The notes beneath the pieces were generated by a model. The model did not search any database, was not told where the DNA came from, and saw nothing but the letters and a program-made list of their open reading frames with translations. From Pyronema omphalodes (Eukaryota > Ascomycota > Pezizomycetes > Pezizales > Pyronemataceae): 64,000 bases of DNA. The stretch is from contig JAJJXM010000013.1 of assembly GCA_024516155.1 (NCBI GenBank), positions 372,001 to 436,000 of the forward strand, written 5' to 3'. The translations under genes and the position numbers were made by a program. Positions within the stretch are counted from its first letter, which is position 1, and every line of letters starts with the position of its first letter. Below, one piece after another: positions 1 through 64,000 of this stretch.

Positions 1-204
1 GGGAAGCATGCAGCAATGCAAGTTCTTCAACACATCAACACATCATCCCAGCATGCAGCAAGGAGACTTTCCTCTTGTACATAAACCGCCAGCAATCTTT
101 CTTCTCCATCTCGCAAAGGGATACCGGAAGAAAACACACACAAGCACACAAAAAAAAAGAGAGAAGAAAAAAAACACCAAAAAAAAGAGAGAAAAAGCAC
201 TTAC

Positions 205-2174
205 GTCTCCCCGGAAACATCTGCACAGTAGCACTCGGGCTATGAATTTCCTTTGTCGATTTCGGTCTCGTAACGAATAATAAAACTTTTAGCACCTCCC
301 TTCTTTTTTCCATTGCTAGGATTTTCGTCATCCATGGTCGGATCCATTCCAGGTGTTCTATGGAGGCTGTTAGCTATAGTTCCCCAAGAATCGCTATCCC
401 CATTGCCTCCGTTTTTCCGACTCCCAGCCGGCCCCGCATGCAAAATGCAGCATGCAAGGTCCCCCCCCCCCCCCCCCCCCCCGGAGAAAAAAAGGACAAA
501 CCCACCCGGCGTCTGCAGCACCCAAACCAACGTAACCCTCCTCGTAGCCACGGTGCCATTCGCAAACCCCTCCACCAGATCCTTCAGATACGTAACCGGA
601 TGTGTTATCCCAACCCCACCAGCAACCATAACAACCGTTCCATACGATCCCAACCCATTCCCCTTTCCATACGGTCCCTCTACCAAAGCCATCGTATCAA
701 AACATCTCCTCGGTGCATCAAACGCTTTTTTAAATAACGTATTCGTAAACCCAGTTCTCCGTCTAACAATCAAACTCATTGTCGGATCTGCCTGAATCAC
801 ATCCTGTCGAGTCACCGGAAGTGATTTTTCGGTTCCATCATCCTCGAAATGTGCGGCTTCGTCTTCTTGCCAGGCAATGGTGAAGGGGTGGCTGGTCCAC
901 AGACCTAAAGTGGGTACGTAGAGATATAGATGCTCCCCGGGCTTTAGTTTCCATGGACGGGCCATTCTGATAGTGACACGAACGGCATCTCCGGGGAGAG
1001 CTTCCACGTGGATACGGGTCATTTTTCGTCCCATGTTCCGGTAGACAAGACGAGCGAGACGAAGAAAACGGTCTAGGCCCCAAAGAATAATGGCGGATTT
1101 TAGGTAAGAAAGCCAATGGGCCATATCGGGTTTGTAGCTGAGATGGTACCAGAGACCTGCGCAGGCTGTGGCGGCGGCTAGGATATGCATTAGGAGGAAG
1201 GATTCGTAGAAAGCATGGCGGATAACAGATGGGGAGTGGAAGAGGAGGAAACAAAAGGCTACTGTTGCCTGGAGGTTTTTTTTATGTTAGATGGTGTTTA
1301 GTATTGGGGCCCGATAAAGGATGCTTACTATGAATCCGGGCATGATGAAAGCACTACTTGTGATCGATACCCGTACCGTCTCCCAACCGTATAAATCGAC
1401 CTTACCGACCATCCAGGCGAGAGTATGTACCACAGCTTCGATCACCACAATTCTTCCTAACCATCTATGCACCAAGTTGAAAGTGTCGAAAGATATTCCC
1501 AGTAGCGCAATGAGTGGATTATTCCTTCCCGCCATCAAGAACAGCGGAACCATATTAACAGTAGCCATAACACCGGTTCTGTTCTAAGCTCCCCCAGCAT
1601 GGTCTGTTTACTGGCATCGAAATCGATCATAAAGGTACAGAAAATAACATTGCTAGCGACGTATCCAACCAGGAAGAAAGTCTGAAAACGAGTCGGTAAC
1701 GTTCCGACATTGATAGCTTCCGAAAGTTGGAATTCCCTGTTATGACGATTCCGGAATAGCGGGGAGTATAACATATGTTTTTTTAGCCATGGGATCCATT
1801 CGCTTGATTGCGTTGCGAAATATCTCTGATTTTCTCGGTTAAGAGAAACTAACAGTCGAACTTGACTATAAAGAACGTTGACGAAGCGATGGAGAAATGG
1901 AAGTACCGCAAAGGCTCCTAGTGCATAATACAGCCATTTTCTATCATCATGATCATTACCAGTGTCAGCTCAGAGAAACCTAAGGAGAAATACTAAGACA
2001 GAGAGAGAGAGAAAGAGAGACAAACGTAAAATCGATATTTCTTTTTACTGAATCGAGTTCTTCTTTAGAAGGAGGTTTTCCTCCTCCTCCGCCTGCCGCT
2101 ACCACAGTCTGTGCGTAAACCAACGCCAATGCCACCACCACCACCACCACTGTCGATAACGAATGTCGTGCCAT
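205..2174 (-). CDS. Ferric reductase-like transmembrane flavocytochrome (partial, one frameshift)
   Basis: Predicted plasma-membrane metalloreductase of the FRE/NOX family, which moves electrons from NAD(P)H through FAD and two hemes to extracellular ferric or cupric ions. My exons are 2174-2026 (signal-peptide-like start MARHSLSTVVVVVV), 1940-1329, 1268-506 and 366-205. Intron 2025-1941 has a GCTGAC branch site and intron 1328-1269 a GTAAGC donor and CTAAC. Exon 2 holds the ferric-reductase membrane domain with paired heme histidines (VHRWLGR, VHTLAW). Exon 3 continues it and carries the FAD motif HPFTIAW and the nucleotide-binding motif VAGGVGITH. Exon 4 carries EWIRPWM, VTRPKSTKEI and FPGR and ends at a GTAAGT donor at 204; the C-terminus lies beyond the left edge. 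One base appears to be missing near 1583-1590 (LGELR to NRTGVMATVN). The acceptor at 367 is the least certain boundary. Family assignment is firm; metal specificity is unknown. Confidence 0.
461..482. repeat. C22 homopolymer inside a ferric reductase intron
   Basis: An uninterrupted run of 22 C lies in the predicted intron 505-367. Such runs are replication-slippage and sequencing-error hot spots, so its exact length is unreliable. If it is intronic it does not affect the protein. Confidence 0.
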
Positions 2175-4505
2175 ATCTGCAGTTAATTGTATGATGTATC
2201 GTTTTTTTGATCAAAAAAAATAAATAAAGTCGCAAGCTGGCGTAAAATATCGGTAATATATTTTTTGTTAATGTCAAGAGCGAGTGTGATGATGCGTCCT
2301 GCGCAGTCGTGGGGGGTGTGGTGTGGCGAGTGAAAGGATGGAAGACGGGTGAGGTATCACTATCGTCGGCAGGTCGTTCAAACAGCGCAAAAAAAAAGTT
2401 TAGGGTCGTGTGGACGTGGACGGGAAGAAAAAGGGTTCACATATCACAGCGCCGGGTGGGAGCAGATATACCGATAAACAGAGTATGGGTGTGTGCAGGT
2501 GGGGATAGTCGGTGTTACCCATACAGAGACAGCTGTGGTTGTACCGTTCCAAGGGGATCACCAGGGATGATCGCCTCTTAATGCGTACCTGACGGCGCCA
2601 CTCGACCACATTTCTCACACACCCACAGCGACAATCATCCAATCATCGACAAAACAGAAATAAATAAATAGAAAAAATCCCGGTTCAGGAACCAGACAGG
2701 GGCAGCGTCATCTTTAAGCATTGGTGCGGATCTCTCGTTGATTGAATCGTCGTCGCGTACTTTGTATTACTTTGTGTCTTTACAGACTAAATGAGGATCA
2801 ACACGAAACAGTTAACCGGCCAGCAGCTATTTAGCTGTCAGCTTTATAAATCCTCGGTGTATTGGTACTTTACATAGTCGAGGGAATGTGTCTCTAACAG
2901 TAACTTATCACGAACCCGTATGTAGGCGTATTCTGTATCCCGTTGCACTGCACCGAATTAGGCACCCAATAACCGCAGAACACAGGTAGAACATCCCAAA
3001 GCGATCCCAATGCGAACTCGTTCTTGATCACAAACCTCCCCATACATACAGATTCACACATTCATGCGACGTCAGCCGAAAGTGCAACGAACCCATAAAG
3101 CATCCACCATCAAACCCGTTCATTCCATTTATCCCATTAAACCCGTTTATCCCGTTGATTCAGTATTCACAACTCGCGATGTAATTGAATTCAGGATGAC
3201 CAAACCTATATACCCACGACACCTTAAATAAAGCTTCCGAGAAACATCCCCGCCCCACGCCCCACTAAATTCCCGAATACCATGACATCGGCCCCGCACA
3301 ATCCATGCTGTTACCGGACTGTACCGAAGGGCCACCGTGACTCGTAAAGGACCCGAGAAACAGTATTTGTTCCAGCTCCGTTCCATCGCTTTCAGGAGGA
3401 AGGGGAAAGCAGGCAAGATTAGGCTATGTAGAAGCTTGCAACACCCGCGAATCCCGAGAAGCCCGCGAATCCCACGCATCCCACGAATCCAGAGAAGCTT
3501 TAAGATGGAAGGAAATCAGGCAGGATTAGGCTAGAAGCTTGCGACGTCTCGCGAAGGCCGCCAAGTCCGGGAATCCTGCAACACCCACGAATCCCGAGAA
3601 GGCGAATAGAATCATAGCAGCTGTCCGTGGAACCTGGAAATCTTGCGACAAGCCCGCGAATCCCGAGCATCTTGCAACCCACGGCCACGAATCATAGCCC
3701 GTGCCTGTCTGTCGCGCCGTCACGGCGTATCCTCTCTAACCCACCCCGTCGATCCCGTTACAGAATGCGCGCTAGCCCCTTCCTACCTTAGCATACCACA
3801 GCTTGACATAGCTTAACGTAGCGTATCCAATGCGAGCATTAGTGCTTGTTCCTTGCATATGCTTTAATCGGCCGAACATCGATCATCTCACATAACGGAA
3901 TGTACCGGTAACTTCCGGTAAGGCACGCTTTGATGGTGATTGGAGATTGGTTTTTTTTTTCGTGCCGCTGTTACACAAAGATTCAGGTAGAAAGTACAAA
4001 CTGTACAGCTGTCAGGAAGTATATGATAGGGAGGAGTGGAGCTACTGGAAGGTAACTTATCGGTATGGTGGGTGCTGCGGACTTTGTTGGGTGGGGTTTA
4101 TGGCGTGGGTTTCATGGGGATGTATAATGTACGATAAGGAATTCGAATGGGTAATTGCAGAAAGTTCCGTGGCTGACGAAATATAGATAGATATGGTGTT
4201 GTATATGCTTTTTTGCGCGAAGTTATGACGTTATGTTGAACTGAGTAGCATGAGGAAACGTGGAGGTGGAGAAGAAAAATGCAGTGAATATAGTGAGGAA
4301 GTACAGTGAACAGAGAGCAATGCATAAACGCAGGGGAGGCTAAAGCGTCCTACACCTAGATCTCCACCTCAGGTGACATGGCTATCCAAGCACCTTCCAA
4401 CACGTTACAGACGCGGAATATGGTTCACCTTGTTATTGCTTATTGCTTTTCGTGTGTGAATTCTCTCGACGGAAATGAGAGAAATGCATATGGTGGTGCT
4501 GTACC
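2175..4505. other. Intergenic region upstream of the ferric reductase gene
   Basis: No ORF here resembles a known protein. The first 100 bp upstream of the start codon are A/T-rich and probably hold the promoter and 5' leader. I could not define a TATA box or an iron-responsive GATA cluster with confidence. Positions 3400-3690 hold a degenerate minisatellite, annotated separately. The end at 4501-4505 (GTACC) is the target-site duplication of the neighbouring LTR element. Confidence 0.
3400..3690. repeat. Degenerate minisatellite with CGCGAATCCCGAGAAG-like units
   Basis: Variants of CCCGCGAATCCCGAGAAG recur at about 3446-3490, 3580-3602 and 3655-3672. A longer unit beginning GGCAAGATTAGGCTA then GAAGCTTGC occurs twice, near 3410 and 3520. 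The overlapping short frame rich in Pro-Arg-Ile is a by-product of the repeat and is not called as a gene. Confidence 0.
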
Positions 4506-5155
4506 TGTAACGGCGGACTGGAGACAGACGAGACTAGGGGACTCGCAGGCTCGGCGGCGAGTGATAGACTATGGACACGGGGAGGCAGGGACAGACTTTG
4601 TAGGGCGAGGCACGACTTTGTATTGGTGGTTGAATACAAGACGTTGCATATCGAACCACAGCTACGGAAACATTACAACTATTTATCCTTTTCCGTCCTC
4701 TCTCTTCCCCGACTCCTTGACTTTTCCCCGCTCCTTCCCTCGCCCTATTCCTTATCCCAAATCCCTCTCCATTCCGGGTCTACCCTTCCTCCTTCCTCTT
4801 ACTTCCTACTCCCTCGTCTTCGTACCCTATCTCCCCACTCCTCGTTCTCTAGTCTTGCTCCTCCATTACCTAGCTTCCTAGCTTTCCCATAATCCCCTCA
4901 TCCTCCTTCGTCGGTTCCTCCCGTCGTTACCCCCATAGTCTCCGTCTTCTTCCTTAATCCCTCATTCCCTTCCCTTCCCTTCGTTCTCCATTCGTTCCTC
5001 CTCTTTCCTCCCTTCCTCCGTTCCTTCGTTCCATCAGTACTTGGCTCCCTCCTTCTCCCGATAACCTCCTCTTCTTATCCCTTTCTATCTTAGTATTTTT
5101 ATTATTTTTTATCATTATCTCTCTCTAGCTACTCTTGTGATTCTACGCCGTGACA
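4506..5155 (-). repeat. Family II 3' LTR
   Basis: This 650-bp LTR matches 10195-10819 through the same pyrimidine-rich core and the same ends (TGTAACGG and CCGTGACA on the plus strand). It differs from its partner by several substitutions and many small indels. The minus strand starts TGTCACGGCGTAGAATC. Confidence 0.
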
Positions 5156-8100
5156 GTATCCCCCTCCTAGGGCCGAGGTCCCTCGAGGCGTGGTGGTGTA
5201 TTTGGGAAGAGGCCCGGGTTTGTCGGGGAATCGTTCGTGGAAGGTGTCGATAGCCTGTAGTTCATTGACCTCGGTGGCCGGCTCCCAGGTCGGTGTATCC
5301 TCCTCCTTCCACTTGATGAGGTATTGAAGTCGTCGACGGGAGATGCGGCTATCTAGCACCTCTTCCACCTCTTGCTCGGCTTCTCCGTCCACGATGACTA
5401 CCGTGGGAGGTGGGGGGCGTTGTCCGGGTAGGGGGTCGTTTCGTGTGGGTTCAGCGTAGGGAGACGTGGAAGACGGGGTGAACGTCCATGGTGGAGGGTA
5501 GGTTGAGCTCGTATGCGTACTTCCCTACCTCTCTGGTGACTGGGAATGGACCAAGGCGTTTAAAGTCCAGCTTCCGGGACGGCGGTTGGGTGCGGACGGT
5601 GGCGGGCGTTTAACCACACGAGGTCGCCGGGGTGGTATGCGGGGGCGGGGAGGGCGTTTCTTGTCCGCATATTCCCGTTGTCGGTCCTGGGCGAAAGTCA
5701 TCTCGTCCCTGACGAACTCGTGAATTTCGACAAAGCGTTCGGAGAGTTCTTTGCCTTTCGTTCGTCGGGGTAGCCGTACTGATTTCCGGTTCGAAGTCGA
5801 TTCTCGGATGGAAGCCGTAGTTCGCGAGGAAAGGGGGACGAGCGGGTTGTCTCCGAGACATGTTGTTGGCGGCGAATTCGGCTAGGGGTAGAAGTTGGGA
5901 CCAGTCGTTTGTTGGTAGTTCCGTAGGCTCGCAGATACTGTTCCATGACGGCGTTCGTCGCTCTGTCTGTCCGTCGGTTTCGGGGTGGAAAGCGGTGCTT
6001 AGTCGGGGGGTCGATTTTTAGAGGTGTTGCAACAGGTACTTTCCAGAAGCGGGAAGCAAACTGTGGTCCCCCTGTCGGAGGTGATCGTATCGCGGGAGAC
6101 CGTGGAGTCGGAAGATGTGGGTTCACGAACAAGTTAGCTAGCTCTTTTGCGTCGATCGAGGTAGAACAGGGGATTAGGTGTCTCATTTTCGTTAACTCTG
6201 TCGACTCACACCCAGATCGCGTCGTGCCCTTTGGATTTCGGCAGCCCCGTTACGAAGTCCATCGAAATATCCTTCCACGGTCGTTCGGGTACGGGGGAGG
6301 GGGTTGAGAAGTCCGTACGGGAGGTGTTTCGGGGTTTTCGATCGTTTGCATGTGTGACAGTTTGCAACGAATGCTTCGACGTCCCTTCTCAGGGTTGGCC
6401 AGAACTAGCGCCTCTTGATAAGTTCGAAGGTTTTTGTTCGTCCGGGGTGACCTGATGCGGGAGTGTCGTGGTGGTTTCTGAGGATTCGGAGGCGGAGATC
6501 GTCGTCGTTGGGGATGTAGAGTCGTTGTTGAAATAGGAGTCTCCCATTCTCCGCTGAGCATTCTGCGAGGGAGATTTCCCTGCTGTGGTTTTTACCGTCG
6601 TGCAGAAGGGTGAGTATCCGTTGTGCGAAGGGGTCGGTTTTGGGTGGCTTTTGTGATGCTGTCGAGGAGAGGCATTTGTTCCGGAGGGGCGGGTGATGGT
6701 TCGTGACCGAGTGACCAGAGGTGGAGCTCAGCCGGGAGGTTCTGTTGCTTGAGGAGGGCTTTGTTCTCCTCGACCAGCCGGCTATCCCCCTCCTGAGGAA
6801 GGTCTCTCCTGACCTTCGAGTGAGCGCGTCGGGTTTCCCACCTGATTTTCCGGGGCGGTACACGATCTGGAAAGCGAAGCGGGAGAGGAATTCCGCCCAT
6901 TGGGTCTGTCTGCGGTTGAAGAAGTTTGGTGGACATGAAGTATTCCAAATTCTTGTGGTCGCTGAGGACACGGATGGGATGTAGACTACCTTCGAGCTCC
7001 GGTCGCCAGGCCTCGAAAGCTCGGACGATGGCGAGAAGCTCCTTGTCGTATATTCGTAGTTACACTCGGCGGGACTATGCTTGCGAGAGTAGAACGCCAC
7101 GGGATGGAGGACGCCGGAGGAATCGGGCTGGGAGAGGACACCGGCGGAGACGAAGTCGGAGGCGTCTGTTTCGACCACGATCTCCTTGTCGTAGCTGAAG
7201 TGTTGGAGAATAGGGGCGGTCGTAAAGGCGGATTTGAGTGCGGCGAAGGCGTCAGCGCAAGCTGCTAGTCCAGGAGAAGGGGGTATCCTTTGCGGGTTAG
7301 GCGGGTGAGGGGGGAAACGATCATACGGATAATTCCGAATGAAGCGCCGGTAGAAGTTGGCAAAGCCCAAAAAGGACTGAACGTCCCGGACATTACACGG
7401 GGTGGGCCAATCTTGGACGGTGGCGATTTTGTCGGGGTCCATTTGTGTGCTGGAGGTGGAGATAATGAAAGCCGAGGTATTGACTTGTGTGCGGTGGAAT
7501 TCACACTTCTCGGGCTTGAGGTGGAGGCCGGCGGTAGAGAGAGCTGGCGAGGACTTGTCGTACGTGATGTCTGTGGTCTTCGAGGGAGTCACTGTAGATA
7601 AGGATGTCGTCTAAGTAGGCGGTGACGAAGACGTCGAGGTAGGGCCTCAAGACATCGTTGATGAAGTGTTGAAATGTGGCGGGGGCGTTGGTCAAGCCGA
7701 AGGGCATCACGAGGGACTCAAACAGTCCGTAGCGGGTTCGGAAAGCTGTCTTCCACTCCTCCCCTCTGAGCCATGCGAACCAGGTTGTAGGCTCCTCGGA
7801 TGTCAAGCTTCGTGAAGTACTTCGCCTTTTCTAAACGCATCAGTGTCTCGTGCAACAAAGGCAAGGGGGTAGCGGTTTTTGATGGTCCCTCGTTGAGCCC
7901 TCGATAGTCCACTGCAAAGTCGTAGGGACCCGTCCCCTTTTTTGACGAACAGTATGGGAGCACCGGCGGGGGAGGAGGAGGCGCGAATAAGCCCTTGGAG
8001 AGGTTTTCGTCCAACCATTCTCGGAGGGCTGTGAGTTCCGTTCGCGAGAGGGGGTATATGGGTCCGAAAGGGGGGTTGAAGTTTTCTTTGAGGGGTATGC

Positions 8101-8800
8101 TGTGATCGTAGGGGCGATGGGGGTGGTAGTTTGTTGACTTCTATTTCGGAAAAGAGGGGGAGGAAGTCGTGGTATTCGGGCGGGATGGAGTTTTCGGGGG
8201 TGAGGGTATCGGGGTGGAGCTATCGGGGGTGGAGCTATCGGGGGTGGAGGCGGCGGGTGTGTCGGGGAGTCGAGATACTTCCAAGGCGGTAAATGGTCCG
8301 GTTGGCAGATTTGGCGTGTCGGCGTAGCGAGGGGAAGGTGGTCAGGGCAATACTAATAGGTTTCGTCGGGGGGGGGTTCTTCACTGACTCCTCGTACTGT
8401 TACTGCCCTATCGTTACAGTGGGCGAGACAGTACTGCGATCCGAAGGTGATAAGGTTTGACGCAATCGTATGGCGACGTCGTGCAATTTCACACCATGGG
8501 ATCCCTAGCACGATGGGTAATGTCCAAGCTTTGTGAGGAACAGGGGGAGGATTTCACGATGCTCGTGTACGTGGAGTCCCCAGCTTCGCGAGGTCGGTTG
8601 ATGTCGCCGGAGGATATTTTTCCTACCGTCGATTACTTCCAGGGATCGGGGAGTCTTAAGGGGCTGGTAGGGATGTTGTGCAACTGGGCGAAGGATTGTC
8701 GAGGAAGGCGAATCTTGGTTGCTCCGCAGTCGATCAGGGCGTGTGTAGGTATGATTTATTCGGGGGTTTTTATGTACAGGTGACCACGAGGTGGGTTCCG
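5129..8800 (-). pseudogene. Family II pol: protease-RT-RNase H-integrase-chromodomain (broken)
   Basis: Order on the minus strand: aspartic protease DCGAT (about 8735-8720); RT with [28 protein letters not shown] and YLDDIL (near 7600-7620); RNase H ETDASDFVSAGVL (about 7180); the H and GHPG part of the integrase zinc finger (about 6440); and a C-terminal chromodomain (EVEEVLDSRISRRRLQYLIK, 5370-5310). The catalytic core of integrase (6250-5700) is in pieces. The frame reads about 26 nt into the 3' LTR before stopping at 5129. At 8205-8255 a 15-bp tandem repeat encodes Ser-Thr-Pro-Asp copies between protease and RT. Breaks are mostly single-base shifts. Confidence 0.
5156..5168 (-). promoter_or_regulatory. 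Polypurine tract of family II
   Basis: On the minus strand AGGAGGGGGATAC directly abuts the 3' LTR, the position and composition expected of a plus-strand primer for reverse transcription. Confidence 0.
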
Positions 8801-8859
8801 TCGAGTCCTTTTTCTTCGATGGCTGCCAGATTCACTGCGATTGAGGATATGTTATAGTA

Positions 8860-10157
8860 ATATTTATTTTTGTGTGAATCTACTTGGGTCTTGCCAGGGA
8901 GGGGGCCATCCTTCTCTTCCTGGGTTAAGCTTTTCCCGCCTGGGGGGCGGCGTCGAGTGAGTCTGGGTGATCCTCCACCCGGGGGACTTCAGCGAGAGGG
9001 GCTCGGGAGGGGCTGAAAATGATGTTTTGGGGCGGTTGGGACAGTCCCGGCGAGAGATGGTTGAAGCCTCCGCAGTATAGGCAGCGGTTTTCGTCGATTC
9101 GTTTTGTCGTTCTTCGGGGGAAAGGCGTTTTCTCGCTGCAGAGAGATCCATGGGGGCAGGGCCAAAGTTGCCGCTGCCGCTGTTGGTGGGGTGGGGGCGC
9201 TCGTGGTTGGGTTGTTGAAGGGGTGCGAGGCGACGAGTTCGAGAGGGGGCGGAAGGGGGTGCGGTATACCTCGGCCCTCCTGGCCCTCAACTGCGTATCC
9301 CTCTTCTTGATGAAGTTGAGGTATTCATGCCATTCCTCCGGGACATCCTGAGTTGAGATGATGTCCTTGATTTCTTCACATAACCCACGGTGGAAGGCTG
9401 CCCTTTGGCGGCGTCGTTCCAATGGACTTCGGCGACCAGACGGTTGAAGTCTGCGTGGTACGCTGCGAAGTCCCGGTTTCCCTGCCTAAGTTTGTTGAGG
9501 GCGCTCGGCGGTGTTTACTCGGTCAGGATCCCCGTATGCTTCTTGGAGGGCTTGGACCATCCCGGCGTAGGTCGATGGCGTTGGGTCCTGGGCGGGCAAG
9601 GTGTTTCACTTGCCTGAGCGCCGCTCCTTTGAGGTTAAGGAGGAGGAAACGGATTTTCGATTGTTCATCCGGGAATTCGCCGGGGCGGTCCTCGAGACGC
9701 ATATCCATGAAGAAGAGGAAATCGTCGAGTAAGGAACGGTCTTCTCCCGTGAAAGCGTCAGGATTGGGGGGGTTTCGGCGGTGAGTGGGAAAGGAGGCTG
9801 GATCCGGGTTTGTCGTTTGTTGCCCGACAGCGTTGGCGAGGGTGAGGGTCTGCGCCAGCTGTGTTTCGAGCAGAGCCACCCGCGAGGATAGGGTGTTTCG
9901 ATCAGCCACCGCAGCGTCTCGTTCGAGTGCGAGGTCCTCTTGCTGGGCGGTGAGGGATGCATAGTGAGTTGTTAGGTTCTCACTGGCGTCAAGGGCTCGG
10001 GCTAACTGAATAGCTTCCTCGTAGTTGGAACGGAGGTCGTTGTAGTCTAGGGTGTCGGCGGGGGGGGAGGAGGCGGAGCGGAGATTGCTCGGGCGTGGTT
10101 GGCTGGGATTCGGACGATGACGGGGGGGTCGATCGGTGGAACGGTGGATTCGACCAT
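8860..10157 (-). pseudogene. Family II gag (frameshifted)
   Basis: The ATG at 10157-10155 lies 38 bp inside the 5' LTR boundary and opens a Pro-rich N-terminus. A capsid-like region (FTGEDRSLLDDFLFFMDMRL, about 9760-9700) is followed by a CCHC zinc knuckle near 9075-9040. The knuckle begins CLYCGGFNHLS in one frame and ends RDCPNRPK in another, so a one-base shift splits it. Gag would form the virus-like particle and bind element RNA. Several other frame changes exist, so no intact product can be read. Confidence 0.
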
Positions 10158-10194
10158 GGTTGCGAGTCCGGTAGTGGTTTGGATAGCAACGTAG

Positions 10195-10819
10195 TGTAAC
10201 GGCGGACTGGGACAGACGAGACTAGGGGACTCGCGGGCTCGGCGGCGAGTGATAGACTATGACACGGGGAGGCAGGACAGACTTTGTAGGGCGAGGCACG
10301 ACTTTGTATTGGTGGTTGAATACAAGACGTTGCATATCGAACCTCAGCTACGGAAACATTACAACTATTTATCCTTTTCCGTCCTCTCTCCCCGACTCCT
10401 TGACTTTTCCCCGCTCCTTCCCTCGCCCATTCCTATCCCAATCCCTCTCATTCCGGTCTACCCTTCCTCCTTCCTCTTACTTCCTACTCCCTCGTCTTCG
10501 TACCCTATCTCCACTCCTCGTTCTCTCTTGCTCCTCCATACTAGCTTCCTAGCTTTCCCTAATCCCCTCATCTCCTTCGTCGGTTCCTCCCGTCGTTACC
10601 CCCATAGTCTCCGTCTTCTTCCTTAATCCCTCATTCCCTTCCCTTCCTTCGTTCTCCATTCGTTCCTCCTCTTTCCTCCCTTCCTCCGTTCCTTCGTTCC
10701 ATCGTACTTGGCTCCCTCCTTCTCCCGATAACTCCTCTTCTTATCCCTTTCTATCTTAGTTATTTATTATTTTTATCATTATCTCTCTCTAGCTACTCTT
10801 GTGATTCTACGCCGTGACA
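10195..10819 (-). repeat. Family II 5' LTR
   Basis: This 625-bp LTR is the upstream copy in element orientation and should carry the promoter. It is 25 bp shorter than its partner, mainly from small deletions in the pyrimidine-rich core. GTACC follows at 10820-10824. Confidence 0.
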
Positions 10820-11149
10820 GTACCTGGTAGAAGATAGATAGTGTAGATAAATTGCTATACAGATTCATGTAGATGGATCGGAGATATGACGTTACATACA
10901 CACGCGGATATGATTCAGGTTCTTCTTGCTTTTACAGAGTGTTCTGGACAATGAGAGACATTTATTTCTTTTTTCTGTTCCTTCGTTCGGAACTTACCAG
11001 ACATAACCCTCTAATCATAATTCCCTACCCATGAGACTCGGGTCAACATTCACACTGCCTATCTATGTACAAATCGCCATGCACAACGTAACATTCACAA
11101 CCCGCGGTGCATAACTCGCTACATACATGTATTCATATCTTAATTGATG

Positions 11150-11292
11150 TCTCAGTACCGTGTGCAACGTACATACAGAAGATATTTACGACAAGGAGAC
11201 AAGGATATCGAGTACCATACTTTGTACCATGTGCCATACGAAGTCGTACCTAAATACGGACGATATTTACAACAAGAATCTCTTGTACAGTA
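11150..11292. repeat. Two degenerate copies of a GTACC...GATATTTACRACAAG unit
   Basis: The segments 11154-11205 and 11223-11276 share GTACC, a TGTGC block and GATATTTACRACAAG in the same order with about half of the remaining bases changed. The overlapping Tyr-rich 107-codon frame follows this repetition and is not supported as a gene. Confidence 0.
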
Positions 11293-12089
11293 TACGGTGT
11301 ATTCACACTATATATGGAAGTTGTATCTGCACCACAATCTAAACGATATTTTGTACCCCATGAGTTTGTACCGAGCCACAGTCTGCACCACACTTACCAT
11401 ACCTACCATAGATAGTCGAACCTACAACATATTTCGTCGTACAAAAGTATTAATCCTTGTTCCTTAAACATATGGTGCACTGTATATTCTCAGAATCGTT
11501 AGTTAATAGCAATTTTGGTTGTGATTGTTATTAGTGAAGCAAAACTTTTGACTAACTTTGATTATTGGGGGATTCGGTGCTTGGTTATTATTTTTTTATA
11601 CTGGAATTGCGATATTCGGTGACTGCCAGGGAAGAGACGGGGGAAGGTAACCCTAGTAGGGTTAGGCAAGATTGAATTCTGGGGATCAAAGTCTGTGCAT
11701 ACTGGTTTTCAGGGTTTAGGTTCCAGATCCTCATCTAAAATTTAGACTTTGCCGTTAAATAGAAGTTAGAATTTCCTCCTGGGATTTGGGAGCTGCGATC
11801 GGGGAACTGGAAGATGGGAACTCGAACCTGGGAACTTGGAGATAAGAACCAGTGTGAGGTACTTGGAATTTACCGAATGTAGCTTACCGAGAGCTTAAAG
11901 CTTAAAGATAGTTGATTGGATGAAGAGGCAAGAGAAACAACAGAATCAACATGCACAATGGATTCCTTTATACCAGTCACAACCTTAAAATCAATCATAA
12001 CCTTAACCTTATATTACCCCAAACCCCCAGAACCCATATCGTATGGTCGCATAGTCAAAGCATCACCTGCATAGAAAAGAATCCTCGAT

Positions 12090-12200
12090 AAAATCTCCAT
12101 TCCACGGCTCCATACATAGGGCAGTTGTGTCTATCGGCACCATACATACTGAAGTCACATGTAAATATGTCAGTACCCACAGGCGGGTATAAACGAGGCC
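12090..12200. repeat. Diverged repeat, copy 1 (partner at 12719-12830)
   Basis: It shares, in order, ATCTCYATTCCACGG, an ATAGGSG block, TCGGYACCATAC and ATGTAAA with the copy about 630 bp downstream. The conserved order suggests an old duplicated element. No family is recognised. Confidence 0.
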
Positions 12201-12718
12201 ACAGCAGGGTATGTACCCTAACGCACGACGATAACGATTCCCACCAGGCCAAAATCACGACCAAGTAAATCCGCCCGGCAATTCATTAAGCTTAATTCCG
12301 TTCCCGCCAGATCTCCGGAAAGTTAATGACCCGCCAGGTTTTTGACCCGTTTAATTCCCGTGAAGGTAACGACCCGCGAAGCCAATATCCAGCCGCCAGC
12401 TTCCCGCCAGAGAGACTGTGAATACTGGATATAAAGTAGACATCACCATCATCTAAGTATGAAGACATCTCACTGTCGAGTAGAAACACGGATTTATATG
12501 CTAATCCTAGTAGAAATAATATGTCAGGAGTGGAGTATCTAAAGATGTAGTAACATCAATTCTGATTCAGAACTTTTGAGATATGGTATGGAATCGAGAT
12601 AAAGAATTAATAGGCACTGCCTCAACTTGAAGATTTAAGAACCCAGCATATGGTGCATATTCAAATAAACCAGTTCGAGCATCATGACGACACTAATAAA
12701 ATCAATCGATATGTATGC

Positions 12719-12830
12719 ATAATCTCTATTCCACGGAATCTCAGATAGGCGGTGCAGAGAACCTTATTTGTCGGTACCATACGAAGCTTGTATGTAAACA
12801 CGTGCACTAAACACCCCCAACCCACGGGTA
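12719..12830. repeat. Diverged repeat, copy 2 (partner at 12090-12200)
   Basis: Same ordered blocks as copy 1 with many substitutions and small indels. Neither copy has clear terminal repeats. Confidence 0.
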
Positions 12831-14130
12831 ACAGCAGTACATATATACCTCACAAAAGACTCGGAGCGAAACTGATGTACCCAGACGACGACGACGGTGA
12901 TGATGATCATGATGAACTACAGCTTGTTTTACCACTGGGTCACTTCCAAAGAAGCCAGATTCCCACAATGGTAATTTCCGCCAAGCCAAAGCTTAACCAT
13001 CACCCGTTTCACTCTCCATTTTAGTTTTAGTTTTGGTTGTACTTGCCATTGATCACCAAGCCAACCGTTTCCATGGACATTTCCCTCGCCATCCCGTTCA
13101 CCAACCGGCAGCATCTAGAAGCTAAAGTAATCCATCACATCACATCGCCGCATCACACGTAAAGGACGCGACATCTACCGACGATCACGGCCATAGCTCC
13201 GTCCCTTAGTGGTGTTTATACATACATAGCACCTACCTAACATCGTCCTGGCACCATACAGCAGCATAGCGTTGCTACTGCCACATTGGCGCTCCAAGAT
13301 TTTATCCGCAAATCTATCGGAAGCTTTTTTATTATTTTTTTTTTTGTTTTTTCGGCAACGCGGGATGAAACATGGTTTGAACTTTGGACCTTCGGTGGTT
13401 AGATAGGCTAGTCTATGCCTAGCTGGAATTGGTATAGATTAATGGTGGACCGTGGGATCAGTGTGGATTGGGGTTGCGATGGCACGGGTGGTAATTATGG
13501 AGATTAGCGGCAGCGGTTTCCGAGGCGCGCGTCGTTTGTGGCGAGGGGTGGCTGGAGTATGCCGGAGCGCGCTATATATAATGTTACAAAAACATGGGGA
13601 CGGTAATAGCAAGCGGTGCAATCAAACAGGAATAACGATGGAATAGCTATATGAAGGTGCGAGAGAATATAGAGAATAATGAGAGAGCATTTAAGTGCAA
13701 GGTCCCTATGATATTAAGGTTCGACGATATATAATTATTGAAAAAGCACGATATGAACGATACGAAAAATATTTGGCATTCAGAGAAGGATGGGAGTTGA
13801 CGGTATTTATTGTTATAGTTATAGTCGCCAGGTGTAGAGATATGATACGCGTATATAAGAAGACCGCGGGACTTGATCTTGTATCCAATACCTTTCACAG
13901 CAGTTGCAGCTTTGAAATCAGGCTTCACGTGAGCCTTGAAAGCAAAAGTTAAAATCTTGTATGGTCAACATATTCCAATTCCCAGTCGTCAAAAGGACGG
14001 CCATAGCGCTACCTTCAACTTTGAATACAGTTTTTTTTTACATAACAGTTTTTTACTTCTCCTGGTAAAAGCACGTGCACGAGTCGTTATAATATGATAA
14101 TCGATGTTGATATTCATTACAGCTTATTTA

Positions 14131-14795
14131 GGCCGCGTTTGGTTCGCCAACGGCCGTTAGGATTTACTAGTAAAATGACCGTTTGCAAGAGGTTGACCGT
14201 TTTGCAAACGGTCGGGGGTGTTTGGTTTGGCACCAACCGTTTCATTTTCCAGTCCCAAACGGTTGCAAACGGTTGCAAAAGGACCTCGCCAGCACCGTTT
14301 GCAACCGTTTGTAACTGACAAGACACAACACAACCACCGAAAAAAATGACTCCGGAAGAAGCCCTCGCACAACGCAAAAAAATACAACTAAGACGCCGTA
14401 AAATCGCCATTATTCTCGCCTTGTACGCACGTTTCTACCTTTTAAAGACGCCTGTCCGCACCTCCATTCGCACTGGAGATATTTTCACGCGCGAAATCCT
14501 CGGGATGCCCGTCACCACTTTTTTAGATTTGCGTCACGTTTGCTGCGTCTCTTCGTACTCTTGGGCGGCATTGTTGGGACCGGAAATTGATGTGTACACT
14601 GGGGAAGGAAGTCTTCACGGTCAAAAGTTGCAGCGGCGTAGAAGATGTTTGGTGGGGCGACAGGGGTCTCTGCGTGGCAACAGACGGTCGCCCAACCAAA
14701 CACCTTCTCAGCACAAAATCATAACGGTTGCTCCATGGTCCGACCGTTTTGACACCGTTTGCACCAAACGGCCGTTGGCGAACCCAAACGCGGCC
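14131..14795 (+). mobile_element. PIF/Harbinger-like non-autonomous DNA transposon (665 bp)
   Basis: The ends are inverted copies: GGCCGCGTTTGGTTCGCCAA on the left against the reverse complement of the right end, which continues to AACGGCCGTT with one extra G. The GGCC-GTTTGG start resembles PIF/Harbinger (Tourist-type) ends. The flanks are TTA on the left and TAA on the right, compatible with a TA or TWA target duplication. Many copies of ACCGTTTGCA and its complement lie just inside both ends, like subterminal transposase-binding sites. The superfamily call is moderately sure. Confidence 0.
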
Positions 14796-14798
14796 TAA
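14346..14798 (+). pseudogene. Truncated Harbinger-nuclease-like N-terminal fragment
   Basis: The only long frame inside the inverted-repeat element. Residues about 20-55 (KTPVRTSIRTGDIFTREILG and the following FLDLRHV) resemble the region before the DDE domain of PIF/Harbinger nucleases, where R-x-S-x-x-TG and a following F-x-x-L pattern are usual. After about residue 65 the likeness ends and the frame runs through subterminal repeats and the right end. No DDE catalytic residues are present, so it cannot be an active transposase. It looks like an internal-deletion derivative. Confidence 0.
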
Positions 14799-16909
14799 GT
14801 CATCAAGTTCCCGAGATGTCAAGTTCCATACAACTGCCTATTCTTCCGTTGTTCCCGGTTGACATCCCTGGGGAAGTACCCAATTCCATTGTGTTGGGGT
14901 CAAGTGTGAAGAATATGTAGGCATACTGAAAGAACAACTAACACCGATTCACAAAACAGGTACGGTGCTGAGAAGCGGCGGTTTCTACTTAATTAGCTTT
15001 ACTAAACAAATGAATTGGAAAAAAGGGGGATTTCAGGGATTGGAAACTCAGTGGATTACTAAATCACAGCACTACTAATCGACAACCAATCAATTGAACT
15101 AGGACGCTATTGAGCAACGCAATACGTCGCCTCCATTAGATGTTAGAATAGTTCTGAAATAGTGGGCATAGGCGCCAAATTTATCATGACCGTTTTTCTT
15201 TACATAGTGTTCTTTCTGAGAGTTTAAGAGACCGCCTTGACAATTTCATATATATAGATGATAAATCATAGACGACTTAAGAATGGGATTACTGAGTACA
15301 TAAATTACTCTAATCACTAATCAGGGCTATGGCCTGGATGAAGACATACTAAGTTTCACAGTTTTCGGGAACTCTTGATTCACGGTGCGGGTGTCTTCTT
15401 TGAGGGTAATGAGAAATATCGGACAGTGATGTCTACACTTCTATTGTTATTGTTAAGAATGAACAAACCTACAACCCGATAAGTCAAAGGACTGATCCTG
15501 CCCCGTCGTGATAAGGCGTCAGTGGTAAATTGACCATTAGGTTTCCAGTATGTGAAAACCTTTTACAGAAGACCGAAGAAGGCAGTTTCTTACCCTGAAT
15601 AGTAAAAACGTACAGGGTTGCTACAGGTGCGAATGACCTAGCGTGAGCGAGTGCTATCCATGAATATCACCTAGCGGCAGGCGTTTTGGAGGTGCTTTTG
15701 ACACAGCAATATTACTGCACAGAATTGTCGATTGAAGACCATATAACATCATATTCATGCAGCTGGACTTATACACACAACCTCACCTCGCCGGATATGC
15801 CGATACATTTGGACCGACACCGACTTTGCGGATTTCTGACTGTCATTGTTCAAGGGTTGTTCAAGTCTGGTTATACGATTCGGATATGAGTAGTCAGTTT
15901 GCTTTCGGTGTTCATGGTAGAGGGTAAGTTGGGTGCATACGGCTTTACCAGCGGCTGTGGAACCTTCCCTCAATAACTATTATATTTTGACTTGACCGGT
16001 AATTTAAGATCATTGTATGTGGCGGCGAGGTAGAAGATACGCTGTAGTTGACCACTTCTTGAACTACACACATCAGTCAGACACGTTCATTGGAAACCGT
16101 TCTTCCGCATTTCACTGACAAGTTGAAGACTGAAAAATAATATACGATCCGTGAGGTCAAAAGTTATGTCATTCAGGCCGCACACAGAATCTGGAAAAGA
16201 AAGGGTCAGGGAAGCAAAACTACAGTATTCGGGATTCACGACATTTTATATTTTTTTAATCTAAATACATAATCACGAGGAAAATAAAGATAAACCGGGG
16301 ATAAATCCTCAAAACAGCGATTAATCATATACTGCAGCCATGGGCCATGGCTAGTGCATGATACCGAACATAATCGAAGTAAAAAAATAACTACAGTATC
16401 CGGGATTCCCGTCTGGTCACCCACGACAGTACTAGCCGGACGATATCATGCTTAAAATAGCGCAGAGCGGACGGGATGCGTTGTATTCATGATTCTATGA
16501 CCGTAGCTGTGATAGACGACGCAATTTACAAAACTAGACTTGGCAAAGACGGGCAATGATAGTGGTAATTAAGGTATTCGTATCAGTGATCTCGTCGTGC
16601 CATGTGCCTTGCTACTAACACCACGCAAATGATCCGCAGAATGTTGTCTGTTTTCCGAGAGATGCTCAAGCGTTCAGTTGTTCTGGTTCTGCAGTTTTGC
16701 CTGGCGAGTGTTGAACACTCACCATACACGTTAATCGACATTGAAACTTGATAAAAAACTGACAAATATATAGATGGGATAAATCAGAAAGTTGATTGTG
16801 CCCTGCCGCGATCACGGACTATAGTGATCTGTGTCTTCATTATCGGGTTTTGGATCCATCTCAACCTTTCTTAGTGAGTTAGCTTTCGTTGGATACTACA
16901 ACCGTCCCA
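14799..16909. other. Unannotated region, no feature recognised
   Basis: No frame exceeds about 75 codons, and none has recognisable motifs. I saw no terminal repeats, tandem arrays or tRNA-like folds. It ends at the 3' tail of the LINE. Confidence 0.
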
Positions 16910-16934
16910 TTTGATTTGATTTGATTTGATTTTA
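16910..16934 (-). repeat. LINE 3' tail (AAATC)n
   Basis: On the minus strand AAAATCAAATCAAATCAAAT closes the element after about 300 bp of 3' UTR. Short tandem repeats at the 3' end are typical of LINEs that prime on target DNA. Confidence 0.
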
Positions 16935-17249
16935 TCATACACCGTTCGAGGCCTTTAAGGCCTATGCGGGAAACTAAATCCGTTTTTTCCTGTCCTCGTG
17001 GCCGAGACCACCTAAAGAGGCTCCCCAATCTCCTGCTCCCCGTGACGTCCCCTGAAAAGATAAGTAAATAAGAAACAACCAAAAGAAATAAAAAAAATCC
17101 TAACCCCAGCCGAAACCTGACAGTCCCCCGTATCGCTCACACCTTCCCCTCTTGTAACTAAAAAAAAAAAATCGTGAACATCAAAAGAAAAGTAATGAAA
17201 AAATTTACAGTTCGCCCTCTAAGCACCTGGCCCTTCTGCCCATGCCTAT

Positions 17250-18789
17250 ACGTATCTTCTGCCTATCTCCGTTGCAGATAAAATTCCAAGATCGCTTTCG
17301 TGAAGACGATCGTCCCTAAATAAATCCACCACCTTAAGCCTTCCTCTCGGCCTTCCCCTTCGTCCCCTTATTCTCTCAACCTCCTCTTTCAACACTTTGA
17401 ACTCCTTTCGCCAGCGGGGGCATTCGCCAAACAAATGGCCTCTGGTTTGTCTTTTTTCCGACTGGCACCCACCAGCACCGGTCCGATTCCTTTTTCTTAA
17501 CGCGCACCAGATGGGGGTGCCGATGAGAGTGTGACCTGAAGCAAGCTGGAGGAACACAGCTGCTCGGCGTTTGGGGAGGGAGACCAGCACAGGACGGATT
17601 CCCCCATTTTTGGCTGGGGCGGAAAGAACGGCTGGTCGCTGTTTGTTGGCCTAATCCATCGACGAGTGATGGGTCGATGTTGTTTCCGTTGCGATCCGGT
17701 TGAGGTGCGCCAGGGACGCCCACGCTGGGACAGCACACACTGGGTCCGTCACATCGTTTGAGCATAAGGGAAGTCGCATCGATGCTTCGACGCGTACTTC
17801 GCTACTCGGTCCGCTTCCTCGTTTTCGGGGATATCGCTGTAGCCCGGGATCCAATGGAATTCCACGTCGATACCGGAATCAAAGAGGAGGTCGTAGGCTT
17901 CGCGTGAGATAAGTTTGGCGAGCTCTTGCCCAGGACCCGGGGGTGTCAGACTCCAGACGCTTGAGAGCAGCCTGGGCGTCTGAAAAGACGATCGCTTTGG
18001 TATTCGAGTTGGGGTCCAGAAGTGATTGGAATGGAACTCCTTGAGCCCCTCGCCAAATGGCGTAGAGTCAGCGTCGAAAAACATCCGTATGACGGCCCAA
18101 GTAGTGCTGGGAAGAACGAACGGCACCGTTGATTGTTAGCGGATGACTCCCGCTCCCGTATGCCCCCTCCATTCGAGAGCCATCTGTCCAGATGCACGTC
18201 GTGGACGTGAGGTTTCTCCAATTCCGGGCGAAGGTTTCAGCTCCAGCTCTGGGTGCGATCACCACGGGGAAGCGACGAAAGCGGTCGGGGACCTGTTACT
18301 TTTTCGACTGCGTCGAACCCCCCACATGCCTTTTCCGTGCGTTTTACGAAGCCGATGTGATATGCCGCAGCGGTTGCGGGACGGTGGGTTGCCGGTCGAG
18401 GGGGGGGAGGGGGCGGGGGCGGAATTGAGGAAGTGCGTGACCTACCTAAATTTTGCTTCTCGGCCCCTTGATGAGCGCTTCCGCTGGGCCGTACGGCACC
18501 TTTCAGCCCCATCAAGACAGCCGAGTGGATACGTCGTTTTGAAGTCACACCCACCAGTGGACCCGCTCGTGCTATGCTTTATGAGGCAGTTTGCAGCCGA
18601 GCAGTGCGTCCCGAGCTCTTGCCGTTTAGGGCGCACAGGACTGCGTGATCTCAGCGCCATAACATAGCCACTCGACCTGGACGATACGGCCTTTTGCAGA
18701 TTTAGCAGTGCTCACCCGGAGGGAAGTCCTCTGCAGCACGACCAAAGCCTCCCAAGACGAGCATGGCTGTTGTCTGGCTTTGGTCAAAC
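17250..18789 (-). pseudogene. LINE ORF2, 3' part: RT thumb, RNase H and C-terminal finger
   Basis: Continues from the break at 26949. It contains the thumb region (LTKARQQP, about 18785), an RNase H domain starting at WTDGSRMEGAYGSG (about 18180) and its late motif FHWIPGYSDIPENEEADR (about 17850). A C-terminal CWWC...H...C arrangement follows (about 17490-17410), with GHLFGECPRWRKE visible. At least three frame changes interrupt the reading. RNase H in a LINE ORF2 points to the I/Tad/R1-like groups; fungal Tad1 is the likeliest but is not proven here. Confidence 0.
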
Positions 18790-19333
18790 TGTCACGGCCA
18801 CACGGCTGACGAGCCGTTGTGTTGGTCAATCATTGTGTTGTCGTGGTTGGTTGATTGACAATCGTGCCGTTGTCTGGCCGTGTTGTGTTGTGTTACGTTG
18901 TTGTTGTTGTAGTGTTGTTGTGTTGCCGTGCCATTGTGACTGAGAGACTGATTGATGATGGATGACGTACCACGAGCTGGAGAGCTGTGGCGTCGCAGTT
19001 GAATTGATGGAGAACGGAAGCTCCATGTAGCGATGATTGTATGACGGCCCAGCAAGAGTGCTGGCCTCCCCTTTGTACATAAGGAGGCTTGCCTCCCCGT
19101 TGTCGAGATTCTCCATCGAACGTCTTGTGTCTTCTCCTTGCTCCTAATATAAGACTTCTTCTCCCAAGTCCTACGTCACTCTTGTCCTTGTCCCTGTTCC
19201 TGTTTAGTGTGCCGTCCGTCTGACGAGCACTTTGGTCCTTGTCCTGCCGTTCCCCGTCCCCGGAACCTGCCTAGTCCCTCTCGCCCGGTAGTGTTCAGTG
19301 TGTCCCTTGACGTCCGTTCTCGGTTCCCTGACA
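18790..19333 (+). repeat. Family I LTR (composite, left)
   Basis: 544 bp, TGTCACGGCC to TCCCTGACA, about 16 bp longer than the 528-bp LTRs of the element at 57045, mostly through single-base insertions. Confidence 0.
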
Positions 19334-20967
19334 TTACGTTCGATCGATTAATTATTCAACCGACACGCATGTAACCGCACCGGTTCTGCCTGGACCTACG
19401 CACTAAAACAAGCTCTTGAAACGCACACCTTACACGAAACCTTTGGGATTCCCGACAGATTCGCTGGCGCAGTGCGAAGAACCATCCGACGAGCAGAAAA
19501 TAACTGCTACCTTGTGGTCCGCTGGCAACTCCAGGGACTACACTTATCAGGAGCACATCCGCCCGCACCATCAGACTCAAGCCAATCCTCAGAGCCCGCC
19601 AGAATGGCATATTAAACTTATTGACGAAGGACACTGGTAACAAATCGTGAACGCCGCCACCATGACCCAGTTCCCTGACGGCCATGAACCGCTTACCTTC
19701 ACCAAACAACTCGCACAATCCATCTTAGACGCTCAGGACCACCCCACGGGTTATCTCTTAAACGACCTCGCGGAAACCCCCAGCTCCCGCAACAGCACTC
19801 GGGTATCCAGCCCTGTCGCCTCCCGCGCTCCGGAAGCTCCCACCCCTGCCCCCATTTCCCCCTGTCGTGATCCAGACTGGCTCCGTCCAGTTTTACTCCG
19901 AACGGCCCCGAACAGCACCCGCGAGCCGCCGCACCCCTACCACAGCCGCAGCCGCAGCCCCCCGCCCCCGCTATAATCGCACCAATTCCAAGACCCCCCC
20001 CCCGAGACCCCGAGATCCTCCTAACCCCGGAGGAACAAGCCGATACAAACGAAATCCACTACTACGAGAAGGAGCTCACCCGCCAGCGTGAACTCATCAA
20101 CGCGCTACCTCGCCTCCCCCGGCATCCGCGTGACCGGAGACAAATCTCGGATCCGCCAACCTTCGACGGGTCCAACAGGGAGGACCTCCGCCGCTTTGTC
20201 TCCTTGCCTTCGCATCAAGTTGGTTAGCGACGAACTACGTTTCCCGACCCCCCATAAACGGATTTCTTACGCCATGGGCCGCCTCCGCGGACGCGCCTTG
20301 GATCAAAATTCTTCCTTATATCAAGGAAAATGGCAACGCTGGGCCCTCAACGACGCTCGAGGACGTCATTAAAATTTTACAGCGTACCTTTGGAGACCCG
20401 GACGAGGCGCGCGACGGCTCGTTTCAAACTACAAAATCTCCGACAAAACAACCGCGAATTTTTCGGACTACTATGCAGAGTTCTCCCGCCTAGTCGCAGA
20501 GTTAGGCTGGGACGAAGCCGCCACCATGGATGCCCTGCGTAACGGCCTGTCCCTCGAGCTTGCACGAGAAGTTGGTTGGTGCCCCGCCCACCACTACGAT
20601 GCACGAATTCTGTTGACCAGTGCCAAAAATTGGACTCCCAATTGAGAGCACTTGAGAACCTCCGCAAGCTGCGTACCAACCGCGGCCAAGTTAAACCCCT
20701 ACTACCACCGCCATCCCCCGCCACCAGTCGCCCCACCCCCGCTACCCAAGCCACCACCGCCTCCTCCAGCAAGCAAACCCCGGCCCAGGGACCCCGTCAG
20801 AAACTGTCGGCACAGGAGCGCGCGACCCCGCCTATCAGAAGGACGTTGCCTCTACTGCGGTGGCCTCGGCCACATGGCTGCGTCGTGCCCCCGCCAAGAC
20901 GAATGTTAAAGTGGCAAGCGTGGGAATTATTGGATGCTGAAGAAGAGGTGTCGGGAAAAGAATAAAC
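19334..20967 (+). pseudogene. Family I ORF1 and gag (composite copy, many indels)
   Basis: Colinear with 57573-59187. The ORF1 start is followed at once by an extra base (ATGTAACC), and the gag frame changes many times. The zinc knuckle is split, with CLYCGGLGHMAA in one frame. The poly-C tract here has 10 C, which keeps gag in frame at that point, unlike the copy at 58227. The GGGAAAA heptamer at 20953-20959 and its downstream stem are preserved. Differences from the intact copy are mostly one-base insertions or deletions. Confidence 0.
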
Positions 20968-23900
20968 CAGCTGCAAGAAGATGGCTCTGCCGCTGGTGGG
21001 AATATTATTGCTGATACATTGCTATTATCGGGCGCAAGTTTTACTGGAAAGTTAGAATGCAAACACCTTGTCCTCTCCTGTTCCTTGTTTTCCAATAAAC
21101 CGCTCCGTGAAAACAGTAGCGCTCGTTGACTGCGGCGCCACTGGTATCGCCTTTGTTGACCGCAATTTCGCCCCGCCATCACAAACTCCCCCTAACCCCC
21201 CCTATCCACCGCTCGAACGGTCGAAGTTATCGACGGCCGCCCCATATACCTCAGGAAAAATCACGCACCTCGCCCAAGTAGAGTGTACCATCAACGGTCA
21301 CTCGGAAATCCTTCCATGTTTGTCACCAAGCTGGGTCACTACCCGGTGGTGTTGGGTATCCCCTGGTTGAAGAAACACGACTGTAACAATAAGCTTCAGT
21401 TCCAACACTGTAAGCTTCGACTCCCAATACTGCCTAAGGAACTGCACCCCGTTGCCTGTAAGCACAACCGGTGTCGAGGTCCTGGACCGAGGCCCCCTCC
21501 CGCTGTCCACGAGCCCGACACAAACCCCATGCCGGAGTTAGAAGACTCGGTCCCCCGACCCCCCGGAAGAACCCCCCAATAGAGATCTCAAGTCTAACCA
21601 TCTCCGACTTCAAAGAAATGGTAGAAGACGAAAGCTGACAGTGTTCTCGCTATCGTTGGACGAGATCACCGTCGCCCTACAAGACAAGCCCCCCCCTCAC
21701 GGACGACGAACTGAAAGACATGATCCCCGAAGAGTATCATGACTACCTCGATTTATTCAAGGAGGTCAACTGCGAAGGAACTTCCCCCGCACCGACCCTA
21801 CGACCACAAGATCCCACTGAAAGAGGGATTCGTTCCCCCCCTTTGGCCCGCTATACTCGCTGTCACGCAACGAGTTGCAGACGCTGAAAACGTGGCTCGA
21901 TGAGAATTTGGAGAAAGGATTTATACAACGCTCCCAATCACCAGCCGCCTCGCCGATATTATTCGTGAAAAAAGCAGACGGATCCCTACGCCTGTGTGTC
22001 GACTACCGAAGACTGAATGAAGGTACCGAGAAGAACCGGTACCCCGCTGCCATTGATACAGGAAACGATGATGAATCTTTCCAAAGCTCAATATCTTTAC
22101 GACCCTTGATGTCCGCAGCGCTTATAGCCTTATCAGAATGGCAGAGGGCGAAGAATGGAAGACGGCCTTCCGCACCACGGTACGGCCTGTTTGAATCGAA
22201 AGTGATGCCCTTTGGGCTCACCAACGCGCCTGCCGATTTCCAGGCATTTATAAATGATGTCCTGAGACCATACCTAGACCAGTTTTGTACGGCATACTTG
22301 GACGATATCCTCGTATTCTCCGAAACAAAGTCCGATCACACCGCACACGTCCGAAAGATCTTGGAACGACTCAAACCAGAAAAACTGGCACTTGAAGCCA
22401 GAGAAGTGTAAGTTTGCTAAGGCAGAAGTTACAGTACCTGGGCTACAACATCGGCCGCGACGGCGCGCGCATGATGGCATTCCAAAAGTAGCCACAGTGA
22501 GAGATGGAAGGAACCAACCAATTTGAAACAAGTCCAAGAGTTCCTAGGGCTTCGCGAATTTCTACGAAGATTTATCAAAGACTACTCAAAGTGGTCTCCC
22601 CGCTGACAGCTCCTGACCAAAAAGAAAGAGGGTAAAAGCAATCCCCTTTATCTGGGGTAAAGATCAGCAGAGCGCCTTCGACCGACTGAAGGACGCATTT
22701 ACATCTCAGCACCTATTCCTCAAGCACTTCGACTACGAGAAACCGATTGTATTAGAAACAGACGCATCTGACTATGTGTCCCGGCTGGAGTTTTATCACA
22801 ATACGAAGACGATGACGGTGTTACACCCCGTCGCATTTTATTCCAAGAAGAATTCCCCGGCAGAATGCAACTACGAAATCTACGACAAAGAACTACTTAC
22901 TGGCAATAGTTCGTTGTTTCTGAGGAATGGCGTCCCCACTTAGAGGGCTCCGCCTTCCCTATAAAAGTATTGACGGATCACAAGAATCTCGAATACTTTA
23001 TGACGACAAAGCTGCTGAACAGACGACAAGCACGCTGGTCCGAGTTCCTGTCTCGGTTTAACTTTGTGATCACCTATCGACCGGGAACGTTGGGAGGAAA
23101 ACCGGACGCCCTGACTAGAAGAGCCGCCGACCTCCCGGAAGAGGGAGACGAACGCATACTGGCGAACCAGCAAGCTGTTCTGAAGCCACAGAACTTTCAG
23201 TTATGCATGACCCCCGCCTATGAAAACTCGCACCTTCCGAAGTAGACCTCCTGTTCACAGAGGGCTACAAGACAGATTCATTCCCCAACCGAGTGTTGGG
23301 AATGCTGGAAGATGGCACACAAATCTGTAAGGACATATCAGCTCGCCGATTGCTCCCGTGTTGAGAAACAGATTGTACTACCCGAGATTGCCTCTATGGC
23401 CCCGCGCTGGATAAACTACGATTTGAACTAATGCAAGATCACCACGACCCCCCCACCATGGGACACCCGGGCCGTGCGAAGACTTTCGAACTCCTCGGCC
23501 AGGAATTATTACTGGCCCTCGATGAGAAAAGATGTGGACCAATTCGTCCGAAAATTGCCACACCTGTAAAAGAACAAAAGGCTACCCGCCACGCACCTAT
23601 GGAACCCTGAAGGCCCCCTACCGGTTCCGCACCACCCGTGGCAGAATATATCGGTGGATTTTGTTACTGGACTACGACATCAGAAGGCTTCGACGCAATA
23701 AGTGCGATCGTTTGCCGACTAACGAAACAGCGGCACTTAGTGCCATGTCCATTCCACGATAGACGCAGAAGGCTTCCGCGCAACTCTTCCTGGAAAACGT
23801 ATTCAAACTACAACGGCCTGCCAGACACAGTAGTGTCCGACCGCGGTCCGCAATTTGTGGCCCATTTCTGGAAACACTTGGCAAATTGTCATGGGTATCG

Positions 23901-24732
23901 AAATTGCCACGAGTACGGCCTTTCATCCACCAAACCGATGGCACAAACATAGAGAATTAACGCGGTTACGGAGCAATATCTCCGCGCGTACGTCTGTTAT
24001 TTTACAAGACGATTGGGAAGAAATTTTTACCACTGGCAGAATTTTGCTGCAAATAACCAAGTATCGGATACAACGTCGCTGTCTCCGTTCTACGCTATAT
24101 ATGGTCGACACCCCAAGTGCTCTTTCGAACTGGAAATCCAGGACCAACAATCCTGAAGAAGTGAAAGCGAACGAGGTAGCGGAAATGGATGTCACACATC
24201 CATGACGTCTTACGTTCGGAAATGAAATACGCCCAAGCCCGCCACATAGAAGCCGCCGACAATTCCCGACTCCCCGCGCCGGTCTTCAAATCAGGAGACC
24301 TGGTATGGCTGGACGCCCGCAACCTAAGAACCCGCCGCCCCTCAAAGAAACTAGAATACAAACACCTAGGCCCCTTCACCGTGTTACGGGCCTATTGGAT
24401 CCCACGCCTATGAATTGGATATACCGGAGACCATGAAACACCACAGGACCTTCCCCGTGTCCCTACTAAACCCAGCCCCTTCGGACCCCCTCCCTGGCCA
24501 GATTATTCCACCGCCCCTACCGGTAGTAGTAGACGGCGAAGAAGAATGGTTCGTGGATGAAATTCTGGATAGCCGTTGGTCAAGAGGAAACCTGCAGTAC
24601 CTCGTCAAGTGGACCGGCCATGACTCTCCAACCTGGGAACCGGAAACGAACCTATCCGAAACTGAGGCCGCTGAGAAATTTCACCAGTTATACCCAGACA
24701 AACCTTCTCCTCTCGTAGGAACTCGAGCCTAA
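20953..24732 (+). pseudogene. Family I pol (composite copy, many indels)
   Basis: Colinear with the intact pol at 59181-62912: protease DCGATG, RT with MPFGLTNAP and [10 protein letters not shown] (about 22295), RNase H, integrase and chromodomain ending in PSPLVGTRA and a TAA at 24730. Frame changes occur every few dozen bases in places. Substitutions are rare next to indels, so the underlying genomic copy may be less broken than it looks. Confidence 0.
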
Positions 24733-24743
24733 CGGGGGGGTAC

Positions 24744-25269
24744 TGTCACGGCACACGGCTGACGAGCCGTTGTGTTGCGTCATCATGTTGTCGTGGTTGT
24801 TGATTGACATCGTGCCGTTGTCTTGCCGTGTTGTGTTGTTGCCGTTGTGTTGTGTGTGTTGTTGTGTGCCGTGCCATTGTGACTGAGAGACTGATTGATG
24901 ATGGATGACGTACCACGAGCTGGAGAGCTGTGGCGTCGCAGTTGAATGATGGAGAACGGAAGCTCATGTAGCGATGATTGTATGACGGCCCAGCAAGAGT
25001 GCTGGCCGCCCCTTTGTACATAAGGAGGCTTGCCTCCCCGTTGTCGAGATTCTCCATCGAACGTCTGTGTCTTCTCCTGCTCCTAATATAAGACTTCTTC
25101 TCCAAGTCCTACGTCACTCTTGTCCTTGTCCCTGTCCCTGTTTAGTGTGCCGTCCGTCTGACGAGCACTTCGGTCCTTGTCCTGCCGTTCCCCGTCCCGG
25201 AACCTGCCTAGTCCCTCTGCCGGTAGTGTTCAGTGTGTCCCTTGAACGTCCGTTCACTGGTTCCTGACA
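24744..25269 (+). repeat. Family I LTR (composite, middle)
   Basis: 526 bp. It is followed directly by integrase sequence (ACCCGCCACGCACC) in place of the TTACGTTCG that follows a normal 5' LTR of this family. Confidence 0.
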
Positions 25270-26411
25270 ACCCGCCACGCACCCTATGGAACCTTGAAGC
25301 CCCTACCGGTTCCGCACCACCCTTGGCAGAATATATCGGTGGACTTTGTTACTGGACTACCAACATCCGAAGGCTTCGACGCAATATGTGCGATCGTTTG
25401 CCGACTGACGAAACAGCGGCACTTAGTGCCCTGTCATTCCACGATAGACGCAGAAGGCTTCGCGAAACTCTTCCTGGAAAACGTATTCAAACTACACGGC
25501 CTGCCAGACACAGTAGTGTCCGACCGCGGTCCGCAATTTGTGGCCCATTTCTGGAAACACTTGGCAAATTGCATGGGTATCGATATCGCCACGAGTACGG
25601 CCTTCCATCCCCAAACCGACGGCCAAACAGAGAGAATTAACGCGGTTACGGAGCAATATCTCCGCGCGTACGTCTGTTACTTACAAGACGATTGGAAGAG
25701 ATTTTTACCACTGGCAGAATTTGCTGCAAATAACCAAGTATCGGATACAACGTCACTGTCTCCGTTCTACGCTATATACGGTCGACACCCAAGTGCTCTT
25801 TCGAACTGGAAATCAGGACAGACAATCCTGAAGAAGTGAAAGCGAACGAGGTAGCGGAAAGGATGTCACACATCCATGACGTCTTACGTTCGGAAATGAA
25901 ATACGCCCAAGCCCGCCACATAGAAGCCGCCGACAATTCCCGACTCCCCGCCGGTCTTCAAACCAGGAGACCTGGTATGGCTGGACGCCCCCAACCTAAG
26001 AACCCGCCGCCCCTCGAAGAAACTAGAAAAAAACACCTAGGCCCCTTCACCGTGTTACCGCTTATTGGATCCCACGCCTATGAATTGGATATACCGGAGA
26101 CCATGAAACACCACAGGACCTTCCCCGTGTCCCTACTAAACCCAGCCCCTTCGGACCCCCTCCCTGGCCAAATTATTCCACCGCCCTACCGGTAGTAGTA
26201 GACGGCGAAGAAGAATGGTTCGTGGATGAAATTCTGGATAGCCGTTGGTCAAGAGGAAACCTGCAGTACCTCGTCAAGTGGACCGGCCATGACTCTCCAA
26301 CCTGGGAACCGGAAACGAACCTATCCGAAACTGAGGCCGCTGAGAATTTCACCAGTTACACCCAGACAAACCTTCTCCTCTCGTAGGAACTCGAGCCTAA
26401 CGGAGGGGTAC
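25270..26411 (+). pseudogene. Family I pol fragment: integrase core to chromodomain
   Basis: Matches 61779-62923 of the intact copy. It holds the integrase D,D,E core ([35 protein letters not shown]), the GPF region and the chromodomain, then the family stop and PPT-like CGGAGGGGTAC. It has far fewer indels than the neighbouring full copy. Everything 5' of integrase is missing. Confidence 0.
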
Positions 26412-26948
26412 TGTCACGGCACACGGCTGACGAGCCGTTGTGTTGCGTCATCATTGTGTTGTCGTGGTGGTTGATTGACATCGTGCCGTTGTCTTGCCGT
26501 GTTGTGTTGTGTTACCGTTGTGTTGTCGTAGTGTTGTTGTGTGCCGTGCCATTGTGACTGAGAGACTGATTGATGATGGATGACGTACCACGAGCTGGAG
26601 AGCTGTGGCGTCGCAGTTGAATTGATGGAGAACGGAAGCTCATGTAGCGATGATTGTATGACGGCCCAGCAAGAGTGCTGGCCGCCCCTTTGTACATAAG
26701 GAGGCTTGCCTCCCCGTGTCGAGATTCTCCATCGAACGTCTTGTGTCTTCTCCTTGCTCCTAATATAAGACTTCTTCTCCCAAGTCCTACGTCACTCTTG
26801 TCCTTGTCCCTGTTCCTGTTTAGTGTGCCGTCCGTCTGACGAGCACTTCGGTCCTTGTCCTGCCGTTCCCCGTCCCGGAACCTGCCTAGTCCCTCTCGCC
26901 GGTAGTGTTCAGTGTGTCCCTTGAACGTCCGTTCTCGGTTCCCTGACA
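26412..26948 (+). repeat. Family I LTR (composite, right)
   Basis: 537 bp. It ends TCCCTGACA at 26948 and borders the LINE RT frame. Confidence 0.
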
Positions 26949-28560
26949 TCAACCACTTCTGGTGATGGTGGTTAAGAGTGAGCTTTGGATCGAGCCAAAA
27001 GCCGAGCCAGCGGATGGCTGTCGAGGCGAACGGGATCTGGTGAGGACCTACCGAGACTGTGACCTCGTCAGGGTTAGCCTTTCCCCTCCGTCGAGAAAAA
27101 AGCATGGCCTCCGTTTTTTCTTTTTCAAACACCACCGCGTTGGTGGAGGCCCACCACGAGCATGCGTTTGCACACCGTTCAAGCTTGTCGGAGACCTCCC
27201 GAGCAGAAAATCACCGGACACTCCAGGCCACGTCATCGACAAACGACAGGCCTGTTACGTCGGGGACTCTGGATTCAACGTAATCGGCGCGAGATCGGCT
27301 ATAAATTAAGAAAAGGACTGGGGACACGGGGGATCCTTGGGGGAGGCCGGTTTTCGTTTCGATGGGTGTACCTGATTCGCCACCCAGTGATATCTCAACT
27401 CTTCGATCACTCATAAACGAAGACACCCACCGCACATAGCACTCATCCATGCCTGCGCGCCACATTTTCCGCATGAGGCAGTCTCGATTGACAGTGGGAA
27501 AGGCCCCTTTAACGTCCATCATTAGAGTTCCCGCGAGTTTTGCTTTTCCCAAGCGATTTCCACCGCCTCAATTAAGACTGCCACGGCGTCGACTGCGGAG
27601 CGACCTCTTCTCCCACCAAATTGCCCAGCGTGAAAAGCGTGCAGCCTCTCGGCTTCCTCCGCGATGAGGGTGGCGACGACCTTTTCAACTAACTTTCCCA
27701 GACAGCTCAAAAGAGAGTGATGCGGAAACTCTTTGCTTTGCGGTAAGACGTCTTTCTCGGTTTGGGGATACAGACTCCTTTGGCAGTTTTCCAGTCGGTT
27801 GGGTGGAATCCTAGCCGCACGCAGTGATAGACAATGGAAGTCACCCGTTCAGGGTCCCATCGCATGAGCGCCTTGATAATAGGTACTCCTAACCCGTCAC
27901 CACCCGGAGCCTTGGAGTTGCTCTGACCGTGGATCGAATCGGAGACCAGTTCTTGGGTCACTCGGAGGAATCCGCGTCCTGGGGGACCTGCGTTGCCACT
28001 GTTACCGTGGTATGGATTCGGGGGGGGAAAGGAAACGTCAGCGAGCATCCGACGTTTGGCATCCTCCTCGTCAGCCTGGTTGCCGTGCTCGTCCTCGAGG
28101 GATTCAACCACCGCGGCATTTCGCGGTTTGGTTGCGCGAAGTACTTTCCATACCGCCTCCCCGTTGGCTCCCTCCAGGAACGAAACCCAACACTCTCGCT
28201 TGTGGCGACGTTGGGTGCTGAGATAGGCGTTGCGGAGGCGGTTTTCTTCTTCTGTCGAACATTGGCCTCGCTTGGCTGCCCTCCGTTTCCGGCCGTACTC
28301 GCTGCGTGCTGCCTTAACATCGGGGTGCCACCACTTCTTAGAACGAGCGGTGATTCGGATCTTCCTAGCGTGAGCGTTCAGCATGTCTACCAGCTGTTGA
28401 TGCACCCAGACCACCTCTTCCTCGACGTCGTTCTCGGAGCAGTGATCGGACAAGAGCGGTCTGCGTTCGCTTCGATGGCGATAATCTAACGCCGCTTTCT
28501 GCGCTCCTTCGTCACTCTCCAGCCATTCTCCTACTGCCCATCCTCTAGTTGGGGCGTCGA
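26949..28560 (-). pseudogene. LINE ORF2, reverse transcriptase domain
   Basis: RT motifs in order: SKAPGGDGLGVPIIKAL (about 27915), FHAGQFGGRRGRS (about 27620), DVKGAFPTV (about 27520), TGLPQGSPVSPVLF (about 27340) and the catalytic FVDDVAW (about 27240). The frame changes near 27710 and 27540, and a stop follows SVR near 27211. It then continues as WLGFWLDPKLTLNHHHQKW up to 26949, where the family I LTR begins. The enzyme would copy LINE RNA at a nicked target. Confidence 0.
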
Positions 28561-29242
28561 AGTCCTCTGGGACCGTCACAGAGTCCACTTTCCAGATCAG
28601 CGCCTCATGATCGGACGTTGTGGAGTGATTCGGGTCATCGAGGAGCTTCGCAACTACGTGGGCTTCAAGTTCCATCGTCGTCAGGACTAAGTCGATGACG
28701 CTATGTCGGATCTGGCCGTTTGGGTGTGGGTTTCCTTACCATCACCGACATAGCGGAGATCGAATGAGTCCATCAGATCTTCCAAGAACTGATGATGGAG
28801 TGGCCTCTCGCACAGGGGGTTCCACCTTCTACTGTGAGCGTTGAAATCCCCAGCTAGAATGGTGTCCCTTCCGATAATCCTGCGCCAGTCCGCATTGCGT
28901 GCAGGGCGTACTCCATCATCAGTCCGCGGAGCGTCATAAACATTACAATACGCACTTGTTTATGACCTCTGCAGGTGACCTCCAGCACCTGGAGGTCACC
29001 TTCCCCGGGCGCAGCCAAGTCCTCTCGTGGACGAAGCTGCCACGCCGAATCCCGCCGTCTCCCCGTCAGGACCCTTCCTCCCAGAGGAACTCATAGGCTG
29101 GGTGACGCCAACCTTGGAAGGTCGGGGGTTCCTGAACCAAAACCACATCCGCCCCCAGAGCGAGACCGCTCTCCATCACCGCCGTCAGAGCCTCACTGCT
29201 CTTTCGGCAATTTAGTTGAAGTACCGTGAGGCACTTCAGCAT
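28561..29242 (-). pseudogene. LINE ORF2, APE-type endonuclease domain
   Basis: The likely ORF2 start is the ATG at 29242-29240, opening MLKCLTVLQLNCRKS and then VVLVQEPP. The hallmark ILAGDFNAHSRRWNP lies at about 28865-28820 and the catalytic TTSDHEALIW at about 28620. It overlaps the end of ORF1 (stop at 29193) by about 50 nt, a usual LINE arrangement. An in-frame TGA after EEGS and further shifts break it. The domain would nick target DNA. Confidence 0.
28973..29001. repeat. Perfect 13-bp inverted repeat with CAC loop
   Basis: AGGTGACCTCCAG, CAC, CTGGAGGTCACCT. It lies inside the LINE endonuclease coding region. Confidence 0.
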
Positions 29243-29432
29243 TGAGTGTTATCCGGCACTTCGGCATCGACCATAGCGTCTGGGTCAGACGCCGTGGCTG
29301 CAGGACGGGGGTGGAGAGGGCTGATGTGGTCTCCGTGGTTGAGGGTTCGTCTGGATCGCTGGAGGCGGAAGAGGAGGGGTCTGCTTCGGGTTGCGAGGCT
29401 TGCGCTGCAGGGGAAGCTTGATCAGAGGAGGA
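29193..29432 (-). pseudogene. LINE ORF1, C-terminal fragment
   Basis: A Ser/Pro/Glu-rich tail (SSSDQASPAAQASQPEADPS and onward) ending at 29193. The upstream part is cut at 29433 by the family III LTR. No zinc knuckle is present in the surviving part, so the ORF1 call rests on position. Confidence 0.
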
Positions 29433-30844
29433 TGTGAACCTGGGCACAGTCCTAACTATGCAGAGGCTTTTTCGATCGTTCTTCCAAGTGCCTTGTCCTA
29501 GGGTAGACAAACACTTCGTTCTCAAGACGAACAGACACTTCGTTCTCAAGAACTAATAGAGATATTCCACAGATAAAGCTAGGAAGTAAATCAATCGATC
29601 ACAGGCCGAATAAACTTAAGGGTTGTCTTCAGAGGTATTCGTTGGTGTAAATAGTGTATCGTCGCGTAGAGGATCAATGGTTGTTGATGGAGGAGACAGA
29701 GGGAAGACATGGGGTGTTTTATAGACTTTCGTCTACAAGTTCGCCCAGCCTTCCTTGGGGAACCAACTGCCAAACTGAGCTTACGAGATAAGACATGGGT
29801 TCACGCTGAGACGCATCTGCTAAGGCTTGCATCATGCTAAGCGCGCAATAAAATTAATTGCTCACTTGCCTAATGCTCGCCCTCGTCAGAATAATCCTTG
29901 AAACAGCTCACCGTACTACCACACCTTCCAATCAGGTGCTGGGGTTATGAGTCACACCGGAGGGCAACTCCGTCTCACTGCATTATGCATGAACTCTTGT
30001 GATAATAACGCATGAGTCCTTTATCGTATGAGTCGCGCCATCATAGATCTCCCTAAAGAACCTCGATTGCAAGTAGAGGTTACTGACATCATAAGGCATC
30101 CTGATGCCCTACCGGAGTGGATCACTCCGTCACATTCCTGTGTGATGTCATATGTTCCCCACCTGCGCGCACTTGCGCGCAGCCACACCCTGGTGTGGAT
30201 GCAAACGCCGTCTTATTCCAAGTTGGCAGTTCTACGCCCAAGGACGCGTTATATCAGTTCCATCAAACAGGCTTCCTGAGTAGAGTTCCCTGCTGGACGT
30301 CGTCTCATGCTGATGCACTGTTGACCCTTGTCCTGCATTCCACTCCTGGTTGCTGACTAGACTCTGCCTTATCTCTTCGCCCAACTGTTCACCCAACTCG
30401 TAACACCGGATGACACCCTTGCGCCGCATCTGCATCTTCTTGGAATCTCTTGTTCCTATGCAACCCCTATCGTAGCCGTGTATTGCCGAATACTTCTCAG
30501 GTATAAGGAGGTGACCTTTCGTCGTCTTCTTCGTTCTCCATCAGCGTCGTTCGTAGTTGTCTCAAGGGTAAGTCGACACCCTTGAGGTAAGTGTTCCTTT
30601 TCCCCTTCTCCGTTCTGAGTCCTCCCAAACTGACAGTGAATAATAGTTTCGACGCCTCGGGCCGGGATCCTCGTGAGGTCCTATCGGAAAGTCAAGAATC
30701 ACGTGACGTGGCTAGCTGGAGCTCCTCTGGGGGTTCCGGCCCGGGATACTAACTCAATTATTCATTCTCCTGTCGAGTTTGCCATATTCTCCATAGCGTT
30801 ATATATGATACCAATTCTATCTTCACACATCATAGGGTGTGACA
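29433..30844 (-). repeat. Family III 3' LTR
   Basis: 1412 bp, plus-strand ends TGTGAACCTGG and GGGTGTGACA. It carries about 35 bp near 30735-30775 that the partner lacks. Confidence 0.
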
Positions 30845-30857
30845 CCACCTCCCCCCT
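30845..30857 (-). promoter_or_regulatory. Polypurine tract of family III
   Basis: Minus-strand AGGGGGGAGGTGG abuts the 3' LTR, in the expected position and composition. Confidence 0.
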
Positions 30858-31014
30858 GTTCAAGCTTCGTCCCGAAGCTTGTAGTTCATCATTCTGTGAT
30901 CGCACCTCGCCGCAGCCAAGTGATTAAGTGATCAATTATAGATGTAGTCCTCCAGCCCCTACATCCTACTACCAACTCAACAGAATGAAAACCACGTGGG
31001 AAAGAATATTAAGT

Positions 31015-34000
31015 CTAGTCTTTGAGTCGGTAGTCCCTCGGAGAATCAGGGTGCTTGAGATGGAATTCTCTTAGCTTTTCCTGACCTCCTACTGAAAAGT
31101 TGTCGAAGGGTTCCGCCGTCCAATCTTTCTTGTTTGGCCACCCAAGCCATTTAACGAGGTAAAGTACTCTGTTCCCTGATTTATAACTGCTCATAATTTC
31201 ATCTATGTCGTACTCCTCACTTCCCTCAATGTCGTCTGCTTCCCTGAGTATTTTATTTGGATCTGGTGGAGCTCTTGTACCGGTGTGGAAAGGCTCAAGT
31301 AGGGAAATATGAAAGACGTTATGAATCTTCCATTTGCGTGGTAGTGTGAGACAAATTGCTGTTGGGGATATGACTTTTTCGACTTGAAATGGACCATGTA
31401 ATTTATGATCCAATTTGTGTGATGGTCGTCGTGTTTTGCTATGTTGTCCATCAAGCATAACCAAGTCTCCAACTTGGTAAGTAGGGGCCTCCTTGCGTTG
31501 TAGGTCTGCATACTTCTTCATTCTTTCTTGTGCTTTCTGTAAGGATAACTTTGCTCCTTCGTGCACAGTATGCATCCAGTGGGCGTATGCTTTGCTGCCA
31601 GGATTTTGCACAGCTGTTGCAGTAGGGTTGCTGGCAATGGGGTTGTAACCGTAATTCGCATAAAAAGGTGAAAGTCCTGTAGCGGTGGTTACTGAGTTGT
31701 TGTAGGCAAACTCTGCCATTGGCAACAAGTCAACCCAATCGTCCATCTCATGATTGACAAAAGAGCGGAGGTAGGCTTCAATTGTCTGGTTAAGTCGTTC
31801 CGTCTATCCGTCAGTTTGAGGGTGGAACGCTGTGGACATTGTAGGCTTGATTGCTAGTGCCCCAAGAAATGCTTTGCAGGTCGTACTTGTGAACCTGGAG
31901 TCCCTATCCGAAACAATATCTGTTGGTAGCCCATGTAACTTCCATATTTCTTTAGCAAAGATCCGGACAAGGTCTGCAGTTCTCTTTCCGTCCTTTTGCA
32001 ATGGTATAAAGTGGGCCATCTTCGAAAATCGATCAACTACTACCCAGAGTTGATCACATCCATTTGATTCCGGTAGGTCTGTAATAAAGTCCATGGCAAT
32101 TGATTGCCATGGGGCATAGGGCAATTCCAAAGGTTGAAGTAATCCGTACTTCAGGTGCCGTGCTTTTTTGTCCTTTTGACATTCCATACAACTCTTAACA
32201 TAATTTATTATTCCTTCTTCCATCTTCGGCCACCAGAAGTTCCTTCGAATTAATTCAATAGTTTTGTCTTGTCCAAAGTGACCTGCAATTTTAGAGTCAT
32301 GTTCGGATTCAAGAACTGTATTTACCATATCCTTTGGTACCCATAGTTTTTCCTTTCGATAGAGAATGCCATCTTCTATCGTCAATGGTTCTTTTATTTT
32401 CTTTGTTGCCTCCACATAAATCGAATCTAGTTTTCCAGCACCCTTAACCATCTTCAAACATTCTGCCGACCATTTAACCAAGGGGATAGAGGAAAGGCGT
32501 GCTGAAGAAATGATAAAAGATGTTCCTTCTCCAGCAGTGCTGATTGACGAAATTGATGCAAAATGACTTTGATGCAAGATCGTCGTAATCGGCTGATCTT
32601 CACCTCCCCCCTTTTCAGGGCGGAACTCCGGACGCCTACATAAAGCATCAGGTTTACCATTCCTAACCCCAGGTCTGTAGTAAATCTTGAAGTCAACGCC
32701 AGCAAGCTCTTGAGCCCATCTAGCTTGACGTCGATTGAGCACTTTTGTTGTTGTAAAGTACTCCAGGTTCTGGTGATCGCTGTAAACTTCCACAGTAAAC
32801 ATTGCTCCTTCAAGATATCTTCTCCATACTTTGAATGAGTCAATAATAGCCAAGAGTTCCTTGTCGTGGATCTCATAGTTGATCTCAGCAGGAGTGAACT
32901 TTCTTGAGTGGAAAGCAATGGGATGCAACTTTCCATCATCCCCTTTCTGGGATAGGACTGCGCCTAGAGCAAAATCCGAAGCATCAGTGTCAACAATACA
33001 GACATTTCTTGGATCGAAATGATGTAAGATTGGTGCTGTAGTAAATCGTTTCTTCAGCTCGTCAAATGCCAACTCCATAGCAACAGTCCATTCCCATTTC
33101 TTTGGATCGCCTTTCGTTGATTCTGTAAGAGGACGACATATTCTTGAGAAGTCCTTAATGAATCTCCGATAGAAGTTAGCGAATTCAAGAAAGCCTTGTA
33201 CTTCCTTCAAGGACTTTGGGGCTTCCCATATAAGGACAGTTTCCACCTTGTCCTTAGCCATTTCAATCCCATTTTCACTTATAATATATCCCAGAAATTC
33301 CAATTTCTTTTGTCCCCAGACACATTTTTCCGGTGATATAACCAATCCATTTTCTTCCAACCTTTTTAATACTTCTTTAACCAACTCATGATGCTTTTCT
33401 TCCGTCTCCGCATAGATGAGTACATCATCAATATATGCAATAACTCCCTGGTCCAACATATCCCTAAAGATATGATTCATCATATCTTGAAATGTGGCCG
33501 GAGCATTGCTCAACCCAAAGGGCATAACCAAAAACTCATATAATCCATATCGGCACCTAAAAGCCGTTTTCCACTCATCTCCTTCCTTTATTCTTATTAG
33601 ATGGTAATATTTTAGCTCCTCTAACTCTGTCTTGTAATTCTGGCATGACTGGGAGCGGGTATCGGTTGGCAATTGTTATTTTGTTTATGCCCCGATAGTC
33701 GACACATAACCTCAGACCTCTGCCATGGGCCTTTGGGACAAAGAGGATTGGAGCTGCTGCTGGTGACTTAGAGGGTCGGATTTTTCCAGTACGCAGCATG
33801 TCTTTCAACCACTCTCTAAGTGTCTCAAGCTCAACGTCGTTAAGAGCGTAGACAGGTCCCCAAGGAGGAGTCTCTCCTTCTTTTAGGTCAATAGCATGGT
33901 CGTAAGGTTTGTGTTCAGGAAGCCTATCTGCTGCTTCCTTTGTCATGATATTAATCCAACCATGAAATTTCTCAGGGACTTGTTGGAGTGCCTCTGACAG

Positions 34001-34520
34001 TTCCTCTGTGGTGGATAATGATGAGATATGGCCTGAGACTAAGGCCTCTGGGTGGTCGAGTACATGTTTGTCGACCTGGAGGGAGAAGGCACTGGCTTGC
34101 GCCTTAGTGCACTTCTCTTTGCAACGTGAGGAGGTGACTGAGATCTGGTTCTGATCTCCCCAGAGGTTGCAAGGCTGATGATGGGCCATCCACCAATATG
34201 GGAGGATAGCATCGCAGTCGCTATCTAGTGGGGCGACTTCAAATGACCCTGCAGCGAGTGGTTCTTATGCTGCAACATGAATGGAACCGTAAAGAATACT
34301 CCTGCTCCAGCAACGATGTCATTGTTAAAGTTGCGAATTTGGAGGGGGGTGTCTCTTTTGACGGTTGGAATCTTGAATTTGTGAACAAAGGCTTTGTCCA
34401 GGAGAGCAGCAGTAGAGCCTGTGTCTAAGAGGACTCTGACTGTGCGTTGTTGATTCTTGGACCAATTGAGAACCATATTGATTATTGGTCTCGGTCCATG
34501 GTGAGGAGGAGTCGGAGCTC
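31015..34520 (-). pseudogene. Family III pol (near-complete, deletion in RT, one nonsense codon)
   Basis: Protease LLDTGSTAALLD (Asp near 34425); RT with [35 protein letters not shown] and YIDDVLIYAE (about 33430); RNase H DTDASDFALGAVL (about 32990); integrase HHCC (GHFGQDKT, CMECQKDK) and core (MDFITDLPES, VSDRDSRF, HPQTDG); GPF region; and a C-terminal chromodomain (YDIDEIMSSYKSGNRVLYLV). Breaks: a frame change near 34200-34225; a small deletion near 33605, where RGAKI joins YHLIRIKEG, removing RT motif A with its first catalytic Asp; and a TAG at 31804-31806 where family members have Gln before TER. The element cannot be autonomous as it stands. Confidence 0.
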
Positions 34521-34628
34521 ATTCCCTAGTTCCTGGAATAGCATCTCCATTGTCTGATCGTCGACTCTCAGTCCTGGTCGACTCAAGGCTGTCCATTGTT
34601 TTTCTTTTTGTTCCTGCACATTTCCCAA

Positions 34629-35996
34629 TTATTGCGTCTTCATATGTTTCCTCCTCGGGTGACGCCTCCCTAGAGGACTTTCAAAATCCGAGTGCATATT
34701 CTCCTCATCCCCCAATTCCCAAATCCTTGGTTGCGCATCAGACATATGAGTGTCTTCCTCATCTTGTCTTACTGCAGCAGTCTTTGCCTTCTTGGCTTCC
34801 TTGGGCTTTCCCTGTTCTTGCCCTTCTTCATTATCATTGTCACACTTCCTCTTCCCCGAAGAAGCTACCTTCCCATCCTTTGCCAACTCGGTTCCCCCAA
34901 CTGTCTTCTTAGCATAGCAGTCATACATTCTATGTCCAGAACGGCCGCACCGCCAACAGTCTGCTTTTTCCTTCTTGTGCTTGTCAATTTCAGCCTGGGG
35001 AACTCCTTGCAAAGCCTCCTTTCCTGAAGCATACACTGCTGCCTTCTCAGATTTCTTATCCTTTTTCCCAGCAAACTCCTTTCTTGGTCCTCTTTCTTTT
35101 TCCTTCTTGTTCTTCTGCTGCACCTCACGTGGATGCGCAGTTTCCTTATCTTTTCCCTTATCTTTGCGTTCTCCACGCACTTCCAAAGTTCTTTTCTTTG
35201 TATATCCTAATTCCTCATTTAATCCTTCAATAACATGCGCAGCGTCCTTTACTGCATCGATTAGAGTACTATCTTCATTAGGAATTCCACCATATCTCTG
35301 ATAAACCATCTTTTTAATGGCTGCGGTCATGGCTTCCCATATGACATTTCTGTACATAGGTCCCAATGCCCCCACGCGCATATTCAAGTCCTCCAACTTA
35401 GTGATATAGTCATCGATATCACCATCATATTGAAGCTCTGTGATACGCTTCACATCCTTCTGAGCTTCTCTCTTATCCTGAAAAGGTGTTTCAATGGCAC
35501 TAGAGAATGCCGCCCAATTATCCTTCAAGTTTTGTTTCTGAATGGACTTTCTTCGTTCCTGGTGCCATGCCAAAGCCTTGTGGGTGAAAAGACTTGCAAC
35601 CCACTTAACCTGAGCATCCTCATCAGGCCAGGAAGTAGCATAAGTTGATACATAATCCTGAACTGACATCCACCACGCCCTAAACAGGGTCTTGTCCTTC
35701 CCTGAAAAATATTGGGGTGCCTTTAATTCAGGCATCTTGGGCCGTTTTGGTGCGTCCCTGGCTCCCTGAATCTTCTCAATGAGGGTGGTGAGGAATCGAG
35801 TTGCCTCAGCCTCAGATTCCAATTCATCCCTTGATTGTTGGTGAGGGGGTCTCCTTGGCTGTTCCCCACCTTCGGAGGGCTCCGGAGCAGGAATGGTAAC
35901 CCTACCCCTGGGAGGTCCGTTTCCTCGTCCTCCATTGCCTGCTGCTGGATGTGGTGTACTCATACCAGAGGCAGGCAAGGCTGTATCCATTGCCAT
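34629..35996 (-). CDS. Family III Gag (455 aa)
   Basis: Open from ATG 35996. It has a Pro/Gly-rich N-terminus, a retrotransposon-type capsid region (PQYFSGKDKTLFRAWWMSVQ, about residue 95), a Lys/Glu-rich basic linker (residues 280-335) and a CCHC knuckle CWRCGRSGHRMYDC at about residue 345. It would package element RNA into particles. The frame is intact. The tail after the knuckle is acidic and Lys-rich. Confidence 0.
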   Translation of the reverse strand: MAMDTALPASGMSTPHPAAGNGGRGNGPPRGRVTIPAPEPSEGGEQPRRPPHQQSRDELESEAEATRFLTTLIEKIQGARDAPKRPKMPELKAPQYFSGKDKTLFRAWWMSVQDYVSTYATSWPDEDAQVKWVASLFTHKALAWHQERRKSIQKQNLKDNWAAFSSAIETPFQDKREAQKDVKRITELQYDGDIDDYITKLEDLNMRVGALGPMYRNVIWEAMTAAIKKMVYQRYGGIPNEDSTLIDAVKDAAHVIEGLNEELGYTKKRTLEVRGERKDKGKDKETAHPREVQQKNKKEKERGPRKEFAGKKDKKSEKAAVYASGKEALQGVPQAEIDKHKKEKADCWRCGRSGHRMYDCYAKKTVGGTELAKDGKVASSGKRKCDNDNEEGQEQGKPKEAKKAKTAAVRQDEEDTHMSDAQPRIWELGDEENMHSDFESPLGRRHPRRKHMKTQ

Positions 35997-36826
35997 TTGA
36001 AAAAGACTGGGGAAACTGTTCGTCGCCGTGGCTCCTCTTGTACCGCGTCGGCGAGTGACTGTGCATCGATAGGTTGGTTTTTGGCATTCATATCCATAAC
36101 CCTTTGAATAACCTTATCGATAATCTCCTTCTTCTCTTGTTCCCTCTGTGTCTCATACTCCAGGAGTCTCCGTTGTTGCTGCTGCTCTGCTAGGGCCAGG
36201 AGACGGATTTCTTCATCCCTCTGTTGGTCAGTCTGATTTTTGGTTGCTGCCCAACCTTCAACACCCATGTTCCATCCTTGTTGATAATTGGAAAAGTTTT
36301 GTAAGTAATCATTGATGATTCTTACACCAATGTTAAGCCGTTCAGCAGCCTGATTGTGCGCTGCTTGTTTTTGTTGAATATCTGTGGCCAATTCCCCAAT
36401 GGCATTCCCAACCTGAGAACTAAACTCATTACTAGACTGGATAAGTCGTACAATACTGGTCTGGCTTAGTTCCCTGTCAATATTCCCTTGTCGCAACACC
36501 ACATCGTAGGCTTGTTGCATTGTTCTTGTCATTTCTTGGTACAGGCCCTTCATTTGCTGGATGTCTGCCTGTACCGTTGCTCCTCCAGCTTGCAGGGCTG
36601 CAATCAATCCCTGTACGTCTCTTTCGGTCATTTCCATCGTCTCCACCATTTGAATGAACCATTCTGGGAGCTGGTCCCTGTTGATGGTAGTGCCCTGGCG
36701 CACCGCCTTGCCGATTCCTGAAAGTTCGTCCCAAGTCTGGGGGCGATGGATCTCCACCATATTGCCCATAGGAACGTCATCATCATCGTGTGCCGGAGAG
36801 GCAGTGATTGTCGGGATCGATGACAT
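35960..36826 (-). CDS. Family III upstream ORF1, coiled-coil-like, unknown function
   Basis: A 288-codon frame from ATG 36826 to the stop at 35960, the first ORF after the 5' LTR. It is Gln/Glu/Met-rich and probably helical, with a Q/R/E-rich coiled-coil-like stretch (LALAEQQQQRRLLEYETQRE) before the end. It has no zinc knuckle and no recognised domain. Its end overlaps the gag start by 37 nt, and gag lies in the -1 frame relative to it. No canonical slippery heptamer is seen in the overlap. Either it is a separate protein with gag translated by re-initiation, or it is the N-terminal part of Gag cut off by a one-base error. Confidence 0.
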   Translation of the reverse strand: MSSIPTITASPAHDDDDVPMGNMVEIHRPQTWDELSGIGKAVRQGTTINRDQLPEWFIQMVETMEMTERDVQGLIAALQAGGATVQADIQQMKGLYQEMTRTMQQAYDVVLRQGNIDRELSQTSIVRLIQSSNEFSSQVGNAIGELATDIQQKQAAHNQAAERLNIGVRIINDYLQNFSNYQQGWNMGVEGWAATKNQTDQQRDEEIRLLALAEQQQQRRLLEYETQREQEKKEIIDKVIQRVMDMNAKNQPIDAQSLADAVQEEPRRRTVSPVFFKWQWIQPCLPLV

Positions 36827-36935
36827 TGCTCAATAGAAGGTACTGTCGGAAATTGATATTGCTTGCCCTGGAATAGGGTCTTTTCGTATTCGTATCGATT
36901 AATAAACTTGGTAGCTTGTAGCCTTAAGTTTATAG

Positions 36936-38313
36936 TGTGAACCTGGGCACAGTCCTAACTATGCAGAGGCTTTTTCGATCGTTCTTCCAAGTGCTTCGTC
37001 CTAGGGTAGACAAACACTTCGTTCTCAAGACAAACAGACACTTCGTTCTCAAGAGATAATAGAGATATTCCACAGATAAAGCTAGGAGGTAGATCAATCG
37101 ATCACAGGCCGAATGAACTTAAGGGTTGTCTTCGGAGGAATTCGTTGGTGTCAATGGTGTATCGTCGCGTAGAGGATCAATGGTTGATGATGGAGGAGAC
37201 AGAGGGAAGACATAGGGTCTTTTATAGACTTTCCTCTACAAGTTCGCCCAGCCTTCCTTGGGGAACCAACTGCCAAACTGAGCTTACGAGATAAGACATG
37301 GGTGCACGCTGAGACGCATCTGCTGAGGCTTGCATCATGCTAAGCGCGCAATTAAATTAATTGCTCACTTGCCTAATGCTCGCCCTCGTCAGAATAATCC
37401 TTGAAATAGCTCACCGTACTACCACACCTGCCAATCAGGTGCTGGGGTTATGAGTCACACCGGAGGGCAACTCCGTCTGACTGCATTATGCATGAACTCT
37501 TGTGATAATGACGCATGAGTGATTTATCGTATGAGTCGCGCCATCATAGATCTCCCTAGAGAATCTCGATTGCAAGTAGAGGTTACTGACATCATAAGGC
37601 ATCCTGATGCCCTACCGGAGTGCATCACTCCGTCACATTCCTGTGTGATGTCATAGGTGCCCCACCTGCGCGCACTTGCCCGCAGCCACACCCTGGTGTG
37701 GATGCAAACGCCGTCTTATTCCAAGTTGGCAGTTCTAGGCCCAAGGACGCGTCATATCAGTTCCATCAAACAGGCTTCCTGAGTGGAGTTCCCTGCTGGA
37801 CGTCGTCTCATGCTGACGCACTGTTGACCCTTGTCCTGCATTCCACTCCCGTTTGCTGACTAGACTCGGCCTTATCTCTTCGCCCAACTGTTCACCCAAC
37901 TCGTCACACCGGATGACACCCTTGCGCCGCATCTGCATCTTCTTGGACTCTCTTGTTCCTATGCAGCCCCTATCGTAGCCGTGTATTGCCGAATACTTCT
38001 CAGGTATAAGGAGGTGACCTTTCGTCGTCTTCTTCGTTCTCCATCAGCGTCGTTCGTAGTTGTCTCAAGGGTAAGTCCACACCCTTGAGGTAAGTGTTCC
38101 TTTTCCCCTTCTCCGTTCTGAGTCCTCCCAAACTGACAGTGAATAATAGTTTCGACGCCTCGGGCCGGGATCCTCGTGAGGTCCTATCGGAAAGTCACGA
38201 ATCACGTGACGTGGCTAGCTGGAGCTCCTCTGGCGGTTCCAGCGAGTTTGCCATATTCTCCATAGCGTTATATATGATACCAATTCTATCTTCACACATT
38301 ATAGGGTGTGACA
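36936..38313 (-). repeat. Family III 5' LTR
   Basis: 1378 bp, closely similar to 29433-30844 apart from scattered substitutions and the missing 35-bp block. Confidence 0.
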
Positions 38314-38855
38314 GTATGGATGGTGGGGAACTCTGATTCCAGTTCGCGGGGATGGGGTAGTTCGTTTTCCAGATTTTCCGTGGAGACGGGAGGTTCCTTT
38401 CCTGTCTCGGGCTCGTCCTTGCAGGGTGGGATTGTTGTCTTGGTCTCCATCGGGGGTTTCCATCCCCTGATGCCGCATCTCTAGTCGTGTCCGTTCTTGT
38501 TGACCAGGAACTTGCATACGTTGCAGAGTCTCTTTCCTTTTTGCCATGCTCGGCAGGCTTTTTGCGGGTCTATCCTTGGATGTCGGATCACCCATTCTAA
38601 CTCGGGACTATGTAGCTGCCCGCAGCTACATGAACTTGTTAGGTGGGCCGCAATTGCTTGCACCTCAGCTGGGAAGTGATTGTTGTTTAGTTTCGATTGG
38701 AGGTGAATGGAGCAGGAATCGTTGTTACAGAACGGCCACTGTAGTTCTGCGTGCGGGATCATGGGGTGAGGGGATTTCTTTTCTGCCGGAGGAGTAGGGG
38801 TTCGGTACCAGCCCAAAGAGGACGGAGGGTCCTCAAAATTCGTCCTGTCATCCAT
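38314..38855 (-). pseudogene. Element F ORF3 (Cys/His-rich part, truncated)
   Basis: ATG 38855-38853 overlaps the pol stop as TAATG. The Cys/His-rich domain shows CNNDSCSIH, SCSCGQLH and ACRAWQKGKRLCNVCKF and is close to 55105-55480 of element C. A TAG after NKNGHD (38481) replaces the CGG of element C, and the next codon is AGA against GGA. The same frame continues (RCGIRGWKPP...) to 38314, where the family III LTR removes the rest. No database family is recognised. Cys spacing suggests metal binding, which is an inference. Confidence 0.
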
Positions 38856-38857
38856 TA

Positions 38858-40269
38858 CAGCTGTGGGGCAGGTTTGTCAGGGTATCTGCGGTGGAATTGG
38901 GTGATAGCGTTGGGGGAGTTTTGAAACTTGTCGGCGGGGTACCAGGTCGTATCGGGTTCGCGGAAACCGGTCCACTTGACTCGATATTGGATCTGTCCCC
39001 GATGGCGTCGAGAATCCACTATCTCTTCAACTTTCCACTCTTCCTCGTCGTCAAGGATAATCGGTAGCGGAGGGGGCTGAATATGACCTGGTATGGTGGT
39101 CGAAGTGGGTTAAGAAGGTTCTAGCAGGGAGATATGAAATACTGGATGGCATTTTGCGTTTGGGGGAAGGTCCAGCTTATAATCTCGCGACCCTGCCCTA
39201 CATAGGATGGTATAGGGGCGCAATAGCTTGTAGTCGAGCTTATTGGAACGTCGGGTGGTCTTCCCATTCTTCCACTTCAGCGACCCGATCTCCCACTCGA
39301 AGGACCGGATCCGGTTGTCGATGCCGGTTTGCCTGTTCTGAATGAGCAGTCAGGGCATAGTGGACCTCCGCTCTTAGATCCCCGTGAAGTCGGTTGAGGG
39401 CACCAACATGTTTGGAGACCTCGGGGTTTCCTTCCGTGACTTCACCCAGCGGTTGGGTACAACAGGGATGATATCCGTAATTCGCGAAGAAGGGGGACAC
39501 CTTGGTCGTTCCTGAGCGGGAGTTGTTGTAACAGAACTCCGCCATAGGGAGGAGTTGGTTCCAATTGTTTTGTTGGTAGTAACAGTACGCCCTGAGGTAC
39601 GGTTCGAGGGTCGCATTGACCCTCTCTGTTTGTCCGTCGGACTCTGGGTGGAACGCCATGCTCAGGTTGCTCGAGGTCCCATTGCCTCCATAACCTTCCT
39701 CCAGAACTGAGAGGTGAATAAGGACCCCGGGTCCAAGATGATACTCCTGTGGAGTCCGTGGGCCAGTACCACATGTGGGAGGAACCCGTCCGCGAGTGCC
39801 TTAGGCCCCATAGTGTCCTTACATGCTACGAAGTGAGCCATCTTAGTCAAGCGATCCACGATCACCCATATCGTGTTCATTCCCCCATCTTCCGGAAGAC
39901 CCTTGATAAAATCCATGGAGATGGATTCCCATGGTCTTTCTGGAATCTGTAATGGTCGTAAGAGACCGAAGTGGTCGTGCTTGATGGGTTTGATACGTCT
40001 ACAGGTATCACAGTAGTCGACATAACGAGTCAATACTGTCGTTGTTGTGGCCAGTAAACATTTTGGCTGACCAACTCCAAGGCTCTTGGCCTCCCCGGAT
40101 GCCCCGCGGCTTGGGAATCATGGTGTTGTCGTAGTATCTGTAACCGCAGATCGTCGTCATTAGGGACCCATATCAGTCCCTTGTATAGGAGTAACCCGTC
40201 TCTTTCTTCACATAACCCCAAGGGGACGTTATTGTCTCGGGTTATTCCTCCCCAAAGTTTGCGGATTAC
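38858..40269 (-). pseudogene. Element F pol fragment: integrase and chromodomain
   Basis: H2C2 finger (HHDSQAAGHPG, CDTCRRIK), core motifs SMDFIKGLPEDGG, IILDPGSLF and ESDGQTERVN, a linker, and a chromodomain region reaching NKPAPQL-like codons before a TAA. The second core motif has Pro where relatives have DRG. Frameshifts lie near 40030, 39660 and 39260. The TAA at 38857-38855 overlaps the ORF3 ATG. Confidence 0.
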
Positions 40270-40806
40270 TGTCAGGGACTACGAACGGACGTTCGAAGGA
40301 CACACTGAACACTACCGGGCAGGGGGGGGGGGACTAGGCGGCTTCCGGGACACGGGAACGGAGAGACAAGGACCGAAGTGCCCCACAGACGGTCGGCACA
40401 CTAGACAAGGACAGGAACAGGGACAAGAGTGACGTAAGTCTTGAGATGAGAAATCTTATTAAAGGTCGAGGGCAAGACACAAGACGTTCGATGGAGAACT
40501 CAACGACCGGGAGGCAAGCCTCCTTATGTACAAAGGGAGGCCAGCACTCTTGCTGGGCCGTCATCCAACATTGCTACATGAACAGCTTCTGTTCTCCATC
40601 ATTTAACCTGCGACGCCACAGCTTCTACAGCTCGTGGTACGTCATCCATCATCAATGGATCAATCATCAGCAACGGCACGGCACACACAGCAACACATCG
40701 ACAACACAACACGGCACAACGACGACAACGGCACGACGGCAACAACAACAACGTCAACACAATGGTGATGCAACAACACAACGGCTCGTCAGCCGTGTGC
40801 TGTGAC
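40270..40806 (-). repeat. Element G 3' LTR
   Basis: Reverse-oriented family I LTR, plus-strand TGTCAGGGAC to GTGCTGTGACA. It is more like the LTRs of 45003-51436 than those of 57045-63451. Confidence 0.
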
Positions 40807-40818
40807 AGTACCCCCCCG

Positions 40819-41480
40819 TTAGGCTCGAGTTCCTACGAGAGGAGAAGGCTTGTCTGGGTATAGTTGATGGAATCTCTCAGCGGCCTTGGTTTCTGATAGG
40901 TTCGTTTCCGGTTCCCAGTTTGGAGAGTCATGGCCAGTCCACTTGACGAGGTACTGCAGGTTTCCTCGTGACCAACGGCTATCCGGGATTTCGTCGACGA
41001 ACCATTCTTCTTCGCCCTCTACTACTACCAGTAGGGGCGTATTGTGGCGGGGGTGGTGGTGGTAGTGGGTTGGACTTGGCCGTGGTTGGTGCGCAGCTTG
41101 CGAAGATTCTCCAGGGCTCTCAACTGAGAGTCCAACTTCTGGCACTGTTCGACATACTCGTGCATTGTGGTGGTGGGAGGTGCGCCAACCAACGTTTCAT
41201 AGTTTCGTTTCCGGTTCCCAGTTTGGAGAGTCATGGCCGGGCAGTTGACGAGGTACTGCAGGTTTCCTCGTGACCAACAGCTATCCAGGATTTCGTCGAC
41301 GAACCATTCTTCTTCGCCGTCTACTGCTACCGGTAGGGGCGGTTTGTGGCGGGGGTGGTGGTGGTAGTGGATTTGACTTGTCCGCGGTTGGTGCGCAGCT
41401 TGCGAAGATTGTCCAGGGCTCTCAACTGAGAGTCCAACTTCTGGCACTGTTCGACAAACTCGTGCCGTGTAGTGGTGAGA
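40819..41480 (-). repeat. 302-bp tandem duplication of a gag-chromodomain junction
   Basis: Two units with a period of 302 bp (TCGTCGACGA at 40991 and 41293). Each unit runs from gag FVEQCQKLDSQLRAL through a Thr run directly into the chromodomain EEEWFVDEI...GNLQYLV. Only the downstream unit continues to the normal end [12 protein letters not shown]. Confidence 0.
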
Positions 41481-41575
41481 GGTGCGCCAACCAACTTTTC
41501 CGGCAATTCGAGGGATAGGCCGTTCCTTAGGGCGTCCATGGTAGCGGCTTCATCCCTACCTAATTCTGCATCCAG

Positions 41576-42449
41576 TCAGGCATAGTAATCTGAGAAATCA
41601 CAGTTGTTTTGGTGGAGATTCTGAAGTTTGAAACGAGCCGTTGCGCGCTCGTCCGGGTCTCCAAAGGTACGTCGCAAGATTTTAATGACGTCCTCGACGC
41701 CGGTTAGGGCCCAGCGGTGAGCATTACCCTTGATATCCGGGATGATCTGGTCAAGGGCGCGTCCGCGGAGGCGGCCCATGGCGTAGGAGATTTGCTTGTG
41801 GGGGGTTGGGAAGCGCAATTCGTCGCTTACCGATTTAATACGAAGCAAGGAAACAAAACGGCGGAGGGCCTCCTTGTTGGACCCATCAAAGGTTGGTGGA
41901 TCCGAAATTTTATCACCGGTGACGCGGATGCCGGGGGAGGCGAACAACGTGTTAATGAGGGTGCGCTGACGGGTGATCTCCCTCTCATAGTATTGATTTC
42001 CGTTTGCATCTGCTTGTTCCTCGGGGGTTAGGAGGATTTCTGGGTCTCGGGGGGGGAGTCTTGGAACTGGCGCGATGATAGCGGGGACGGGGGGTGCGGC
42101 TGTGGCTGTGGCTGGGGTGGGGGGCGTGGCGGCTTCCGGCGCTGTGTCTGGTCCGTTGGGGTAAACCTGCACGGACCAAGTCTGAATAACAACGGGGGGA
42201 ATGGGGGCAAGGGTGGGGGCTTGCGGAGCGCGGGAAGCGACAGGACTGCAAACTCGGGTGCTGGTGCGGGAGCCGGGGGTCTCTGTGAGGTCGCATAATA
42301 TGTAGCCGGTGGGATGATCTGGGTGTCTAGGATCGATTGAGCCAGCTGCTTGGTGAACGTGACCGGGTCGGGCCAATCCGGAAACGTGGTCATGGGAGCA
42401 GCGTTGACGATCTGCTGCCAATGCCCTTCCCGATGACCTTAACGTGCAT
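41576..42449 (-). pseudogene. Element G gag, N-terminal and capsid part
   Basis: After the overlapping ATG the reading shifts once, then stays open through the Pro/Ala linker, the C8 tract (in frame here), LTPEEQADAN and the capsid region PPTFDGSNKEALRRFVSLLR to 41576. It then shifts into the FVEQCQKLDSQLRAL region, which is joined to the chromodomain by the deletion. Confidence 0.
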
Positions 42450-42681
42450 GTCGGCGGGCTCGGAGGACATGCTTAAGTCGGATGGTGTAACGGACGTACT
42501 CCGGGTAGTTATAATTCTGGAGTTCCCAGCGGGCAACAATGTAGCCGAGATCTTCTGCTCTTCGAATGGCTCGTCGGACTGCGCCAGCCGATCGGTTAGA
42601 TATTCCGAAGGTCTCGGTTAGCGTGTGGGTCTCTAGGGCTTGTTTCAAGGTGTGTGTCCAAGCAGAACTGGTTGGGTTCAT
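42439..42681 (-). CDS. Element G ORF1 (80 aa, unknown function)
   Basis: Intact copy of the small family I first ORF, from ATG 42681-42679 to TAA 42441-42439. It opens MNPTSSAWTHTLKQALETHT and keeps FAGAVRR-like and RWELQNY blocks. Its stop overlaps the gag ATG (42449-42447) within the same 11 nt seen in the other copies. Conservation across copies suggests selection on the protein; the role is unknown. Confidence 0.
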   Translation of the reverse strand: MNPTSSAWTHTLKQALETHTLTETFGISNRSAGAVRRAIRRAEDLGYIVARWELQNYNYPEYVRYTIRLKHVLRARRHAR

Positions 42682-42717
42682 GCGTGTCGGTCGAATGAAT
42701 TTTTGATCGAACGTAAT

Positions 42718-43251
42718 GTCAGGGACTACAAATGGACGTTCGAAGGACACACTGAACACTACCGGGCAGGGGGGGGGCTAGGCGGGTTCCGGGACACGGC
42801 AACGGTGAGACAAGGACCGAAGTGCTCGACAGACGGTCGGCACACTACACAAGGACAGGAACAGGGACAAGAGTGACGTAAGTATTGAGATGACAAATCT
42901 TATTAAAGGTCGAGGGGAAGACACAAGACGTTCGATGGAGAACTCAACGACAGGGAGGCAAGCCTCCTTATGTACAAAGGGCGGCCAGCACTCTCGCTGG
43001 GCCGACATCCAACATCACTACATGAACAGCTTCCCTTCTCCATCATTTAACCTGCGACGCCACAGCTTCTACAGCTCGTGGGACGTCAGCTATCATCAAT
43101 CGATCAATCATCAGCAACGGCACGGCACACACAACAACACATCGACAACACAACACGGCACAACAACGACAACGGCACGACGGCAACAACAACATCGACA
43201 ACACAATGGTGACGCAACAACACAACGGCTCGTCAGCCGTGTGCCGTGACA
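42718..43251 (-). repeat. Element G 5' LTR
   Basis: Reverse-oriented family I LTR. On its inner side is the family leader TTACGTTCGATC (minus strand). Confidence 0.
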
Positions 43252-43719
43252 ATTACCTCCTGAATTTCTGTATCGGTCATCGTCTTCTTCTGAATTTCGG
43301 TAGAGTGGGAGGTACCCAGGGTGAGTCTTATCAATTATGTCCCGTTCTCGTGAAAAACGTCCTGGGGAAGGAGGACTCGGGTTCGGTTTTGCCGGTGCTT
43401 CATCTCCCCTTCCCAGGGCGAGTCTCCTGACTCTCGGGACAATATGTCGGGTTTACCTGCGAACTTGCCTGGTCGATAAGTGATGGTGAAGTCCTAGTTC
43501 GTCAATTGTTCCACCCATCGGGCCTGTCGGAGGTTGAAGTCCCTCTTCGTTTGCCAATACTCCAAGTTTTTCTGATCTGACAGTATCCGGATACGGTCGA
43601 TTTGCAGTATGTAGACCATTTGTCTAAGGCTTCCACTATTGCCAGGAGCTCTTTATCGTGGATGTCATAATTTAGCTCCGTTTCTTTCATTTTTCCTGAA
43701 AAAAAGGCAAGGGGGTGCA
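43252..43719 (-). pseudogene. Element F pol fragment: C-terminal RNase H and connection
   Basis: Reads [34 protein letters not shown], then the QARWVEQL and ITYRPGKFAGKPDILSR region typical of the RNase H end. It is interrupted by small indels and an in-frame TAG. It joins 63494 upstream and 40269 downstream. Confidence 0.
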
Positions 43720-44505
43720 TGTCACAACGCTCCCATGACGTGCTCCTGGCCTCCGCCGTCACCACCGCAGAGCTATGGGTGGTTACTATCACCCTAGCAA
43801 CCTGCTACGCAATAATGAAGTGATAGGGATAGGATTAGGGCAAGGGGCTGGGCCCCTTGCCAGGGATTTTCATATTTTAGGAATCATTTATTATTTGAGA
43901 TTATGTTAGGTATCACGGCGGTTAGGCAAATGTTGGAATCTTTTACTTATTTATTATGCATTTGGAATTATGGCGGTTAGCAAGGTAGTTATCTTTTTTG
44001 GTATGTATTGTTTCTTTAGTATTTGGAATTACGGCGGTTAGCAAGTTATCTTTTTGGTATGTACGGTTTCTTTATTATTTGGAATTACGGCGGTTAGCAA
44101 GGTAGTTATCTTGTGGTATGTATTGTTCCCCTGTTCTATTATTTGGAATTACGGCGGTTGGCAGTGGTGGGGGATGTTGGTCATGTATTTAGTTATCACG
44201 GCGGTGAGCATTGGAGCATTCTCCGCAGGCGGAGAATGCTGAGTCACGGGTCATGAAGGAACAAGTATAAGAGGAGGAAATTTGTAAGTAGGTTCTTTCT
44301 TCACGCAATCAAGTTTCTATTTACTATAATACTATCTATAAAAGTTCCCTTGTGACATTTCCATCTCTTCTAAACTGACCTGTGATTTGCCAGCAAACCC
44401 TCGCCCATTCCCAACCTCTAAGCCTTCCCCAAGCCTCCGCCGCCCCGCACTTCGCCGAAACCCCGCACTTCCTGTCGTCAGTAACCGTGGATACGGATTC
44501 TGATA
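43720..44505 (+). repeat. Element C 5' LTR with internal ~60-bp tandem repeats
   Basis: 786 bp, TGTCACAACGCTCCC to GGATTCTGATA. Four units starting TTTGGAATTA-CGGCGGTT begin at 43961, 44022, 44078 and 44142. A hairpin GCATTCTCCGC...GCGGAGAATGC lies near 44215-44240. Confidence 0.
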
Positions 44506-44578
44506 TTTGATTGCGTCCTGTGTACGACACCCAACCCGGAACGAAAAAACCAAAAAAACCCAGAAGTAGACGCACACA

Positions 44579-45002
44579 GTGGCGTCCTTTCAGCTAAAAG
44601 AGCTCGAAGAACATATCGAACAAGAACCGACCGGATCGGCAAGCCCAGTGACCCCTGAACAACCATTCAGACCGCAGACCCCCTAATCCCCCGAACTGCC
44701 CCATACCTCCACCGACGACCCTGCGGAAATGGCGACCCCGGCAGGACTAGGACTTGTCACTCCGGTCACAATGACCCACAAGCAGTTGAACCAGATCCTC
44801 ATCCAACTTTATCGACCCACGACAAACAGTAAGCCCAAGGTGGAAGACCCGGAGTTGTACTATGGGGACAGAACCAAGCGGAGGGCGTTCCTGACGCAAT
44901 GCGAACTGAAGTTCAATTGCGAAGGGAATAGGTTCGACACCGAACAAAAAAAGGTAAACTATGCGAGCTCCCGATGGAGAGGTAACGCTTGGGCATGGAT
45001 CG
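44579..45002 (+). pseudogene. Element C gag, N-terminal part
   Basis: The frame reads ASFQLKELEEHIEQEPTGSA, a stop TAA at 44684 (CAA in a functional frame would give Gln), then ATPAGLGLVTPVTMTHKQLN and ELYYGDRTKRRAFLTQCELK. It reaches GNAWAWI, where the family I element is inserted (GATCG). The expected first codon is GTG at 44579, perhaps a mutated ATG. Confidence 0.
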
Positions 45003-45536
45003 TGTCACGGCTCACGGCTGACGAGCCGTTGTGTTGTTGCGTCACCATTGTGTTGTTGTTGTTGTTGTTGCCGCCGTGCCGTTGTCGTCGTTGTGCCGTG
45101 TTGTGTTGTCGATGTGTTGTTGTGTGTGCCGTGCCGTTGCTGATGATTGATCGATTGATGATGGATGACGTACCACGAGCTGTAGGAGCTGTGGCGTCGC
45201 AGGATAAATGATGGAGAACGGAAGCTGTTCATGTAGCGATGTTGGATGACGGCCCAGCAAGATTGCTGGCCGCCCTTCGTACATCAGGAGGCTTTCCTCC
45301 CCGTCGTTGAGTTCTCCGTCAAACGTCTTGTGTCTTTCCCTCGACCTTTAATGAGATTTCTCATCTCAAGACTTACGTCACTGTTGTGCTTGTTCCTGTC
45401 CTTGCCTAGTGTGCCGACCGTCCGTCGAGCACTTCGGTCCTTGTCCCTCCGTTCCCGTGTCCCGGAACCCGCCCAGTCCCCCCCTGCCCGGTAGTGTTCA
45501 GTGTGTCCTTCGAACGTCCGTTGGTAGTCCCTGTCA
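45003..45536 (+). repeat. Element H 5' LTR
   Basis: 534 bp. It ends TGTCA where the family has TGACA. TTACGTTCGATC follows. Confidence 0.
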
Positions 45537-45571
45537 TTACGTTCGATCAAAAATTCATTCCACCGACACGC

Positions 45572-45814
45572 ATGAACCCAACCGGTTCTGCTTGGATGCG
45601 CACCTTGAAACAAGCCCTAGAGACCCACACCCTAACCGAGACCTTCGGAATATCTAACCGATTCGCTGGGGCAGTCCGACGAGCCATCCGAAGAGCAGAA
45701 GATCACGGCTACCTTGTTGTCCGCTGGGAACTCCAGAATTATAAGGACCAGGAGTACGTCCGTCACACTATCCGACTTAAGCCTATCCTCCAAGCCCGCC
45801 GACATGCACGTTAA
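45572..45814 (+). CDS. Element H ORF1 (80 aa, unknown function)
   Basis: Intact. It starts MNPTGSAWMRTLKQALETHT, contains FAGAVRRAIRRAE and YLVVRWELQNY and ends ARRHAR. It is basic and probably helical, with no recognised domain. The stop overlaps the gag ATG in ATGCACGTTAA (45804-45814). The same ORF occurs in elements G and E, with amino-acid changes mostly conservative. Confidence 0.
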   Translation: MNPTGSAWMRTLKQALETHTLTETFGISNRFAGAVRRAIRRAEDHGYLVVRWELQNYKDQEYVRHTIRLKPILQARRHAR

Positions 45815-47157
45815 GGTCATCGAGGAAGGGCATTGGCAGCAGATCGTCAACGCTGCTCCCCTGACCCGGTTTCCGGACTGGCACGACCCGGTCACGTTGA
45901 CCATGCAGCTCGCGCAATCAATCCTAGACGGCCAAGATCATCCCACGGGCTACATATGAAACGACCTCACAGAGACCCCCGGCCCCCGCACCAGCACTCA
46001 AGTTTCCAGTCCTGTCGCCTCCCGCGCTCCGGAAGCCCCCACCCTTGCCCCCATGCCCCCCGTTGTTATTCGGACTCGGTCCGTGCAGGTTTACCCCAAC
46101 GGACCAGACACGGCCCCACAAGCCGACGGGCCCCCCACCCCAGCCACAGCCACAGCCGCAGCCCCCGCCCCCGCTATCATCGCGCCAGTCCCAAGACTCC
46201 CCCCCCCGAGACCCAGAAATCCTCCTAACCCCCGAGGAACAAGCAGACGCAAACTAAAATCAATACTATGAGAGGGATATCACCCGTCAGCGCACCCTCA
46301 TTAACGCGTTGCTCGCCTCCCCCGGCATCCGCGTCACCGGCGATAACATTTCGGATCCACCAACCTTTGATGGGTCCAACAGAGAGGACCTCCGCCGTTT
46401 TGTTTCCTTGCTTCGTATTAAATTGGTAAGCGATGAATTGCGCTTCCCAACCCCCCACAAGCGAATCTCCTACGCCATGGGCCCCCTCTGCGGACGCGCC
46501 CTCGACCAGATCCTCCCGTATATCAAGGATAATGGTAACCGCTGGGCCCTAAGCGACGTCGAGGACGTCATTAAAATCTTGCAACGTACCTTTGGAGACC
46601 CGGACGAGCGCGCAACGGCTCGTTTCAAACTTCAGAATCTCTGCCAAAACAACCGCGAGTTCTCAGATTACTATGCAGAGTTTTCCCGCCTGGTTGCAGA
46701 ATTGGGTTGGGATGAAGCCGCTGCAATGGACGCCCTAAGGAACGCTCAATCTCTCGAATTGCATGAAAAGTTGGTTGGCGCACCTCCCACCACTACAATG
46801 CACGAGTTTGTCGAACAGTGCCAGAAGTGGGACTCTCAGCTGAGAGACCTGGAGAATCTTCGCAAGCTGCGCACCAACCGCGGCCAAGTCAAACCCACCA
46901 CAACCACCACCCCCGCCACAAGCCGCCCCACCCCCGCTACCCAGTCAACCACCGCCTCTTCTAGCAAACAGACCCCTGCCCAGGGACCCCATCAAAAACT
47001 ATCAGCACAGGAACGCGCTACCCGCCTGTCAGAAGGACATTGTCTCTACTGCGGTGGCCTCGGCCACATGGCAGCCTCGTGCCCCGCTAAGACTAATGTC
47101 AAAGTTGCAAGTGTTGAATTATTGGATGGTGAAGACGATGTTTCGGGAAAAGACTAA
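45804..47157 (+). pseudogene. Element H gag
   Basis: Starts MHVKVIEEGHWQQIVNAA and hits a TGA at 45957-45959 (TAT ATA TGA AAC; the intact copy has a sense codon). Its poly-C tract (CT plus 9 C near 46197-46207) shifts the frame by one. From 46309 it is open through the capsid region to a CCHC knuckle CLYCGGLGHMAASC and the end FRGKD-like SGKD plus TAA at 47155. GGGAAAA lies at 47145-47151. Confidence 0.
47145..47151 (+). promoter_or_regulatory. Candidate -1 frameshift heptamer, element H
   Basis: TCG GGA AAA GAC TAA in the gag frame. The ACCAGC...GCTGGT stem downstream is kept. Confidence 0.
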
Positions 47158-50100
47158 ACCAGCCGCAGGAAAATGGCTCTGCCGCTGGTAGGAAGATTAT
47201 TGCAGACACATTGTTGTTATCAGGCGCAGGTTTTACAGGCAAATTAGAATGCGAACACCTTGTTCTCTCTTGCTCCTTGTTCTCTAATAACCGCTCCGTG
47301 AAGACAGTAGCGCTCGTTGACTGCGGCGCCACTGGCATCGCCTTTGTGGATCGCGAATTTCGCCCGCCATCACAAACTCCCTCTGACTCCCCTACCCACA
47401 GCCCGAACGGTCGAAGTCATTGACGGCCAACCTATTTCCTCAGGGAAAAATCACCCACCTCGCCCAAGTAGAGTGCACCATTAATGGTCACTCGGAAACC
47501 CTCCCCATGTTCGTCACCAAGTTAGGCCACTACCCGTTGGTGCTGGGCATCCCCTGGCTAAAGAAACACGACGTGACAATAAGCTTCAGCTCCAACACCG
47601 TAAGGTTCGACACACAATACTGCCTAAGGAACTGCACCCCGTTACCTGTGAGCACGACCGGTGTCGAGGTCCTGGACTCGAGACCCCCTCACGTCGTCCA
47701 CAAGCCCGACACGGACTCCTTGCCGGAACTCGAAAACCCGGTCCCCGACCCCCCAGATGACCCTCCGATAGCAATCTCCAGCCTAACCATCTCCGAGTTT
47801 AATGAGATGGTAGAAGACGAAAGTTTGACAGTTTTTTCACTGTCGCTGAACAAAATCGCTGTCGCCTTGGAAGACAAACTCCCACTTACGGATGAAGAAT
47901 TACGGGACATGATACCCGGAGAATACCACGACTACATCGACCTGTTCAAGCAAGTCAACGCAAAAGAACTTCCCCCACACCGACCCTACGACCACAAGAT
48001 CCAGTTGAAAGAAGGATTCGTTCCCCCCTTCGGTCCACTATACTCATTATTACGCAACGAGTTACAGAGACGAAAAGCTTGGCTAGATGAGAATTTGGAC
48101 AAAGGCTTCATACAACGCTCCCAATCATCAGCCGCCTCGCCGATATTATTTGTGAAGAAATCGGACGGATCCCTACGCTTATGCGTGGATTACCGAAGAT
48201 TGAATGAAGGGCCCGAAACAAACCGGTACCCGCTACCATTGATACAGGAAACGATGATGAATCTTTCAAAAGCTCAGTATTTTACAACCCTAGGACGTCC
48301 GCAGCGCCTATAACCTGATTAGGATGGCAGAAGGTGAAGAATGGAAAACGGCCTTCCGCACGAGGTACGGATTATTCGAGTCAAGGTGATGCCCTTTAGG
48401 GCTCACCGAACGCACCCGCCGACTTCCAAGCATTCATCAATGATGTATTGAGACCATACCTGGACCAGTTCTGCACAGCGTACTTGGATGATATCCTCGT
48501 CTTCTCGGAAAAGAGAAACCGAGCACACCTCGCATGTCCGGAAATTCTTGGAGAGACTTAAACAAGAAAAACTACATTTGAAAGCAGAAAAATGTAAGTT
48601 TGCGAAAGCTGAAGTCCAGTACCTGGGGTACAACATTGGCCGCGACGGCGCTCGCATGATGGACTCCAAAGTAGCCACAGTCAGAGATTGGCAGGAACCA
48701 ACCAATTTAGACCAGGTTCAAGAATTCCTTGGGTTCGCCAACTTCTACCGACGATTTATTCAAGACTACTCAAAAGTGGTCTCCCCTCTAACAGCTTTGA
48801 CCAAGAAGCAGGATGGCACAGCAATCCCCTTTACCTGGGGTAAAGATCAGCAAAGTGCCTTCGACCGACTGAAAAACGCATTTATCTCAGCACCAATTCT
48901 CAAGCATTTCGACTACGAGAAACCGATGGTGGTGGAAAGGGACGCATCTGATTATGTGTCCGCCGGACTATTGTCACAATACGACGATGATAACGTACTA
49001 CACCCCGCTGCGTTTTACTCCAAAACGCATTCCCCGGCGAAATGCAATTACGAGATCTATGACAAAGAACTACTGGCAATAGTTTCATGTTTCCAAGAAT
49101 GGCGTCCCCACTTGGAGGGCTCCGCCTTCCCGATAAAAGTATTGACAGATCACTAGAACCTCGAATACTTCATGGACAACGAAGCTACTAAACAGACGAC
49201 AAGCACGCTGGTCCGAATTCCTGTCTCGATTCAACTTTGTCATCACCTACCAACCCGGAACGTCGGGAGGGAAACCAGACGCCTTGACTGAGACGAGCCG
49301 CCTGATCTCCCGGGAGGAAGGAGACGAACGAATACCTAGCGAATCAACAAGCTGTCCTAAAGCCACGAAAATTTCTAATTGTGCATGACCCCGCCCATGA
49401 GAGTTGCACCCTCCGAGGTGGACCTCCTGTTTAAGGAGGGATACAAGACAGATTCATTCCCAAACCGAAGTGTTGGGAATGCTGGAAGACGGAACACAAA
49501 TCTGTAAGGATATTTCACTCGCCGACTGCTCCTGCGTTGGAACACAGATTTTACTATCGAGACTGTGTCTATGTCCCTGCACTGGACAAAGTTACGCCTA
49601 AAACTACTACAAGATCACCACGACCCCCCCACCATGGGACACCCGGGCCGTGCAAAGACTTTCGAACTCCTCACCCGAAATCATTATTGGCCTTCGATGC
49701 GAAAAGATGTGGACCAATTCGTCCGCAATTGCCACATTTGTAAAAGAACGAAAGCAACCCGCCACACACCTTATGGAACATTGAAACCCCTACCGGTCCC
49801 GCACCACCCGTGGCAGAACATATCTGTCGACTTTGTTACCGGACTCCTGATATGAGAAGGCTTCGACGCAATATGTCCGATCGTTTGCCGACTCACGAAA
49901 CAGCGGCATTGGTGCCCTGTCACTCCACGATGGACGTGGAAGGCTTCGTGCAACTCTTCCTGGAAAACGTATTCAAACTGCACGGTCTGCCAGACACAGA
50001 AGTGTCCCACCGCGGCCCACACTTTGTTGCCCACTTTTGGAAACACCTGGCAAATTGTATGGGTATTGAGATTGCCACGAGCACGGCTTTCCACCCCCAG

Positions 50101-50892
50101 ACCGATGGCCACACAGAAAGAATCAACGCGGTTACGGAGCAATATCTCCGCGCGTACGTCTGTTACCTACAGGACGACTGGAAGAAATTTTTACACTTGG
50201 CAGAATTTGCCGCAAATAATCAAGTATCAGATACGACGTCGCTGTCCCCGTTCTACGCCGTATACGGCCAACACCGGAAATGCTCCTTCGAATAGGAAAT
50301 CAGGACAGATAATCCTGAAGAAGTGAAAGCAAACGAGGTAGCGGAAAGGATGTCGCACTTCCATGACGTCCTACGCTCTGAAATGAAATACGCCCAAGCC
50401 CGCCACGTGGAGGCCGCGGACAACTCCCGACTCCCCGCGCCGGTCTTCAAACCAGGAGACCTGGTATGGTTGGACGCCCGCAATCTCAGAACCCGCCGCC
50501 CATCAAAGAAACTAGAAAACAAACACCTCAGCCCCTTCACCGTGGTCCGGCCCATTGGATCCCACGCCTACGAGTTGGATATACCGGTGACAATAAAACA
50601 TCACAGGACCTTCCCCGTATCCCTACTAAACACAGCACCTTCGGACCCCCTCCCTGGCCAGATTATCCCACCGCCCCTACCGGTGGTAGTAGCCGACGAA
50701 GAAGAATGGTTCGTCGCAGAAATCCTGCATAGCCGTTGGTCACGAGGAAACCTGCAGTACCTTGTCAATCGGACCGGCAATGACTCACCAACCTGGGAAC
50801 CGGAAACGAACCTATCAGAAACCGAGGCCGCTGACAGATTCCATGAACTATACCTAGACAAGCCTTCTCCTCTCGTAGGAACTCGAGCCTAA
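47151..50892 (+). pseudogene. Element H pol
   Basis: The -1 frame runs through LNQPQENGSAAG into protease DCGATGIAF. An extra G near 47353 shifts the frame. Open blocks then follow at 47420-48313 (RT start), 48488-49156 (RT thumb and RNase H, stop TAG replacing AAG) and 49810-50295, and integrase to chromodomain at 50323-50892. Catalytic motifs remain recognisable ([22 protein letters not shown] with Arg for Thr). Non-functional as assembled. Confidence 0.
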
Positions 50893-50903
50893 CGGGGGGG
50901 TAC

Positions 50904-51436
50904 TGTCACGGCACACGGCTGACGAGCCGTTGTGTTGTTGCGTCACCATTGTGTTGCGTTGTTGGTGTTGCCGCCGTGCCATCGTCGTCGTTGTGCCGTG
51001 TTGTGTTATCGATGTGTTGTTGTGTGGGCTGTGCCGTTGCTGATGATTGATCGATTGATGATGGATTACGTACCACGAGCTGTAGAAGCTGTGGCGTTGC
51101 AGGTTAAATGATGGAGAACGGAAGCTGTTCATGTAGCGATGTTGGATGATGGCCCAGCAAGAGTGCTGGCCGCCGTTTGTACATAAGGAGGCTTGCCTCC
51201 CCGTCGTTGATTTCTCCATGGAACGTCTTGTGTCTTTCCCTCGACCTTTAAGAAGATTTCTCATCTCAAGACTTACATCACTCTTGTCCTTGTTCCTGTC
51301 CTTGTCTAGTGTGCCGACCGTCTGTCGAGCACTTCGGTCCTTGTCTCTCCATTCCCGTGTCCCGGAACACGCCTAGTCCCCCCGGGCCCGGAACTGTTCA
51401 GTGTGTCCTTCGAACGTCCGTTCGTAGTCCCTGACA
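50904..51436 (+). repeat. Element H 3' LTR
   Basis: 533 bp. It differs from the 5' LTR at a modest number of scattered sites, indicating a greater age than the element at 57045. Confidence 0.
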
Positions 51437-52075
51437 GATCGAGCCGTCCATCAGGGAGGGGAACAGCGTATACACAACCTGGGAGGCCTTCAAGACCGCT
51501 GTCAGTAGGGCTTTCGGGGAACCGACCCCAAAGGAGTAGCGAGTACAAAGTTCAAGGTGATCAGGCAGGGCGCGCGATCCGCCGCTGCATACTGGTCCGA
51601 ATTTCGGAGAATCAAATCCGACCTAAGATATAATGACGAAACCTACATCAATCAATTCAGTGATGGACTAAACACAGACGTCCAACGACAGTTGGCACTG
51701 CTCGACGAATGACCAACGGTCATCACGGAATTCGACACCAAGCCTTTGGCGTTAGACAACCGACTATTCAATTTCCGAACCCTGAGGACCCGATATGAAC
51801 CTCAATTCTATCACCACCCCCACCTCAAGGGGCAGGGACACGACTCTCGACTCTCCGACCCCGAACCGATGGAATTAGATGCCACTGGTCGACCCGGACC
51901 AAGGGATAGAATTGAGGAGGATAGGCGAAAGCGGAGTAACGAATGTTTTAACTGTGGGAAGGTGGGACACTACGCTGCGATGTGCCCAAGTAAGAAATTA
52001 TACCGAGCGGCGGAAACTACTTTGGTAGAAGAAGGACTTGGGAAGACGTCGGGAAAAGAAAGTCCGCAGGGATAA
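51437..52075 (+). pseudogene. Element C gag, C-terminal part with zinc knuckle
   Basis: Continues from 45002 as EPSIREGNSVYTTWEAFKTA, then a stop and frame change near 51537, then FKVIRQGARSAAAYWSEFRR, a TGA at 51710, and the open end from 51746. The CCHC knuckle CFNCGKVGHYAAMC lies at about 51945-51987. The frame ends TSGKESPQG and a TAA at 52073. GGGAAAA at 52051-52057 sits in the zero frame, as in family I. Confidence 0.
52051..52057 (+). promoter_or_regulatory. Candidate -1 frameshift heptamer, element C gag to pol
   Basis: Zero-frame reading is TCG GGA AAA GAA, giving the X XXY YYZ pattern G GGA AAA. The -1 frame is then open from this point through KIIGRNKKEYHT into the protease motif AMIDSRATENF, which lies beyond the gag stop. 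This is the same heptamer and phase as in family I. Confidence 0.
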
Positions 52076-53643
52076 AAGAACAGGGTGGATTCCTGGGGCA
52101 ACTGTCGCCCACCAGTTCAACCACGGCAGGACCGGCCAATCGAATCTGGAGTGTAGGACCATACGGAAGAAACGAAAAGATTATCCTGCGACTAAAGATA
52201 ATCGGACGAAATAAGAAAGAATACCACACAACGGCCATGATCGACAGCCGGGCCACGGAGAATTTTAGAGATCGAAAATACGTGATCAGCAGGGATTGCC
52301 CTGCGCGAAAGAATTAACCCCACGAAAGGTTCTCGCTGTAGACGGCCGGGAATTGGATGGGGGCCCAGTAACACACGATGCTATGGTGACCGTGGTGATC
52401 AACGACCATAAGGAAGAAATTAGGCTCCACTGTATTACAATGGGCAACGCACCCATTATCCTGGGACTGCCTTGGTTGCGGAAACACAATCCCAGCATCG
52501 ACTGGAGGGAAGGAAGGATTGTCTTCAATTCCGAAAGATGCGGAAAGAACTGCCTTCCTACCTCACCCCATGCCATGACCGTGCCAGAACGAGGAGCGGA
52601 AAAAGCATGTAATCGACAGATACATGAGGAAGCAGAGCACGCCTATGGTATGGAAGGGCCGGAAGATATGCTCAAGACAGATGAGGAAGATGAGCTTCGC
52701 ATCCAAGAAATTTGGGGAGGAAGTATAGGAGAGGATGAAGAAGGAGAAGAAGTGGAAGAGTCGGAGGACGAGGATATAGAAAGCGTACCAGGATCTAGGC
52801 GCGCGGAATCCACCGAGGACGATCCTGACTCGCCGCGGTGCGCTTCGCGGCAACCCCCGCAAGCGGCAGCCAACCAGAAAGAACCGGGGAACTGGGAACC
52901 CGCTCCTGCCAAATCGATCGCTACTGCGCCAGCCAACCAGAAAGAACCGGGGAACTGCGAACCCGCTCCCGCCAAATCAATTGCCACTTCAGAAGAATTG
53001 GAAGTCGCGGGTACAATAACTCGAACGGCGAAGCACAAACATGATCCCCTGGAAGGAATAATACCAGCCGAATATACAGATTACCTCTCCGTATTCAGGG
53101 AAAGGAAGGCGGTAGGGTTACCTCCGCACCGACATCATGATCACCAAATCCCCTTGATGGAAGGAAAGATTCCGCCGTTCGAACCCCTGCGAGCCCTCGA
53201 TGAGGAACACCTGCGAGTATTGAGGCATTACCTGGAAGAGAATGAGAGGAGGGGTTGGGTCCGACAGTCGACGTCTCCAGCGGGAGCCCCAATTCCTTTC
53301 CTCAAGAAAAAAGATGGTACCCTGCGGGTATGCGTCGACTACCGACGACTCAACGAAATCACAATCAAGGATCGCACCCCACTCCCGCTGATACGGGAAG
53401 CATTGGATAGACTTTCCAACGCCAAGATCTATACCAAGTTGGATGTGCGAGATGCATACCATAACCTCCGAATAGCCACACGGGATGAATGGAAGACTGC
53501 GTTCCATACCAAGCACGGTCTATATGAATATTTGGTAATGCCGTTCGGCTTAACAGATGCTGCGGCATCGTTTCAATGATGGATGAATGAAGTGTTAGGT
53601 GATTACCGCGGCTTCTTTTGCATCGCGTGTCTCGACGACATAA
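52057..53643 (+). pseudogene. Element C protease and N-terminal RT
   Basis: From the -1 frame: protease with DSRAT at about 52240 (Arg where Asp-Ser/Thr-Gly is required), a break near 52290, then a 427-codon open frame to 53579. It contains MGNAPIILGLPWLRKHNP, a very acidic linker with two copies of a 21-residue ANQKEPGN unit, and the RT start ([42 protein letters not shown]). A stop follows SFQ, then CLDDIS ends at a family I LTR remnant. The rest of RT and RNase H is deleted. Confidence 0.
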
Positions 53644-53644
53644 G

Positions 53645-53686
53645 TGTTCAGTGTGTCCTTCGAACGTCCGTTCGTAGTCCCTGACA
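53645..53686 (+). repeat. Family I LTR remnant (3' end only)
   Basis: GTGTTCAGTGTGTCCTTCGA and onward to TCCCTGACA matches the last 42 bp of the family I LTR at 51436. It is followed by GTAAT CCGCAAACTT, the exact site and orientation at which element G sits in element F. Confidence 0.
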
Positions 53687-55105
53687 GTAATCCGCAAACT
53701 TCGGGGGGGAATGACCCGAGACAATAAGGTCCCCTTGGGGTTATGTGAAGAAAGGGACGTGTTACTCCTATACAAGGGACTGATATGGGTCCCTAATGAT
53801 GACGATCTGCGGTTACAGATACTACGACAACACCATGATTCCCAAGCCGCCGGGCATCCGGGGAGGGCAAGGACCTTGGAGTTGGTCAGCCAAGATTTTT
53901 ACTGGCCACAACAACGACAGTATGTGACTCGATATGTCGACAACTGTGATACCTGTAAACATATCAAACCCATTAAGCACGCCCCCTTCGGTCTCTAACA
54001 ACCATTACAGATTCCAGAAACACCATGGGAATCCATCTCCATGGATTTTATCACGGGTCTTGCGGAAGATGGGGGAATGAACACGATATGGGTAATCGTG
54101 GATCGCTTGATGAAGATGGCCCACTTCGTAGCATGTAAGGACACTATGGGGCCTAGGGCACTCGTGGACGCGTCCCTCACACATGTGGTACGGGCCCACG
54201 GACTCCGCAGCAGCATCATCTCGGACCGGGGGTCCTCATTCACCTCTCAGTTCTGGAAGAGGGTTATGGAGGCAATGGGGACCTCGAGGAACCTGAGCAC
54301 GGCGTTTCACCCAGAGTCCGACGGACAGACAGAGAGGGTCAATGCGATCCTCGAACAGTACCTCAGGGCGTACTGTAACTACCAACAAAACAATTGGAAC
54401 CAACTCCTTCCTATGGCGTAGTTCTGCTACAACAACTCCCGCTCAGGAATGACCAAGGTGTGCCCCTTCTTCGCGAATTACGGATATCATCCCCGTTTCA
54501 CCCGACCGCTGGGTGAAGTCACGGAAGGAAATCCCGAGGTCTCCACATATGTTGGTGCCCTCAACCGACTTCACGAGGATCTAAGGGCAGAGGTCCACTA
54601 TGCCCAGACTGCTCATGCAGAACAGGCGACCCGGCATCGACACCCGGATCCGGTCCTTCGAGTGGGAGATCGGGTCCGGCTGAAGAGGAAGAATGTGAAA
54701 ACCACCCGACCTTCCAACAAGCTGGACTACAAGCTATTGGGCCCCTATGCCATCTGATCTAGGGTATGGTCGCGAGCTTATAAGCTGGACCTCCCCCCAA
54801 ACGCGAAATTCCATCTAGTATTTCACATCTCCCTGCTAGAACCGTCTCAACCTACTTCCACCACCATCCCAGGCCATATTCAGCCCCCTCCGGTACCGAT
54901 TATCCTCGACGACGAGGAAGAGTGGGAAGTTGAAGACATAGTGGATTCTCGACGCCATCGGGGACAGATCGAATATCGAGTCAAGTGGACTGGTTTCCAC
55001 GACCCCGATACGACCTGGTACCCCGCGGGCAATTTTCAAAACTCCCCCGACGCCAGCACCCAATTCCACCGCAGGTACCCTAATAAACCTGCCCCACAGC
55101 TGTAA
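53687..55105 (+). pseudogene. Element C integrase and chromodomain
   Basis: H2C2 finger (HHDSQAAGHPGRA, CDTCKHIK), core motifs SMDFITGLAEDGG, ISDRGSSF and ESDGQTERVN, a GPY-like region and a C-terminal chromodomain (EEWEVEDIVDSRRHRGQIEY) ending in PNKPAPQL and TAA. Nonsense codons lie at 53996 and 54418 and just after GPYAI near 54757. The final A of the TAA is the first base of the ORF3 ATG. Confidence 0.
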
Positions 55106-55180
55106 TGGACGACAGTACGAATTCTGAGGACCCTCCGTCCTCTTTGGTCTGGTACCGAACCCCTACTCCTCCGGCAGAAA

Positions 55181-55770
55181 AGAAATCCCCTCACCCCATG
55201 ATCCCGCACGCAGAACTACACTGGCCGTTCTGTAACAACGATTCCTGCTCCATTCACCTCCAATCGAAACTAAACAACAATCACTGCCCAGCTGAGGTGC
55301 AAGCAATTGCGGCCCACCTAACAAGTTCATGTAGCTGCGGGCAGCTACATAATCCCGAGTTAGAATGGGTGATCCGACATCGAAGGATAGACCCGCAAAA
55401 AGCCTGCCGAGCATGGCAAAAAGGAAAGAGACTCTGCAAGGTATGCAAGTTCCTGGTCAACAAGAACGGACACAAAGAAATCCCCTCACCCCACGAACCC
55501 GCACGGAGAGCTACATTGGCTGTTCTGTAACAACGATTCCTGCTCCATTCACCTCCAATCCAAACTAAACAACAATCACTTCCCAGCGGTGGCGCAAGCA
55601 ATTGCGGCACGCATAAAAAAATCATGTAGATGCGGGCAGCTACATGATCCCAAGTTAGAATGGGTGATCCGACATCGAAGGATGGACCCGCAAAAAGCCT
55701 GCAAAGCATGGCAAAAAGGAAAGAGACTCTGCAAAGTGTGCAGATTCTTGGTCAACAAAGACGGACACGA
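55181..55770 (+). repeat. 295-bp tandem duplication inside ORF3
   Basis: AGAAATCCCCTCACCCCA begins at 55181 and again at 55476. Because 295 is not a multiple of three, the second unit is out of frame with the first. The corresponding region of element F is single-copy. Confidence 0.
55329..55350. repeat. Palindromic hairpin in ORF3, unit 1
   Basis: ATGTAGCTGC, GG, GCAGCTACAT: 10-bp perfect arms. The duplicate at 55621-55648 has 13-bp arms with one mismatch, and element F has it at 38610-38631. Confidence 0.
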
Positions 55771-56320
55771 CCGGGGATGCGGCATCAGGGGATGGAGACC
55801 CCCGAGGGAGACCAAGACAACGATCCCACCCTGCAAGGACGAGCCCGAGGCAGGAAAGGCACCTCCCGTCTCCACGGAAAATCGGGAAAACGAACCACCC
55901 CGTCCCCGCGAACTGAAATCAGAGGACCCCGCCATCCATACAATGTGACACCAGCTCCCAGCACGAGAAGGTGGCAATCACCTGTCCTTCTATCAGACAG
56001 CGGATCCGGAGCAGCATCTCCCCACCGTCGACTCCCGACCAACCAACGACCTGACATCCGCCCCTTGTTCGGATCCCCCGGAGCCTCCCGCCTCGGGGCA
56101 CCAACAACATCAAATACCCCCGTTCTCCTTAGGGCACCAACAAGAAGCAATAACGGCGCCCCCCTTAGGACACCAACAAGAGCAAATCCCGCCTTACGTC
56201 CTCGAGGACATCACCCATGACGTCGTACGTCGCCGACGTCGGGGAAGGCGGTATCGGGGACGCTCCCCCATCCGGAGGCCTGCCTTGGGGACTGCCTACG
56301 GCCTCGCCGGAGTCTCGGCC

Positions 56321-56336
56321 TGGAGGGGGGGGCTTA
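56321..56336 (+). promoter_or_regulatory. Polypurine tract of family IV
   Basis: TGGAGGGGGGGGCTTA directly before the 3' LTR. It is also coding sequence for ORF3 (W-R-G-G-L). Confidence 0.
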
Positions 56337-57044
56337 TGTCACAACGCTCCCGTGACATGCTCCTGGCCTCCGCCGTCACCACCGCAGGGCTATGGGTGGT
56401 TACCATCACCCTCGCAACCTGCTACGCAATAATGAAGTGATAGGGATAGGGTTAGGGCAAGGGGCTGGGTCCCTGATTATTTTAGGTATCACGGCGGTTA
56501 GGCGAATCTTGGAATCTGTCACTTATTTATTATGTATTTGGACTTACGGCGGTTAGCAAGGTAGTTATCGTTTTTGGTATGTATTGTTTCTTTAGTATTT
56601 GGAATTACGGCGGTGAGCAAGTTATCTTTTTGGTATGTACTGTTCCTTTATTATTTGGAATTACGGCGGTTAGCAAGGTAGTTATCTTGTGGTATGTATT
56701 ATTCCCCTGTTCTATTATTTGGAATTACGGCGGTTGGCAGTGGTGGGGGATGTTGGTCATGTATTTAGTTATCACGGCGGTTAGCATTGGAGCATTCTCC
56801 GCAGCCGGAGAATGCTGAGTCACGGGTCATGAAGGAAGAAGTATAAGAGGAGGAAATTTGTACGTAGTTTATTTCTTCACGCAATCAAGTTTCTGTTTAC
56901 TATAATTCTATCTACAAAAGTTCCCTTGTTCCATTTCCATCTCTTCTAAACTCACCTGTGATTTCCCAGCAAACCCTCGTCCATTCCCAACCTCCAAGCC
57001 TTCCCCAAGCTGCCGCCGCCCCGCCCTTCGCCGAAACCCCGCAC
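56337..57044 (+). repeat. Element C 3' LTR, first part (interrupted)
   Basis: Matches 43720-44460 with the same tandem units. It is cut at CGCAC, the target site of the family I element, and resumes at 63457-63493 with TGCCTGTCGTCAGTAACC up to TCTCATA. Confidence 0.
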
Positions 57045-57572
57045 TGTCACGGCACACGGCTGACGAGCCGTTGTGTTGCGTCATCATGTTGTCGTGGTTG
57101 TTGATTGACAACGTGCCGTTGTCTTGCCGTGTTGTGTTGCCGTTGTGTTGTTGTGTTGTTGTGTGTGCCGTGCCATGTGACTGAGAGAATGATTGATGAT
57201 GGATAACGTACCACGAGCTGGAGAGCTGTGGCGTCGCAGTTGAATCGATGGAGAACGGAAGCTCATGTAGCGATGATTGTATGACGGCCCAGCAAGAGTG
57301 CTGGCCGCCCCTTTGTACATAAGGAGGCTTGCCTCCCCGTTGTCGAGATTCTCCATCGAACGTCTTGTGTCTTCTCCTGACTCCTAATATAAGAATTCCT
57401 CTCCTAAGTCCTACGTCACTCTTGTCCTTGTCCCTGTCCCTGTTTAGTGTGCCGTCCGTCTGACGAGCACTTCGGTCCTTGTCCTGCCGTTCCCCGTTCC
57501 GGAACCTGCCTAGCCCCTCTTTCCGGTAGTGTTCAGTGTGTCCCTTGAACGTCCGTTCTCGTGTCCCTGACA
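57045..57572 (+). repeat. Element E 5' LTR
   Basis: 528 bp. Features: ACGGCT-GACG-AGCCGT inverted repeat near the left end, a GTT/GTG-rich stretch, a TATA-like TAATATAAG at 57385-57393, and the end TGTCCCTGACA. Confidence 0.
57385..57393 (+). promoter_or_regulatory. TATA-like box in element E LTR
   Basis: TAATATAAG is the only clear A/T-rich core-promoter-like motif in the LTR and recurs at the matching place in the composite element's LTRs. The start site itself cannot be read. Confidence 0.
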
Positions 57573-57584
57573 TTACGTTCGATC
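57573..57584 (+). promoter_or_regulatory. Candidate primer-binding site (possible self-priming)
   Basis: TTACGTTCGATC immediately follows the 5' LTR in elements E, H, G and the composite. It does not start with TGG, so it does not fit a mature tRNA 3' end. ACGTTCGAT (57575-57583) is the exact complement of ATCGAACGT in the LTR (57355-57363), which would suit the self-priming known for Tf1/sushi chromoviruses. That LTR segment lies upstream of the TATA-like box, which argues against it. Confidence 0.
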
Positions 57585-57607
57585 GATTAACTATTCAACC
57601 GACACGC

Positions 57608-57850
57608 ATGAACCGCACCGGTTCTGCCTGGACCCACGCACTAAAGCAAGCTCTTGAAACGCACACCCTATACGAAACCTTTGGGATCCCCGACAGATTC
57701 GCTGGCGCAGTGCGAAGGACCGTCCGACGAGCACAAAATAACTGCTACCTTGTGGTCCGCTGGCAACTCCAGGACTACACCTATCAGGAGCACATCCGCC
57801 GCACCATCAGACTCAAGCCAATCCTCAGAGCCCGCCAGGATGCATATTAA
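57608..57850 (+). CDS. Element E ORF1 (80 aa, unknown function)
   Basis: First ORF of the transcript, 35 nt after the LTR. It opens MNRTGSAWTHALKQALETHT, with FAGAVRRTVRR and YLVVRWQLQDY blocks and a basic C-terminus. No domain is recognised. The stop TAA is inside ATGCATATTAA (57840-57850), which also contains the gag ATG, in the +1 frame. Three copies in this window keep the frame, length and overlap. It could be a Gag-N-terminal module expressed separately or a translational control ORF. Confidence 0.
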   Translation: MNRTGSAWTHALKQALETHTLYETFGIPDRFAGAVRRTVRRAQNNCYLVVRWQLQDYTYQEHIRRTIRLKPILRARQDAY

Positions 57851-59187
57851 ACTTATTGACGAAGGCCACTGGCAACAAATTGTGAACGCCGCCGCCATGA
57901 CCCAGTTCCCCGACGGCCATGAACCGCTCATCTTTACAAAACAACTCGCACAATCCATTTTAGACGCTCAGGACCACCCCACGGGTTACCTCCTAAACGA
58001 CCTCGCGGAAACCCCCGGCTCTCGTAACAGCACTCGGGTATCCAGCCCTGTCGCCTCCCGCGCTCCGGAAGCTCCCACCCCTGCTCCCATTCCCCCTGTC
58101 GTGATCCAGACTGGCTCCGTCCAGGTCTACCCGAACGGCCCAGAACCAGCACCGCGAGCCGCCGCACCCCCTACCACAGCCGCAGCCGCAGCCCCCGCCC
58201 CCGCGATAATCGCACCAATTCCTAGACCCCCCCCCCCGTGACCCCGAGATCCTCCTAACCCCGGAGGAGCAAGCCGATACAAACGAAATCCACTACTACG
58301 AGAAAGAACTCACCCGCCAGCGTGAGCTAATCAATGCGCTACTCGCCTCCCCCGGCATCCGCGTAACTGGAGACAAAATCTCGGATCCGCCAACCTTCGA
58401 CGGGTCCAACAGGGAGGACCTCCGCCGCTTTGTCTCCTTGCTTCGTATCAAGTTAGTGAGCGATGAACTACGTTTCCCGACCCCCCATAAACGGATTTCT
58501 TACGCCATGGGCCGCCTCCGCGGACGCGCCCTGGACCAAATTCTTCCTTACATCAAGGAAAACGGCAACCGCTGGGCTCTCAACGACGTCGAGGACGTCA
58601 TTAAAGTTTTACAACGTACCTTCGGAGACCCGGACGAGCGCGCAACGGCTCGTTTCAAACTACAGAATCTCCGACAGAACAACCGCGAATTTTCGGACTA
58701 CTACGCAGAGTTCTCCCGCCTAGTCGCAGAGTTAGGCTGGGACGAAGCCGCCACCATGGATGCCCTGCGTAACGGCCTGTCCCTTGAGCTACACGAGAAG
58801 TTGGTTGGTGCCCCGCCCACCACCACGATGCACGAATTCGTCGAGCAGTGTCAAAAATTGGACTCCCAATTAAGGGCACTTGAAAACCTCCGCAAGCTGC
58901 GTACCAACCGCGGCCAAGTTAAGACCACTACCACCGCCACCCCCACCACCAGTCGCCCCACCCCCGCTACCCAAGCCACCACCGCCTCCTCCAGCAAGCA
59001 AACCCCGGCCCAAGGACCCCGTCAGAAACTGTCGGCACAGGAGCGCGCGACCCGCCTATCAGAAGGACGTTGCCTCTACTGCGGTGGCCTCGGCCACATG
59101 GCTGCGTCGTGCCCCGCCAAGACGAATGTTAAAGTGGCGAGCGTGGAATTAGTGGATGCTGAAGAAGAAGTGTCGGGAAAAGAATAA
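57840..59187 (+). CDS. Element E Gag (one frame break at a C11 run)
   Basis: From ATG 57840: MHIKLIDEGHWQQIVNAAAM, then a Pro/Ala-rich linker up to a run of 11 C (58227-58237). With 11 C the frame stops at 58239; with 10, as in the composite copy, it continues RDPEILLTPEEQAD. The capsid region PPTFDGSNREDLRRFVSLLR and EFSDYYAEFSRLVAELGWDE follows, then a Thr/Ser-rich linker and CCHC knuckle CLYCGGLGHMAASC (59071-59112). It ends VSGKE and TAA 59185-59187. About 450 residues if the run is corrected. The missing or extra C may be an assembly error. Confidence 0.
59175..59181 (+). promoter_or_regulatory. Candidate -1 ribosomal frameshift site, element E gag to pol
   Basis: The heptamer G GGA AAA is in the zero frame, one codon before the gag stop. 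After a 6-nt spacer an ACCAGC (59188-59193) can pair with GCTGGT (59214-59219), enclosing a small GGC-TCT-GCC hairpin. The -1 frame is open without a break from here into pol. Confidence 0.
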
Positions 59188-62100
59188 ACCAGCTGCAAGA
59201 AGATGGCTCTGCCGCTGGTGGGAATACTATTATTGCTGATACATTGCTATTATCGGGCACAAGTTTTACTGGAAAGTTAGAATGCAAACACCTTGTCCTC
59301 TCCTGTTCCTTGTTTTCCAATAACCGCTCCGTGAAAACAGTAGCGCTCGTTGACTGCGGCGCCACTGGTATCGCCTTTGTTGACCGCAATTTCGCCCGCC
59401 ATCACAAACTCCCCCTAACCCCCCTATCCACCGCCCGAACGGTCGAAGTTATCGACGGCCGCCCCATATCCTCAGGAAAGATAACACACCTCGCCCAAGT
59501 AGAGTGTACCATCAACGGTCACTCGGAAACCCTTCCTATGTTTGTCACCAAGCTGGGTCACTACCCGGTGGTGTTGGGTATCCCCTGGTTGAAGAAACAC
59601 GATGTAACAATAAGCTTCAGTTCCAACACTGTAAGCTTCGACTCCGATTACTGCCTAAGGAACTGCACCCCGTTGCCTGTAAGCACAACCGGTGTCGAGG
59701 TCCTGGACTCGAGGCCCCCTCCCGCTGTCCACGAGCCCGACACAAACCCCATGCCGGAGTTAGAAGACTCGGTCCCCGACCCCCCGGAAGAACCCCCAAT
59801 AGAGATCTCAAGTCTAACCATCTCCGACTTCAAAGAAATGGTACAAGACGAAAGCCTGACAGTGTTCTCGCTATCGTTGGACGAGATCACCGTCGCCCTA
59901 CAAGACAAGCCCCCCCTCACGGATGACGAACTGAAAAACATGATCCCCGAAGAGTATCATGACTACCTCGATTTATTTAAAGAGGTCAACGCGAAGGAAC
60001 TCCCCCCGCACCGACCCTACGACCACAAGATCCCACTGAAAGAGGGATTCGTCCCCCCCTTTGGCCCGCTATACTCGCTGTCACGAAACGAGTTGCAGAC
60101 GCTGAAAACGTGGCTCGATGAGAATTTGGAGAAAGGATTTATACAACGCTCCCAATCACCAGCCGCCTCGCCGATATTATTCGTGAAAAAATCAGACGGA
60201 TCCCTACGCCTGTGTGTCGACTACCGAAGACTGAATGAAGGTACCGAGAAGAACCGGTACCCGCTGCCATTGATACAGGAAACAATGATGAATCTTTCCA
60301 AAGCTCAATACTTTACGACCCTTGATGTCCGCAGCGCTTATAATCTTATCAGAATGGCAGAGGGCGAAGAATGGAAGACGGCCTTCCGCACACGGTACGG
60401 CCTGTTTGAATCGAAAGTGATGCCTTTTGGGCTCACCAACGCGCCTGCCGATTTCCAGGCATTTATAAATGATGTCCTGAGACCATACCTAGACCAGTTT
60501 TGTACGGCATACTTGGACGATATCCTCGTATTCTCCGAAACAAAGCCCGATCACACCGCACACGTCCGAAAGATCTTGGAACGACTCAAACAAGAAAAAC
60601 TGCACTTGAAGCCAGAGAAGTGTAAGTTTGCTAAGGCAGAAGTACAGTACCTGGGCTACAACATCGGCCGCGACGGCGCGCGCATGATGGATTCCAAAGT
60701 AGCCACAGTGAGAGATTGGAAGGAACCAACCAATTTGAAACAGGTCCAAGAGTTCCTGGGCTTCGCGAATTTCTACCGAAGATTTATCAAAGACTACTCA
60801 AAAGTGGTCTCCCCGCTTACAGCTCTGACCAAAAAGAAAGATGGTAAAGCAATCCCCTTTGTCTGGGGTAAAGATCAGCAGAGCGCCTTCGACCGACTGA
60901 AGGACGCATTTACATCAGCACCCATCCTCAAGCACTTCGACTACGAGAAACCGATTGTAGTAGAAACAGACGCATCTGACTATGTGTCCGCTGGAGTTTT
61001 ATCACAATACGACGACGACAACGTGTTACACCCCGTCGCATTTTATTCCAAGAAGCATTCCCCGGCAGAATGCAACTACGAAATCTACGACAAGGAACTA
61101 CTGGCGATAGTTCGTTGTTTCGAGGAATGGCGTCCCCACTTAGAGGGCTCCGCCTTCCCTATAAAAGTATTGACGGATCACAAGAATCTTGAATACTTCA
61201 TGACGACCAAGCTGCTGAATAGACGACAAGCACGCTGGTCCGAGTTCCTGTCTCGGTTTAACTTTGTGATCACCTATCGACCGGGAACGTTGGGAGGAAA
61301 ACCGGACGCCCTGACAAGAAGAGCCGCCGACCTCCCGGAAGAAGGAGACGAACGCATACTGGCGAACCAGCAAGCTGTTCTGAAGCCACAGAACTTTCAG
61401 TTATGCATGACCCCACCAATGAAACTCGCACCTTCCGAAGTAGACCTCCTGTTCACAGAGGGCTACAAGACAGATTCATTCCCCAACCGAGTGTTGGGAA
61501 TGCTGGAAGATGGCACACAAATCTGTAAGGACATATCGCTCGCCGATTGCTCCGTGTTGGAAAACAGATTGTACTACCGAGATTGCCTCTATGTCCCCGC
61601 GCTAGATAAACTACGCTTGAAACTACTGCAAGATCACCACGACCCCCCCACCATGGGACACCCGGGCCGTGCGAAGACTTTCGAACTCCTCGCCAGGAAT
61701 TACTACTGGCCCTCGATGAGAAAAGATGTGGACCAATTCGTCCGAAATTGCCACACCTGTAAAAGAACAAAGGCTACCCGCCACGCACCCTATGGAACCC
61801 TGAAGCCCCTACCGGTTCCGCACCACCCTTGGCAGAATATATCGGTGGATTTTGTTACTGGACTACCGACATCAGAAGGCTTCGACGCAATATGTGCGAT
61901 CGTTTGCCGACTAACGAAACAGCGGCACTTAGTGCCCTGTCATTCCACGATAGACGCAGAAGGCTTCGCGCAACTCTTCCTGGAAAACGTGTTCAAACTA
62001 CACGGCCTGCCAGACACAGTAGTGTCCGACCGCGGTCCGCAATTTGTGGCCCATTTCTGGAAACACTTGGCGAATTGCATGGGTATCGAAATTGCCACGA

Positions 62101-62912
62101 GTACGGCCTTTCACCCCCAAACCGACGGCCAAACAGAGAGAATTAACGCGGTTACGGAGCAATATCTCCGCGCGTACGTCTGTTATTTACAAGACGATTG
62201 GAAGAAATTTCTACCAATGGCAGAATTTGCTGCAAATAACCAAGTATCGGATACAACGTCGCTGTCTCCGTTCTACGCTATATATGGTCGACACCCCAAG
62301 TGCTCTTTCGAACTGGAAACCAGGACCGACAATCCTGAGGAAGTGAAAGCGAACGAGGTAGCGGAAAGGATGTCACACATCCATGACGTCTTACGTTCGG
62401 AAATGAAATACGCCCAAGCCCGCCACATAGAAGCCGCCGACAATTCCCGACTCCCCGCGCCGGTCTTCAAACCAGGAGACCTGGTATGGCTGGACGCCCG
62501 TAACCTAAGAACCCGCCGCCCCTCAAAGAAACTAGAAAATAAACACCTAGGCCCCTTCACCGTGTTACGGCCTATTGGATCTCACGCCTATGAATTGGAT
62601 ATACCGGAGACCATGAAACACCACAGGACCTTCCCCGTGTCCCTACTAAACCCAGCCCCCTCGGACCCCCTCCCTGGCCAGATTATTCCACCGCCCCTAC
62701 CGGTAGTAGTAGACGGCGAAGAAGAATGGTTCGTGGATGAAATTCTGGATAGCCGTTGGTCAAGAGGAAACCTGCAGTACCTCGTCAAGTGGACCGGCCA
62801 TGACTCCCCAACCTGGGAACCGGAAACGAACCTATCCGAAACTGAGGCCGCCGAGAGATTTCACCAGTTATACCCAGACAAACCTTCTCCTCTCGTAGGA
62901 ACTCGAGCCTAA
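59181..62912 (+). CDS. Element E Pol polyprotein: protease-RT-RNase H-integrase-chromodomain
   Basis: The frame is open from the frameshift heptamer to TAA 62910-62912. There is no ATG near its start, so translation as a Gag-Pol fusion is expected. Counting from 59244: protease DCGATG at residue 37; [14 protein letters not shown] and YLDD at 423-426; RNase H DASDYVSAGV with Asp 576; integrase H2C2 finger from about 798 (GHPGRAKT, CHTC); integrase catalytic Asp 869, Asp 929 and Glu 965, giving the D,D35E spacing; GPF module near 1110; chromodomain about 1159-1215 ([20 protein letters not shown]). All catalytic residues I can check are present. The chromodomain would direct integration to marked histones, as known for chromoviruses. 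Confidence 0.
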   Translation, partial: RINQLQEDGSAAGGNTIIADTLLLSGTSFTGKLECKHLVLSCSLFSNNRSVKTVALVDCGATGIAFVDRNFARHHKLPLTPLSTARTVEVIDGRPISSGKITHLAQVECTINGHSETLPMFVTKLGHYPVVLGIPWLKKHDVTISFSSNTVSFDSDYCLRNCTPLPVSTTGVEVLDSRPPPAVHEPDTNPMPELEDSVPDPPEEPPIEISSLTISDFKEMVQDESLTVFSLSLDEITVALQDKPPLTDDELKNMIPEEYHDYLDLFKEVNAKELPPHRPYDHKIPLKEGFVPPFGPLYSLSRNELQTLKTWLDENLEKGFIQRSQSPAASPILFVKKSDGSLRLCVDYRRLNEGTEKNRYPLPLIQETMMNLSKAQYFTTLDVRSAYNLIRMAEGEEWKTAFRTRYGLFESKVMPFGLTNAPADFQAFINDVLRPYLDQFCTAYLDDILVFSETKPDHTAHVRKILERLKQEKLHLKPEKCKFAKAEVQYLGYNIGRDGARMMDSKVATVRDWKEPTNLKQVQEFLGFANFYRRFIKDYSKVVSPLTALTKKKDGKAIPFVWGKDQQSAFDRLKDAFTSAPILKHFDYEKPIVVETDASDYVSAGVLSQYDDDNVLHPVAFYSKKHSPAECNYEIYDKELLAIVRCFEEWRPHLEGSAFPIKVLTDHKNLEYFMTTKLLNRRQARWSEFLSRFNFVITYRPGTLGGKPDALTRRAADLPEEGDERILANQQAVLKPQNFQLCMTPPMKLAPSEVDLLFTEGYKTDSFPNRVLGMLEDGTQICKDISLADCSVLENRLYYRDCLYVPALDKLRLKLLQDHHDPPTMGHPGRAKTFELLARNYYWPSMRKDVDQFVRNCHTCKRTKATRHAPYGTLKPLPVPHHPWQNISVDFVTGLPTSEGFDAICAIVCRLTKQRHLVPCHSTIDAEGFAQLFLENVFKLHGLPDTVVSDRGPQFVAHFWKHLANCMGIEIATSTAFHPQTDGQTERINAVTEQYLRAYVCYLQDDWKKFLPMAEFAANNQVSDTTSLSPFYAIYGRHPKCSFELETRTDNPEEVKANEVAERMSHIHDVLRSEMKYAQARHIEAADNSRLPAPVFKPGDLVWLDARNLRTRRPSKKLENKHLGPFTVLRPIGSHAYELDIPETMKHHRTFPVSLLNPAPSDPLPGQIIPPPLPVVVDGEEEWFVDEILDSRWSRGNLQYLVKWTGHDSPTWEPETNLSETEAAERFHQLYPDKPSPLVGTRA

Positions 62913-62923
62913 CGGGGGGGTAC

Positions 62924-63451
62924 TGTCACGGCACACGGCTGACGAGCCGTTGTGTTGCGTCATCATGTTGTCGTGGTTGTTGATTGACAACGTGCCGTTG
63001 TCTTGCCGTGTTGTGTTGCCGTTGTGTTGTTGTGTTGTTGTGTGTGCCGTGCCATGTGACTGAGAGAATGATTGATGATGGATAACGTACCACGAGCTGG
63101 AGAGCTGTGGCGTCGCAGTTGAATCGATGGAGAACGGAAGCTCATGTAGCGATGATTGTATGACGGCCCAGCAAGAGTGCTGGCCGCCCCTTTGTACATA
63201 AGGAGGCTTGCCTCCCCGTTGTCGAGATTCTCCATCGAACGTCTTGTGTCTTCTCCTGACTCCTAATATAAGAATTCCTCTCCTAAGTCCTACGTCACTC
63301 TTGTCCTTGTCCCTGTCCCTGTTTAGTGTGCCGTCCGTCTGACGAGCACTTCGGTCCTTGTCCTGCCGTTCCCCGTTCCGGAACCTGCCTAGCCCCTCTT
63401 TCCGGTAGTGTTCAGTGTGTCCCTTGAACGTCCGTTCTCGTGTCCCTGACA
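62924..63451 (+). repeat. Element E 3' LTR
   Basis: 528 bp, the same sequence as the 5' LTR as far as I can compare. It is preceded by a G-run (CGGGGGGGTAC) that serves as polypurine tract. Confidence 0.
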
Positions 63452-63493
63452 CGCACTGCCTGTCGTCAGTAACCGTGGATACGGATTCTCATA
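63452..63493 (+). repeat. Element C 3' LTR, last part
   Basis: Begins with the duplicated CGCAC and finishes the LTR. GTGCA, the element C target duplication, follows at 63494. Confidence 0.
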
Positions 63494-64000
63494 GTGCAGT
63501 GTGGTGGAGTCGTCAGGTTGTGAGCAGACCGCCCCGATGGCATAGTCAGAGGCGTCTGTTTCCAGGGTGGGTGGCCGATCCGGATCGAAATGTTGCAGGA
63601 TCGGCTGGGATATCATTGCCATCTTGAGTTGCTCGAAAGCTCGCTGCGTCTCGTCGTTCCATTCCCAGGGTACGGGCTTTTTCACTAATCGTGTCAATGG
63701 CATGGTGATCTTGCTGAAATCCCGGATGAATCGACGGTAGAAATTGGAGAACCCCAGGAAACTTCGTACCCCCTTCACAGTTACCGGTTCCTTCCATTCC
63801 TTAACTGCCCTGATTTTCTCGGGGTCCATTTGCAACCAAGTGGGAGATATCATATATCCCAGTATTCCGTTTTTTCGTGTGGAATTCACATTTTGATGGT
63901 TTCAGGGTTAGTCCTACGTCCCTTAACCTCTCCAGGACCATGCGGAGGTGCGTCCAATTCTCTTCTATATTATCCGAGTAAACCAATATGTCGTCGGGAT
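63494..64000 (-). pseudogene. Element F pol fragment: RT C-terminus and start of RNase H
   Basis: Begins in the DDILVYSDN motif at the right edge. It continues through [28 protein letters not shown] and LETDASDYAIGAVCSQPDD and is cut at the GTGCA target site. One frame change lies near 63880, after CEFH. Confidence 0.

What the first reader, a model, noticed from the sequence alone, without database searches (positions are those of the whole stretch)
55105..56440. Undescribed third ORF after pol in family IV: Cys/His domain, GHQQ linker, Arg block and tail-anchor helix
Both family IV copies carry an ORF in the position of a retroviral env. It has conserved Cys/His spacing (C-x4-C-x2-H, C-x-C-x3-H, C-x9-C-x2-C), three GHQQ repeats, an RRRRRGRRYRGR block and a 20-residue hydrophobic helix at the end. 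The helix is encoded inside the 3' LTR and its frame is kept in the 5' LTR copy too. Fungal Ty3/gypsy elements normally end with pol. I recognise no homologue. The Cys/His part is shared by two copies on opposite strands; the C-terminal part is seen in one copy only.
Basis: partly seen in the sequence, partly recalled or inferred. Interest (0 to 1): 0.87.

Follow-up and report, generated by a model that had tools for sequence, protein, structure and literature searches.

The report
Conserved extra gene in fungal retrotransposons
A family of fungal jumping genes carries a third, apparently undescribed protein gene after pol; it is kept by natural selection, looks like a zinc-binding protein anchored to a membrane by its tail, and its last part is written inside the element's own terminal repeat.

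Summary
The ORF3 is real, but the window copy is a broken example. At 55105-56440 it is not one frame: a 295-bp tandem duplication shifts the frame and a TGA follows. In the same 60.8-Mb genome, 22 of 38 other copies fetched keep one 355-codon frame. A sister family's ORF3 has no stop in 32 of 38 near-full-length matches. Shared (inherited) variants show purifying selection at least as strong as in pol; private variants are near neutral. Relatives down to 31% identity occur in Pyronema domesticum and in JGI records. Conserved: a Cys/His domain, an Asn-Leu-Ser motif and a hydrophobic C-terminal helix; GHQQ repeats and the Arg block are not. The polypurine tract lies inside ORF3, and the helix is encoded in the LTR. 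ORF3 starts at TAATG, overlapping the pol stop. No domain, solved-structure or fold match passed threshold. Best reading: a tail-anchored, zinc-binding accessory protein, made by stop-restart translation, that tethers the element's Gag or RNA to a membrane. The function is inferred, not shown; env-like in position only.

The parts
43720..44505 (+). 5' LTR of the family IV element, with the in-frame tail-helix reading frame at its 5' end; 5-bp target duplication GTGCA just before it (43715-43719)
   Evidence: LTR start TGTCACAACG and end GATTCTGATA located; GTGCA on both sides of the element
54602..55105 (+). 3' end of pol (integrase C-terminus and chromodomain), stop TAA at 55103-55105; this stretch also holds a stop of its own further upstream
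   Evidence: translation; Pfam Chromo and other pol domains on a genomic copy of the same family
55103..55107 (+). TAATG overlap of the pol stop and the ORF3 start
   Evidence: kept in 36 of 38 other copies
55105..56440 (+). ORF3 region: broken in this copy by a 295-bp tandem duplication and a TGA at 55946
55179..55768 (+). tandem duplication of the Cys/His-coding part: unit 1 55179-55473, unit 2 55474-55768; unit 1 is 98.3% like the minus-strand copy, unit 2 is nearer the main genomic family (91.9-92.5% to four copies)
56322..56336 (+). polypurine tract GGAGGGGGGGGCTTA, inside the ORF3 coding frame (codes for WRGGL)
   Evidence: same place in genomic copies
56337..57046 (+). 3' LTR, first part; its first 104 bases code for the ORF3 tail including the hydrophobic helix. 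Interrupted at about 57047 by another LTR element and resumes at about 63452-63493
38314..38855 (-). second family IV copy, N-terminal part of ORF3; open for 124 codons, then TAG; sequence departs into another element at about 38313

Best explanation
ORF3 is a genuine third gene of a group of Ty3/gypsy chromoviruses in this fungus and its relatives. Its protein has an N-terminal domain of conserved Cys and His residues that most likely binds zinc, a linker modelled as mostly disordered, and one C-terminal hydrophobic helix followed by only 8-9 residues, so it should insert into a membrane by its tail with the Cys/His domain in the cytosol. It is probably translated from the full-length RNA by ribosomes that stop at the end of pol and restart at the adjacent AUG. 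Its most likely job is as an accessory assembly or trafficking factor: the cytosolic domain binds Gag particles or element RNA, and the tail holds them at an intracellular membrane such as the ER or nuclear envelope, aiding particle assembly or nuclear access. Shown: the gene, its selection, its conserved parts, and its overlap with the polypurine tract and LTR. Inferred: zinc binding, tail anchoring, restart translation. Proposed only: the tethering role.
For: 22 of 38 fetched copies have the full 355-codon frame; the other two frames of those copies have at least 10 and 4 stops. Shared variants: 50 synonymous and 36 replacement, against 25.6 and 56.9 expected (relative N/S 0.32; first 135 codons 0.12); private variants 0.84 and 1.18. 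In the same 20 copies ORF3 0.34, pol 0.51 for shared variants; wrong frames of ORF3 1.16 and 2.57. C43, C48, C76, C78, C101, C111, C114, H123 and C127 are invariant among 8 aligned proteins, the other seven 33-74% identical to the first. The tail helix is modelled with block-mean pLDDT 92-97 over most of its length in two proteins from two groups. Its 19-residue hydropathy is 1.58-2.33 in 11 proteins, and its hydrophobic moment is 0.02-0.07 in 7, as for a membrane helix rather than an amphipathic one. TAATG is kept in 36 of 38 copies; in the sister family ORF3 starts five bases after the pol stop in 3 of the 4 loci printed, and four in the other. UAAUG and short stop-start spacings are known arrangements for coupled restart (passages of PMC5972666).
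Against: No direct evidence of protein, zinc, membrane or RNA binding. No UGGGA motif within 100 bases upstream in any of 38 copies (at least 50 bases were available in each), and no unusual RNA fold at the junction (z -0.24, 1.66, -0.30, 1.64). Within the family the LTR-encoded tail has too few shared variants to demonstrate selection (3 synonymous, 5 replacement). The hydropathy of the tail is moderate: 1 to 66 of 2000 shuffles reach it, depending on the protein, and the next-best window elsewhere reaches 1.48 in P0027. Part of the conservation of WRGGLMSQ may be conservation of the polypurine tract and LTR end rather than of protein. Most of the protein is modelled with low confidence (mean pLDDT 58.5 and 56.7). 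Another chromovirus in the same window has no ORF3, so the function is dispensable in a related element.
Confidence: 0.5

Rival explanations
1. ORF3 is an env-like protein that lets the element leave the cell and enter another, as retroviral Env does.
For: Position between pol and the 3' LTR in sense, plus a C-terminal membrane-type helix; such ORFs in plants and insects are called env-like (PMC7264820, part 1 of 3 read).
Against: Best hydropathy of windows starting in the first 40 residues is 0.18 or lower in 11 of 11 proteins, so no signal peptide is apparent; no Env family matched; the conserved part is a compact Cys/His domain; only 8-9 residues follow the best window of the helix.
Confidence: 0.1
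2. ORF3 counters a host defence (RNA silencing or another surveillance system) from a membrane-bound position. It would then be an accessory factor comparable to retroviral Nef, whose gene also spans the polypurine tract and U3 (recalled).
For: Accessory gene kept in some families and absent from another in the same window; zinc-type plus Arg-rich make-up in family IV; variable linker but conserved domain.
Against: No match to a known suppressor family; within the family the middle part too is under some constraint (N/S 0.55 for shared variants). No formal test for positive selection was run.
Confidence: 0.2
3. ORF3 is captured host sequence or a by-product frame without function.
For: No characterised homologue; the window copy is broken.
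Against: Frame-specific purifying selection; open in two element families whose Cys/His domains are 52% identical; relatives at 31-89% identity.
Confidence: 0.03
4. The conserved C-terminus is only the polypurine tract and LTR end read by chance in an open frame; the real protein is a soluble zinc protein.
For: The C-terminal coding part coincides with cis-acting DNA; selection on the tail is not demonstrable within the family.
Against: The last 45 residues are 55.6% identical between the two families in this genome, with hydrophobicity kept well beyond the LTR edge; all 8 proteins aligned end within one residue of each other in the alignment.
Confidence: 0.12

Closest known systems
Ty3/gypsy chromoviruses (Ty3 Gag-Pol; chromodomain elements of fungi)
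   Same: Gag with Ty3-type capsid and CCHC knuckle, pol with RT, RNase H, integrase and chromodomain, LTRs and 5-bp target duplications
   Different: An extra ORF of about 312-355 codons between pol and the LTR, running through the polypurine tract into U3
Env-like additional ORFs of plant LTR elements (sense ORFs between pol and 3' LTR; PMC7264820)
   Same: Sense orientation, position after pol, a transmembrane-type segment, unknown function
   Different: Fungal host, no apparent signal peptide, conserved Cys/His domain, C-terminus encoded in the LTR; no direct sequence comparison with those proteins was made, but none came up
Antisense additional ORF of fungal Boty (cited in PMC7264820, from Zhao et al. 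2011, not read)
   Different: Boty's ORF is antisense; this one is sense and adjoins pol
Coupled stop-restart translation at UAAUG: influenza B segment 7, SART1 retrotransposon (PMC5972666, passages)
   Same: UAAUG overlap of the upstream stop and the downstream start
   Different: No UGGGA motif upstream and no notable fold found here; activity not tested
Pfam WCCH motif PF03716
   Same: W-x2-C-x4-C-x2-H at residues 40-51 lies in a match to profile positions 1-17 of 25, E 0.0033
   Different: 17.5 bits, below Pfam's cut-off of 22.4; the rest of the protein is outside it

Membership tests
Ty3/gypsy chromovirus | RT, RNase H, integrase and chromodomain in this order | tested here: met
   Pfam on one genomic copy of the family: RVT_1, RT_RNaseH, Integrase_H2C2, Chromo above cut-off; rve at 25.1 bits, below its 32.6 cut-off; Ty3 polyprotein 7q5b best PDB match, E 8e-142
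Ty3/gypsy chromovirus | LTRs flanked by short target duplications | tested here: met
   both LTRs found in 8 of 11 copies examined; 5-bp duplication in 7 of the 8, read by eye; window copy GTGCA
retroviral or env-like gene | sense ORF between pol and the 3' LTR with a membrane-type segment | tested here: met
retroviral or env-like gene | N-terminal signal peptide | tested here: not met
   no hydrophobic 19-residue window starting in the first 40 residues of 11 proteins (best 0.18); no dedicated predictor was run
retroviral or env-like gene | spliced subgenomic mRNA, surface display | not testable with these tools
   needs RNA and cell data
Pfam WCCH motif PF03716 | score above the curated cut-off | tested here: not met
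   17.5 against 22.4 bits; 4 of 21 relatives hit at E up to 1, best 0.01
coupled termination-reinitiation at UAAUG | overlapping or adjacent stop and start | tested here: met
   TAATG in 36 of 38 copies; spacer of five bases in 3 of 4 sister-family loci printed and four in the other
coupled termination-reinitiation at UAAUG | upstream UGGGA (TURBS motif 1) or a notable structure | tested here: not met
   UGGGA in 0 of 38; four fold z-scores between -0.30 and 1.66, from two copies
tail-anchored membrane protein | single hydrophobic helix close to the C-terminus, no other | tested here: met
   11 of 11 proteins have their best window 8-9 residues from the end; next-best windows elsewhere reach 0.11-1.48; modelled helices in two proteins
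tail-anchored membrane protein | post-translational membrane insertion | not testable with these tools
   needs experiment

The most novel reading that the evidence does not exclude
A group of fungal chromoviruses has evolved a dedicated membrane-tethering accessory protein with no known relatives of known function. Its gene is fused into the element's replication signals: the start overlaps the pol stop, the polypurine tract is inside the coding frame, and the membrane anchor is encoded in U3. The protein may give the element a membrane-associated, virus-like stage that could spread between hyphae.
Probability: 0.15. Interest if true: 0.85.

Novelty: new variant of a known kind. Interest (0 to 1): 0.62.

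Why it matters
In a survey of fungal gypsy elements most full-length ones had one or two ORFs (PMC2864245, passage), so a selected third gene with its own protein family is a new lead on what such elements need besides Gag and Pol. It makes a concrete question testable: do some fungal LTR elements use membranes in assembly or spread? It also gives a clear case where the LTR is coding, so that new insertions could add a ready-made membrane tail to other reading frames, which database proteins hint at (P0076, P0077, P0082 and, less clearly, P0084).

Tried and rejected
Pfam, PHROGs and PDB sequence searches with single proteins and alignments gave only sub-threshold or no hits. Besides WCCH, one search listed weak hits of single members of 21 to Lcl_C (E 0.0081), PRIMA1 (0.02), ERO1 (0.042), CLPTM1 (0.12) and CTU2 (0.46), which I took as chance; one search gave two designed helical proteins at E 0.2. 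Sub-threshold Ribosomal_L32p hits (3 of 21 members, best E 0.061), and the name 'ribosomal protein L32' that a source gave to P0025, P0059 and P0063, rejected as a zinc-ribbon resemblance. Foldseek with two low-confidence models: nothing at E below 5.4. RNA structure at the stop-start junction: nothing. The idea that ORF3 is confined to one lineage was rejected. The idea that the tandem duplication belongs to the gene was rejected: the 37 copies fetched full-length align over ORF3 without it, and the 38th (L046) is truncated at its start. Literature: the rows listed show no report of this gene; these lists are short tops of sometimes very long results. Additional ORFs 'with unknown function' in LTR elements of fungi are mentioned in a figure legend of PMC2864245 (passages) without detail, so an earlier sighting cannot be excluded. 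Papers seen: PMC7264820 part 1 of 3; passages of PMC2864245, PMC3248453, PMC5972666; others in search listings only.

Full report
What is at 55105-56440. The window is part of contig C35 of an unnamed 60.8-Mb, 232-contig genome. Its pol ends in a chromodomain and a TAA at 55103-55105; the ATG of ORF3 overlaps it (TAATG). The window copy is an insertion with target duplication GTGCA on both sides, but other LTR elements have landed in it, including one inside its 3' LTR. Its ORF3 is broken: the frame from 55105 ends at 55530, a 295-bp stretch is present twice (55179-55473 and 55474-55768, 89.8% identical), and a TGA lies at 55946 in the downstream frame. The two units differ in origin: unit 1 is 98.3% identical to the minus-strand copy and 89.2-89.5% to four main-family copies; unit 2 is 91.9-92.5% identical to those four and 89.5% to the minus-strand copy. 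The duplication therefore looks like a misaligned recombination between two different elements.

Other copies. A DNA search of the genome scored the best 40 of 301 candidates. I fetched 38 of the 39 that are not the window; one short match was left out. 22 of 38 have one uninterrupted frame of 355 codons with an ATG start, and 36 of 38 keep TAATG. The exceptions are one copy with ATA in place of ATG and one copy cut at its start. The 37 full-length copies align over ORF3 without the duplication. In the 22 open copies, the other two forward frames hold at least 10 and 4 stops.

LTR and polypurine tract. Both LTRs were found in 8 of 11 copies examined; their identity runs from 90.0% to 99.87%, so some insertions are recent. 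The LTR begins TGTCACAACG. The ORF3 region runs 104 bases into it in all 8, and the polypurine tract directly before it is inside the ORF3 frame. It codes for WRGGL in 6 of the 8; one has WWGGL and one an extra G. The whole hydrophobic helix is therefore coded in U3. The same frame in the 5' LTR follows from LTR copying and is not separate evidence.

Selection. I aligned 43 copies (37 of the 38, leaving out the cut one, plus 6 more); 39 are distinct. Variants shared by at least two copies mostly arose while lineages were still moving; variants private to one copy mostly arose after insertion (assumption of the test). Shared: 50 synonymous, 36 replacement, 0 stops, against 25.6, 56.9 and 3.6 expected for the same base changes placed at random (relative N/S 0.32, 0 of 1000 placements as extreme). 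In the first 135 codons: 28 to 7 (0.12). Shared by at least four copies: 0.38 (P 0.003). Private: 83, 180 and 5 stops (0.84, P 0.070); first 135 codons 1.18; middle part 0.73 (P 0.032), so not fully neutral there. The middle part gave 0.55 for shared variants (P 0.039). The LTR-encoded tail had 3 and 5 shared variants (0.73, P 0.42), too few to tell. Controls on the same 20 copies (19 distinct for pol, 18 for ORF3): last 500 codons of pol 0.51 shared and 0.99 private; ORF3 0.34 and 0.79; the two wrong frames of ORF3 1.16 and 2.57 shared. Limits: shared variants may include later duplications, and the sample is the best-matching part of a larger family.

Relatives. Protein searches listed 14, then 21, then 80 proteins (the 80 include earlier ones and several weak or partial hits). 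One has a named host, Pyronema domesticum (P0006, 59% identical over 82%). P0023-P0027 form a distant group, 33-41% identical to the family IV protein in the alignment. P0026, from ENA, is by eye nearly the same as a second family in this genome. Searching this genome with P0023 (130 of 464 candidates scored, 198 matches, not all listed) gave 38 matches running from residue 10-11 to 302-303 at 43-46% identity, of which 32 have no stop inside (counted by hand). In the four sister-family loci printed, pol ends in another frame and ORF3 starts five bases after its stop (four in one locus) in the context ACCATGG. A polypurine tract again lies in the coding frame, before TGTCACGAACC; that this is the LTR edge is inferred by likeness, since no LTR pair was compared there. 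Pol tails of the two families are 73% identical, the Cys/His domains 52%, and the last 45 residues 56%. A third family in the same window stops at pol: its tract and LTR follow the pol stop directly. Most simply, ORF3 was present before the two families split and is absent from a related one.

Anatomy of the protein. Among 8 aligned proteins the invariant residues include W40, C43, C48, C76, C78, C101, C111, C114, H123, C127, the Asn-Leu-Ser at 203-205, and in the tail S323, MLL 329-331, A338, W341, T346 and Y351. In the 22 open copies each of 11 Cys/His positions, H51 and H82 included, is kept in 21 or 22, but H51 and H82 are not in every distant relative. In all 11 proteins tested the best 19-residue hydropathy window (1.58-2.33) sits 8-9 residues from the end; 1 to 66 of 2000 shuffles reach the same value; the next-best window elsewhere is 0.11-1.48; the N-terminus has none (best 0.18). 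The hydrophobic moment is 0.02-0.07 in the 7 tested. AlphaFold2 models of P0003 and P0026 are poor overall (mean pLDDT 58.5 and 56.7) but give a confident terminal helix and a moderate-confidence Cys/His domain of helices and a beta hairpin. Foldseek found nothing of note and a PDB profile search nothing. Pfam WCCH is hit below its cut-off (17.5 against 22.4 bits); that this motif is listed for retrotransposons and geminiviruses is recalled.

How it probably works. UAAUG overlaps and short stop-start spacings are known settings for coupled restart, as in influenza B and the SART1 retrotransposon (passages of PMC5972666). That suits both families. However, the UGGGA motif is absent in 38 of 38 copies and no structure stands out, so this step is inference. 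A low-yield product from the full-length RNA with a cytosolic zinc domain and a tail anchor fits an accessory factor that tethers Gag or RNA to a membrane. This is proposed, not shown. Env-like exit lacks an apparent signal peptide. A counter-defence role is open. That Nef also spans the polypurine tract and U3 is recalled, and is a likeness of layout only.

Known or new. Sense ORFs after pol are known in plants and insects, and an antisense one in fungal Boty (PMC7264820, part 1). [quoted passage not shown] I found no report of this protein in the rows listed; three more searches failed. I file it as a new variant of a known kind: a chromovirus with a new, selected accessory gene.

Noticed in passing
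window 55179-55768: The tandem duplication in this copy joins units of two different element lineages (unit 1 98.3% to the minus-strand copy; unit 2 91.9-92.5% to four main-family copies), suggesting misaligned recombination or template switching between two elements.
   Followed up: partly
proteins P0076, P0077, P0082, P0084: Database proteins in which the LTR-encoded hydrophobic tail follows unrelated N-terminal sequence, in P0082 a gag-like domain (PF16297); they look like LTR insertions that add a membrane tail to another frame, or gene-model artefacts. P0084 is the least clear.
   Followed up: partly
window 57047-63451 (approximate): Another LTR element sits inside the 3' LTR of the family IV copy; its pol stop is followed directly by a polypurine tract and its LTR, with no ORF3.
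   Followed up: partly
P0025, P0059, P0063: A source names these ORF3 relatives 'ribosomal protein L32', probably from the zinc-ribbon-like Cys spacing; this looks like a wrong name.
   Followed up: partly
window 56530-56740 and 43960-44160: The LTRs contain a short internal repeat of roughly 60 bases (period read from self-matches) around TTTGGAATTACGGCGG.
   Followed up: no
window 38313: The minus-strand copy breaks off into a different sequence starting TGTCACAC, apparently another LTR element inserted into it.
   Followed up: no
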